From positions 49,273,297 to 49,337,296 of the forward strand of contig CM049321.1 of assembly GCA_026874595.1 (NCBI GenBank): a DNA stretch of 64,000 bases. The letters run 5' to 3'. The first letter of the stretch is position 1. Each line of letters starts with the position of its first letter. Below are positions 1-64,000 of the stretch, piece after piece. The DNA is from Sipunculus nudus (taxonomy: Eukaryota > Annelida > Sipuncula > Golfingiida > Sipunculidae). The translations under genes and the position numbers were made by a program. The notes under the pieces were generated by a model that did not search any database, was not told the origin of the DNA, and saw only the letters and a list, made by a program, of their open reading frames with translations.

Positions 1-1999
1 GATGTGGGAGTTCATTGTTGAGTACACAAGCTTTCGATTGCAGTGAACACCAAGAAGACAACATGTTCACAATGCTCTCTGCGAAACTGTTTTATACACT
101 GCCACAAGCCAGTGGTAGTGATACACTGTATTACTCAAATCTTTATGGTCCAGACAAGGGAAGGCCTGTTGACAGTAGACCCCTTGCTCAAGTTGCCCAG
201 CCTCCTATGGTCACTTACTGGACGGGTAGGGTCAACGTCAGGCAACAATCAAGCAGGCTCTTCAAGTGTCATATTGCCTGACGCTGACCAACAAAACAGT
301 TAATATGTCATGTAATAGCATGGAAACGCTGGAAAGATCTGAATGAGAATTTTTTCTCAAGGTTTATATACTCTTGCATTTTTCTCCAATTTTGCTTCTA
401 AAACCCATATACTATTTTTTATAATATAATTACTCATAATACCACCGGACCCGGTTACCAACGCTTAATATAAAGACCTACGTTTTGGTGAAGATATATT
501 ATAAGGGTAGTCCTAGGATATGTTCTGGTAGATTTGCATGATGACGGATTTGGAATTGAATGTCAAACAAACTGTAACAACCCATGTTACTGCTATTTTC
601 CACGAAGAAATCACTACACGTGGTTTTCACAATGTGATTCCTGCGTTTTACACTGTGATTGTTATGGAGACAAACAAGTGGAAATACATTGCAAACTTAC
701 TTAAACTTAACCTTTTGTGCTGAATTCGTGTATTTTTTGTCTTTTCTCGCTATTTGTCACTATAACCTAATTTCTTCATTGAGAGTCAAATGATCTGGCA
801 AGCTTATTTAATAGGAAACCTATATACAAGTATTACCACCCTCGTTTTTAGGAATCATGACTTTCCCAATTTTAGAATAAGTATTGAATCAGTAGAAGTT
901 CTTCGTTTAAGTTCAGATAAGTTAAGGTAAGGGTACCCCCCCCCCCCCCCCCCCGAAAAAGATGAATGCTCTACAGGCAGCCTGTGAAAGGACTTCTTAT
1001 TCCTGCCTGTCCTATTGCTGCAACCATACAGCATAAAAGAGATCATATTAATAACTGAACTCATACTACACACAGCTGCAACAAAGCCTACAAAGACAGT
1101 ACGTGTACTTGGCCTGCAGTAAGCCAGTAACTTATAGCGTACCCTCTTGCATGGCTCTGGCCTGTGACCAGCTGCCCTGTGACGTCATGTGTGAAGTGTC
1201 TGAATATACAATAGGTCGCTGCTAAGAGCGCCATCTACTAATAATATGTTAAACAAAATATCAGTTCGTAAAGCCCGCGTAATTTTTTGCATTATGTACG
1301 GGCACTTGAATACCAGCTATTAAAAATACCCATTTCTCCAAACAATGATGAGGTATCATATCTCCGTACTTTTATCTACTGTTGCATACAATGATATTGT
1401 TGCTGCCTGCTCCCGCATTATTTGTTAAAAAAGAGTTACGTAACCAATGCGTAATCTATACAACGAAAATACACGAAATCCGGTTGACCGTTTCACCAAG
1501 TTACAATTTAAAACAAACGTAACTTAAGTCGTGTGTGACAGCATACATAATAATTAAACGTTTTTAAGTGTTCATTCGATCACTGAATTGTTATGTTAAT
1601 GAGTCGCCTGAAAACAAATTCGTCGTTCTGTTATTTTTTAACAGTAATATATATTATTAAGTTATTAAGTTTTCATTATACAATGAACGACCGTAATTCA
1701 TTATAACACTGCTTGGAATAATATCCAGTTCAATGTGGTATAAAATTTAGGGGAAAAACTTATATAACTTTGTCAATGACGGTTCCAGCAATATATCTTT
1801 TTTTTTCAGGAGTAAATTTGAAATTTTTACAACACATACACCCTGTAATAATTAAACCTATTTGAATTATTACATCTGGTTAGCTACTATTTACAGATGT
1901 TGGGACGAAGCAAACTAGATCACTCTACCTGAAACTCATAAACAATCGAAGTCATTTTCAGATTTTAAATAGTATTTATGGATGATCGATCATGATGGA
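1..1999. other. No gene recognised
   Basis: AT-rich. Two overlapping short frames at 15-303 have no family I recognise; a terminal exon of an upstream gene cannot be excluded. A CRE-like TGACGTCA occurs at about 1180. Confidence 0.5.
936..954. repeat. Poly-C run
   Basis: 19 consecutive C. Similar C or G runs occur at about 3001-3015, 26997-27009, 38911-38920, 52074-52089, 53031-53050 and 58876-58895. Confidence 0.95.
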
Positions 2000-2500
2000 A
2001 ACAGTAATCTATCTCATAGCAGCATTGAATCAGTATCTGCTCCGAACCTGCTGTCTACAGTTGTGAAAAAAATACTGAATGCAAGGGGCAGGATCTATCT
2101 GAATGGAGCAGTGAATCAGCATATGCTCCGAATCTGCTCCATGAACTCTACGTGAAATCTCCTAGAAACAGCATCGCCCTCGGAGGCTATTTCAGGAGAG
2201 CAGATTTTCAGCATCGCCTTAGGAGGCTATATCTGGAGAGCAGATTTGCAGTATATCTGCTCAGAATGTGCTGAGGTGAAGCAGTAATAAAGCATATGCT
2301 CTATAACTGCTGATTCTCACAGCAGAGATGGAGCAGTATTGACCAGCATGTAGTAACATCTGCTCTTTTGCTGCTCCAGGTTGCAGCATAATATGAGTAT
2401 ATTCGCAGCAGAAATACAGCATATGCTCACAAAGCAGCATATGCTGAACTTTGGTACGGGTTGGCGTGCACAGCTCGCTCCTGCTGCTTGTCCTCCAGCA
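2000..2500. repeat. Cluster of CAGCATATGCTC motifs
   Basis: The palindrome AGCATATGCT occurs at 2118-2127, 2291-2300, 2418-2427 and 2436-2445. Many looser GAGCAGAT..GCAG..TCTGCTC variants lie between them. Function unknown. Confidence 0.55.
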
Positions 2501-2894
2501 CAAACATTTTACATCGCCGAGTTAATCATGCAGTGCTCAGTCTCTGTCCTCAACCAATAAAGTATAAAACAATCAACCCTCTTAAATAATATAAACCCTG
2601 ACGTAAAGATTCGTGCTTTGTTGTTATCATTCGAAAAACGCTGTGATCAATGCAATGAACTTGTTACATCTGCTGCCCTTACTAATTAGTGACGCATTGC
2701 TTTGGTTTGCTCCCGAGCCTCCGCTAAGGTTTACTATGAACTAAGTGGTCGCATAAATGAGGATCAGGTCACGCGAAGGAACCAAAATAAGTGGTAGCAA
2801 AACGAAAAAATAAAAATGCGAGGTGCCCGCTATTCCGAGGTTTAGATACATGAAATGAAGAGCGAAAAATCGGGACCATGAAAAAGTTTTACCG

Positions 2895-2895
<1 letters not shown>

Positions 2896-2926
<31 letters not shown>

Positions 2927-2933
2927 AAGAGAG

Positions 2934-2952
<19 letters not shown>
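2896..2952. repeat. (TA)n(GA)n microsatellite
   Basis: TA units followed by GA units, just before the left minisatellite. Confidence 0.95.
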
Positions 2953-2965
<13 letters not shown>

Positions 2966-3058
2966 AAAAAAGGAGGAAGAGGGAGAGAGAGAGAGAAAAG
3001 GGGGGGGGGGGGGGGAGAATGAGAGACCGACAGACAAAGTAAGCAAAGCATTAAAACT

Positions 3059-4970
3059 TTGCCATTCTCATTCTCCCTTCCTTTGCCTACTTTGTTTGCC
3101 TGTCTCCCATTCTCCCTTCCACTGCCGACTTTGTTTGTCTGTCTCGCATTCTCAATTCAAATGCCTACTTTGTTTGCCTGTCTCCCATTCTCGATTCAAA
3201 TGTCTATTTTGTTTGCCTGTCTCCAATTCACCCTTTCAGTGCCTACTTTGTTTGCCTGTCTCGGATTCTCCCTTTCAGAGCCACCTTTGTTTGCCTGTCT
3301 CGCATTCTCCCTTCCAATGCCTACTTTGTTTGCATGTCTCCCATTCCCCCTTCCAGTGCCTTCTTTCTATATCTGTCTCCCAGTCTCCCTTCCAGTGCCT
3401 TCTTTCTATATCTGTCTCCCAGTCTCCCTTCCAGTGCCTACTTTGTTTGCCTGTCTTGGATTCTCCCTTCCAGTGCCTACTTTGTTTGCCTGTCTCGCAT
3501 TCTACCTTCAAGTGCCTACTTAATCTACCAGTCTCCCATTGTCCCGCTCAATGTCTACTGTGTCTGCCGGTCTCCCATTCTCCCACTCAATGTTCACTTT
3601 ATCTGCCAGTCACCCGTTCCCTCGCTCAATATCTATTTAATCTGCTGGTCTCCCGTTCTCTCGCTCAATGTCTACTTTGTCTGCCAGTCCCCCATACCCC
3701 CGCTCAACGTTTGCTTTATCTGCCGGTCTCCTAATCTGCCACTCAATTTCTATGTTGTCTGCCGGCCTTCCATTTTCCCACCAGAAGTGTACTTTATCTG
3801 CACGTCAACCTTTCCCCCGCTCAATGTTTACTTTGTCTGCCGGTCACTCAATCTCCTGCTCAATGTCTACTTTGTCTGCGGGTCTCCCATTCTCCCGCTC
3901 AATGTCTAATTTATCTACCGGTTCCCATTCCCCCGCTCAATGTTTACTTTGTCTGCAGGTCTCCCATTCTACCGCTCAATGTCTATGTTGTCTGCTGGTC
4001 ACCCTTCCCCCGCTCAATGTTTATTTTGTCTGTCGGTCACTCAATCTCCTGCTCAATGTCTACTTTGTCTGCCGGTCTCCCATTCCCCGCCCAATGTTTA
4101 CTTTGTCTGCCGGTCGCCCATTTTCCCGCTCAATGTTAACTTTCTGTACCGGTCTCCCATTCTCCCGCTCAATGTCTACTTTGTCTGCCGGTCTCCCATT
4201 CCCCCGGTCAATGTTTACTTTGTCTGCCGGTCGCCAATTCTCCCGCTCAACGTTTACTTTATTTGCCGGTCACCCATTCCCCCGCTTAATGTTTACTTTA
4301 TCTGCCAGCCCCCCATTCTGCCCCTCAATATCTTATTTGTCTGCCCGTCTCCCATTCCCCCGCTCAATGTTAACTTTGTCTGCCGGCCCCCATCCCCCCA
4401 CTCAATGTTTACTTTGTCTGCCGGTCCCCATTCCCTTTCTTAATGTTACCTTGTCTGCCGTTCTCTCAATCTCCCACTCAATGTTTACTTTATCTACCGG
4501 TCTCCCATTCCTCCGCTCAATGTTTACTTTATCTGCCGGCTCCCATTCCTCGCTCAATGTTTTTAATTTGTCTACCGGTCCCCATTCCTATGCTCAATGT
4601 TTACTTTATCTGCCGGTCTCCCAGTCCCCCGCTCAATGTCTTCTTTATCTGCCAGCCCCCCATTCTGCCTCTCAATATCTATGTTGTTTGCCCGTCTCCC
4701 ATCCCCCGCTCAATGTCTACTTTGTCTGCCTGTCCATATTCCCCCGCTCAATGTTTACTTTGTCTGCCGGTCACCATTTCCCTTGCTCAATGTTACCTTG
4801 TCTGCCGGTCTCCCATTCTCCTGCTCAATGTTTACGTTATCTGCCCGTCTCCTATTCTCCCTCTCAGTGCCTATATTTTCTGTCAGTCTCCCTTTATCCA
4901 TCTCAGTGCCTACTTTGCCTCACATTCCCCTGCCCACTGTCTTCATTGTCTGCCTGTCTCCCTTTCGATT
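3059..4970 (+). repeat. 39-bp minisatellite, about 49 units
   Basis: The unit reads roughly CTCCCATTCTCCCGCTCAAT followed by GTCTACTTTGTCTGCCGGT, about 39 bases. Some units are 37-40 bases long. Few units contain stop codons in any + frame, so long low-complexity reading frames of 13-residue repeats (CLLCLPVSHSPAQ type) appear in all three frames. That is expected from the unit and is not evidence of a gene. A (TA)n(GA)n block and a 15-base G run sit just upstream. Confidence 0.9.
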
Positions 4971-6070
4971 GACTGTTATGTGTCCTCAATGACTGTCTGT
5001 GGTATATACCGAACAGAGAAATACGGTAACATCACGTATGTAGTGTTTTATTCTGTATAATGAGCGTATTGTAAAGAGAACAAGTATTTTTTTATGATAA
5101 CTTTAATTATTGTTTCAGAGAGGAATTTACGATTATGGACGTCTCTTTGATTAAGAAAGCATGCGCCATCTAATCTTGTCCAGCAGTGATCTCACTCTCC
5201 TGCCTGTTAGGTTGCAGTTCACGAAAATATGTTGTGAACTCCCATCCGTATTTCAGTCTGTTCACGGGATTGTTGCCGGTAATGAGGTGTGTTTCTCCTG
5301 CTTTGAATGCACTCTTTTGCTGGAGTCATCAACTGGGTTAACGTAGGATATATCAGTGGCTACACTTGGCGTCTGATGGAGAGACTACGTTTCTGGTAGC
5401 AGTGGTATTGGTTGTACAAGCATTCAACAGAGGGCAGCACAGAACTCGAGTCTTGTCGCGGCAAAAAATAATGAAAAGAAAAATAGTTCCACAGTTCGCT
5501 GTCTGGTAGTTTGGACGTTTGCATCAGTCCCGCCCGTAGACCGTAATGTGTGACCCGTCACTTCACATTAATCGTTGTGTTGTCACTTGTTCTTGGAGTG
5601 CTACTGTTCGAGGAATATCAGTACTTGGCCATGTGAATGAAACCTTACGTTTTTTTTTTTGGTTACCTGATTGTTGGATTCATAGTGTCCAGCAGTAGGA
5701 GTTAGAGTAAACATTGAGAGAACAGAACCACCATAGACTTAACGTGAACGGGAAAAAAAGTTTGACCATAAGGAATGGTGAACAGGGTTATGGCCGAGGG
5801 TAGCCGATAGGTGATTCTGCCGGCCGGCACAAAGTTAACATTTACAACCCACCCACCAGTACAAGAGATCTTAATAATCGTCAAAAAAACAGCTACAAGC
5901 TATGACATTTTGGTTATTTATAACCCAAAACTGCATTTCTCATAAGTATGTTTACAAATTGAATCAATCGAGAGCCAAAATAATCATTAAAAATAGTTAT
6001 AACACGTAGAACAACGCAAAAATAAAGGTTACATATTCCGAAACCGTGTGCGTGCACCTATTGTAAATAT

Positions 6071-6408
6071 CTAGACCTGCAACAGGTCGAGGAATTTTTT
6101 TTCTTCATTTTCTTATCACGTTTATTAATGTTTAGTGATCATTTTATAATTTATGCATTAGCTCCTTCTGTGGGGTGCAAATAGTTTACTTTCTTTCTCC
6201 AGGGGGCCCCACTATCACTAAGGGGTATGGACTAAATGAGAATCCTCTATAATTGAGCACACAGACGCCATCTGTAGTGATTTACTGGGACTGGTCATGG
6301 CAGCTGGACATAGGGTCAACAGTGTAAAAGTTTAGGGGTTGCTTTGACTTTTGATATATTGATGTAAGATCAGAATCTGACAAAATTATAGGGACCTACG
6401 CAGATCTA
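6071..6408. mobile_element. 338-bp hAT-like MITE, present only in the left duplicate
   Basis: It is flanked by the direct repeat GTAAATATCT at 6063-6072 and 6409-6418. The ends read CTAGACCTGC and GCAGATCTA, which are imperfect inverted repeats. The right duplicate at about 62490-62510 reads straight through (TTGAAAAGATCTGACATT), giving an unoccupied site. A target duplication of 8-10 bases fits a hAT-type insertion. No coding capacity is seen. Confidence 0.72.
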
Positions 6409-6746
6409 GTAAATATCTGACATAATCATAATTTATGCCTGATGAAATGGGGAATACCCCGGAATCCCCTGTGCAATTGGTTTAAATTTAGCCGGCACTC
6501 ACATTTGTCCGGCTATAACCCTGATGGTTAATAATGAATGGTGGTATACACTACGTCTGAAAAAAATGGACAGGATCTTCCCGTCGGCCTTGAAGCCTCG
6601 TGGTATCGATAGCGCTATGGTAGTGGCGCCACCTTCTGCATAAGATTTACACTATGGGTTTGTTTCTTGCACAGAAACACCAGCGAAACAGAGATGGAAA
6701 CTTCCCGATAGTGTAACATGCAACGTATCTCTAAAACACAATGACC

Positions 6747-6748
<2 letters not shown>

Positions 6749-6812
<64 letters not shown>
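6749..6812. repeat. (TA)n microsatellite
   Basis: 32 TA units. Its counterpart in the right duplicate is 62844-62900, so the array predates the duplication. Confidence 0.95.
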
Positions 6813-6814
<2 letters not shown>

Positions 6815-7764
6815 CAACTAGCACTGCACAAATAACCAAACTTATAGCAACACTTATGCTGTCAGTGCTAATTTTCTAAATTTTGCAATATTTGTGTTAA
6901 TGTTTGAACGGAGGTTTCGATCCTCAAGTTTCAGTGATCATTTTAACAGATGACACGACAAAATTGACCTTTGACTATGTGGAAAGAGTGCAGATCGTTT
7001 CACTTCGGGGAATAAATTGAGTGACATTTTATGCGAGTCATAGAGAGAACGTTGCTGTGAAAGGCGCATATTTTCCAGCTCTATAGATAATAAATATGTG
7101 AAAGTATCTCCTCCACGAACAGTAGAGAGAATGTAGATGTCGAAGTGACTGTACTACGAAAACAGGGGTGATGCAGATGTGAAAGCAACATTTTTGGAGA
7201 TGCATAACTAGTGTATATATCAGGTATATAGAAATAACAGACCTGCAGATAAAGGGGTCCTCAGTGAGAAGAACTATATTTCTTCTGGAAAAGTAAAGAC
7301 TTGAAGAGAACATGGGGATGGCTTCGCTAAAAGAATCTCTGCTGCACTTGAACGAACCACCAATAAACGACACAGAACGGCTACTGAGTCTGAGTCTTAA
7401 CTCTGACAAGAGGTCCAATCACCTTCATGTCAGCATATGGCCCAACGCTAAATTCCATCCCCGAAGCCTTGATGACCTAGTTGCATGGAATCCATAAACT
7501 GCAGACGTCTTCCTGACGGACGACTTTAATGCCGGGGTCGGCTCACAGCATGACACCTTGCATACATGCACCGACAATAAAGGTGGAGGCAATGTGTACA
7601 AGGATTGCCAAAGACGCCAAAGCTTTAATCTTTGGTAGCTCTTTCGGCCTGGCATGATGGAATCTTCTTGTTGTGATGGCAGTTTTACTAATCATGATGG
7701 AATGGTCACTGTCGCAGTCAGCTCCGAGTGTTGTACTATACATTTCTCTGTGTCTATATTATAA

Positions 7765-8160
7765 AAGACTTGGCTACGTTTGTTAAATGATCAATATAAA
7801 CTTTTACTGCCATAAGATATGAAATATCAAGTATCATTATATAAACACTTTACGTTATACTCTTTATTCATATATATATATTACATGTAAACCCGTTGCA
7901 TTTATACATGTTATTATGGATACATGCTACTTCATTATGTCATATTTAGCGTGATATTTAACGATATTAGAAAGTATTTAGTACCCATTACACTTGTACG
8001 AATTCTATCCTTTTCTCGAACAATACCTCCTACGATAAAAAAAAGCATGTTTAGTGTGTGTTTGTGTATGTTTTGGGGATGGGGGTTGGTGCAATTAGTA
8101 AGTATAAGTCCACCAGTAATCGCAATAGGATTCTTAACACGGGGTAGGGTGGACACCTTT
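7765..8160 (+). repeat. Dispersed repeat shared with 18480-18945
   Basis: Shared blocks include AAATGATCA near the start, ATGGATACATGCTACTT.ATTATGT.ATATTTAG, CTTGT..GAATTCTA and ACGATAAAAA. No coding frame is conserved. Confidence 0.65.
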
Positions 8161-8289
8161 TATCTTACTATATGTTATATGGCTACTGTTGCTATGTGTA
8201 AACACTTAATTGGAAGCTATTATTAACATGTCTACATAGCATTCCATTCTCTTTAGTGTGCATCTCAAACCCTTACAGGAGAACAATTG

Positions 8290-8610
8290 ATGATGAGTTA
8301 TTAGGGCTTCCGTCCTTCCGTCGCTGACACTTTATCTCACGCGCGATAATTCAATAACAACATACTTCAGCTTTACCCAAATTTCTCAGGTATGATTGGT
8401 AAATACGAGGGCTCCAGACCTATTGAATTACAGAACTTTCGGAATTCAAATACGGCCGCAACATCCTAACTGTTGAATTTTTCAGCGCGATAACTCAACA
8501 ACAAAATACTTAGCTTTCCAAGAATCACACAGATGATTGGTACATACGAGGGCTCCAGACCTGTTGAATTAATGACTTCCGGAATTTCAAGATGGCCGCC
8601 TTAGCCCAAT
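8290..8610 (+). repeat. Dispersed repeat with CGCGCGATAA core, internally duplicated
   Basis: CCTTCCGTC.CTGACACTTTATC..CGCGCGATAA is shared with 58980-59190. Inside, a block of about 160 bases is repeated (ATGATTGGTA..ACGAGGGCTCCAGACCT at about 8392 and 8533). Confidence 0.65.
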
Positions 8611-8953
8611 TTAATGCACAGACATGTTGGTTTTGTATTTGATTTCTCCTGGATGCGCGCAACAAGGGAAAGCTCCGCAGTGAAGATGTGATCTTTGCCC
8701 GTAAGAAAATGTCCAAATCATTACGTTCCCAAAGATACATAGGCTCAACAAAAGATCAGAGCTCATTTCCAAACGCAGGTATAATCATAATCCCAATATA
8801 TTCCCACCTGACCATGGCTGAGTGCTTCGGCACGTAATTACATAATGTCACCAACCGTTCCTCAACAGTTCACATATGACGATTGCGAAGGCACGAACAC
8901 ACGTGGTGATGTGTAACGAAACATTTTCGTTATAAATTCTGTGTATATCTATA

Positions 8954-8954
<1 letters not shown>

Positions 8955-8998
<44 letters not shown>
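8955..8998. repeat. (TA)n microsatellite
   Basis: Pure TA array. Confidence 0.95.
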
Positions 8999-9003
<5 letters not shown>

Positions 9004-11544
9004 CATGCCGTTAGCTTCATTTTAACAACTTTCACCTGATGAAACAGTCTGTCATGAATTTACTTTATTGTTTTTCTTCAGTGCGAAGGGTAGTTTCCTT
9101 ATTCCGGTTGAGGCTCGGTAAAATTCACTGGTATTTGGACCAAGAGTTGACCTGTGACAGAGCTGGTGAACTATTACACCTTATTCATGTTTAGGTTTTT
9201 ACATACCAACGTTTGATTAGAATCCTTCCGGAGGTTAAGCTTTTCTGACTACTATTTAGTTTGGTATTTCTGCTTACCAATTATTTTGGCATAGGAACAC
9301 CCGTCTTGTATTTTTTTCCGATTAGATAACATTAATGATATTTCAAATATTTCTGTTTATCTATACAAGCTGTTTTTAAACAAGTATAGACGATCAGAAT
9401 TAAATGGCCTTCGCAAAACTATGATAAATATGTGAATATGACTATTTTGGGGAGCCCCCACTTGTTATAAATACGCAGATTTCGACAAATGAATAACCTA
9501 TGGTTTCTGGCCGATATCTTTAGTTAAAATACGTAAGTTTCGGAATATAAGCCCTTTAACTCTTTTGCGCATATTATTATCCTTTAATATTTCTTTGGGA
9601 GAAATAATGATTATAGTGCTTGTCCATAGAAAATGTTCTTGATTACTTACATATAGACATAAAGTTACGGGCATAAATATTGCAGCATTTCATAAAAGTA
9701 CATGGATAAAGAATCGGTACCATTTTGAAGAAAGCTATTCTGCTTCATTTTCTGTAGAATTTATGATTTTTTTAATTCTGTAGTACAGTTCTTATATTGC
9801 CTCTGTGAAGGATGCGTAGGCTCGCTTATCTACAAGCTATTAATAGACACAGTGCCAACCAACGGTGACAAACAGAATAAAAACACGTACAATTAGGTGT
9901 TTGTTTTCATATGTCAAGAGGTTTAAAGGTCCCAAGTTTTGCCCTAAGCAAAACTTTGGTTCGTCTAATTTTCCTCCAGATATCTATATTGATTGTGTTT
10001 GGATTATACTGACGGACCTCCTATAAAATTTGAACAAAACGAGGAGCCTTACAACACATGATGGTTCTTATGGTGTCGCTTTCTAAGAATAAATGTGTCT
10101 GGCGGTATCTTTTTATCTCCTTTTGAATGCTCTCATCTGCCATCTTGAAACGGCCTGCCGGTAGTACTGATGTCGATTTAGCCTTGAAATGAGCTATTCA
10201 CTTACAGCTTTAACAGTCTAGGTACTGTTTGTCTCAGAGAATCTTGATCTGCATCCGGGAACAGGACTGGTGTTACTCTGTTGGCATGAAAAAGGTCAAA
10301 ACCAAACATGGTTAGAAAAAGACACTTAGTTCTAGTGAAAACACATTTGCTGAAATCTATATGATAATTGACGGCGGTCACACGAGACTTTTGTCACACA
10401 TCTCCACTATGGCCGCTCCTGGGACACGCACGATTTTGGTCTTGAACTGTCGGGATTGATGTTAAGTGTGTCCTAATAAAATGTTTTCCCCTATTTTCAC
10501 CTAAATATTTATATAAATCACTTTAATTTTTAAGGGCGATTTCTGCGGCACCTTACGGGCCCTCTTATACGGTCTTATATCACAAAATGTTCAGTTCTTC
10601 TGCGAGCAATATGATTTCATTACATTGATAAAATATGTGGTAAGTAGGGTTTGAAATAAGGTTATTTGGTTAGTAGGGCTTGAAATACACAGTTGCCTTA
10701 TCTGAAGCTAATTAATATAACAATTAGGCAAAATATCTATGGGCATGTTATTCCTATTTATTTCAATATACTAAAACATTACTCTTCACATGCTATGGGT
10801 GATGTTGTCTTATTTATTGATATTAAAATAGGTTAGCCATTCTTCTTTTATGATAGCACCATCTGTCGTATTTGAGGTGAAACTAAACTGGTCCTCCTGT
10901 GCAAATAATGAACGGGTAGTATAAGCTAGAATGAGAAAGTAGTAACTGTTACACATTTTGTCAGATTTTATGGCAGCTTGTCTCGATAGGCTGACGCGTA
11001 AAGAGCAGTCTCTATTTTAACAATGTTCGTTACAAGAGTTGCAGCTCCTTGCCCATATAAATGTCAATCGATCTGTCCTGAAGCAATGCTATGTCTAGCG
11101 CCGCTCTATAACGCTCTATGGCAAGGCATATATTTCCGGCACGTTTGACAACGCCTCATGGCCTAGATGATTTAATATAAATCATCGAAGTACATAGATA
11201 TGTTTGTATACTTCCTGACCACACGTGCCATGTGCGTGAATAAATACGTTATAACTGAGCATATTGCAATGTAAGTTACCTGCATGATTGATGAATTTCT
11301 CACCTCATGCACGAGTAACTGAGCGATAACCAACCTGTAGGCAAAATGGCACATGATTTGGTACCATAGGGTTTAAATAAACACTTTGGTTTGTGAGTGC
11401 TTGTGAAATACTTAGTGCTAATCAATCAATCGTTGTCTAATATTAATATTACCGCCGGTTTAACACTATACCAATAGTATGGATGGCCGTTAATTTGCAT
11501 TTCCCCGCATGGCTTGTTTCACGACTTAAGTAACCATTACAGCC
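8999..11544. other. No gene recognised
   Basis: AT-rich unique-looking DNA without convincing coding frames or repeats. Confidence 0.5.
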
Positions 11545-11688
11545 AAATATAAATGCTTATACTCGTACTCACGATCTTCCGATATCCTGTCGAGGGCCTT
11601 ACCACTTAGCTACCCCAGATTCCCTTACCGACTCTTCTGTGTATACCATTTCCATCTATAAACAATGAACCAGCATGGCTATTCATTC

Positions 11689-11770
<82 letters not shown>

Positions 11771-11893
11771 TATATGCAGCACACCATATTAGACCATTAG
11801 TTCTCCCTGCTGCATGCAAAGTCGATGTGCAGAAAAATGTAGTGGGTGAGACAATAACGTCACTTCCGTAACGTCACTTTGCTGGTTCCTATA
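11545..11893. mobile_element. SINE fragments of the 24-kb family
   Basis: The reverse complement of 11597-11614 reads GTAGCTAAGTGGTAAGGC, a good A-box, followed by a degenerate B-box (minus-strand head). A + strand tail (TCTGTGTATACC..AATGAACCAGCATGGCTATT) runs into a (TA)n array at 11689-11775. GTAGTGGGTGAGAC..ACGTCACTT..GCTGGTTCCTA at 11840-11893 matches 24409-24460. Confidence 0.6.
11689..11775. repeat. (TA)n microsatellite at a SINE tail
   Basis: TA array with two interruptions, directly after a SINE tail. Confidence 0.95.
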
Positions 11894-13117
11894 GGTTAGG
11901 GGGACCTATTTCCAGGTCCGGTCAAGGTCGGCCCATTTTTTGGCGTCAAGAGTGAGCAGGCATTAAATATTGTAGGGCAGCAGAGAATGTTAGGCATTCA
12001 GTGTAAGGGGGAAAATATATTGGTTCCAGATGGGGGGAGACAGGAGACTTTCAATCATTTTTTTCTCAGAGGTTGTTATAATTTTTGTGCTGTTTGAGGA
12101 GATTGAATGTGTCAGTGCTGGTGGTTTGGGCATGGCTCGGCAGGTGGCGACATCTGTGGTTCACTATAGTACTTCAGAAGCTGGTCTCTAGTGGAAAAAA
12201 AAGAGATCCGGAACCCCCTGTTTTTCTAGAATAAAATAAAATTTCAGGTGTTGATCTTGAGTTTGATGTATAACATGATGCCAAAATCTCGATAGAAAAC
12301 AACTTTTCCAGTGCACGCAACATGCACCGTATATGATATTATATAGGGCTTGGAAATATGTCCCTCTTACCTGTAGGTGAATCTTGGGAAAGGCAGCAGT
12401 CTCTTAACAACTCGGGAGAAAGGCAAAATAGAAAGTACAACCGAAACTACTGAACAAACTTTACTTTAATGTCAGCATGAAATATACAGAATATGTTAAA
12501 ATAATTTTTTTCCCAAAACTTTCTCGAAATAACAAGAATTCTAATCACAGCTACCCCTATTATCGCCAAAAATAAACACCTGGCTCAACAAAGCCCCTCT
12601 TCCTCACACACTTGCACACACAAAGCCCCCCTCTCCCAACCCGCTTTTTTTTACCCCTCCTCCCCCACCCCCCAAATTGTATTTGAAACTTGCTAAATCT
12701 GAGTCATCCTTTCTTTATTCTTTGTGTTTAATAACCTGGATTGTAATTTAGGCATTTTCTTCCGCATGATAGTAGATCTTGGTGTAATCTCGCCCTTACC
12801 ACTAATCCAAGGAATACAAGGCTACTTTCAATCCCACCGGATAGACCTTCTAGACCATTTCTTTAAGGTTTCAAATCATTCTTATAATTCTGAATGGAAT
12901 GTCCCCTTGCAGCGCCGCATAAAAAGGTTGTTTGTTTTTTTTTTGTTTTATACGGTTTGGACCAGGTACACGTAATTTTTTTGTATATTGTGAATGAAAT
13001 GTTAAAATATTTAGATCCAGGTTTGCAAAGAAAATGAATATGATCTCTTGTCAGAGGTGTTGTCAAGGAAAACTTTACCTCAGTCTGCCGATTAATTTAC
13101 CTGGGTTAAGGGTAAAA

Positions 13118-13167
<50 letters not shown>

Positions 13168-13793
13168 GCAAAAACAGAAACTTAAACGTTTACCTTAAAT
13201 TAAAAAGCCTTCTTACCTGTGACGAAAATGGGACTAACAATACTTAGAAATGGATTGTTTGGCAACAAGTACAGAGATAGAGAAGGAAGACAGTCTATGT
13301 GAACATGTGACATCCGCTGAATTATACTGTCTTTAAGAAAATTTCATCAACACATCCTCATTATTAAAACAATTTAATCCCTTATTTTGCTTTAGAGTGT
13401 AGAGCCCTAAAAGTTTGAAGACACATCTTTAAGTTTCCATCGACCATCCTGCATCACACCTCAAGATCCCCAAGTTCTAAAAATTGTTATAGACCGTTCC
13501 ACCACCCCTGTCCACCTGATTTTTTTGGTTATCTCCACACAAGACAAACTTGCCCAACCAAACTTGCACTAATGGCAGGAAGAGGAAAATGCGTAATTTT
13601 GGTACCCTACCTACATACAATATAAATATAATTCACTTTGCGGCCTCGTTGACATGTCTCATATATATCCGTGGTTCCTGGCGTCCCTAACAAGTGGCCA
13701 TTGTTTATCTTCCGTGGATATGGATATGAGCTATTGTGACGTAAGAGTGAAGCGCGCGCACGAGGAGAATACAGAGATCGGCAGCTCCTGATT
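11894..13793. other. No gene recognised
   Basis: It includes a C-rich stretch (12600-12680) and the (TA)n array at 13120. The small frame at 12724-12975 shows no recognisable motif. Confidence 0.5.
13120..13164. repeat. (TA)n microsatellite
   Basis: Pure TA array. Confidence 0.95.
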
Positions 13794-13870
13794 ATTGGTC
13801 CCTGAACATAGGTCTCTTTTGTGCGTTTCCTCTATTATGACGTCATCACAGCTCCCTGTCATATAAATTT
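13794..13870 (+). promoter_or_regulatory. Weaker promoter-like cluster: CCAAT, CRE, TATA
   Basis: ATTGG at 13794-13798, TGACGTCA at 13838-13845 and TATAAA at 13862-13867 occur in the same order as at 16.9 kb. No exon is evident downstream. Confidence 0.3.
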
Positions 13871-13879
13871 TATTGATTG

Positions 13880-16800
13880 GTGGCAAGATGTCGCCAAAGA
13901 GTAGACTAGTTACTCATAAAAGGTTTTAAATTGCTAACACCAAAATGGCATAACCTAGGTCAACATTTCCATAATAGTTAATTACGCATTTTTCTCATTC
14001 TGCCCTAGAGGCAAAAGGTTTTGGCGTTTACTCCCCAAAAAATAATAAACAGGTGGATAGGGGTAGTAGAACGAACTATAATTTATATTTCAGATTCCAT
14101 GTATTTCTTCAACCCCTATGAAGTATATTTTAAGTTTAATGTTGACTTGCTTGCCGTCAAATATTATGGACCAGTAACGCAGTTGTTAAAAAAGATGATG
14201 AACAAGTTTCCAGTACTTTCTGAAGAAAAGTAGAAATAATTTGAGAGGCAAAGTATGTTCATACAATTTTAAATTCCAGTAACACCACTGAAAAAAATCA
14301 AGTCGATGTAAATCATTTTCAGTTTCTTCACCCTCTGCGTTTAAACTGTAGCGGAAAATCCAGTATCCAATTTACTTAACCTGAGATAATCATTTAAACT
14401 GTGCATTTATTATGCAAGCACGATATGTGATATTAATGTTCCAATATTGTTGAATTATATGTTCGATCATTACCACCGCTGAAAATTGTTTCGATAACAT
14501 AAATGTGATGTATAACCGCTTACTGCCTTCGTTTTATCTCACTTGTCATTGTCTCCATAGATGTACATACCTTTATGTTGGACGTTAGGTAAACTCCTTC
14601 AATCGAGATCTTCGGTCCAGGACCCTTTATAAATACCCATGGCCAAAGTCTGGTCCCGTGACCGCAGTTTCTTCTCATCAGCCCTGACTGTTAGTGCGGT
14701 ATAAAGCCCTTTTGCAGTCACTGTTAGGGGATCGGATGAGAATTTTCTCATCACCTGTGCAGCGGTGAGTTCCGAAACAGGGCATGTCAATTTGAATGCA
14801 GGTCAGCTCCTTTTCGTAAAATTTCCACAATTGTGAACTGCCCGATTAGAGTGCCTATACTCGTAACCATGCAATCACGACACTCAGACCTTCTAAAATA
14901 AACTTTCTCAACATAATAACATCACTTTATGTCTTATCTTGGAAAATAACATACTAGAAATGATGCAAACCCAACAGCTTGAACTGCCACCCCAACTTCT
15001 TCAGTTAATTAAAATCAACGTTTTGGTGGCATGTATACTTGTGGATATATGCTTCTTCTCGAAGTGCATTGATAATCGCTGAACCCTTCATGCCAACTGA
15101 ATTCACCATGCGATTAATCAGATAATCCCTACGGCTCATTTGTGAAAAGAAGCGGCCAGGAGCAAAGACCCTCAACCTCCGAGCAGGATCAAGGTCTATT
15201 GAGACAATCGGTCCCCTTCATAGCCTACGCAGTAAGCCTCGCAGTGAGGCTTACGAGCACTTTTTTTTAAATATTGGTGTGCGAGCAAGGATACATATTT
15301 TCAAATAAATCATAAAATAGGCTTAAAAGAAACAAACGTGGATCTTATCTCGGTGTGAGAACCATTTCGAATTGAAAAAAAAAAATAAAAAAGTGAGCAA
15401 GTAGCTACCAGCTCCGCTTGAAACCATTATTTTTCTGATTTAGTCATTAGATGACACCATTTTAGGGACCACGAAGTAAACCTCATGCTAAGATTTCCAT
15501 GATGAATGAGCCTGAAACCCAACAGGAGGACTTTGAAAACCGGATGCTCCCTGTATCCTTGACCCTAAAGTAACATGTCATGCCTGGTGAGAAACCTGCC
15601 AACATCGCCTGCTGACTCTCAAAGAGAGTTAGACCTGTGTCATTAAGCAGCATAATAAAACACATTTGTCAAAAAACATTTGTAACAGTCAATCCTCCAT
15701 CCTTTAACCAAGTGCTCTTAGTTTACATCCGCTTGAGGCCGATTCGCCGATTTGCGGTGGAAAGGAGAGTAACAGCTCTGGATTGTGTCTTAGTTGACAT
15801 TAAAGATTTTTATTGACTGACCCGAGAAAACAAAAACAGACCTGACAAAAGGAAGACAAAATGGAATAAAAGAATGAAGTTAGTTGTCTTGTCACTTCTT
15901 GCAAATTAACAAGAAAAAGCATTGCAGGCAGCAGATTACAAGCGCTCTTTTAGCTGAATAAAAATGTAATAAACGTGTCTGCACGAATGCGACCTTAGTT
16001 GAAAGATATCGCACCCACAAATAATGAAAAAGTGAATTCTTTTAAAATGTTTTGTCTTGCAAAGTTTGTATAGCATTTTGTCAGCGAGCAAACAAGATAC
16101 TGGCTTCGAATCAGCGAAATCCAGGTGGCGCGACGTCACTTGGATAGAAAGAGAGGTGAAACTTAAAAAACGTAAAAAACAGTTTCCTTGTTTGACATTG
16201 AAAATACTCAAAGAAATAACACTTCAAACGTTTATAAATATATTAAAGGAAATATATCAGCGTGTATTGTTAAAGTTTTGTAATACAGCTGAAATGGAGT
16301 CCATCATCGCTGTCAAGTCTATGATGATAATTTCGAATCGTTCGGTTTCTTCCCTAATCCCAACTTCCTAATTGTTCGGAATTAAGAAATTATTTCGTTA
16401 TATTTTAGTAAATATAGAAAGAGGAATAATGGAAAGGACTGTAAAAATATTAACGGTTTCATAGGTAAACTAAACCGGCAGATGGCATGTGTCGACAGAG
16501 AACTGTAAATAAGGTATTTTATTGCATATCGTATTAGGGAGTATAGCCAGGTGATTGTTGTGATAATTGATTGTCCATTAATATGGAGTATCATGTTAAG
16601 ATATTATCGTGAGATCGTTGAATAAAGAACAAAGGTGTTTCAATTAATAGTGCCTTCAAAGCCGTTTAGTTGTTAGAGAGCACACCTGTCTCGTTCGATG
16701 TTAATATCGGTACAGTTTTTATTCCATTAGAGCCGTCTCTGTTTCGCGGTCTCGATAGCAACGAGTGTTTATTGTAGTTGTCAAAGAAAGTGCCCTTGTG

Positions 16801-16890
16801 TAAGTAAGATTTTCTCGGAGTCTGTCTCTGGAAGCGTATCCTTATTGATATTCTTGTAGTAATTGACGTTCGGCGTAATTGGGAGTGGTG
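13880..16890. other. No gene recognised; one hairpin
   Basis: GTAAGCCTC (15232-15240) and GAGGCTTAC (15246-15254) form a perfect 9-bp stem with a 5-base loop, followed by a T-rich run at about 15261. No RNA gene could be assigned. Confidence 0.5.
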
Positions 16891-16970
16891 ATTGGCTAGA
16901 GGACGAGCGGAAGTTGTGACGTCAAGAAGCACATATAAGACGTGAGGAGGACATTTTAGGAGAAGTGCCC
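16891..16970 (+). promoter_or_regulatory. Promoter-like cluster: CCAAT, CRE, TATA
   Basis: An inverted CCAAT box (ATTGG, 16891-16895), a full CRE palindrome TGACGTCA (16917-16924) and a TATA-like CATATAAGA (TATAA at 16934-16938) lie within 50 bases. The start site would fall near 16965. The next 640 bases lack the (TA)n and repeat signatures of the region and reach a strong donor, GAGAAT|GTAAGT, at about 17613. This would make a non-coding first exon. Which gene it would serve is unknown. Confidence 0.45.
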
Positions 16971-17612
16971 GAGCAGCGTACCATTGATAGGTATAGCCTG
17001 GAAATATCTGGAGGTCCGGGGTCAGGTCTGCGCTTATCAGTCGAGAAAGCTGAGATGTGATGTATACAAGCGTAGACAGTCGATGTCTGGGGAAAGCCAC
17101 AAGTGATTTATTTGTAAAGAAGTTCAGAGCGAGTATCTCATATTTGCCGACGGACTGGTAAATCTGACGATTTAGAACCTGTTGTGAGATCTTCCAGGAA
17201 CAGACTAAGGACTTCATTTAAACGCTTCACTTGAGAGATGCAGAATATTGCAGTGTGGATGCTTACTCTGCTTTCTACAATTGGATGATTCAAGGAGATA
17301 TCAGCTTCGAAAAACTGTAATTAAACGCCCAGAAGAAAAGTCTGCGCACGGTTCGTTATCTGTATGAAACGTGTATACCCCAGTAAGAGATTGTGGAATA
17401 CATTAGCACCGTGTATCTAAGGACTGAATGTACTGTACAACAACTTAGTGAGGCAAACAGTGTTACATCCTGGTGTTACGTGTGCGCCATGATCATGTGA
17501 TCAGGAACAGATAACATAAGGATCTTTGCAGTATACTGTGATTAAAGGACTCCGTGTTTATTTGTGTATTTATCATTAATATTTTCTGTATAGAGCGCCT
17601 CTCCAGAGAATG
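16965..17612 (+). ncRNA. Possible untranslated first exon
   Basis: The stretch between the predicted start site and the GTAAGT donor. It has no convincing + strand coding frame. It could be a 5' untranslated exon or part of a non-coding RNA. Confidence 0.25.
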
Positions 17613-18479
17613 TAAGTAACTTATTTCTTTAATATATATTTGTTAACATATGTCTGATTCCCTTTTTGGAGTGTATTATGCAAGAGTCTAGTCAGTTGGT
17701 TTGGCTGATAAAAGAACCTTGACGTTCACATCTTTACCGGTGCGATAGCGTGTTTGTAATTGAAACAAAAAACGCTCGGCGGAACGGCAGGTATGGATAC
17801 TTGTCAGATGTCTGATCACTTCCATGTAGACCCTGTAAGATTTAGTATGTCAGTCTGCTGAAAATAAAGATATCATGGTTTGGTTTTACATACCCTACCT
17901 TATCGTTTGTGTGTGATACAGTGAGGACCAGAGATTCGCATGGTTAATAGAACTAAGGCAAGGACGACATGGCAATTAATATGCATCGTTGTTCGTGTTT
18001 ATATGTAACTCTTAGGTACACCTCTGCCGGGTTACGTATTATACTTTACAATCAGTTTATTTTCAGCAAATTTACTCAAACAGTTCTGAACGGATTTTAT
18101 TTAAAAAATTTCGGAGGGTAAGAAAACGCCAAATAGGCGTGCAATTAAATTTGGGTAATCTAGATCACCATAAAATTATAATTCAAAACATGCTGTTTGA
18201 TTATTACGGCTACTTTATCATTATAAAGATATTATTTGGTGTGAGTGGAGGTCACCTGCTGTGGAGTTGATGAACCGTGGCAGGTACGTAAACACAGCAA
18301 ATATCGTCTTGGCGAGGGGCGGCTAATGGCTGTCTCGCTGTGATATATTCTCACCCAATTTCTTTTATTTACCTGTCTTATGGAAGATTTGATGAAACGT
18401 AGTGGTGACATATATTTATCATTATGATGTTATCATAGCATACACAATTACTTATTCACATATTAAAAAGAAACTTCGG

Positions 18480-18576
18480 CTACATTTCTCAAATGATCAT
18501 TAATACCTATCCTCCTATATAACATTTCGCATCTTCGTCTGCACTATTATTCTATATGCAATATATGTTATACAAG

Positions 18577-18625
<49 letters not shown>

Positions 18626-18945
18626 TTGCATCTATATGATGATATAATGGATACATGCTACTTTATTATGTAATATTTAGTACAAACAGTCATTGCTTTG
18701 TGTCATTTGGGATACATAATAATTCATATTAGAATATTATAACTGATTATACTTGTTTGAATTCTACCTTATTCCCAAAAAATAAATTTATATTATACCT
18801 TTTAAAGTTACAGAGACATTGACTAGCTAATATCGTATTCGAACGATAAAAATAATGTGCGTGTCTCAGGAGGGGTCGCGGTATCCTAGCACACTCACCA
18901 AAAAGATTGGTAAGTCAAAAGTCCAACAGTAAACCCACCAAGAGG
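18480..18945 (+). repeat. Dispersed repeat shared with 7765-8160
   Basis: Partner copy, carrying a (TA)n array at 18577-18620. Confidence 0.65.
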
Positions 18946-20488
18946 GCGCCAATATAGGTAAAAATGGATGGATTAATGAGGTAACGATTGGTGCATCACG
19001 ATACATAATGTTATTGTTGCATATACAGAAGGAGTATTTCCATTAGTCTTGTCGTTCTAATCCTTAATAACATCCACTTTGACCGCATTTTGTCACGTTA
19101 TATCAAAGAATAATAATTTTAAGTGATTAAGTGAAAACGCGAACGAAATATCTTACTCCGTTTCCACTTGTTTTTATACGCACAATATATTTTGGAAGCA
19201 ATTTGCCTTGATATTATTGCTATTGCTATAATAGCGAAATGTATACTATCTGCGTGGAATTGGGCGAGTTCTCGCATGGACCTCAGTAAATAAGACCAGT
19301 CAGTCTGTGGTCCACCAGCAGGCTACTTATATAGTTACAAGTAGCTTAACCAGCGTAGGCCGCAGCAGACAGCTGGATAAGACCGGAAATAGGATTATTA
19401 ACAGATTGTATCAGTTATACTCTATGTTCGGTAAGTAAACTTTTGCTTTCAGATGAACCCAAATTTTATCAGCAATTTTCCTTTATATACAGGGATGGAT
19501 AATATTTAAAAGTGAAGACATAAGATACACCTAAAAAGACATTATTGACTCCATAATTTCTGTAACATAAAGAAAACTCGGGTATGTTTTTTAATGTAGA
19601 ATGAAAGCTTGTAGAGTATACTAGTTCTTCAGGCCGATGTACCATGTCCGGATGCTTATGCATTTCATGTCACACTTAATCATTAATTTGGTTGGTAAAC
19701 TCTATTCACAAAAATAACATGCTACCAGAAAATGTAGCTGTAAATGTATTCATCTGGTTACACTTAGAGTGTCTTACTAAGTCACCATGAGGCGCTCTAT
19801 CAAGTAAACTCCGTGTAGGTCATACAATATCGAAAGCTTTTACGATTGAAGTTATATTCATTTATCAATTCCTCAAATCTATACGATTAGGTTTCATCTG
19901 AAATCATCTGGAATTCAGAGCTTTGTTTGATAAACAAAATAATAACAAGAGCTCAATGGTCAAAGAAATCTCACGACACAAATAATTGTAAATCTTGTTA
20001 ATAAACGTTATATTTAGGGACACGAATATTATGCTATCACATAAAAAAGTAGGTCGCATACGTACTTAGCATGACCAAACAGACCAGAGGTAGCTGAAAC
20101 GTGAGTATGAAATACGCGCATTGAAGCGCTTCATTGAACAAGCTTTTTTTTCTTGCTGCGTGTTACCTCTCGACGTTAAACGGCAAACAGGTTTAGGGAG
20201 ACGTGTAACGTACAGGGGGGTGCAGCCCACAGACAGACGTGTAGTGTACGGATAGACGGGCATTGAAAAGAAAGACGGGTATGTGGAGACGAGTACTATA
20301 CAGGTAGTCCCGAAGTCACGGAGGTAAGTTTTATTACCTTTTTCCGGTGTATTTTATAATGTGTATGAATTTGGCGTGGTATTGCTGACATGGATTATCT
20401 AGGGAAAGATATCTGTCTCCGAGAAGGATGTAAGCAACAACACAAACCTTATAAAATGGGGAAGTTCCACAACAAGCCAAGCCATGAT

Positions 20489-20493
<5 letters not shown>

Positions 20494-20522
<29 letters not shown>
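20494..20522. repeat. Poly-A run
   Basis: About 29 A. No retrotransposon body was recognised upstream. Confidence 0.9.
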
Positions 20523-20526
<4 letters not shown>

Positions 20527-20648
20527 AAGCTGATTGTTTGGTGTCATGCGGAAAGCCATGTCCTGTGCACTGACATTTTATTATTAGGTAATGTAATTTG
20601 TTTGCTGAAAATTTTGTATTTTAGGCCGTTATAAATTTTAAATTGTGA

Positions 20649-20706
20649 ATATATATATATATATATATAAATATATATGTATATATATGTATATATATAT
20701 ATATTT
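20649..20706. repeat. (TA)n microsatellite
   Basis: Interrupted TA array. Confidence 0.95.
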
Positions 20707-22739
20707 ACTGATGTTCCTTGCGCTATTTTTCGCACATATATACACACAAACGCAACTCAGTCATACACGAACACATGGGGTTTCAGATTGTTATCTATGA
20801 ACAGGGATTTTTCATATATGACAGAAGATATCTCTTTCTCTCAGTTGCCTCAAGTGCAATCCTGTCACTTCGACTTACCTGACTGGGAGAATACCGGGAA
20901 TTCCTTTATGACATCTGTCATTTGATATTCTTTCCAACAATGGTATGATAGATATTCCTTGTAAGTGTACTGAATTCAGGCTGGCCTACTTGAAAAACTG
21001 AAGTGTTTAATTGTAATATTAACTATATGTTTATCAATCAAAAATTAAAAGGCTTTGACCTGACACACCGTACATCTAACCCTAGTATTTCTGTTCATCT
21101 TTCCGCACAATTCGGTTAAAATTCACACTTTGCTCTCTGCGGATATTTTTCATAAATAAAATATGTGTTTATGAAAAACATTATTTATGTTTATTCATAT
21201 ACTTAAGGACACAACCTTAAGTCCGTTTTCAATAGTTAACAGGGTAAAATATACAAATCAACCTACAGATCAATATAATTTTTATCGATCATTTTAATTG
21301 AGGATCAGAATACATAAACGTAACGAAATGAACAGATCATTTAGGACAAACGAACATATGTGTGGTACTTAAGATATCTGCATGGCGGGGGATCTAGCGT
21401 CAACATAACCAGCAGTGCCTACGTCTGCCTGTTAAAAGAAACCTTTGGTAACCGCCCCCCCCCAACCCTTCATCAACGGCTATCAGTGCTGACATTTCAG
21501 TCGTAATAGCTTGGTCCTAATAAAGTAAGTTTTATAGATACAACAATGTGTATTGGGTTAACCGTACCATTCGCAACTTATATCAATGTTTGTTTTGTTT
21601 CAATTTTCCTCAAGAATATTGAAGCAAGTTCTAAAATTAAAGTTACCATATGATTTTATGTGAATTTAAATATTCATTCTACCCTTAAATGATGTAGATA
21701 TATTGCTGGTAACGTCCAAACGATGCCTTCGCAGACTGTGACCACTACCGAAACGCACGTACCATATATAACTCCTTTCCAAGGTCCCGTGTACACGTTT
21801 AAAATTTTTCCCCCTCGAAAATAAAATAATGTATAATATGCATATTACATACTCTCTGTATATAGGAATTGTATGAAAATGATTTCTTTAGGACAAAAAT
21901 TTCAACTCTCAGTATTATGCTAGGAGAGCGTACCCCGTGGTGTCCCCTGAAGCTAATGAGGTACCCCCCGCCCCCGTAGAACAAGCATACTGTCCTGTTT
22001 TTTTTATGTTGACCCTTAAATGTTGGACCATGTTTCTTAAGGAAATAAATTTCAAGTACCAACAAAAAATCATTTTTAAAACTACCGTCATTGCCTCCTT
22101 AGACCGCTGTTCACGATAAATAGGACCATCGACCTGAAAAATAATCTAAATACACGTACACAACTATGGGCACGTCCTACAAATATCACAGAGATATAAT
22201 TGTAACCCAATATAACACCTTTTTGTTGCTTCGATGAAAGTTCTATGACAATAAAAATTACACATTAACACTTCTACTACTGCATATTATAACATAACAG
22301 CTATATTCCGCTTGCCATTTAACATACTTTTATATTTTAATCATATGCACCTTACTTTGTTTTTAACTTTAACTCATAAATTTTCTTAGAATAAAACTTC
22401 AAAGGTTGGCAGTATAAAACTCCGTCTTCTAAGATATTGTTAAATTTCCATAATATATAAATAGAGCTATATACAGAACTTACTATAATTCATATATTTG
22501 ATCAAAGGCAACGTTCCCAGTAAACACGGATGGAAATGATTCATAATCAAAATACCGACTTTTATAGTGATATATATTCTTCACGTTCGAGAAATATATT
22601 TATATATATGGATCTTATTGTATGGCCCCTTAATCATTAGGCACATTGGGCATTAGCAACAGGGCAACAATGTTAACATTAGACTTGTGAAGTATGTATA
22701 TATGTGTGTCTTTGTCTCTGTACTTGCTTTGAGGTAAAA

Positions 22740-24125
22740 CTTTCACAGATCAATTTTGATTATCACTTAGGGCCAATAGACGTGAACTAACTCACGCGAA
22801 AACTTGCATGAAGAGTATACTCTTAATCGAGTCTATGTGTGTATTAAAAAGATTAAGACTCGAAGGATAAATAAACCACTATAAAGACATAAGTCGCCGT
22901 CTTGCAATGCAGTATGGCATGGAGAGGGCAGAGCTGCTATATTAAGGACAGGTGTTTGTGTTGTGAGTGTTCAAACATGAAGATATTTCGTCTCAAGAAT
23001 GACTGGTGAAAGGGTTTAGTTTGATCTCCATATATGAGTTATGCTTACCATTCTGACAAAACGAACGAGGTAACTCCTATATCTGAGGTGCCACTGCTGT
23101 AAGTGTTCGCAATGTTCAGGATATATGTCATGTTCTAGTATTCATTAACTGCTCTTTCAATCGTTATGTGTACTTGTTGGTTTTACCATTGCATCTTAAG
23201 TATAGACTTGCAGAGCTTTGTGACTCTACAAGGCATTGGTAAATAATCCAACTAGTCATGTATGTATATCAGGTAAAAACCTTAAGAGTATATCGAAAAT
23301 ACAAAATATCCATTATGAATATTTGAAAAATTATGACTGTAGAGATGATGTAATGTTGCTTTGAATTTGGAAAATCATAGACAATTACCTTTGAAAAAAG
23401 ACGATGGCACTTATTTATTCAGGTATTATTACATTTTAAACTCTAAAATGTACTTTAGTGGGCATTAGATCGGCTACACTTGAACACCTTCGAGTAAGCC
23501 CAGACAAATGTATAAAAACGCGGGAGGTATTTCACCTATGAAGGCAAGTGACAAAGAATCGTATATATAGGTATAAAGAATGTCACCATGCTTTTTTTGC
23601 ATTGAAAACTTTTTCTATCATCCAATAATTGTGGTTCACTCGCTGTGAACGTGAGTAAACTGCATGCACTTTGCAGTGCCAGTCCAAGCCTTCCATTGTG
23701 ACTTGGTTCTTTTATTTCCAGCTTTACATGTGACATGCAGAACACTCTACTACTATCCATGTGATCACGGGAGAGGCCTTGAGTGGGATAATGTGTCATT
23801 TTTTTACTGCAAATACTCATGCTGTTTGTTGTTTCCAACACAAAGTAGCTGTTATATATTGCTGTATCCAATGATAGTCATGGTGCTTGAATTTTCTAAC
23901 ACAAAGTGTCTTCAAATATTTGTGTTGTTTGGGATAGATCAACACACTAATATCAATTATGTGTTTTGTTTCTATCATCTAGTACTTATACTTTTTATTT
24001 TTATTGTATTAACTAAAACATATTATTCTAAAGTGAGGTAATTATATTGCATTGCATAGACAATTATAGTAGCCTTAATATTCGAGTAGCTGAATACCCC
24101 GACGAGGTAACTATGTTGAGGACAG
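22740..24125 (+). repeat. Diverged tandem duplication, first copy
   Basis: Same order of matched blocks as 24770-26165: CATGGAGAGGG..CTGCT, TATGTGTAC.TGTT, a block near GTATAAAGAATGT, and CTGAATA.CC.GAC.AGGT at the end. Divergence is high and the aligned frames carry stops. Confidence 0.65.
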
Positions 24126-24141
24126 AGCATTTCGCCTGCAT

Positions 24142-24184
<43 letters not shown>

Positions 24185-24185
24185 T

Positions 24186-24275
24186 ATTTGTGTGTGTATG
24201 TACATATAGCCATGCTGGTTTATTGTACAAAGAAAAGGAACATAAATACACAGAAAATTCTCTTCCCATCGGCGG

Positions 24276-24321
<46 letters not shown>

Positions 24322-24405
24322 TGGAAAGGGTATACACAGAAAAGTGGTTCACTGCCAGTGGGATTCGAATCCACGATCTTCCGTTTCCGGTGCGGCGCCG
24401 ACACG
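24186..24405 (-). mobile_element. tRNA-derived SINE, - strand copy of the same family
   Basis: The reverse complement of 24316-24380 matches 24527-24595 closely, including the B-box and the ACTGGCAGTGAACCACTTTT stretch. A (TA)n(GA)n block (24276-24320) interrupts it before an inverted AGCCATGCTGGTTTATTG tail at 24209-24226. Confidence 0.65.
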
Positions 24406-24489
24406 TGTAGTGGGTGAGACTATGACGTCACTACCATGACGTCACTTCGCTGGTTCCTAGAAAAGTGTACAAATAGACAGAGGGATTGG

Positions 24490-24632
24490 GGATCTTTCAT
24501 GGCCAAGAGGACTAAGGCAGCCGCACGGGAAATCGGAAGATCGTGGATTCGAATCCTACTGGCAGTGAACCACTTTTCTGTGTATACCCTTTCCATCTAT
24601 AAAACAATGAACCAGCATGGCTATTCATACAT

Positions 24633-24706
<74 letters not shown>
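24490..24706 (+). mobile_element. tRNA-derived SINE, + strand
   Basis: A polymerase III A-box-like TGGCCAAGAGG (24500-24510) and B-box GATTCGAATCC (24546-24556) lie at tRNA-like spacing. A tail CTGTGTATACCCTTTCCATC, AATGAACCAGCATGGCTATT follows, ending in a long (TA)n array. Confidence 0.7.
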
Positions 24707-24712
<6 letters not shown>

Positions 24713-24769
24713 CGGGCCAGAAATAACATCGATAATTTTTTATTAACCTTTTAGGGTTATTGATAGAGG

Positions 24770-26165
24770 AAAGCTGTGTATAGAGTTTACTCTGTTCCGT
24801 TAATACAGTCTATGAATGCATTGAAACAAGTAAGACTAGAAGGGTAAATAAATGACTATATATTCTTTAGTGCACCGGTGTGTAATCTAGCTTGCCATGG
24901 AGAGGGTCCTGCTGATATATTCAATAGAATCCAAATATAGGTTCTTAGAAACATGCGCAATCATAGTTCCTTGTATTGTGTGTGGTCAACAAATAGAAAA
25001 AAAGCACGTCAAACAAACGCGTATAAAGCAGTGGCAGGTGATTTTTTTTTTCTTATATGGTTTATGCTAGGCATTCTGACAGAAAGGACGAGGTTACTCA
25101 TATAAATCGTAGTGTCCGATACTACAAGCATTCGCAAACAGCTCAACCGGTTGGTGGTTAATGTAGAAACATTTTGAAATATTTAAAAGATAATTTATCT
25201 CTTTATTTTCTATTTTTTAAGAAAGGATATATTTCATATTCTAATATTTATTGAATAATCTTTAAGTCGGTATGTGTACCTGTTCGTTCTGTCATTGCGT
25301 GTTATGTATCGACTTTCTAAGCTTTTTGACCTTACGTGGCATAAAATCTACCTAGTCGTATGTGTATATAAGGTAAATTCCGAGAAATATCTACGATATC
25401 TACGAAGTGGCAATGATAAAGATTTAGAAAACTATAAATTTATCTGTATCGGTGTTAGAATGTTGCTATTTTTTTGCTATTTATTTGGAGATTTAAATAC
25501 AATTACCATTAAAACTAATAACATCACTTTCATGAAAATGATATTATTATATATTAAACACCAACGTGCAAAAACTAGATGCAAGATAAAGGGCATAACA
25601 AAGATGGGTTCGAGCAAGCCCTGTATTATTTATATAACGCAGGAGTTTATTCACCTATGAATTCAGGTCGCATACACTCGTGCTTTTGGGTATAAAGAAT
25701 GTAAACATATTACAATGCCTGTTTTCCAATGAATACTTTTTATGATCAAATAATTGTAATTCCGCCGAGGGAACGTAAGTAAACTGCGTATACTTTGCTG
25801 TGTTAGCATAACCCTTTAACAGGAGCTTAGGCGCTTTGATTTCGGGTATTATATGTGACATGTCGAACGCTCATTTGAAGGACTTACAATGTTGAGGTCT
25901 GCATATTCAAGGACACAAGTGCTATCCACGTGATTAACGTCATCCAGCTTGTTGGTTTTAACATGAAGTATTTTTATATATTTGGGTTGTCAATTAACTA
26001 ATATCAATAATGGTTGTTGTTTTGGAAATCATTGTATTGATCAAAACATGCTGCCGGCCTTCTCTAAATCGATACAGTTCTTGTATTGAACAGATGATTC
26101 CCTTGACCTTAATTATCGGGGAACTGAATAACCTGACAAGGTTACGATAGTGAGTACCGAGTACC
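24770..26165 (+). repeat. Diverged tandem duplication, second copy
   Basis: Partner of 22740-24125, separated from it by the SINE pair at 24.19-24.71 kb. Confidence 0.65.
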
Positions 26166-26379
26166 ATGTTCTTTAAAACGTACTTCTTTTTGAATATCCG
26201 CGTGTCACAAAATTCTTTTGGACTGTACAAGCAAATTGGCGTGTTTAGAAAAATGCGAACTTATAAAATTAAAGTAATACACTTTCGAATGTCGGAAAAG
26301 TACAAAAAAAGGAATGCTAGGAATTACACATGGCTGAATACTCCGTGAATATCGGAACACTGGCAATTTAAAAACTTTT

Positions 26380-27083
26380 TTTATTAAGGTTAAAATTCGG
26401 TTAATAACAGTTTTAGTTTAAATGAAATATTTTTACTAAGATATGGGAGTTTATGAGAACTTCCATTCAGAATTATTGGAAAATGTAGTTTGTCACTTCA
26501 CAGAATGACAGTAGATATTCGGTTAAAAAATGGATGTCGCTTGGACACTATAGATAACAGTATATGTATCGGTTAATTCGGAAAAAAATAAGTTCAGATC
26601 TTACAGTACATAAGAGGCTAGATACGTCTTATTGCAGTGATAAAGTCGTAAAAAGGCGACTCCTGCCCAGCTCAGATTTATCTGATATATAAAAGTTTAC
26701 ATTTGATCTTATCACATATTATTATATAATATGTGTAAAACAGGTAAGCAAATACATCCAGGGCTTGTTTTCCCATGGAAAAAAGACAGTAATCGCTTTT
26801 TAGACTGGTCGCTATGTCAACGTGAACCTTCACGAAAACCCTATGGTGTGAGGACTACTACTCAAATTGAGGTTGATCATGACACGTGCGAGCGATTAAT
26901 AATTTTAACCATATAATGATCAATTAGACTGTCTGAAAACTGTACACACTGCCGTGTACCAGCTACGGGCGGACCCTGCTCTTCAAGACTAGAACCCCCC
27001 CCCCCCCCCGCCACGAGGCTGGTAGACTTACAAGTAGAAGCCGCCTGTCACATACTGTATACAATAATCATAAAATTGATGTG
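26380..27083 (+). repeat. Dispersed repeat, copy at 26.4 kb
   Basis: It shares GACAGTAGATATTC, AATCTTAC-type and CACGAGGCTGGTA..AGAAGCCG..TGTCA blocks with 36900-37640. The last part also resembles 38770-39030 and 41960-42200. The hAT-like element at 27090 is inserted in its 3' part. Confidence 0.6.
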
Positions 27084-27089
27084 TGTAGA

Positions 27090-28686
27090 CAGGGTTGGGT
27101 TTTAGGCTGCCCAAAACCTGTTTTCGGCAGGGCAGAGCCTAAAACCTGCCTTTTACTGCCTAAAATAGGTTATAACCTGCCTAAAACTGCATATAACTGC
27201 CTTAAACCTACTTGCCCTCACCTATGACTTGCAGTTTAACTATGTTTTATTGTTACACAGCTACATGCATTACAGAAATATGCTCTACAAATTTAAAGTG
27301 AGGAACACTTTATTCAAACTAAACAAATAAACCATGATACAAATAAAATCAACAAATGAATACAACACTACTTCAGGTTTTCGAAATGACAGTTTTAGTT
27401 TGTATTAAAAAATCATGTTCTGAGGTCTCCCACCTCCATTACTGCCAAATTATTAAAGGAATGCCCATACTTGAAAAGCTTATAACCAAACTCTTTGATT
27501 GGCTTTTTGATCAAAAGGGATTAAATTTTGTGATATATGCGGAAAAAGTTTTTCCAGAATTAAAAAAATTGTTCCATTTACACTGATGAATAGTCCTTTA
27601 TACTGTAGTCTCTCTAACAAAACATGTATGTTTTGTATGCCTGTAGCTTCAAATGGCAAAAAGCAAAAGATTGATTTCATAAATAGTAACAGATCTTTTA
27701 TGCTAGCCATAAACTAAAAATATGGGATCTTTTACATTATCTGATAATAAACAAGATTTCCATTAGTTGTTTATTTCCTTAGCTAGGTAATCCATTGTCA
27801 AATTTTGAGATTTTGTGCACATACTTATTGTCTATATAATAATGGAAATGCTCTGTTAAGTGTATGATAAGATTGTGAAAATGAACCCTCAGGAAACATT
27901 ATAATTAGTATGAAAATGTAAAATGCTAAAATATATTGCAGTGAATATGTTGGTAACTACAGAATATTTATAATCACTTTTGGGCCATGTTCAACCTAAA
28001 GGCCTGAGAAACCCATATCTCATGGTCAAGGGCCCTGACTGCATCACTGAGTAAAACATTTGACTCAAGAACAATTTTCAGGGCAAGGGCTTTGATTGCA
28101 TCATCCTAGTCATGTATTAAAGTTCACACGAACATCTACTAGTAGACAGTCGTAGGACTTTTGACCATTGGGTCCTGTTACCCCATCAACCTGATAAATA
28201 GTAATTAACTGGTCTGATCAAGCATGCCTCCCCCCACCCCCTTCTGATACCCTGCCTTTCACCAAGTAACAAAAGGCATACTGGAGGCTCTGTTACATCA
28301 TTCCAGGTAGCAGGGCACTCATTAGGAAACCCAAAGGGTCCAGATAATGACTTTACATTGGCAATGGAATTATGTGTCACACAAACATGGTGTCATGCTC
28401 AAGAAACCTATAAGACTCTTTGAAGACTGCATGATGCCAGCCAACAGGAAATCATGCATTAGTAGTAATACTTGAAACCTTCAAAAAGCCTAGCAAAGCG
28501 TTGTGACTGCATCACCCCAACCAGTTTGGTAGTTTTATAGATCTTTAAGTCAAAAATTTAAACAAATATAGGTTTTAGGCACTTTAGGTGGCTAAAACCA
28601 TCCTAAAAACCTGTTTTAGGCGGGGCAGTTTTAACCAGGTTAAAACCTATGGTTAAAACCTTCCTGCCTAAAACTTGCCAACCCTG
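27090..28686. mobile_element. Non-autonomous hAT-like element, 1.6 kb
   Basis: The ends are CAGGGTTGG and CCAACCCTG (perfect 9-bp inverted repeats), flanked by TGTAGA on both sides (27084-27089 and 28687-28692). Near both ends the motif GCCTAAAACCTG and its variants recur many times in both orientations, as in hAT subterminal binding arrays. The longest internal frame (27356-27586, 76 residues) does not look like a transposase. A 6-base target duplication is shorter than the 8 usual for hAT, so the superfamily is provisional. Confidence 0.72.
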
Positions 28687-28692
28687 TGTAGA

Positions 28693-31600
28693 TATGCTAG
28701 AATTCCATTATAAACGAAATATTGGTTAAAATTCACTTTGTCTCATCTATCTGAATCATATTAAAAATCTGCTTTACAGATAATTGTATACACTGTTTAC
28801 ATGTGTACAAAATTTGTATACATAAATATTTATATATACACATATCATTTTATATAAATATACACACATATATATTGTTATTATGCTATTTTCTATGTCT
28901 CTCGGGAAAGTTAGGTGAGATGATTTGTCTTTTCACTTGTGTCAGTGAGGTATTTATAATACAAATTATATATAATTTTTAATACCTTCAATAATTATAC
29001 CCTTGCTGATAAAAAAAGGTTCATTTCCAGAATACCTTCTCCCGTCGGCACGCCTATTTTCACAAACCAATATGCTCCCAGTAAATTCGAATTTACGTGT
29101 GACCTTTCATATGCTTGGTCAAATATACGAGTTTCACTTTCAAGCTCAACTTGCCGACGTGCAGAAAGGCTTGAGAAATATTTACGGCAAAACCCCCCTC
29201 TAACTTTACAGGTCGTAGAAATCCTGTCGATACAAGCTCGCTGATTCAGCTCATTGACAGGTGGTTTCTTCGGTTTTGGGACAGGAATACTTAAAACGTT
29301 TTTGTCAGTGCCGGTTTAAAATACTGGAAATGTGGTAATGATTTCTTAGGGGAACCAAAATTTGAGGGACCAGATCATGAGTAAAAAACAAAGAACAACA
29401 TTTCTTAATATAGTCCCCGAGAGTAGGATATATTGTGACATTTCAACATTAAAAATAAGCAAAAATTATAAACTATAAGTATTAAAAAATTATAGAAATA
29501 TCAAGAAATCTGCATTCTAATGAATGGAAGCCTCATTTATTCTGATCATATTCCCAGGTTCTCTCTTGAATGAGGGACTGTACATTTGTGAATATCCCCT
29601 TTTCCGGGATCGGTATCATGCACCGGATCCACATGCCGGGGCCATTCCTCGAATTGCCCTGAATTTCATGAGATTCTGTTCATGATTGTGTGAGTTATGT
29701 TGTGAAAAAACACAGAAACACACAGAAACCTATCATTGGAAATGAGCACACATCCATCAGGTGGACGAAAAGGAAGGCGTGCGTACATAATATTTTTACT
29801 CAGAGCTTTTTCAAATTTACATTAAAATGTGAATACATACGCAAATATTCAACAGTGTTCTTATTATACCTCTGGCAGGTGGCGACACAGTGATCGGAAT
29901 TAGCCCTTTTAAATATTTTCTTGGAACAAGTAATGTTTATAATTTACGTCCACTGAAAATGTTCCTAATTACCTGCAATTAGAAATTAAATTGATGACAT
30001 ATGTTGCCACTTCCCAAATCCAGATTTTTTATCGACAGCTTATCATTGATGTAGTTGAGCCCACACCATCAAAGTCCGAGCGCAATCCGAATCCAGGGTA
30101 CTCGAGTCCGAGTCCGAGCCCTTGCTGTCTCTTTTCTTTAACAGTTTCCACATACGTTTAAATGACTTGATAGTATGTAACACTGGCAGAGCTATCCTTC
30201 TACTGGACTCGAGGTCTACTCGGTCTGATTTTCCGAGTCCTAACCTCCGATTCAAAGTAGAAATTCCTGACTCGAGTCCTGTATCACTGCAGTTTTTCCC
30301 AGCTGCATCTCATTACAGTGTTACTATAAGTTACTCATGCAGATATCGGAAGAAAAAAGTATTCATGGGATTGAGAGTGATGTTCACGACAAAAGAGTTC
30401 TAGACCGATTGAGAAACACAATTTAGTCTCTAAAAAGCAAAAGATGTTTTCCCTGGTCTTATTTATAATTTTGCTTTTCATTAGTTCCTCAAAACCGGTG
30501 ACGCCACATATATTTCTTTCTAATTTGTAAACGTATTATTTTCTTTATTTTTTATACCTTCAGATGAAGCAGTCCGGCCGTTAATAGGAAACAAACTATA
30601 ACGAATAAAAACAAATACTTCTAACTGCACATCCATAAAAGTCATAGGAAAATATCCTGTGAAAGCTGTCATGGTATCCTATACTTTCCGAACTACGGGT
30701 CTGAAACATTATTTTGAGGACCGAAAAGTCAGAAGAGCACAAAATGTATCCGCTAGCCTTAGAATCTTCTAACGTAATACTCCTGGACGTCTAGGGCAAA
30801 TCTCAGTTGAAAGCCGATATTAGGTCACGGCGACCTATATTCTATGAAATACTGGCCAAACATATGCTTTTAAGCATGAAATAATCAGACAGGACACGGA
30901 AATTTTCTGTTTGACCTAGAATCTTCCGACTTCTATGCAAAATCTCCTTTGAATAGGTCACTGCCACATGTATTATCTGAATTATGGGGACTGCTATTGC
31001 ACTACAGAATGAATAAACTGAGAACCCTATATTGCGTTACATTTCATTCTGTTCTGGTTCAGTGATGTGCAATATCGTAAGAGCAAACCTTGAAGCAATG
31101 AATAAAATGCAACAAAATAACGGAATTCTCGGTGGTTTATATTACACGTCCGATATAAATGCTGTCATAAAACACTGAAAAGAACCGGCTAGATCAGAAA
31201 GATTAGAAATTATGGAAAGCACTATTGAATCTAGCATTCTTTAGATGATTGCGTGCCTTTGAATACACCATCAATAATCCCAAAACGACGGGGTACCTTT
31301 CACCACAGGATATACAGTTTTATGCACAAACCCCAAAAGGAGGAATGTCATTAAACTTTATTCATAATAATACGAAGACAGGTTTTAATTTTTCGGTGGG
31401 ATGTTCTGAGCACGCGGTTTGCGCCCCTTGTAGATTTTGTTTTACCTGGCTGTCTGTTCAATTGGGCCTGGAGACTTCCGCGTGTTATTCGTCTTGCCTA
31501 CCTTTAGAACAAAATGATCTGAACACGAAAAAAGGCTCTTATGCTAGCTAGTTATCCGGCAACTTTGAAGGGGGATGGCTACAACAGCCGTAATACCGGT

Positions 31601-34460
31601 TTTCCCGTTCTAGGAAAGCCAGTCACTGTGAAATTTGAAATTTTAAGGACTATATTAGGGACATGGGAACTCATAATTTGTGGGTTTGCTAAACGCCTTT
31701 CAGAAACCTAATCCTTTGCCTTTGGTATAACATTTGGTGATTTATTGCTTACTTCACCAAACTAACTTTAGAAAAAAATGTAGTTTTAATCATGTAACCG
31801 GGGACAATTTTATGAGTTGCTTAATAAAGATTAGTGTCCATCTTGGTCGTTGTGTTTTATAATGGAAACTAATCTAATTTAAGTTAAAAAATAACGACCC
31901 CCCCCCCCCCCACAGCGTGTCTCATCGCCGCACTAAGAACACAGTGTACGGGAATCAGGGGTTATCAATTCGAGGACTGGTCAGTGAAGCGTATTAACCC
32001 ACTTGTGTGGTTGAAGCAATAAAAAGTCAGGGCGATATTATGGACTTTGGAGCTAATAATTCATGGGCTTGCTAAGCGACACCCCCCCCCCCCCCCCCCA
32101 TGTTTCTAATCGCAGCATTAATACACAGTGTACTGGAATCAGGGGTAATCAATTCGAGGCATGGCCAATGGAGCACATTAACCCACCTATCGTTCTCGAT
32201 CGCGCTAATTCGAAGCATACTACCCACGTAAGGCTATTTTAATAATTATAGAAACTATTTATTGCTGCAGTGGGTCAAGGAACAATAACTCAATAATATT
32301 CTCTATATGTATAAAGAGGGATAGGGGTATAAGAAGATTGTATAGTGTGTTGAAAGCTTTTACTTGGCTTTTACCCAGCCGACTAAAGCGAAAATATAGT
32401 CTAATACATGTAGCGGGATTTACGTTATCGATATGCATAATAAAACCCTATGTCGATCTCCTTCATTTAAAACTAATTGAGGTTTAGAAAAATAAATGTA
32501 ACAACAGAGAGGGCCCATACACCCGTTAAATCAACTTGTTCCCCAACATCTCTCATGAGCACCCTTCGTGGAATGTCTAGGAAGCCACTACGGATATTTG
32601 AGACATCGCACACTGCACACGCTTCAAACGATCGATCGGATGACAGCAGTTATCAAAAGAACAGCGGAGTTATCGGCGTTAGCGCTAGGCTCGCCAGGCG
32701 CTCTGCCCACAATTAAAAAGTGTTTTGCCCCGTTGCTCGATATCTACTCGTAATTCAGAGCAGAGAGGTACCCACAACTACAAAAATAAATACTTGTACA
32801 TGATCATTAAAAAAGTCAATTTTAAAGGAACTGCAGTAAGTGGCCGTAAACAGGGGTGCTTATATGATTAATTGTTTTCAGTGAAACTATTGATATAAGA
32901 GATAACACTAGATGATCACATGTTAAAAGTATACATATTTTATTCATTGGTGATGATTTAAACCGTCAAATAGACATCCACGATAACCGTATTGTTTTAT
33001 AGCGCATGAACCAATGGCTTGTCTAATCATTTTAAAGATGACGAGCATAGCACGAAAAGGTAGACATTATTTAGACAATAAAAAGCACTAAATATGAATA
33101 TTTTGATAAAGAAACATTGGATAAACGTACTAAATAATTACTCATGGCAATGGGGTCAAAATTTCTGTATATAATTTTTCAAACTTTCAATTTGAATCCA
33201 ATTTGATCACAGCAATTATTTAAATTCAACCTTTGATCTTGATGCCATTTCATAACATTTCAAAAATATATTCTGAATGTTTTGTGGCATTGTAAAAGAG
33301 AAATTTATATTTTAATAAGGTCTATACGCATGTATTCGGATATAATTGATATGTTAAAATTTTTTTAAAAATTATATAAGAATAACAGATAACGAAAATT
33401 ATAGCGTAAGAAGTGGTCAAATATTCCCGATTGCAAATATGGTTTCTATATTAGAAATGGCATTACCCTGGTCGCAGTCATAACACGATATTGTATGAGA
33501 CATCAAGCTATCTAAATGATGATCCTCAAATTACCAGGTAAAACTGATCAATAGTTGAATTATTAAAATAGCCATAACAAAGTTACAGAATCACATAAAT
33601 TACAGCACTGTTTGCGTAAATTTACTGAGAATGAAATCGGGAGTAATTGTAATACTTCTCGCTCCATGACGGAGGTATATGTAATCAGGTAAGACATAAA
33701 TCGCTTAGTAGATTAATGTACTTAATGTCGAAATTGGGGGACCAAACCTAACTGCCCGTCCAAATATATCTTAATACATTATGCTCCACTAACTTGAGAA
33801 TTAGATATACATACACCTAAAGGTTTGTGTTAAATTAGTAAACATATCATTGAGGAAAGGAGTCCTTAAGTTAACTCTATGCCAGATTTTTTTTGTACTC
33901 TTATGTACTGACATGTAAACTATTTTGATATTAATTGTACTTTTTTATTTAAGTTCATCTTTTAGTTGTACTTGTTTTTTTTTTAACATCATACCATGAG
34001 GGTAAGTTCTGGCAAAGGTACAATATGTATCAGATACAGGTAGAAGGAAAGCCGGGTAAACGTTTTATTAATGGATTGCGATTCTCAAAATGTACATTCA
34101 TCAACAGTTTATACAACGGGGTTAAGATGAAGGGATGGTAAGCATTCACTTATAGATTTGTGGTGTTTGCCAAAGGGAATCCATGAAATATTAAATTTAC
34201 TGCTGACAACCCAATCTTAACAGACCGATGTTTGGTTGTACATTTACTTACATAGGATGACATACCAGAATGGTTATGGCTAAAAAAAATATTGACTGAG
34301 AGAAGAATGGTAAATGGGTACTTTGTGTCGCATAACATGATTAACATAAATTAGGTTTCAACTATGTTTCTAGGTTAAATTTTGGGAGGTAGTAAGCTAT
34401 GGAGGTAGCAATTTGCATGTTAAGGTAGATACTGATATGTTTTCTAAGCATAACGTTTGC
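28693..34460. other. No gene recognised
   Basis: Frames at 31249-31551 (100 residues, with a Cys-rich CAPCRFC stretch) and 32477-32716 are not recognisable. A block at 30060-30280 carries several ACTCGAGTCC and GAGTCCGAGTC motifs, probably the end of a transposon. Confidence 0.45.
31898..32190 (+). repeat. Two-copy repeat with poly-C heads
   Basis: Poly-C at 31898-31911 and 32082-32099 is each followed by ATCGC.GCA..AA.ACACAGTGTAC.GGAATCAGGGGT.ATCAATTCGAGG. The distance between copies is about 184 bases. Confidence 0.7.
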
Positions 34461-34548
34461 CAGTATTCATCTGAGGAACACGTGATGTCTTACGACCGAG
34501 TTGTGTGTCGCGACACACAACGAGGCTGTTTCAGTCTAGTCAAGTGCA
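34461..34548 (+). repeat. Split direct repeat A1
   Basis: 88 bases matching A2, containing the perfect palindrome TTGTGTGTCGCGACACACAA at 34501-34520. Confidence 0.88.
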
Positions 34549-34593
34549 TGCCACTGTACGGACGTCTGGCCACTGATCATAAGTGTTACAAAG

Positions 34594-35824
34594 GACGATT
34601 TTGACGCCTTAAAAGCCCGTTTTGACCGCTTAGAAGCTCTAATTACTGAAAAATATAAACCTGATCCGTCGGACCCTACCGGACCAGACGAAAGACCAGG
34701 TTTGCACCAAGTAAGTGCAAGTAACCCGCTACCGATACCGAACACACCAAAGGCTTTCGTCGCGACCGGTCCAACACCGGAACCACGGAGAAACCGGAAA
34801 TGGAGGATTTTCGCTTGGAGAGTGTGTGGAGATCGAAATGCGCCCGGCGTGGGTGGCCGGTGGAGGCATGTTCGTTAATGCATCTGGCTTGGGCTCCGTC
34901 CACGCTACGCCAATATAACATGTTTATCAAGAGATTGTACGATTTTTGCTCATCAAATAGTTTTTCGTTTCCTCCCGAGGAGTGCGCTTTAATTTTTTTA
35001 TCTCTCTAAGCAAAACTACATGTCGGCCACAGTCCACATTGAAATGTTCCATGGCTGCTATAGGACACTTGTATAGTGGTCTTGATCTTCCTAATCCTTG
35101 CATGTCGAACTCTGTGAGAATGTTTTATGATGCTCTGGTTAAAGGTTTTACCAAACAGCCGATGATGTATTCTAAAGTCATGCCTGTTAACCCCTTTAAG
35201 GTTTTGTTTGAGAGTTGGGAAGATAATGATATTTTGGACATTCAAAGGTTAAGAGTTAAGACTATTGTCTTATTAGCGTTAAGTGTCATGCTCCGACCGT
35301 CGGACATTGCTCCCAAAGGTGTTTCTTGGAATGCGGAAACACAGTGTTCAGAACGGTTACAGTTTCTCATTTCACATGTCCTGGAAGTAGATTCCGCTTT
35401 ACAGTTGACATTTATGGGTATTAAAAATGACCGTCAGCGCACAGGATTTAAAGTTTTAGTTCAACCCCATTCTATGGCTAAGTTGTGCCCTGTCAAAGCC
35501 TTTAAATGTTATATTTCTAGAACGCAGTGTTTTAGATCTGTTGGTAATCAAGCGGTATTTTTATCTTTGAAAGCTCCACATCAGGCTATTGGAGCAGACA
35601 CTGTAGCAAGAGATATGGAATAGGCCATCAGTCAGGCCGGCCTAACTGGCTTTACGGCTAAGGATTTCAGACCCACCGGTGCTACAGTTGCCGTTGAGAG
35701 TAGCAACAATCCCGAAATTGTACGTAAGATAGGGAGATGGAAAAGTTCCGAGATATTTTTTCAGCATTATGTCCATGCAAGACTTCCACGTCAGTTCACT
35801 GAGGATATATTGGACCATGAATGA
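34594..35824 (+). pseudogene. Tyrosine recombinase (DIRS/Ngaro/Crypton type), broken
   Basis: Three reading frames carry consecutive parts of one protein. An acidic, coiled-coil-like start (VTKDDFDALKARFDRLEALI) lies in one frame. A core-binding region (STLRQYNMFIKRLYDFC) follows in the frame open from 34800 to 35009. The catalytic domain lies in the frame from 34982. The catalytic part has LLALSVMLRPSDIA (first Arg), a GIKNDRQ strand (Lys), DFRPTGAT (second Arg) and GRWKSSEIFFQHYVHA (W and nucleophile Tyr). It is interrupted by TAG at 35621-35623 and ends at TGA 35822-35824. The frame changes near 34670-34800 and near 35000, next to a T7 run, plus the stop, indicate a dead copy. DNA rearrangement was its original role. 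Confidence 0.82.
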
Positions 35825-35902
35825 ATGTCCACTTGAGCTTTCGTCGGTCGTTCTTGTTACGCATTATTGTTTTTGTTCCTTTTTTTTACATCTCAGTATT
35901 TT

Positions 35903-35957
35903 AGGGCATTTTAATAGTAATAAACGTGTTCCTCAGTATGTCGTATGTTTATTTCAA
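35903..35957 (+). repeat. Split direct repeat B1
   Basis: 55 bases from AGGGCATTTTAATAGTAATA to TATTTCAA, differing from B2 by one base in the stretch compared. It abuts A2 directly. It contains CGTGTTCCTCAG, the reverse complement of CTGAGGAACACG inside the A repeats. Confidence 0.87.
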
Positions 35958-36045
35958 CAGTAGTCATCTGAGGAACACGTGATGTCATACGACCAAGTTA
36001 TGTGTCGCGACACACAACGAGGCTGTTTCAGTCTAGTCAAGTGCA
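35958..36045 (+). repeat. Split direct repeat A2
   Basis: The counterpart of A1, with only a few differences. Its palindrome at 35998-36017 has one changed base (TTATGTGTCG for TTGTGTGTCG). Confidence 0.88.
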
Positions 36046-36136
36046 GTATGTGTCATAAGTTGTCATATTATGCTGTTTTGTAGTGGATGGATGAGAGTAT
36101 AGCAATATTGTACAGTGACATGTAATTGATTAGATA

Positions 36137-36191
36137 AGGGCATTTTAATAGTAATAAACGTGTTCCTCAGTATTTCGTATGTTTATTTCAA
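36137..36191 (+). repeat. Split direct repeat B2
   Basis: The counterpart of B1, 91 bases after A2. It marks the right end of the element. Confidence 0.87.
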
Positions 36192-36343
36192 ATACATATT
36201 TGATTTTATTTATACTTAAACATGTTTATCGTTTTAAATAGGAGGTGATTTTCATTGGAAGTTTTTAAATAATCATTTTTTTTGTATGGGCATACATATG
36301 CACACTTCGACAATAGCTTTGTCATCCAATTTAATTATTTGAT

Positions 36344-36351
36344 ATATATAA

Positions 36352-36392
<41 letters not shown>
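36344..36392. repeat. (TA)n microsatellite
   Basis: TA array leading into a short GT-rich stretch. Confidence 0.95.
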
Positions 36393-36401
<9 letters not shown>

Positions 36402-36899
36402 TTATGTGTGTGTACGATTAACTTATAGATTTGACATTGAATATCTCTGGATGATTGAGTAGTAGAATATGCAATGCGGGGCCAGATAATTGTAATATTG
36501 ATAATACTTTCAATATGTATTATTGATCAATCTTGAACTACCCAGAGCAAAGTGTGCAAGTGTCCCATAAAGCGACATTGTCAGTCCAAGTCTCGGGCTA
36601 TCGTAGAATATATATCTTTCTCTTAATTATTCATATGGTCAATACTGGTAGAAAGCAACACAAAACATATTATTAAACAGAAACAGAGATCATGTTCCCT
36701 TTTTATTCTTTTCGTCATATTACTTTTAGTTAAAGTTATCAATAAATCAAGAGCTGACTTTTCTATGAATATTTAAGAAAGAAAACTTTCACCTTAATCA
36801 TTTAGTCACTTTGCTATACGGACTACCGCAAAATAAATAAAAAAGGTCCTATTAAATCAAACCTCAAGTTTGGCTCCTGATTATATAAAAAAGACTCCC

Positions 36900-37640
36900 A
36901 TCTTAACTACATTGTCTTAAAAATGGAGTAAACCAACGAAGATAGAACGACAGTAGATATTCAGTTAACAAGTATGAGACACCATGATACTTTATTCTTG
37001 ATAATAGTATACGTATCGTTCACTCCATACAAAGAGTGCAAATCTTACAATAAAGACCCAAATCAGGCTGGTGCGCATTATCGTAGTGATATATAGCCAT
37101 AAAATAACGACGCCTCCTAAAAAATCACTATTATTTGGTATATATGTATACCTAATCACATGTATAGAATAAAATTAAACATGTATAATAGGTAAGCGGA
37201 ATCACTCTAGGCATGTTTACTTATGGGAAACACACAGGACTCGCTTTTTCGACTCATCTCTCTGGCAACGTGAACATTCCCCCTTGAAGGTTATCTATTT
37301 CATCTCTGATCCTTCGTGCCAGTGAATAAGACTTTTAACCTAGCCTTTTGTTTTCTAACTATATAGAGATTGATTAGACTCTCTGATAACGGTACACTGC
37401 TTTTTACCAGCTACCAGTGGACCTTCCTTCTTTAAATAGAACATATTCGTCACGAGGCTGGTAAACTTACGGGTAGAAGCCGTCTGTCAGACATTGTAGA
37501 CAAGAGCCTCCCCAACTGCAAGTCATCGGTGTTTCAATACGATGTGGTCTTCATTAGCTTAAGGCAAGTATCCGGATACTGTACAATTATAATTATAATA
37601 TCCATGTGGTCTTTAGATGCACTTCTCTAAGTACATATCG
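36900..37640 (+). repeat. Dispersed repeat, copy at 37 kb
   Basis: Partner of 26380-27083, and in its last 280 bases of 38770-39030 and 41960-42200 (the GTGTTTCAATACGATG..GTC type). Confidence 0.6.
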
Positions 37641-38570
37641 TGGTATATATAAGGGGTTCATATACACAGAACTACTCCTTAAATTGTTATCAGTAAATAC
37701 CAGTTGTTGTATAGATCCTCTTTAGTGATCTGACCTAGGTACAAACATGGGAAAGAAAACAAACGCATGATTCTGATCTAAGTAGAGATGATTAAATCCC
37801 ATCGAATAGCATTTTTACCCGTATTAATCTGACTCACAGCCAAACATTGAAAAAGTTTATATAATTAAGACTGTGATCGAAGAAAGGCATAATCAATATT
37901 TTCTTCCTGTAATTATCTAAATGCATTGAATTAAAATAGGGAAATGAAAAATGTTGGATCTTTGTAGATTTCACGTGATATATGAAGGGTTTATGTGTGT
38001 AAGCATGTGTGTTTGTGTATAGTTCTGGTGGGAGCATGTCCATTCTTGTCACGGAGGGTTTATTTAACAAAAGACGCCCATGCTATTCGCCGTGAACCTA
38101 AGTGGTATCAAACGCCCTGTTTATTTTTGTTAAGTGTTACTTTTTATCGAGTGACACACTTGACCAAAGTAATAACTGTAAAAAGATGACTATGTTGGGC
38201 AGAGGTCATAATTTTATCAATAAAATCTCTAATACGGTTCTGTCAGATAAATTTTGCAACACCTTGAGTGGTAACAGTTTGACCAACGGTGAGTAGATCA
38301 AATTTCATCTCTGGTCCTTTGTTAAGGCACCAGCGCCAGAATTTTGGTCAAGGTTATGTGTTCACCGTTGTATGTTTATATGTTTGATATGGAAGAAGCC
38401 TGAATTAATGGGTTAGTTTTGCATGATAATGATATTTAACAGTAAACGAGTGAAATGGCTTCTGATTACAATATTAACCAAAACACTGGAGTCCATCGAG
38501 GAAAACACGAGTCCACATACACACCCATATGTTTATGCATATTTTGAAAATAGATGTGGCCGGTCTATAA

Positions 38571-38573
<3 letters not shown>

Positions 38574-38625
<52 letters not shown>
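38574..38625. repeat. (TA)n microsatellite in tandem copy A
   Basis: Longer than its counterpart at 41767-41801 in copy B. Confidence 0.95.
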
Positions 38626-38627
<2 letters not shown>

Positions 38628-39594
38628 CTTAGGTTGATGGTAGACACAAAAGGCCTTTAAGACAGATCGCTGCAGCAAAATTTACTTGAGAACAATTTAG
38701 GTAAAGTTGATACTCCCCTCGAAGGTTATCATAGCAAGTGGCAGTAAAGAGCTGTTTGAACATTGAATATTTTACCTTTATGATTAAATCATTCCTCTGA
38801 TAGCAGGTTTTGGTGGATCCTGCTCCAAACGATTTGATCTTATGTGCTGCGAGGCAGGTAAACTGAGTCTAGAAGCCAACTGGAGGCAAGGGCCTGAATA
38901 TTTGTAACCCCCCCCCCCCCCACCCCTTAAAAAAAGGTGTTCCAATATGATGCGGTTGTTATTGGCCGAGGGCAGGTAACTATATACGCCATAACTGTGC
39001 AATGATAGTATTTACGTAGTGGACATGTGACCTTATTTGTAAATATGTTGAGTGTTTACACCCTGAACGGAGTTTCGAAGAACCATATATACACATAATG
39101 GAAACACGGGCAATGAGGGACTCTTCCGCCGACCAACGTATTTAAAAAAATTAATTAAACACATGATATTAAAATATTTTATATGTACTTATATGTATAT
39201 AAGTAAATGCATGAAGGCTTATATGTGTGTGAGCATGTCCATACGTGATCATATAGAATGCGGGATATATAAGAAATGATCGGCAAGTAGTAATTATACC
39301 GACCAAAAGTTTGAACTAAAAGCCTCTTGTATAGTGACGTGTGACATTGGGTCTCGTGATAGAATTGATCTAAAATATATGACCCAGAACACTAAAATAA
39401 TCGATGTAGCGTATCTCCAATCTGTAAAATGTCTCTTACATAGAGGTTGGATATCACATGAAAATAGCATATTCTTCATCAATAAAATCTCGGCCTCAGC
39501 ATTTAGAATATAACATACAGATTCTATCAGCCCTGCTATATACAAAAATAAGATATATTTAAAGCTTGTACATTACTGTTTTTGTCTTTTACAG

Positions 39595-39673
39595 ATGCAT
39601 GTCAGTAAGTTTCTTTTGAACGAAATCGCCGACGTTTACACCCATATTAAGAGAAGACGCGGCAGGCTTCAGT
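39595..39673 (+). other. Exon-like segment in tandem copy A
   Basis: TTGTCTTTTACAG precedes an ATG-initiated open stretch (MHVSKFLLNEIADVYTHIKR..), and GTAAGT follows at 39674-39679. In copy B (from 42773) an extra A shifts the frame to an early stop and the donor reads CTAACT. It is either a lost exon or chance. Confidence 0.25.
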
Positions 39674-40939
39674 GTAAGTATTACAATATATTACAGGTAT
39701 TGCCACATTGAATTGTGTATGCGTATTTCTGCTGGTAATTGTACAATGAGTATATACAAAAAGTATCCGTTATATTTTAAATATTATTTCCCATTCAGTT
39801 GTAAATGTCACGGAAAATTGTTTATGAAGCAAATGTTAGCAAAAACAACAACTAAGAAATAAACGAGAACAAATTTGTAGATTTGTTTTACAATTTTATT
39901 TTTTTATAGGTCTTTATAGGTCCCGTTTTCCTTCACCTTAACCATCCTAAGGACAAAGGGACCCAGTGAGACTAAACATGCCATTAATATAAGTACCAGG
40001 GTCAGTGTAAAGATTGAAGGACAGACGTGTACAGGTCAAATCACCTACGTCCTTGTATCTTTGATCAGATCATTAAATTAAAGATTTTGATAAACAATGA
40101 AATGGGTAACACATTCAGCCTGGTCGAATTAAAAGTACCTCCGTGACGTTGTTAAACTTTATAGTTCACCACAACTACTGTGTCTGTTTATCTTACCATA
40201 CCGTGATTCAAATCCTCGGATAATTAATAAATTAAGGGTAATATTCTTTAAAACCCTTGTTTTTGCTCACTCTATCCCCTTGTCCATACGTAAAGATATT
40301 TGTTTTCCACCGTTTTCTTTTTTTTTTAATCTTTTGTTTGTTCTGTCACCTTTTCATACAGTTTCAATGGCCCAGTTTCATTGACTTTGACGTGTTTATA
40401 TGGTCTCAGTTCTAAAATGGTGTGAATATTTAAGATTTCTAAAGACAAATTACTTCTTGTTTATAAGAGGTTGAGAAAAAATGAATAAAATGGGCTTATA
40501 AAATAAACTTCCCAACTTTTTTTTACTGGCAATCATTGTGAATTCACTCATTCGGAAAGATATGAGATAGTTTACACAGCAGTTTTTAGTTAGCTTTCGT
40601 TTCCAAGGGAACTATTTAATTTAGAAATGGAAGAGTGTTGTTGTCAATGTGTCGACAATTTCTACAATAATCCTTTAATTATATGCAAATAACGAAAACG
40701 TGACTAACAATGTCATCTCATCTGTCAAAATGCAAGAAGGAACATGAAAACTTTAATTCCGTTTAAAAAATAAAGTTATTAGTAATGAATAACATCATAC
40801 TATAGGACCAAAGTTGAAGGTCACAAAAGTGGTCTAAATGTCTAAGAGGCAATATTTTATTGATTATCATTCTACAGTGATTGTCAGTGTTCAAAGTGAT
40901 TTCTTATAATTTACTCTTTCAATTTTAAAAATTTCTCTT

Positions 40940-41763
40940 TAAAAAACTAACGCATGATTCTGATCTAAGTAAAGAATATTAAATTCAAGTAAATAGCTTT
41001 TTTACCCGTATTAAACATACTCACAGCCAAACATTAAAATAGGTACATATGATTATGACTGTGATCTTAGAAAGGCATAATTAATCTTTTATTCCTGTAT
41101 TTACCTTATTCCATTGAATTAAAATTGGAAAACGAAAAAGGTGCGATCTTTGTAGATTTAACAGTTCACGTGATATATGAAGGGTTTATGTGTGTAAGCA
41201 TGTGTGTGTGTATAGTTCTGGTGGGAGCATGTCCATTCTTGTCACGGAGGGGTTATTTAACAAACGACGCCATTGCTGTTTGCAGTGACCCTAAGTGGTA
41301 TCAAACGCCCTGTTTCTTTTTGTTAGGTGTTTCGTTTTATCTAGTGACACACTTGATCAAAGTAATAACTGTAAAAAAAGATGAATATGTTGGGCAGAGG
41401 TCATAATTTTATCGATACAGTCTTTAATACGGTTCTGTCAGATAAATTTTGCATCACCTTGAGTGGTAACAGTTTGACCAATAGTGAGTAGATAACATTT
41501 CATCTCTGGTCCTTTGTTTAGGCACCAGCGCTCAAAAATTTGGTCAAAGATATGTGTTCACCGTTGTCTGTTTATATGTTTGATATGGAAGAAGCCAGTG
41601 TTATTGGGTTAGTTTTGCATGATAATGATATTTAACAGTAAACGAGGGAAATGGCTTCTGATTACAATATTTACCAAAACACTGGAGTCCATCGAGGAAA
41701 ACACGAGTCCACATACACACACCCATATGTTTATGCATAATTTGAAAATAGATGTGGCCGGTC

Positions 41764-41803
<40 letters not shown>

Positions 41804-44320
41804 CTTAGGTTGATGGTAGACATTAAAGGCCTTTAAGACTGATCGCTACAGCAAAGTTTACTTGAGAATAATTTAGGTGAAGTTGATACTCCCCTCGAAG
41901 GTTATCTTAGCCAGTGGCAGGAAAGAGCTGTTTGAACATTGAATATTTTCCCCGAATGATTAAATCATTCCTCTGATAGAAGGTTTTCGGTGGATCCTGC
42001 TCCAAACGATTTGATCCTAATTGCTGCGAGGCGGGTAAACTGACTCTAGAAGCAAACTGGAGGCAAGAGTCTGAATATTTGTAAACCCCCCTAGAAAAAG
42101 GTGTTCCAATACGATGCGGTTGTCATTGGCCGAGGGCAGGTAACTATATATGTCATAACTGTGCAATGATAGTATTTACGTAGTGGACATGTGACCCTAT
42201 TTGTAAACATATGTTGAGTGTTTACATCCTGAACGGAGTTTCGAAGATGCATATATACACATAATGGAAACACGGGCAACGAGGGACTCTTCTGCCGACC
42301 AACGTATTTAAAAAAAAAAAATAATTAAACACATGATATAAAAATATTTTATATGTACTTATATGTATATAAGTAAATGCATGTAGACATATGTGTGTGA
42401 GGCTGTGAGCATGTCCATACGTGTTATATAGAATGCGGGATATATTAGAAATGATCGGCAAGTAGTATTTATACCGACCAAAAGTTTGAACTAAAAGCCT
42501 CTTGTACAGTGACGTGTGCCATTGGGTCTCGTGATATAATTGATATAAATATATGACCCAGGACACTAAAATAATCGATGTAGCGTATCTCCAATCTGTA
42601 AAATGTCTCTTACATAGAGGTTGGATATCACATGAAAATAGCATATTCTTCATCAATAAAATCTCGGCCACAGCAGTTGGAATATAATATATATACAGAT
42701 TCTAACAGCACTGCTATATGCAAAAATAAGATATATTGAAAGCTTGTACATTACTTTTTTTGTCTTTTACAGATGCATGTCAGTAAGTTTCCCTTGAAAC
42801 GAAATCGCCGACGTTTACACCCATATTAAGAGAAGACGCGGCAGGCTTCCGTCTAACTATTACAATATATTACAGGTATTGCCACATTGAATTGTGTATG
42901 CGTATTTCTGCAAGTAATTGTGCAATGAGTATATACAAAAAGTATCCGTTATATTTTAAATATTATTTTCCATCTAGTTGTAAATGTCACGGAAAATTGT
43001 TTATGTAGCAAATGTTAGCAAAAACAACAACTAAGAAATAAAGGAGAACGAATTTGTAGATTTGTTTTACAATTTTATTTCTTTATAGGTCTTTATAGGT
43101 CCCGTTTTCCTTCACCTTAACCATCCTAAGGACACAGGGACCCAGTGAGACTAAACATGCCATTAATATAAGTACCAGGGTAAGTGTAACCCATATAATA
43201 TACTGACATAACTTATACAACTCCCTGAATATGAGGATTTCGGTCTATTTTTTATTACCACTCCGTAATATGAAACCATGTCAATTTTTTTTCTTTTCCC
43301 TGGCAACAAATCTTTATTGCCCTGTATCATTTTGAAGTAAAGACTTAACTTTTTTTAAATAATACAATTTCTATAATGGATTTATTTGCCTCAAAAGATT
43401 TATATTTCAATATACTTATATAGCATTATTTAATATTGAAAACTTAAATGCAATGTCTTTTCTTTTAAAGATTGAAGGACAGACGTGTACAGGTCAAATC
43501 ACCTACGTCCTTGTATCTTTGATCAGAGCATTAAATTTAAGATTTTGATTAACAATGAAATAGATAACACATTCAGCCTGGTCGAATTAAAAGTACCTCC
43601 GTGACGTTGTTAAACTTTATAGTTCACCACAGCTACTGTGTCTGTTTATCTTACCATACCGTGATTTAAAACCTCGGATAATTCATTAAATTAAGGGTAA
43701 TATTCTTTAAAAGCCGTATTTTTGCTCACTGTATCCCCTTGTCCATACGTAAAGATATTTGTTTTCCCCCGCTATTCTTTTTTATTTTACTGTTTATTAT
43801 GTCACTTTTTCATACAGTTTCAATGTCCCAGTTTCAAAGACTTTGACCTGTTTTCAAGGTCTCAGTTCTATAATCGTGTGAATATTTCAGATTTCTAAAG
43901 ACAATTTACTACTTGTCTATAAGAGGTTGAGACGAATAAAAATGGGATTCTAAAATAAACTTCCCAACCTTTTTTACTGGCAATGATTGTGAATTTACTC
44001 ATTCGAAAAGATATGAGATAGTTGACACAGCAGTTTTCAGTTAGCTCTTGTTTCCACGGGAACTATTAAATTTAGAAAGGGAAGAGTGCTGTTGTGAATG
44101 TGTCGACAATACCTTTAATAATCCTTTAATAATATGCAAATAACGAAAACGTGACTAACCAAGTCATCTCATCTGTCAAAATGCAAGAAGGATCAAGAAA
44201 ACCTAAATTCTGTTAATAAAATAAAGTTATTAATAATGAATTACATCATACTATAGGACCAAAAGGCAATGATTGTCAGTGTTCAAAGTGACTTCTCATT
44301 ATTTTCTCTTTCAGTTTTCA
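40940..44320 (+). repeat. Tandem duplication, copy B (3.4 kb)
   Basis: Head-to-tail partner of copy A. It has about 275 extra bases at about 43196-43470 that copy A lacks, and a shorter (TA)n array (41767-41801). Confidence 0.9.
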
Positions 44321-46748
44321 ATGAGCGTCATCATGCTCTTCTATACGTCACTTCAAGTCATTTTCGGTTGCCCACAGATCCTGAAAAAAAAATAAACCAA
44401 GAATTTTATAACTCTGAGAGAATACGTATTTTGTGACGCAAAAGGCATTACGCGTTTCGTTATGATAGCTTTATTTATTTTTGAATAATATGCAAATTAT
44501 ACAATTGTGAAAATTCCAGAAGGAATGACCAAATTTCATTTATGATTTACAGTTCTTCCAAACCATAAGAGATAGACAAAAGTTAGATTAGTGGAAATAC
44601 CGAATAGCTGATAATTGGTCGTGGGGTGCAGATGGGTGATGTTGAAGATCCGTTACAGTCATATGACAGTTACAATAATTCTAATTTTTACTTTTTGTTT
44701 TAACAGGTTGCGTCCGTGAGTCTGTGCGTTGATCATTTTGCATGGTAATAAGTACTCTGGATAAACATCAAGTAGTTTCGGTTGCATTTTCGAGGAAAAA
44801 GGTCAACCGAGGCATCTGAGTGCCATTTTCTGCAATTACCAGGCCAAAACCTATAATTTGTTGCACTTAAGATTTAGAATATTACTTATTTGTGAATATC
44901 GTACATTAACAAAATAAATTATTAAATTCTCAGAAGAACCAAACACATTTTTTTTAAAGAGATAGTTTGCCTGAGAGGTATAGGACTCGTCATCAGCTTA
45001 AAACATCAGGTTGATTATCCGTGTCCTACTACCATAGTATAGGTCTTTTCATCTGGATGTCGATAAAGAGATTTGAAGAATGTTGCTTTGCGTGCGAGAG
45101 CCCGTTTATTGGTAATACAGAATGGGTAATGAAATTGAGAGCAAAAAGCATGACAATAGTCAAAAGTGAATTCACATGTAACCAGTGAACATGTCACACG
45201 GTATAAATGTGAGAAAATTCACTTCGTATTAACTAACATCTAATCTTCGCTGAATCCTGATTCTGCGAATTTAAGCCGGGAATATGTGCCCTCTGCATAT
45301 AATCTAGACGGGCAAATATAAGCAAAACCTAATAAAAGAAGAAATATGCCTGAATATGTCTACTTTATGAAGACGCCCTATGTAGCCTGGGTGTGAATAA
45401 CAAGGATGGCGCGTCCTTATTAAAGGTACATATGCGCCGAACCCAGATTTCACACTATAGTTGCCTCTTTTATATTCCAATTTAAGTTCAACATGTAACT
45501 TTTTTCTTAGTGTTAAACATAATCAAACACTGGACAACTTTCTTGTTATAACTCAAAAACCAACCCTTTTTTCAAATTTTAAGACCAAACCTGTTCAATA
45601 GATAAATTGACATAAATCCTGTTCAAGAACCGTTTTGTGATTGGTCTGTTTTATGATTGGTACGTTTCAGTGTTTATGGACTTTAGGAAATTTATGTAGC
45701 CTTTTGAATAAACTAAAATTTGATTTAACGATAAACCGTGGTTTTTTATTATTGTAACAAGGTGGTAACATGCGAAGTCCGTTCCCGTGTATCTGAAGGC
45801 AAACATAATATTATGTGAAATAGTGTTTGTGGCAAAAAATGTCATGTACAAAAACCTCGCATTTTCACATATCATGATAGAATTTTGATTTCAGGATATT
45901 TAATTGGCTGGTCACCTTATAATAAACATGGTACATAAGCCTTTATTATATACACTACAGACACCTTTTCACATTAAATAGGTGTGAGCTGTTCACAAGA
46001 GTCTCTGAACAGGATACGTAATCACTTTCTTTGTTACATATGGAAGTGAAATATAAACAGTATCTTATAGAAAAAAAAACAATCGTAAATTCACTTCTTA
46101 AATTTGAATATTCTTTAACAATCATGAAATATATTTGGACTTACGATATAATAAAAACTGTTTAGCCTTTTAATTAATCGGATTCTCGTTATATCATAAA
46201 AAATGTTGCTGGTTTCAGTTGTTGAAATAAGCGGAACAATAATCTGTGATAAGCTATGTTGGTGATTTTAATTATACATGTATTATGTGTAACAATATAC
46301 ATTACTCATTTATTGACACGAAAACCAAATGTATAAATAATATTTAATCATTTTCAAAATCTGCGTCAGGTTGATGTTCAGGTGTACCGCACCACATCTA
46401 CAGTTCATGATGTTGAACATAAAAAGGAACAGATAATATAATCTGTCCGTTTAAGATAAATTTACTTTTCGTCAAATTTTGGTAGTGAGCAGAAAGTCTA
46501 AATCAGAGACAGTACTACAATGTTATATATAATATATTGGCAAAGTTGTTTGCATGCACCAATAATCAGCTTTTTTGTTGAGAGGAAATGATAGGGTGTT
46601 ATCTGCTTGATTGGTAACCAAAGGAATACGTCCTTACATGGATCATACAAATATGGCAAATGTGAAATTGCAATATAAATAATTTGTCAGAATGTCTAAA
46701 TCATCAAGGTTATTTCATAATTATCTAAGTGTATTTGTAGACTACACT
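44321..46748. other. Region upstream of the CARD-S8 gene
   Basis: AT-rich, with no coding frame. The promoter and any 5' untranslated exon of the gene at 46749 should lie here or further upstream, but none is obvious. Confidence 0.45.
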
Positions 46749-46904
46749 ATGGCTGGGGCCGACAGTTGGCGAGAAGAGGCCTGGAAGATGCTCCTCCTCA
46801 AACACAGAGTTCAACTCCTACAATCCATGAAGTTCCATAAAACACTGCTTTGGGATTTCTTGGTGCAGAGCAGAGTTGTAACAAAGGAGCAGTACTTATC
46901 GCAA
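46749..46904 (+). CDS. Exon 1: N-terminal half of CARD
   Basis: This exon encodes residues 1-52 and ends in phase 0 at the donor GTAGGT (46905). The helix-rich text HRVQLLQS..LLWDFLVQ..VVTKEQYLSQ fits helices 1-3 of a CARD. An in-frame ATG also exists at 46692. The ATG at 46749 is preferred because an acceptor-like TTTGTAG lies 8 bases before it, and because residues encoded further upstream (NYLSVFVDY) do not look like a CARD start. A TATAAAT lies at about 46673, but it is not clear that it is used. Confidence 0.82.
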
Positions 46905-48969
46905 GTAGGTCTTCCGCTCTGATGTTTAAAAATTCCGTTGAACGGTAAAACCAATGAACTTTACCCCAAAAATTAAAATAAATAAAACATAGCAATGCCC
47001 AAGATAAAAGAATCTTAACATATGTCTTTTTTGGATGTCATAGATGTTATCAATACTAATATCGTCAACCACATTTTTTTTCTAAGTTTGTCAAATAAAG
47101 ATTTTATGATATTATCAATTTATATATTCAATACACGTAACACTGACACCATTTACTTGGCAGAAGGGTCAGTCCGATCTAGAAATGGGCAGGTATGTCT
47201 TGGACCTTATTGCATTTAAGCCGCAGTATGAAGGGTTCTTGCAGGCTTTACAGGATTCAGATCAAGGTCATTTCGCCGACTTGTTAAAAGGTATACAAAT
47301 ATGTGTGATAAGGTTAAATGAGGTAACATATCTGCAGGATATATACATACCGGAATACCTGAAATAACAGCATACAAAAAGAGCTATTCTTTACAAGAAA
47401 ATGATTGTCCGACTTAATTAAAGTTAAAGTCCAATTAAAGTACAGTCATGAGTTGAGTGTCCATCTTAAGCATCCAGCAACAACAATCAACCTGATAATA
47501 TGCTAATGACACTCTTGAAACCTTTTTTTCTCTGTATCATGTTTCTTTCTAATTTAAATTTAAATTTTAATTTTTTAAAGAAACATGATAGATGATAAAC
47601 TAGAGAAGGTTTTGTGACACTGTCATTTATTTTGACGTTAGTCATAGAAAAAGTGGTTTCCTGTTACTGGTTGCGTAAACCATCTACCATTTAAAAATTG
47701 TTTGAATTTAAAATGCATTTAATGTAAATTTCATGAATATATATACCATCAGAAAGAACACTACATCAGTGCTAAAATGACATATACGTCAATGATCTAA
47801 TGTTAATTTCAAATGATTTTTGGAGCTGATTGTATTCAAGGGGATAATGACAGGGATGCTACTCTGAGTTTTTTTTTTACTTATCGAAGAGACAGAAGAC
47901 GTCCTGGCCACGAAGATGGGATCTGTCAACATAAAGGAAGTGACTGTGTATCTGGTCGCTCCTTGGTGTGATAAGATGATTCTTCAGAAGGAGGGGATCA
48001 AATATGAGGAAACATGGTTGGTGGACGACAAACACAAATCATCCATTAAAACAGAAGAACTGCAGAAAATGCTACGATTTCTGGTTCATCTCCTCAGAAA
48101 GATGATGTCATTCATAGAATCTAAGAACAGCCCTGGCAGTGTCCTTAAGTTACGTCATATAGTTGTTGGAGAAAAGGTAACCCAGGATGACCATGAGGTG
48201 TTAATAGATATTTTAACTGTTCACCCTTCGGATATTGTTTATTTCAAATGTAACATGGAGCGCCCAATCTCAAGCCACAAAGAAATTGCTGAAAAATGTA
48301 GTGAGCTTTTGGATCTGAGCGTCGTTATAACAGACTCTTGTTGTTCGGAGCTCAAGAACAAAAAGATTCAGATGGGATATCCTTGTTTTGAGTGCATAAC
48401 TGTTGGATATAAATCCACCTCTTCACAGAGTACTCCATGGGGAGGCTTGGTGGATATGGTTATACCAAAGAATGTCATGGGTACGGATAACGAGGGACGA
48501 AATTACATCATTAAATGTGGCTCATCTCCTGCTGTGTACGGAGTTGCGACAGTGATCTTGGCATTACACAGAGCGCCCTCTCTAGGTTAGTTTCCGCATT
48601 TATAAATAAAGGCTTAGTTTGAAAGGGGTTTTTAAAAGTCGCTGTACATTTTAAAAGACTATTTTATATTGGACCAGTCCAGTATCACAAATCCAAGAAG
48701 GTATAAATTGCTTTATAGGTGTAACTCCAACAGACCTTAAGGAATTGAGGAAAAGCCGCACGATGCGCAGAGTCCTCATATCAATGTGCTACAGCGCTGA
48801 CCCAGGCAAGCATGACGCTCTTGAAGGATTTGGAACCCTCCAGCCAGAACGGCTTCTGGAAGACTCACACGATCTGAAAGAAATAATTCATTCCAACATA
48901 TCCTACTGGTGAGTATTATACATGCCGCATCTGTTGCTGATTGAATGAATGAATGAACAGAAATAAAAT

Positions 48970-49022
<53 letters not shown>

Positions 49023-52000
49023 ATATTATTATATAAATATTATGATACAAAAGGCCTCCGGCCAATGGTTCCACAAAAAGCATGTGTTAAGCATCATAAA
49101 AATTCAACAATAACAAAATGATACAGCGTAACATGAACTAACATAATATGAATTAAACATGTTGAGTGAAAGCCCATATTTGCAATTTCTAAACACATGC
49201 AGAAATGTTGTAATCACATATTTCATTTTGAGGTCATAAATAATAACAAATATAATATAAAAGAAATAAAAAAATACAATTTATCAATGAATGTTTAATG
49301 AATAATGAAGTAAATAAATCGGTTAATTAGCTGATAGTTTTCGATTCATCATTTCTCCTGAAAAAGGCATAGCACGCGTAGGTTGCTAATGTTTTATTGT
49401 ATGAGGATTATTATCTGGCCTGAGGGATAAAAATATAAATAAATCATAAATAAACTTAATCCTCAAGTCTGTATACAAAGGGACTATCAGGATTAAATGA
49501 TGTTCATCTTCCACAACAGCATCCCAATATCTTAGGCAATATTTACGAAACCTTTCATCCCTTAGTTTATTGCCGTTCAATCAGCGTTTAGTTTAATCTC
49601 TGTTTCAATGCTGATATAAATAATTTAACATTTCCTATATCTGTTTCAATCCAAACACTGCCAAATCCGTGAGAAACGAATACTTTATTTATGATAGTTG
49701 CCCAGTTCTGTTTTCCTCGTACATCTAGGCGATATATTATATAACACATTTTTTGGTAATCTATTACGTGTCTTTTTTTAGCAATTTAGTCCAATAAGCT
49801 ATTGCTCTTATTATATAGTGAATCTACAAGGCCAATCGCCCACATTCTCAAAGCTTTTTATTCGCTTGACCATCCGTGACTACGATAAAAATATTGTTGA
49901 TTATTTGTGCTCACTACATTGAAAATTAATAAATTATCTAATTTTTTACACTTCTACTGATTTAATCCTCTGGGTTCTCAAAGCTGACCTCATATTTGTT
50001 TTCCTATACAGGCGAAACAGGCATATGCCCCGGGAAGGCCAACACAGCAAGGTAGATATATACTTTATGTAATTCTACTGTATAGTAGCCTTTTCGTATT
50101 ATGGGGTACTATATCGCATCCATGCAAGAACACGAGGTTATACTGTATATCTGTCTTTATTGGTATATATATATCATCTTGTTTTATGGTTGTTGTCTTT
50201 ATTGTTATTTATTATTGTATCCGGCAATGGGAGTTTAGCGGATAATGTTTTCACGTTAGACCGCCGCCTTCTCTTCCGGAGAAACCTTAGATCAATCTTT
50301 CCGAAACCCGGCATAATTATTAGGCTGGGTCACATGTTAACTGGTCCCAAACAAAGAGTAGTGGCGCCACCTGCAATCTTTTTCATGCAGTATGAGTATG
50401 GGTGTTTTGTTTTGTAATAACAGTCCATATCTCAGGCATGTTTCAACTTATTTGGCTGAAAGTGTGCACGTCTTTAGATCCCGGACGCCTTCATCTCATA
50501 CATGAGACTCGTGGTGCCGCCTACAATCATTTTTCTTGGCTTCAATCTATGCCTTTACCATCCGTTTTGCTTTAATGTATTTGGCTGAAACTGTGCATGT
50601 CAATATATTTAGGATACCTCAATCTCGTAATCAAGACTGGTCGCGCAATCTGCAATCGATTTTGCATGGCGTTCATCCGTGCGTTTGCTCATATCTCAGG
50701 GTTGGTTCAATGTATTTGTTTAAATTTGGCATGTCCATCCGTTTTGGAGAGTTTTCTTGTCGAGGAGATAGGTGTCGACACCAAAATTTCAGTTATTCGT
50801 AAAATACATTGATGCCCTATCTCTGGAGTGTTTTGCCCTTAAATTGTGCATTTCCATAGATCTTAGCTTCCTCCATCTCGTATTCAAGACTGGTGGCTCG
50901 ATCTGTAATTGAATTTGCCTGGGATCAAGCCAACCGTTCACCATCAGTCTTTGATGTCAAAAATTTGGAGTCATGTCATTTCAGGAACATTAAATGCTTT
51001 TCTTTTCCCGTGCCTCTGTGATACTGCGGATACTTGTGGTCGCTTGTCGACTGCCCGTTTTCTAATTACTATTATTATTATTATTATAATTATTATTATT
51101 AATATAAATTTAATAATTATATAGCACGTATTATACCACATATTCGATTGGTACGGATTAGCGTTTTTTTAGGCCATAAACCTTTGACAGATCACGAAAG
51201 GGATGTAATACGTAACAGCTGGGTTATTTACTCAACTTACTGGTGGCGCTGTATATAATCCTTTCAATTCTATGTATTCTTTTGCCATGTGTGAAAATTG
51301 CTCATATCTTAGGAGTGGTTCAATATGTAAGTCTGAAATTTCGCATGTCAATCTATCCTGGATTGTATTTTTTCATATACCAGACTGGTTGCGCCACCTA
51401 CCGTTTTTCCTAGAATACTTTGATGCCCTTTCTCAGGAGTGTTTTTATCATTTCTTCAAAATATTTAGCATAATCATCAGTACCAAAACGTGATGTTACG
51501 TAACTTTAAATATTTGTGTTTCAGTTTTTATATCAGGAATACTACCCCCACGCCCATCCCCACCCCCGCTAGTGGTAACTTCAATATATACACTGTAAGC
51601 ACCTGGTGCGGTCCAGCTGTAGGCGGTCCGCTCCAGTTAAAGTGCATTTTTTTCTAAATAATTGTAATTACATATATTTGCTCAATATTTTATTTTACCG
51701 TATATCACATGCACTGCAAATTATGCTATAATATAATATCACTAGCTGATAAACCTGGTAACCGGACTTTTACAATTATTTTGTAGCGCTGTGTTTGTGG
51801 CAAGAAATTCTTACATCGCTATGTTTACCTTGAACACCGAGTCTGTGATGATGTTTACATTTGCAGACCGGAATGGGACGGGGGGATTCAGATTTTCGAA
51901 GATCTTTGACTGGTTACATGTATTATTGTAGTTTGAGGTGTTTAGGTTAGATTGATGTAAGGACGATGGTTTAAACGTATGTTTTAAGGTATGGAAGCTG

Positions 52001-54535
52001 TTCCCAAAAAAGAAATTCAAATATGCACAAGCACAAGTACTAGCACAAGTGGATCCAAGTGGGGTCTGGACCACCCCCCCCCCCCCCCCTCAGCCGCCGC
52101 AAACTTTTTTTAATTGTTTCAAAACCTAATGAAAGGTCCCCATGTCCGGAGAAAAAGAGTTGTTTCGTGCAGGTCGTAAAAATGGTTGCGGTGCCTGACA
52201 AAAAAAGGGGGGCCATACCCCCTAGACAACCCCCCCCCCACCCAACCCCCCGGGTCCGATCCTTCCTTAATTGCATGCTGACATAAGAAATGCTTAAGTG
52301 CCAAGGGATCCAGAGTCACCTGTCGTTCACATTTGTCAAACAGGCTTAAATCCGTCACTGACAGCAGGGTTTATCAATGTGCACAAAAGATCTTAATCCT
52401 GTGTGGTGAATAAAAAGTGACGACGCAGGTATTCGGGTCTTTCCCGAAGGCAGTTCTGCTGTTTTCGGTGGTAACCTCCATACAATTCAATAAACAACCA
52501 AATATCACTCAAAATGATGAGCACATTAAAAATAATTTATTCTCATATCGGTGAGGTCATTGTTCGAAAAATAACTTTTAAAATTAGGTTTAACAAGTGT
52601 CATACACAAAGCGGTTTCAGGGAACATTGAGGACAAAAGTGGATCAAATTATCTTCATAAGTATTAATATTCGTTACGTGAATCACAAAACCTGGGTTTG
52701 GTTTTTGAATGAAAAATTTAAAACCTTTGTAAATAATAATTAAAATATAATTTTATTAAAAAAAAAAATAGGAACATTTTGTCTTATTGTGAGGGGCAGG
52801 GTAGTTTATCAACCAAATTGTTGGGAAACAACAGAGCAGGGTGCAATGATTTTAATGCTCAACATGTCACTTCCAGGGACGGATCCAGTATTTGTTTAGA
52901 ATAAGAAGGGTTCCAACCCAGTAGGACTAATGACGAAACCTAAAAAAAGTCCCCAGGTCCGTCAAAGAGGGAGTCGAGGCCACAGACATTAGTCCAAAAG
53001 CCTTACGAAAGGTTGCCACGGATAAAAAATGGGGGGGGGGGGGGGGGGGGCGTCCGGACCCATTTGACACCCCTCTGGATCCGCTTCTTACTTCAATCAT
53101 AATTTAATAACAAAAATAACCTTTTTATAGTGTTACTCAAAGAACAAAAAACTATTATAATATACGTTCAATTATACTATATTACAGCTGCCATTGCTTT
53201 AAAAACATTGTACCTAGTTAATGAGTCTTTCTTTGCGAGGATATAATGACACCTTGTTCATAGCAAGATTTCCAGGTTGAAACTGAATCCATTAAGTCAT
53301 CTCTTTACCATAAACCTTTAAAGTTTAGGTAGAAGAGCCAGGATCTGTCAAACCGGTCCAGTATTTTGTGTTTTTGCGATTCGGTCCGGTCCAGCCCAAA
53401 AATTGTGAACCGGACAGGTACAAGCGTTCCGGTCCGCACATCTAATAGTTCACGTGATATTTAAGGGACGTGACACGGCCGGCAATATCCTTGAAAAATT
53501 TATTTCGTAGAGCTACTCACGGAAAATCATATGTACATCCGACGCCCCCTGCCCCAAGAAAACGCATTTAAATTGTTTTATTTTTTTTTTATACTGGAAG
53601 GTACATTTGATTTTCTTCAGCATTGAGAACTGCGTTATTCGGAATAACACATTTGCTAGGGATGCATTATTTACAAATACATGACGGATGTGCAGAAAAA
53701 CACAAAGTCGAGTCTAATAATAAAGTATTGAGTAAAGTCTAATGACAGTGAAACCTGTGAATACACCACCTGTCACGTGTCTACTCGAAACAAACCTCTT
53801 CCTGGTGGGCAATGTGGTACCGTCGGGACTACTGGTCCCAACTGTCAGACATATAAATCAGAATTTGTTACATTTCAAGGAAACAACGTATGCGTTTGCT
53901 TTCACAATATTACTTACTCCGTGAAGTCACACAAAACATCTATGTTTATGTAATCTGTTTTGATATAGTTCAAATCTAACACATTTTAAAGGACTGGACT
54001 ACATGATCCTCTTCATAACATTTTAACTAGGCCGCTGGTGTATGTAGAAGCCGCATTGGATTGTAAGAGTCAGATTGTGAGACCCATAAACCCTAAACAG
54101 CAGTCCCTCACTTGCCGTGAACTTGATTAACGGACAAAATGGTCTTAAATGCACATGTGGTCTTATTAGAGAGTCAATTATAACCAGTGTGGATTCGTTC
54201 GATTAACTAAATAAAGGGGGGTCTTAATATACAGGTGGTCTTATTAGAAAGGTGGTCTGTCATACAGATACAACTGCATAAATATGGGAAGTGAAACAAA
54301 AGTTGAGATAGAAGAGATTGTATTGTGCCGCCATCTGTCAGTTATGTTAAAAACTAAAGTGAAGATGTACATTCCGTTTCAATTCTAATTCATGTTAATT
54401 CTGGCATTTAAGAATGAACGTGATGGGTAGACACTTTGACACCTACAGACTTTTTTTGTTATTATCATTATGGTTATTATTAGAACCCTTTCTTCCTAAT
54501 TTGTTATATAATACTATCATTCCATTTTATATTTA

Positions 54536-54585
<50 letters not shown>

Positions 54586-56570
54586 TAATAACTTGATATT
54601 TCTTCGCAGGTGCCCCTGTCAGTATCCCCAGACGATTAATCCCCCCCCCCCATCTTCAGCAGATTATACTGACACTTGGCAAGCGACTATGGGTTCTTCC
54701 ATCTATCGACTCGAGAAACCATATATTTGGGAGGGGGGGGGGGGCAATACGGTGAATCACTCTTGAGAAAAGAGCATTAATTTATTTTATGAAAACGGGA
54801 AGGAAGATGGATGGACATGCCACATTTAAGACCAATACCTTGAACCACTCTGGAGATATGACCAATTTTCACCTAAAGCACATGTACATTTGGACGCCAC
54901 AGCAAACGATTTCAGATGGCGCAACCAGTCTTTAGTACAAGATGAAGTAGTCCAAGATCTATGGATATGCACATTTTCAGGCCAATAGGGCAAATCACTC
55001 TTCAGAAAATGGCTTTCATTTATTCTACAAAAAACGGAAGGTAGGTGGCGCCACATGTCTGGTTTACGAGAAAACTTTCAAAGATGGATGGACATGCCAC
55101 ATTTCAGACAAATACTTTGAACCACTCCGGAAATATGAGCCATTTTTACCGAAAGCAAACATACGAATGGATGTCACACAATTACTATTGCAGATAGCGC
55201 CACCAGCCTTGATTACAAGATGGAGGAGTCCAAGATGAATGAACATGCACAATTTCAGCCCAATCTGTCCATTAGTTTTAGATTTATAATGCTCACAGTA
55301 CTGTCAAGTGGAAATGATGGGGTATTAAAAGGAGCGAAAACAAGAAAAGAGAGTAGGTTGCGCCACCTGTCTTCCACAGAATACAAAACTATCCAAGATC
55401 TTGGGTCAATTTGATTTTTTGGACCAATCCATGCATCCCTTTTTGAGATATTTATGATTTTGTGTGATTTTCACCATATATGGCAATATCCAAGGTCAAG
55501 ACCACTCTCATAGGAAAGGTCATGACCCCAATTCAAATATACATTCATCCAATAACCCATGTCTATGCATATGCATAATATGAAAGCCATCTGTCCTTTA
55601 GTTTTTGACTTATAATGCTCTCAGTACTGTTAAGTAGCATTGACGGGGGTATTAAACGGCACGAAAACAAGAACAGGATAACAGGTGGCACCACCAGTTT
55701 CCGGTATACCCAAAATCTTCGGTCAAGTTGATTTTCGGATCATTTCATGCAAAATTTCTTGAGATATTTAAGAATTTGTGTGATTTTCCTCCAAAATGGA
55801 ATTATTCAAGGTCAAGGTCACTCCCCTAACGAAGGGCATGGCACAATTTTAAATAGGCTTCGTCCTCTCGCCTATATCTATGCACCTGTAAAGTTTGGAA
55901 AAGATCCGTAAAATATTGAGTTTTCGCGTCCAAACGAAATCTCTGCGGCGGCGGCGGCGGCGCGACAGTACTTAAACCATCCCGACTTTGTCTGGGGATA
56001 CAATAATAATAATAATAATGGAAGAAGAAGAAGAAGAAGAACAATAATATTTGGATAATTTGAAGCGATATATACATCGTTTGTACGCCTCAGCTTCTGT
56101 ATGACGCGACAGAAAAAAAGTTGCCGAACCAGTTACGGGTCCAGAGGGGGCCACCCGAGGCGCCCTTCCCGCCCCTTGTTGAGCTCTAATATCTGTCATT
56201 TTATCTATTATTCCCCCAGTCATTCGTAATTAATTTTCATTTTGCAAATTATAAACGCAGATGTACACTTTCACAATGCAGATATTAACATGTTAAAAAC
56301 GATTGCAAGTTTAACTTTATAGTTAATATCCCAATACTGAGGATATAAAAAAAAATATTACAGCCGGCCACACACGAACCCTTACCTTCTGAACATTGAC
56401 TACCTTATGCAAAGACCTTTTTTTTTACCTTTAAGTTGTGGAACAGAAAATCCTCGTATATTTTATTTTTGTGAAAGGTGCCTCAAAATGTCCTCTTTAC
56501 ATTGCATATTTTAAACTGTTCTCAATGGCTTTAGATTTTATTGATATAGGTGATATATATATATATAAGT

Positions 56571-56607
<37 letters not shown>

Positions 56608-59600
56608 CAAGAAACAAATATTTATATTTTTCGTAGGCTGAAAATATATTATGTATAGTAATAATCAATATATATATATATATATATTTATAAAATAATT
56701 AATATATATATATATATTTTACACCTATATATAAACACATATAAATAATTTTGCATATGTACAAAAACCACCATCCCAGTATATAAGAGCTTATCTTTTA
56801 TCGAATTTATGGAATCTCCACTGCTAATAGCTAACAGCCAGATAATTTAATCACATGACAAGCATCAGTTTGAGGTCTGTTTTATATTGTTTTTTTACTT
56901 TAAATATATTTCAATTTCTGATTCATCAGTAAAGGAATATACAGATTAGGCCAATTTTTTAAAGGTTTATTTCTCAGGCATTTTATTCAGAAATCGTAAG
57001 GGAGGGCGAATTTTATCTTTTTTATACGTTTTCGATAACATATTCTTTTAATCAGTGATAATAGCCAAATTGTTTTGCTTAGTCAGAGGAAAATCTTATC
57101 GAAAATACATCGTTTATTTTCTTGGAAGAAATGTCGGAACCCTTGAAGTAAAAATCGGTAAAATTCTGTTGAAAATGAATTTTTTAACTTGGGGCCGTGC
57201 CTGAAAAGCCTTCTCTTTTGCCTAAATACGTTTGTATCAGTAAACTTACAGCAGACTGGTATATGTGACAAGAGATATCACGTGATCACGCATGAAATCG
57301 ACACTTGTGGCAATGACCTTAAAATTGTGAATTTCACTCCGCATCCAACGGGAAATATACACTTAGCCTGACTACTTCAACCCTCCCACACCAAACATAC
57401 AAATCTCAAGACTTGAGAATCCCGGTACTTGCGTTTATATCTAGAAAGTAAAGAGTTCCTCTAATAATAGGATAAGACAAAAATAAAATTAAAATCTTGG
57501 GAGAATATTCAACGAGTATTTATATTTTAAATATAAAAAATATACTTAAAATATTTCAATTTCAAATAAAAAGACATATTCACATTCTGATACATTATAA
57601 AACATTGATAAAATTTTCCAGTGGGTTATTTTTTATTTACTCATGTTACTTTAATAATGGTATATTTTAAATTTAACTAGTTGTGTATTTATTTTATCTT
57701 GGAGTTCCTTCTTTACAGGTAGACTACACGCCTACGTACACAGAGACCAACAAGACAACGCTGGTCAGACAGCTGACGTCACACCAGGTTGACCCCGCCC
57801 AAAAGGTGGTGGTCGGGATCCTGGGGAGCGGGTTAAACCCCAATCACCCGCTACTGGCCGGACGCTGGCTGGACCTGTCCAGTGTCAGCGTGTGTGAAGA
57901 CGAACAGGACCAGACAAAAGACTGGGAGGACCAGACCACGTCCTTCACCGCCTGTCTGGTGAACTTGCTGTACACAGCTGATGGTGACTCCCTGGTGAAC
58001 CGTGTACGGCTCATCCATATCAAGGACACCACGTCGAATGGTATAGGCACTGATGGTGACTACAGTAAAGCCCTGGAGCAGTTTCTTCACCAGGGTGTTC
58101 ACGTGGTTTTACATCATCACGGTTGTCTACACCCGGTCGCCACATGGAGCGGTGTGAAGCTGATCCAGCGCCTGAGAGACACGGCTGTATTTATAACGCC
58201 CGACTTGTTTGTGGAGACTCAGCCACATCACACCTTCCCTCAGACAGAGGTCCTGGCGATGAGCGGTGTGACGTCAGACGGCCGTCTGTCACGTGACGCC
58301 GCCGCGGGGCCTCGTGTAGATTTCGTTGCGCCGGTCCAACATCAGACCACCGGTCACGGGCGCCCCCTCCCGAGCATCTACACCAGGAACGCCACAAGCT
58401 TCACAGGCGCCGTGACGATTTATATACTGGTGCTGGCCAGGATACACGGTACGGTATTATCTACAGCGCTGACACACTATCACAATGATAACATTTAACA
58501 TAATATACCTGGTTTGAAAATATATTCATGAGTGGATATGGATATTTAAAAATCATTTTGTGAAAATCAAACACAGAAAAATTTAAATTATATTGATAAA
58601 ATTATATCGATAAGAAGGATATATGTTTATATAAAATGGAATGCCTGTATGTGCGCCATATAAAAAGCTGAGATCTCCGATATAACATTGCAAATCCACG
58701 CTGTAGTGTCTCACTCTTGCCGACAAAGTGAAAAGATACATGCCGAAAAATAGATACAGTTTTCATTCAATGCGATAAGAATATCACCAGAAAATAAATT
58801 CAAATAAAAAATATCTATACCTCTCGTGATTATGACAATGTTGTTTGTTTCAGACAAATATCAAACCTTCAGTACACCCCCCCCCCCCCCCCCCCGTTTC
58901 CATTTGTGTGATCAGAAGCGTTGGACCAGCAGACTGCAGCACTAACCTCCCCTCGCGTTCATTCAAACACGTTTTATTAGGGCCCCGCTTGACAAGCGGT
59001 GCCCTATAGTGATCACCGTGTCAATCCGTCCTTCCGTACTTCCGTACTCCGGTCCTTCCGTCAGTGACACTTTCTCTCGCGCGCGATAAATCAACAACAA
59101 CATATTTCAGCTTTCCCAAATTCACAGGGATGATTGATACCTCTGAGGGCCCTATCCCTGTCAAATAACACACCTTCTAAAAATCAGATCATAATCTGAG
59201 ATTTTGTATTTCATACATTATTTCAGACATATCTTCTTTAAAATTATTTGAACATGTTTGTCTTTATCATATTTCGAAACTATTAACTACACTTTTTACC
59301 CATATGTAAACTAGCCAACCATTACTGGAAATGTGGGGCCCTTTAAGGACCATTGTCAGACCACACATAGTTTGTGTTGTATTTTTCCTCCGCCGGGGGG
59401 GGGGGTTTGCGTTCATTCCCGTTCGTGTGTTTGCTCGTTTGTTCACAAAATAACTCATTCAATCAAGAACGGAATCTTATAAAAATGTCTGCAGTGGGCA
59501 TTTGGGAATGGGCCAATGAAGAATTGGATATCGGGGTGCACCCGCCTCATGATCCGGGTTCAGGAATTCCTGTGAATGCATATATATAAAGTCATATCAT

Positions 59601-60114
59601 ACTCTCACTATAACGACCGCTCATTTAAACATGTCAGAGTATATCAATATGCCATCTATCTAAATGTATTCCATCAGTTCTGTCAAAGTCATGCGACATT
59701 TAATGAATTTTATACAAGGTAAGATGCCAACAAATAATGGAATCTTATATATTTGACACTTTGTTTAACCCTCCAATGTTTAGTTACATCCTCTGGTAAA
59801 ATGTAATTACACGAATATCCACAGAAAAATTATAAGATTAAGTGATGATTATTGATTGAGTCATGCAGATTGAATATGAGATTTCTTTTACAGGTGTTGA
59901 CGAGTCCCGTATCCGCCGCTTGTCAACAACAAGTGTGATGAGGGCCATCTTAATAGAGATGTGCTCTCATCCGGAGAGAAGAACGGCCAGCATGGGATAC
60001 GGCGTCCTTGACCCTTGGCCTTTCCTCAATGACTGGACGAAGCTGGGTCCCATCGTCATGAAATACACGGATCCTGACGCTGAACAAACGCTCTGGGCCG
60101 GAAAAGATATATGA
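46749..60114 (+). CDS. CARD protein with two tandem degenerate subtilisin-like (S8) domains, seven exons
   Basis: Joined exons are 46749-46904, 47164-47290, 47890-48585, 48719-48908, 50012-50051, 57719-58448 and 59894-60114. They total 2160 nt, or 719 residues plus TGA, and every intron is GT..AG with matching phases (0,1,1,2,0,1). Residues about 8-94 resemble a CARD: LLWDFLVQ in the first half, then YVLDLI and FLQALQDSDQGHFADLL in the second. Residues about 112-375 and 433-695 each read like an S8 domain from the first beta strand to the closing GFG or GYG turn. The Asp site is Ala118 or Gly439 (VYLVAPW, VGILGSG), while a Ser remains in the GTS-like motif (GSS at 305-307, ATS at 628-630). 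No signal peptide or membrane segment is seen, so a cytosolic protein is expected. CARDs bind other CARDs, which suggests a scaffold or sensor role in innate immunity or cell death. That role is inference. The start follows a TTTGTAG acceptor-like site, so an upstream untranslated exon is likely. Confidence 0.85.
46905..47163 (+). other. Intron 1 of the CARD-S8 gene
   Basis: A phase-0 GT..AG intron that splits the CARD in two. It is AT-rich with no other feature seen. Confidence 0.75.
47164..47290 (+). CDS. Exon 2: C-terminal half of CARD
   Basis: The acceptor is CTTGGCAG and the donor is AAAAG|GTATAC. It enters in phase 0, leaves in phase 1 and encodes residues 53-94. GRYVLDLIAF..GFLQALQDSDQGHFADLL closely follows the common CARD ending (LLdlL..F..aL.esgQ.hLadlL), which is the strongest evidence for the domain. 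A downstream ATG at 47185 exists but is internal. Confidence 0.87.
47291..47889 (+). other. Intron 2, with a short hairpin
   Basis: A phase-1 intron with a T-rich tract before the acceptor. Inside it, ATCATGTTTCTTT (47536-47548) and its exact reverse complement (47577-47589) could fold into a 13-bp stem around an AT-rich 28-base loop. Confidence 0.7.
47890..48585 (+). CDS. Exon 3: first pseudo-subtilase domain, main part
   Basis: This exon encodes residues 95-327 and is phase 1 at both ends, with donor TCTAG|GTTAGT. Its order of elements follows an S8 fold. VTVYLVAPW (113-120 region) matches the strand that normally ends in the catalytic DTG, but has Ala-Pro-Trp. VLKLRHIVVGEKV matches the strand after the His helix, SDIVYFKC the substrate-side strand, and SVVITDSC the strand before the oxyanion Asn. 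GYPCFECITVG, GGLVDMVIP and CGSSPAVYGVATVILAL match the ending VIAVGA..VDIVAPG..GTSMAAPHVAG. The acceptor could instead be the AG six bases further on (exon start 47896); both keep the frame. Confidence 0.85.
48719..48908 (+). CDS. Exon 4: end of first pseudo-subtilase domain
   Basis: The acceptor is CTTTATAG and the donor is CTACTG|GTGAGT. It enters in phase 1, leaves in phase 2 and encodes residues 327-390. It starts GVTPTDLKEL, carries MRRVLISMC and closes with GFGTLQPERLLED, the usual GYG..A..A turn near the end of subtilase domains. Exon 7 encodes the same elements with the same spacing. Confidence 0.85.
48909..50011 (+). other. Intron 4, with a (TA)n array
   Basis: A phase-2 intron. A (TA)n array lies at 48974-49013 and runs into AT-rich imperfect repeats. 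No other exon was seen. Confidence 0.7.
50012..50051 (+). CDS. Exon 5: 40-base linker exon
   Basis: A very short exon lies between TTTTCCTATACAG and AAG|GTAGAT. It completes Trp390 from exon 4 and adds 13 residues (RNRHMPREGQHSK), leaving in phase 0 as exon 6 requires. The polar, basic sequence looks like an inter-domain linker. It is called from splice sites and phase only, so it is the least certain exon. Confidence 0.65.
50240..51530 (+). repeat. Array of diverged repeats
   Basis: Several diverged units share CTCATATCTCAGG, GGTTCAATGTATTTG and AGACTGGT.GCGCCACCT-type segments. The units are reverse-complement relatives of 54780-55800. Confidence 0.55.
52876..53087. mobile_element. Small inverted-repeat element with GGATCCAG ends
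   Basis: GGGACGGATCCAG at 52876-52888 is answered by CTGGATCCGCTTC at 53075-53087. A 20-base G run (53031-53050) lies inside. It is non-coding and sits in intron 5. Confidence 0.5.
54780..55800 (-). repeat. Inverted array of the 50-kb repeat
   Basis: GATGGATGGACATGCCACATTT, GAACCACTC.GGA.ATATGA and GGCGCCACA recur every 150-250 bases. They are the reverse complement of the 50.24-51.53 kb family. Confidence 0.55.
57719..58448 (+). CDS. Exon 6: second pseudo-subtilase domain, main part
   Basis: The acceptor is CTTTACAG and the donor is CACG|GTACGG. It enters in phase 0, leaves in phase 1 and encodes residues 404-646. KVVVGILGSGLNPNHPLLAG is clearly the subtilase first motif (VaViDtGi..nHPdL) with Gly in place of Asp. 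RVRLIHIKD, VHVVLHHHG, EVLAMSGVTSDG, PRVDFVAPV and NATSFTGAVTIYILVLA follow in S8 order. The HGTHVAG helix position reads TTSFTACLV, with no His. The exon is markedly more GC-rich than the DNA around it, as expected of coding sequence under constraint. Confidence 0.87.
58449..59893 (+). other. Intron 6
   Basis: A phase-1 intron at the same domain position as intron 3. It contains a poly-C run (about 58876-58895), a dispersed repeat (58980-59190) and a poly-G run (about 59396-59405). Confidence 0.75.
58980..59190 (+). repeat. Dispersed repeat with CGCGCGATAA core, copy in intron 6
   Basis: It starts GGGCCCCGCTTGACAAGCGG and continues TCCGTC..GTGACACTTTCTCTCGCGCGCGA, matching 8310-8380. Confidence 0.65.
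59894..60114 (+). CDS. Exon 7: end of second pseudo-subtilase domain and stop
   Basis: The acceptor is TTTTACAG, the entry phase is 1, and the exon encodes residues 647-719 and TGA. It begins GVDESRIRRL, has MRAILIEMC and GYGVLDPWPFLND, and ends ..LWAGKDI. The first two motifs fall at the same distances from the intron as in exon 4. Confidence 0.85.
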
Positions 60115-60157
60115 TAAAGGAAGATTTTGCTTTCAGTAAGAGACAGTTACCAATACC

Positions 60158-60163
60158 AATAAA
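60158..60163 (+). terminator. Polyadenylation signal AATAAA of the CARD-S8 gene
   Basis: A canonical AATAAA lies 44 bases after the stop codon at 60112-60114. An AATAAA in matching context sits at 2556-2561, at the edge of the duplicated left segment. Confidence 0.6.
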
Positions 60164-60599
60164 GTTTATCAACAATCAGCCCTCTTAAAAAAATACAAAA
60201 CCGAGACATAAAGTTTCCTGACCTGTTGTGATTATTCGTAAAACCCCTTGATCTATACAATGAACTTGTTCCACCTTCTGCCCTTACTAATTAGTGACGC
60301 ATTGCTTTGGTTTGCGCCCGAGTCTCCGCTACGGCTTGCAAGGCAAGGTTTACTCTGAACGAAGTGGTCGCATAACTGAAGTTGAGATCACGCGTAGGGG
60401 CCAAAATAAGTGGTCCAAAAACGAAAAAAAAAGACGAGGTGCACGCTATTCCGAGGTTTAAATACATATGATATGAAGAGCGAAAAATCGGAATCATGAA
60501 AAGGTGGTGGTCCTAATTTCGAGGTGGTCGCTTTACCGATATGGTCGTAAAACTAGGTTTTACTGCATTCTCCCTAACAGTTTTTATGTTATCTACCTG

Positions 60600-61410
60600 T
60601 CTCTCGTTATTTTTCTCTGTTCATTATCTACCTGTCTCTAATTCAATGCCTACTTTGTCTACAAATCTCTGATTATCCCGCTCAACGATTTTTTTTTTCT
60701 GTCTGCTATATCCCCTTCTCTCTCTTAGCGCAAACTTTGTCTGCCGGTCTCCCATTCTCCCTCGCAGTGCCTACTTTAACTGCCGGTCTCCCATTCTCCC
60801 ACTCAACGTCTACTTTGTTGGCCGGTCTACCATTATCCCACCCAATGTCTACCTTGTCTGCCAGTCTCCCATTCTCCTGCCGAATGTGTACTTTGTCTGC
60901 CGGTCTCCCATTCTCCCGCTCAACGTCTACTTTGTTTGCCTTCCTTTAATTCTTGCTCCCAGTGCCTTCTTTGTCTGCCTGCCTCTCCCATTCCCCCCTC
61001 AGTGCCTACTTTTTCCTCCCTTTCTCCCTCTCAGTGCCTTCTTTGTCAGGCGGTCTCCCATTCTCCCCCTCAGTGCTTACTTTTTTTCTCCCATTCTTCT
61101 GCACAATGTCCATTTGTCTGCGGTCTCCCATTCTCCCGCTCAATGTTTACTTTATATGCCGGTGTCCCTTTCTTCCGCCCAAGGTCTTCTTTGCCAGCCG
61201 ATCTACCTTTCTCCTGCCAAATGTCTGCTTTACCTGCCCGTCTCCCATTTCCCCGCTCAATGTTTACTTTGTCTGCCCGTCCCCTATTCTCCCCCTCAGT
61301 GCCTAATTTTTCTGCCTGTCTCCCTTTTATCAATCTCAGTGCCTATTTTTCCCACTCACTGTCTAGTTTGTCTGCCTGTCTCTCATTTTCCCTCTTGATT
61401 GCCTATTATG
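60600..61410 (+). repeat. 39-bp minisatellite, right copy, about 21 units
   Basis: The same unit as at 3059-4970 (for example GTCTGCCGGTCTCCCATTCT) at the equivalent place in the right duplicate, with less than half the number of units and more irregular spacing. Confidence 0.88.
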
Positions 61411-62843
61411 TGTCCTGAATGACTGCCTGTGAAAAATACCGCACAAAGAAATACGACAATATCACGTATGTAGGGGTTTATTCTGTATGATGAGCGTATT
61501 GTAAAGAGGACAAGTATTTTATAATAACTTTAGTTATTGTTTCAGAGAGGAATATATAATTATGGACGTCTGTTGGATAAAGCATGCGGCAGTAGTCTAT
61601 GCCATCTGATCTTGTCCTGCTGGGATCTCACTCTCCTGCCTGTTAGGGTTCAGTTCACCGAAATATGTTAATAATCTCCCATCCGTGTTTAAGTCTGATC
61701 ACGGGACTTGTTGCCGGTACTGAGTTGCGTTTCTCCTGCTAGAGTGCACGGTTTTGCTGGAGTCTTTAACTGGAGTAACGGAGGCTATATCAGTGGCTAC
61801 ACCTGGCGACTGATTGAGAGACTACGTTTCTACTGGCAGTGATATTCGTTTTACAAGCATTTGATAGAGGGCAGCACAGAACTCGAGTCTTGTCCCGGCA
61901 TAAAATAATGAAAAAGTTCCACAGTTTGCTGTGTGGCGGTTGGGTCGTTTGCTTAAGTCCCGCCAGTGTACCGTAATGTCTGACCGGTCACTTCACATTA
62001 ATCGTTGTGTTGTCACTTGTTCTTGGAGTGCTATTGTTCGAGGAATATCAGTACTTGGCCATGTAAATGAAACCTTACTTTTTTTTTGGTTATCTGATTT
62101 TGGATTCCTAGTGTCCAACAGTAGGGGTTAGATTAAACATTGAGAGAACAGAACCACCATAGACTTAACTTGAACCGGAAAAAGGAGTGACCATAAGGAA
62201 TGGTGAACAGGGTTATGGCCGAGGGTAGCCGGGAAGTGATTCTGCCGGCCGGCACAAAGCTAACATTTGCAACCCACCAACCAGTACAAATGATCTTAAA
62301 AATCGTCTAAAAACAGCTACCAGCTATGACATATTGGTTATTTATAACCCAAAACTGCATTACATTTGTACCTCATAAGTATGTTACAAATTGAATCAAT
62401 CGAGAGCCAATGTAATCATTAGAAGTAGTTATAACACGTAGAACAACGTAAAAATAAAGGTTACATTTTCCGAAACCGAGTGCGTGCCCCTATTGAAAAG
62501 ATCTGACATTATCATAATTTTAATTATGCCTGATGAAATGAAGAATACCCCGGAATCCCGTTTGTGATTGGCTTAAATTTAGCTGGCACTCAAATTTGTC
62601 CGGCTATAACCCTAATGGTGAATAATGAATGGTGGTATACACTACGTCTGAAAAAAATAGACAAGATAGTCCCGTCGGCCTTGAAGCCTCGTGGTATTGA
62701 CAGCGCTATGGTAGTGGCGCCACCTTCTGCATAAGGTTTACACTATTGGTTTGTTTCTTGCACAGTAACACCAGCGAAATAGAGATGGAAACTTCCCGAT
62801 AGTGTCACATGCAATGTGTCTCTGAAACACAATAACCATATAT

Positions 62844-62848
62844 ATTTA

Positions 62849-62900
<52 letters not shown>
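62844..62900. repeat. (TA)n microsatellite in right duplicate
   Basis: Counterpart of 6749-6812. Confidence 0.95.
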
Positions 62901-62903
<3 letters not shown>

Positions 62904-64000
62904 AGCTAGCACTGCACAAATAACCAAACTTATAACAACACTTCTGCAGTCAGTGCTGGTGTTCTTAGTTTTGCAATATTTGTGTTAATGTTTGTGTTAA
63001 CGGAGGTTTCGATCCTCAAGTTTCAGTGTTCATTTTAACAGAGGACACGACAAAATTGACCTTTGACTGAGTGGAGAGAGTACAGATCTTTTCACTTCGG
63101 GGAATAAATTGAGTGACATTTTGTGCGAGCTATAGAGAGAATGTTGCTGTGAAAGGCGCATATTTTCCAACTCTATAGATAATAAATATGTTAAAGTATC
63201 TCCTCCACGAACAGTACAGGGAATGCAGATGTCAAACTGACTGTCCTACGAGCTGTATAATGCAGATGTGAATTTAACATTTGTTTCAGCTGCATAAATA
63301 GTGAATATATGAGAAATAAGGTTGGGAAAAAATAACTTCACGAGCTAGGTATCACAGAGAATGTAGCTGTGTAACCAAATAGTATGCCAGGTGATTCCTT
63401 TCAACGAGCATATGCTACGAGTATAAAGGGAAACAACTATTGAAGCAATATTAAAATTTAAAATGAAAATGGTGGTGACAGATGTATCGAGAATAGGACT
63501 TGACAATTTACTGGTCGTTACATGTATGCTTGAAACCAACCGGGGGATGCTCAATCTTTGATAAAAGGAGACACTAGAAGGATGCATGGGAAATAACGAC
63601 TTTCAAAGTGAACTTTTAATGAATGCATAGATCTACCTATATACAATGTCTTTGCTTTTACACTACCGTTAGATTACTCCATACCCTGATGATATATGAC
63701 GCCATACAAAAAAGAAAAGGTTCCACGATCAGCTCAATCGAGAGCTTTAGGCTCTTATTTAAATGTATAGCGAGAGTAGAAATTCGCTTACAATCGTAAT
63801 AGAACGTAAGGTCTGTGACGCAAGGCCTTACCGATGGTCTACAGCAAGTCTCTGACACACACAAGACTGCTGTCCTCGATGAAAAACTTTCTCGTTTAGA
63901 TGTTGACATTGCTTCACTTCAAGAGAACTGACTTGCAGACAAAGGGGTCATCAGTGAGAAGAACTATATTATTTCTTGGAAAAGTAAGTACATGAAGAGA

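Follow-up and report, generated by a model that had tools for sequence, protein, structure and literature searches.

CARDs are familiar from adaptors and receptors such as ASC, BCL10, CARD9, NOD1/2 and the RIG-I class, and in Toll-like signaling, TIR domains join TLRs to MyD88. Bacterial CARD defense systems are said to have been described by Wein in 2025. LypABC is a bacterial CARD–NLR-like defense system (PMC13236601), and neither subtilisin nor subtilase occurs in its main text. The gene considered here lies in a window of 64,000 nucleotides of the Sipunculus nudus genome (contig CM049321.1), by which we mean the whole stretch of DNA that was analyzed, and it appears to encode a CARD followed by two tandem pseudo-subtilisin domains, D1 and D2. 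No CARD protein with such a tandem was found in the literature searched. Like the CARD adaptors and receptors, the predicted protein joins a CARD to a putative sensing or scaffolding part and has no transmembrane (TM) helix, but it differs from them in its tandem pseudo-subtilisin domains. With the bacterial CARD defense systems it shares the coupling of a CARD to other modules, whereas those are bacterial operons and CARD-D1-D2 is a fused animal gene. D2 is homologous by profile to peptidase S8 (PF00082), but it is without the catalytic Asp, the His and the oxyanion Asn and is fused to a CARD. The subtilisin family also includes CspC. In Clostridioides difficile, CspC is described as a pseudoprotease with a proposed role in the detection of germination signals by the spores (PMC6636752). 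The likeness is that of a dead protease with proposed signal detection; however, CspC is a bacterial spore protein without a CARD.

We read the product as a cytosolic CARD signaling protein in which two dead C-terminal subtilisin-fold domains have been reused as a binding module, either a sensor or a docking site, and would put the probability of this at about one in two. It could plausibly act in immunity as a death-fold adaptor, the immune function being what we infer. If this is right, innate immunity in animals would gain a new recognition scaffold: a protease fold that has lost its catalysis, has a binding cleft that varies, and is connected both to the death-fold machinery and to lectin receptors. 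The sequence-only reading had proposed that seven exons splice into an uninterrupted frame, and this was borne out: 719 residues are open up to a TGA, and every junction is GT-AG (Table 1). D1 and D2 have a phase-1 intron in common at the matching place (between exons 3 and 4, and between exons 6 and 7). The best 19-residue hydropathy is 1.48, which gives no TM helix, against 2.86 and 3.13 in lectin-type paralogues on C16 and C13, respectively. Pfam found no NACHT, helicase, PYD, kinase or caspase domain in the CARD-D1-D2 protein.

Table 1. Features of the CARD-D1-D2 gene, in positions of the window.
Feature	Position	Strand	Description
Exon 1	46749..46904	+	Start codon and first half of CARD, aa 1-52 (Pfam CARD over aa 15-92)
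Exon 2	47164..47290	+	Second half of CARD, aa 53-94; contains FLQALQDSDQGHFADLL
Exon 3	47890..48585	+	Bulk of subtilisin-like domain 1 (D1); recognizable catalytic residues absent
Exon 4	48719..48908	+	C-terminal portion of D1; a homologue of exon 7, preceding intron in the same phase (1)
Exon 5	50012..50051	+	40-base micro-exon, linker RNRHMPREGQHSK, phase 2 to 0
Exon 6	57719..58448	+	Bulk of subtilisin-like domain 2 (D2)
Exon 7	59894..60114	+	C-terminal part of D2, conserved tail WAGKDI, stop TGA
Asp32 position	57824..57826	+	Gly; two alignments agree
His64 place	57932..57943	+	Gln 57932-57934 (PDB alignment) or Ser 57941-57943 (S8-exon alignment); no His either way
Oxyanion Asn155 place	58208..58213	+	Val 58211-58213 (PDB alignment) or Phe 58208-58210 (S8-exon alignment)
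Ser221 position	58397..58399	+	Ser kept (NATSF); assigned visually by its TSF motif, as the HMM alignment does not reach it
Variable segment	58031..58057	+	About subtilisin 97-105
Variable segment	58112..58126	+	About subtilisin 124-126
Variable segment	58199..58222	+	About subtilisin 151-158
Variable segment directly before the kept Ser	58373..58387	+	About subtilisin 213-217; placed by hand

That the protein consists of a CARD and two tandem S8-like domains, as had been claimed from the sequence, is supported by Pfam and profile searches taken together. The Pfam check proposed at that time held in part: the isolated 94 residues of the N-terminus match CARD (PF00619) at E = 1.1e-4 and 22.6 bits, below the gathering score of 23.9, while S8 gave a weak match to D2 and none to D1. 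The CARD match spans aa 15–92, or profile positions 3–82 of 85, and falls to E = 0.0061 and 17 bits when the whole protein is searched. Among six CARDs of the gene family, five match Pfam CARD at E ≤ 1 (best E = 1e-6). Against the PDB, the single CARD sequence found nothing useful, and a CARD profile had only two matches at E ≤ 10, ICEBERG (E = 0.41) and NOL3 (nucleolar protein 3; E = 1.3), both of which we take to be CARD proteins. From these comparisons, the N-terminus is a weak CARD that is probably genuine. The S8 assignment is weak on Pfam alone (E = 0.014 for D2 by itself and 0.054 for the whole protein, below the gathering score), so a family profile was needed. A single D2 sequence found nothing useful in the PDB; a six-row D2 profile found subtilisins with a best E of 1.4e-4, and all but one of its 57 matches at E ≤ 10 carry the names of subtilisins or related serine proteases, mesentericopeptidase and subtilisin E being at the top. 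The alignment extends from the strand of the Asp region to the AAG..D..AP strand. D2 matches a catalytic-looking S8 exon at E = 1e-8 and D1 matches D2 at E = 9.7e-8 (hhalign); D1 compared directly with the catalytic-looking S8 exon gives a weak match (probability 12%, E = 0.0024). The homology of D2 to subtilisins, and of D1 to D2, is supported at the level of profiles. An AlphaFold2 model of D2, made from the two exons in the window with D1 as the sole second row, had a pLDDT of 27.9 and was uninformative on the fold, and the D2 profile run against viral contigs produced 114 pattern matches, none of them a relative.

Both subtilisin-like domains look catalytically dead, and D1 is more decayed than D2. 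Across copies of the gene, the PDB alignment places D, Q, R or Y at the His64 place and K, L or V at the Asn155 place. D2 does not have the Asp-His-Ser triad with the oxyanion Asn and is therefore not classed as a peptidase. It could be supposed that D2 is an unusual active protease working with its kept Ser and another base, since Ser is retained (as TSF, ASF or ASY) in seven of the eight D2 copies read through the motif, the C13 copy having Trp. However, the Asp position holds Gly, neither alignment gives a His at His64 and the oxyanion Asn is gone; with the triad lost we rejected this explanation, which we regard as very improbable. The genome also has S8 exons; in the catalytic-looking exon at C13 28.83 Mb, the one that was read completely, the motifs IDSG, GHGT and GTSFS are intact.

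Judged by its exons, the CARD-D1-D2 gene is a member of a family. Neither this, nor the loss of the catalytic residues, nor the relatives with lectins had been pointed out in the sequence-only reading. Exons 1 to 4 recur as diverged copies, with their order kept, at five further places on C16, exons 6 and 7 recur at four further places, and C11 has pieces of the exon set at 41–66% identity. Since the set recurs in order, it is more than a chance assembly. The 14-residue micro-exon, exon 5, has AG/GT ends and equal length in the five other C16 copies, where it scores 36–65 and the runner-up no more than 5, its first residue being partly fixed by the search itself. One could suspect that exons of no common origin had been strung together by eye, or that the gene is a pseudogene in decay, from the 7.7-kb intron that separates exon 5 from exon 6, from two 5′ halves at 49.37/49.38 Mb that have one 3′ half in common, with a TGA in its exon 6, and from four of the six copies in which, by simple coordinate transfer, at least one boundary is non-GT-AG or unresolved. 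Against this, diverged copies keep the order D1 then D2 on the same strand, the phases are consistent and the micro-exon is conserved; on these grounds we rejected the chaining of exons as an artifact. In addition, exons 2, 3 and 7 show a dN lower than dS in all pairs that allowed both to be calculated and had a nonzero dS. In exon 7, the protein has hardly changed (dN 0–0.01, dS 0.11–0.19), which indicates a gene under constraint, and we give an artifact or a pseudogene hardly any weight. Near the family loci, there were no Death-domain matches among the 31 matches listed.

Distant paralogues at C16 27.5 Mb and on C13 carry the D1-D2 module behind a C-type lectin and a TM helix, with no CARD. 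At C16 27.5 Mb, Lectin_C matches at E = 7.1e-6, above the cut-off, and 778 residues plus a stop are open through seven exons, the first exon or exons being outside the reading. On C13, Lectin_C matches at E = 9.8e-11, and 466 codons are open through the lectin, the TM helix and D1, the join to D2 being putative; no exon like exon 5 was found in the C13 gene. From the dead D1-D2 and these lectin relatives with the same domains, a broken protease apparently became a recognition or signaling part, and we read the two dead subtilisin domains as a module for recognition or docking that is coupled to a CARD in the cytosol and to a lectin at the membrane. The cleft of D2 would bind a variable partner, which could be a microbial or self peptide or protein, or the D1-D2 of a lectin receptor. 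Binding may cluster or expose the CARD, which might then set off an immune or cell-death response by recruiting a caspase, kinase or adaptor that itself has a CARD. A different arrangement would be a pair like TLR and MyD88, in which a lectin-TM-D1-D2 receptor recruits CARD-D1-D2 through homotypic D1-D2 contact, making the module a docking interface and not a ligand sensor. The likeness to the TLR–MyD88 pair lies in an intracellular module that occurs both in a receptor at the membrane and in an adaptor with a death fold, the interaction here being putative; unlike there, the module is subtilisin-like and not TIR, and the ectodomain is a C-type lectin and not LRR. The tandem module behind lectin and TM at C16 27.5 Mb and the second lectin/TM set on C13 fit such a pair, but in D1/D2 the identity between the receptor form and the CARD form is only about 19–30%. 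Moreover, homotypic docking predicts a conserved interface, yet the D2 of the CARD form is most variable at cleft positions, and we consider this pairing rather unlikely.

The variability was counted as distinct residues per site, as differences from the window copy overweight the window’s own branch; both measures point the same way. In five D2 copies only, one of them with a TGA, sites with at least three residues made up 11 of the 34 contact positions, which we take to be the substrate-contact positions of subtilisin, against 11 of 166 elsewhere (OR 6.7, p = 1.4e-4). The contact, loop and secondary-structure lists used here and below come from background knowledge of subtilisin and were applied after the variable segments had been seen. 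Of the 243 exon-6 positions, 43 had no mapping and were left out, among them 2 of the 24 sites with the highest variability. In a rotation test, 3 of 200 arrangements, the observed one included, were as extreme. The enrichment was similar with the HMM alignment alone (9/26 contact versus 9/149 elsewhere, p = 1.8e-4), with the anchors of the other alignment (11/34 versus 10/162, p = 9.5e-5), with the His region and C-terminus left out (8/23 versus 9/145, p = 4e-4) and against non-cleft loops (11/34 versus 4/65, p = 0.001). A cut-off of at least two residues gave OR 3.0, p = 0.0035 and 9/200 rotations; at least four gave 4/34 versus 1/166, p = 0.0031 and 5/200 rotations. A wider set of “cleft loops” gave 16/53 versus 6/147 (OR 10.2).

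These sites bear on what the cleft may do. As an integrated decoy, the dead D2 would mimic a host or microbial subtilisin and bait a pathogen’s protease inhibitor or a proteolysis target, with contact triggering the CARD. The S8 exons elsewhere in the genome, among them the one with all three motifs at C13 28.83 Mb, favor this idea, and cleft diversity would fit an arms race with inhibitors. However, a decoy should preserve the shape of the cleft, yet residues at cleft positions vary most, and we hold a decoy to be improbable. Returning to a binding module, we suggest tentatively, and with less confidence than for the CARD protein itself, that the locus may belong to an undescribed animal recognition system with the tandem pseudo-subtilisin both in TM C-type-lectin receptors and in cytosolic CARD proteins, the cleft of the CARD form having diverged from one tandem copy to the next in the manner of a surface that binds antigens or effectors. 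For the contact set, dN (0.250) exceeds dS (0.143), with a bootstrap interval of the difference from −0.04 to 0.24; as this includes zero, positive selection is unproven and relaxed constraint could also account for it. In the “cleft loops” set the two are equal (dN 0.210, dS 0.213). For exon 6 as a whole dN is close to dS, as it is for exon 1 in some pairs, and low synonymous divergence in exons 6 and 7 suggests exchange between copies.

The reading that fits the window gene best is that of a CARD protein whose two dead subtilisin-like domains (D1 and D2) would bind a partner in the former substrate cleft, with the CARD serving as the output of that binding. The window lies at C16:49273297-49337296 (C, chromosome) of a 1.43-Gb genome. 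A sequence-only reading had claimed an open seven-exon frame of 719 residues, and this was borne out: all junctions are GT-AG, the phases match, and 719 codons are followed by TGA. When open frames of at least 20 residues across the 64-kb window were scanned with profiles, no second copy was found. In the genome itself, 5' halves (exons 1-4) lie at five additional C16 locations and 3' halves (exons 6-7) at four, with order and strand kept. Micro-exon 5 recurs in all five other C16 copies with AG/GT ends and identical length. Its score is 64-65 in four of them and 36 in the fifth, and the next candidate reaches at most 5; the first codon's initial two bases were set by the search itself. Because the halves recur in the same order and strand, and the micro-exon recurs as well, we consider the predicted gene to be more than chained open frames. 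When boundaries were simply transferred, all sites were canonical in two of six copies (the window and 49.23 Mb), and the other four had at least one boundary that was non-GT-AG or not settled by such transfer. The 49.39-Mb exon 6 carries an in-frame TGA; there, two 5' halves, 8.6 kb apart and identical at all compared exon sites, share the single downstream exon 6-7 pair. Some of the more distant C11 pieces have frame breaks. Also in the window are two arrays of a 39-base repeat, about 56 kb apart and open in several frames, the second directly downstream of the gene, and an open frame of 220 aa that looks, on inspection, similar to the tyrosine recombinase of a mobile element.

Features of the window gene, its relatives and other elements (C, chromosome)
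Place	Feature	Remark
Window gene, exons 1-2	CARD-like domain	
Window gene, exons 3-4	D1, first subtilisin-like domain	
Window gene, exon 5	Micro-exon	40 bases
Window gene, exons 6-7	D2, second subtilisin-like domain	
Window 3087-4917	39-base repeat	47 copies
Window 60734-61324	39-base repeat	15.5 copies
Window 34961-35623 (+)	Open frame	220 aa
C16:49366000-49395999	Two 5' halves, one exon 6-7 pair	
C11 68.05 Mb	Exons 1-4	More distant relative
C11 68.02 Mb	Exons 2-4	More distant relative
C11 67.93 Mb	Exons 3-4	More distant relative
C11 67.92 and 68.04 Mb	Exons 6-7 (exon 6 fragmented)	More distant relatives
C11 ~67.93 Mb	Exon 7 alone	More distant relative
C13 28.8-29.0 and 34.1 Mb; C15 53.0 Mb; C17 37.0-37.6 Mb	S8 exons	~650-730 bp
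C13:28834804-28835640	S8 exon	IDSG, GHGT, GTSFS
C16:18615938-18637168; C5:167862-184826	CARD frames	230 and 275 aa
C8:27344668-27361493; C9:69082832-69099934; C11:50496797-50513707	CARD frames	285-354 aa

We regard the N-terminal domain as a CARD, with good if incomplete confidence. As proposed from the sequence, the isolated domain matches Pfam CARD over nearly the full profile (E 1.1e-4; 0.0061 within the whole protein), and five of six family members match it (best E 1e-6), but the score falls slightly below the gathering cut-off. Against the PDB, the family CARD profile returned two sequences at E≤10, ICEBERG (0.41) and NOL3 (1.3), both of which are CARD proteins.

The claim of two S8-like domains is likewise supported. 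For D2, Pfam alone finds the Asp-motif region only (E 0.014). A six-row D2 profile, which includes both lectin-form copies described below, matched 57 PDB sequences at E≤10 (best E 1.4e-4), of which 56 are named subtilisin or a related serine protease and one is a salivary protein. The D1-D2 alignment has E 9.7e-8, and introns 3|4 and 6|7 share phase 1 and fall at equivalent points of the two domains, as expected after an internal duplication. By two alignments, the Asp32 position of D2 is Gly, the His64 position is Gln (PDB) or Ser (S8 exon), and the Asn155 position is Val (PDB) or Phe (S8 exon); Ser221, placed by eye, is kept. Because these three residues are replaced in D2 and no catalytic residue is recognisable in D1, both are predicted to be pseudo-enzymes. 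Structure prediction from few alignment rows was uninformative. The genome also has a catalytic-looking S8 family, since the one exon read, on C13, has the motifs listed in the table; it has 21 genome matches, itself counted. The D2 profile matches this exon at E 1e-8, while D1 matches it directly only weakly (12%, E 0.0024). The presence of this family opens a reading in which dead D2 would act as a decoy. The frames of the C13, C15 and C17 S8 exons are 278-311 aa, and the profile match ends near 254-269 of 288.

The same D1-D2 pair was found by exon-profile search at C16 27.52 Mb and C13 22.89 Mb, where family exon 1-2 profiles gave only chance-level matches to an upstream CARD (about 6 kb and 19 kb searched). 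The C16 gene reads lectin, TM helix, D1, D2; the seven exons seen are consistent in phase and encode 778 residues before a stop (its first exon or exons lie beyond the piece read), and its Lectin_C match is over the cut-off (E 7.1e-6). At the C13 locus, a TM helix accompanies two lectin domains, whose matches (E 8.2e-7 and 9.8e-11) were obtained on fragments concatenated regardless of splice sites. Once splice sites are applied, 466 codons are open, covering the second lectin, TM and D1 up to exon 4, the first lectin being a putative part of the same transcript; D2, 1 kb downstream, is out of phase with D1, and the extra exon required was looked for and not found. The TM-D1 joint is phase 2 in both lectin genes, and the CARD-D1 joint is phase 1. 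Hydropathy sets the two kinds apart, with a best 19-mer of 2.86 and 3.13 for the lectin genes and 1.48 for the window gene, so that one module is common to a membrane lectin form and a TM-less CARD form. TIR is a module of both TLR and MyD88, and by analogy the shared D1-D2 module opens a reading in which it would work as an adaptor between lectin and CARD proteins.

Between every pair of C16 copies, dS of exons 6 and 7 is 0.11-0.19, while that of exons 1-4 ranges from 0 (the twin 49.37/49.38 halves; 0-0.13 for window vs 49.23 Mb) to saturation; in diverged pairs the 3' half is therefore far closer than the 5' half. For the copies at 48.94 and 48.98 Mb, few of the intron stretches flanking exons 6-7 align, and most of those that do fit less closely than the exons. 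Together, these patterns suggest that D2 exons were exchanged between copies by conversion or recently reshuffled. The exon 7 protein is nearly unchanged (dN 0-0.01); exon 6 has dN 0.09-0.11, near its own dS.

Changes in exon 6 are unevenly spread, as its mapping on subtilisin E supports (200 of 243 positions by PDB alignment, the last 25 by hand). Among five copies, sites with at least three residues make up 11/34 substrate-contact positions vs 11/166 elsewhere (OR 6.7, p 1.4e-4; 3/200 rotations as extreme, the observed one counted), with 2 of 24 such sites left out as unmapped. The presumed contact, loop and secondary-structure positions were applied after the variable segments were known. 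Alternative mappings agree at this cut-off (p 9.5e-5 to 4e-4), as does comparison with non-cleft loops (11/34 vs 4/65, p 0.001). In the PDB alignment, the His64 place is D, Q, R or Y among copies and the Asn155 place K, L or V; in the S8-exon alignment the variable residues are offset from these places by one to three positions. For contact sites, dN is 0.250 and dS 0.143, and for the remaining sites 0.077 and 0.129. Positive selection at contact sites is not proven, because the bootstrap interval of dN-dS (-0.04 to 0.24) includes zero. Binding in the cleft, an adaptor role and a decoy role would not exclude one another.

In the open-access literature, as far as its available portions go, we found no account of a CARD or a lectin receptor joined to a subtilisin-like domain; the family may be present in subscription papers or, as uncharacterised proteins, in auto-annotated databases. 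In the portions available, a comparison of Death-like and TRADD-N domains (PMC8195603) and a hard clam genome study of IAPs (PMC7831173) mention neither subtilisin nor subtilase, the flat oyster genome paper (PMC9679248) mentions a proprotein convertase only, and a lucinid clam transcriptome (PMC6836662) lists CARD or Death genes and, separately, visceral-mass subtilisin peptidases. Bacterial operons have a nuclease flanked by S8 and trypsin peptidases, and the trypsin can bear an effector-associated domain (PMC7159879, in part). The nearest functional precedent found is CspC of C. difficile, a pseudoprotease described, in the portion available, as a presumed signal detector (PMC6636752).

CARD frames also occur in other elements. 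Among the matches listed, at least about 50 near-identical frames of 230 aa and a similar number of 275 aa lie on many chromosomes, mostly as opposite-strand neighbours with about 3.4 kb between them. In the examples tabulated, C-type-lectin frames of about 360-382 aa lie roughly 13-18 kb away, and the arrangement resembles that of a mobile or proviral element, active until recently, with CARD and lectin genes. The CARD frames of 285-354 aa on C8, C9 and C11 are partial domain matches, and DNA_pol_B_2 matches (about 30 bits) about 16-17 kb from them suggest a second, rarer type of element with a CARD gene.
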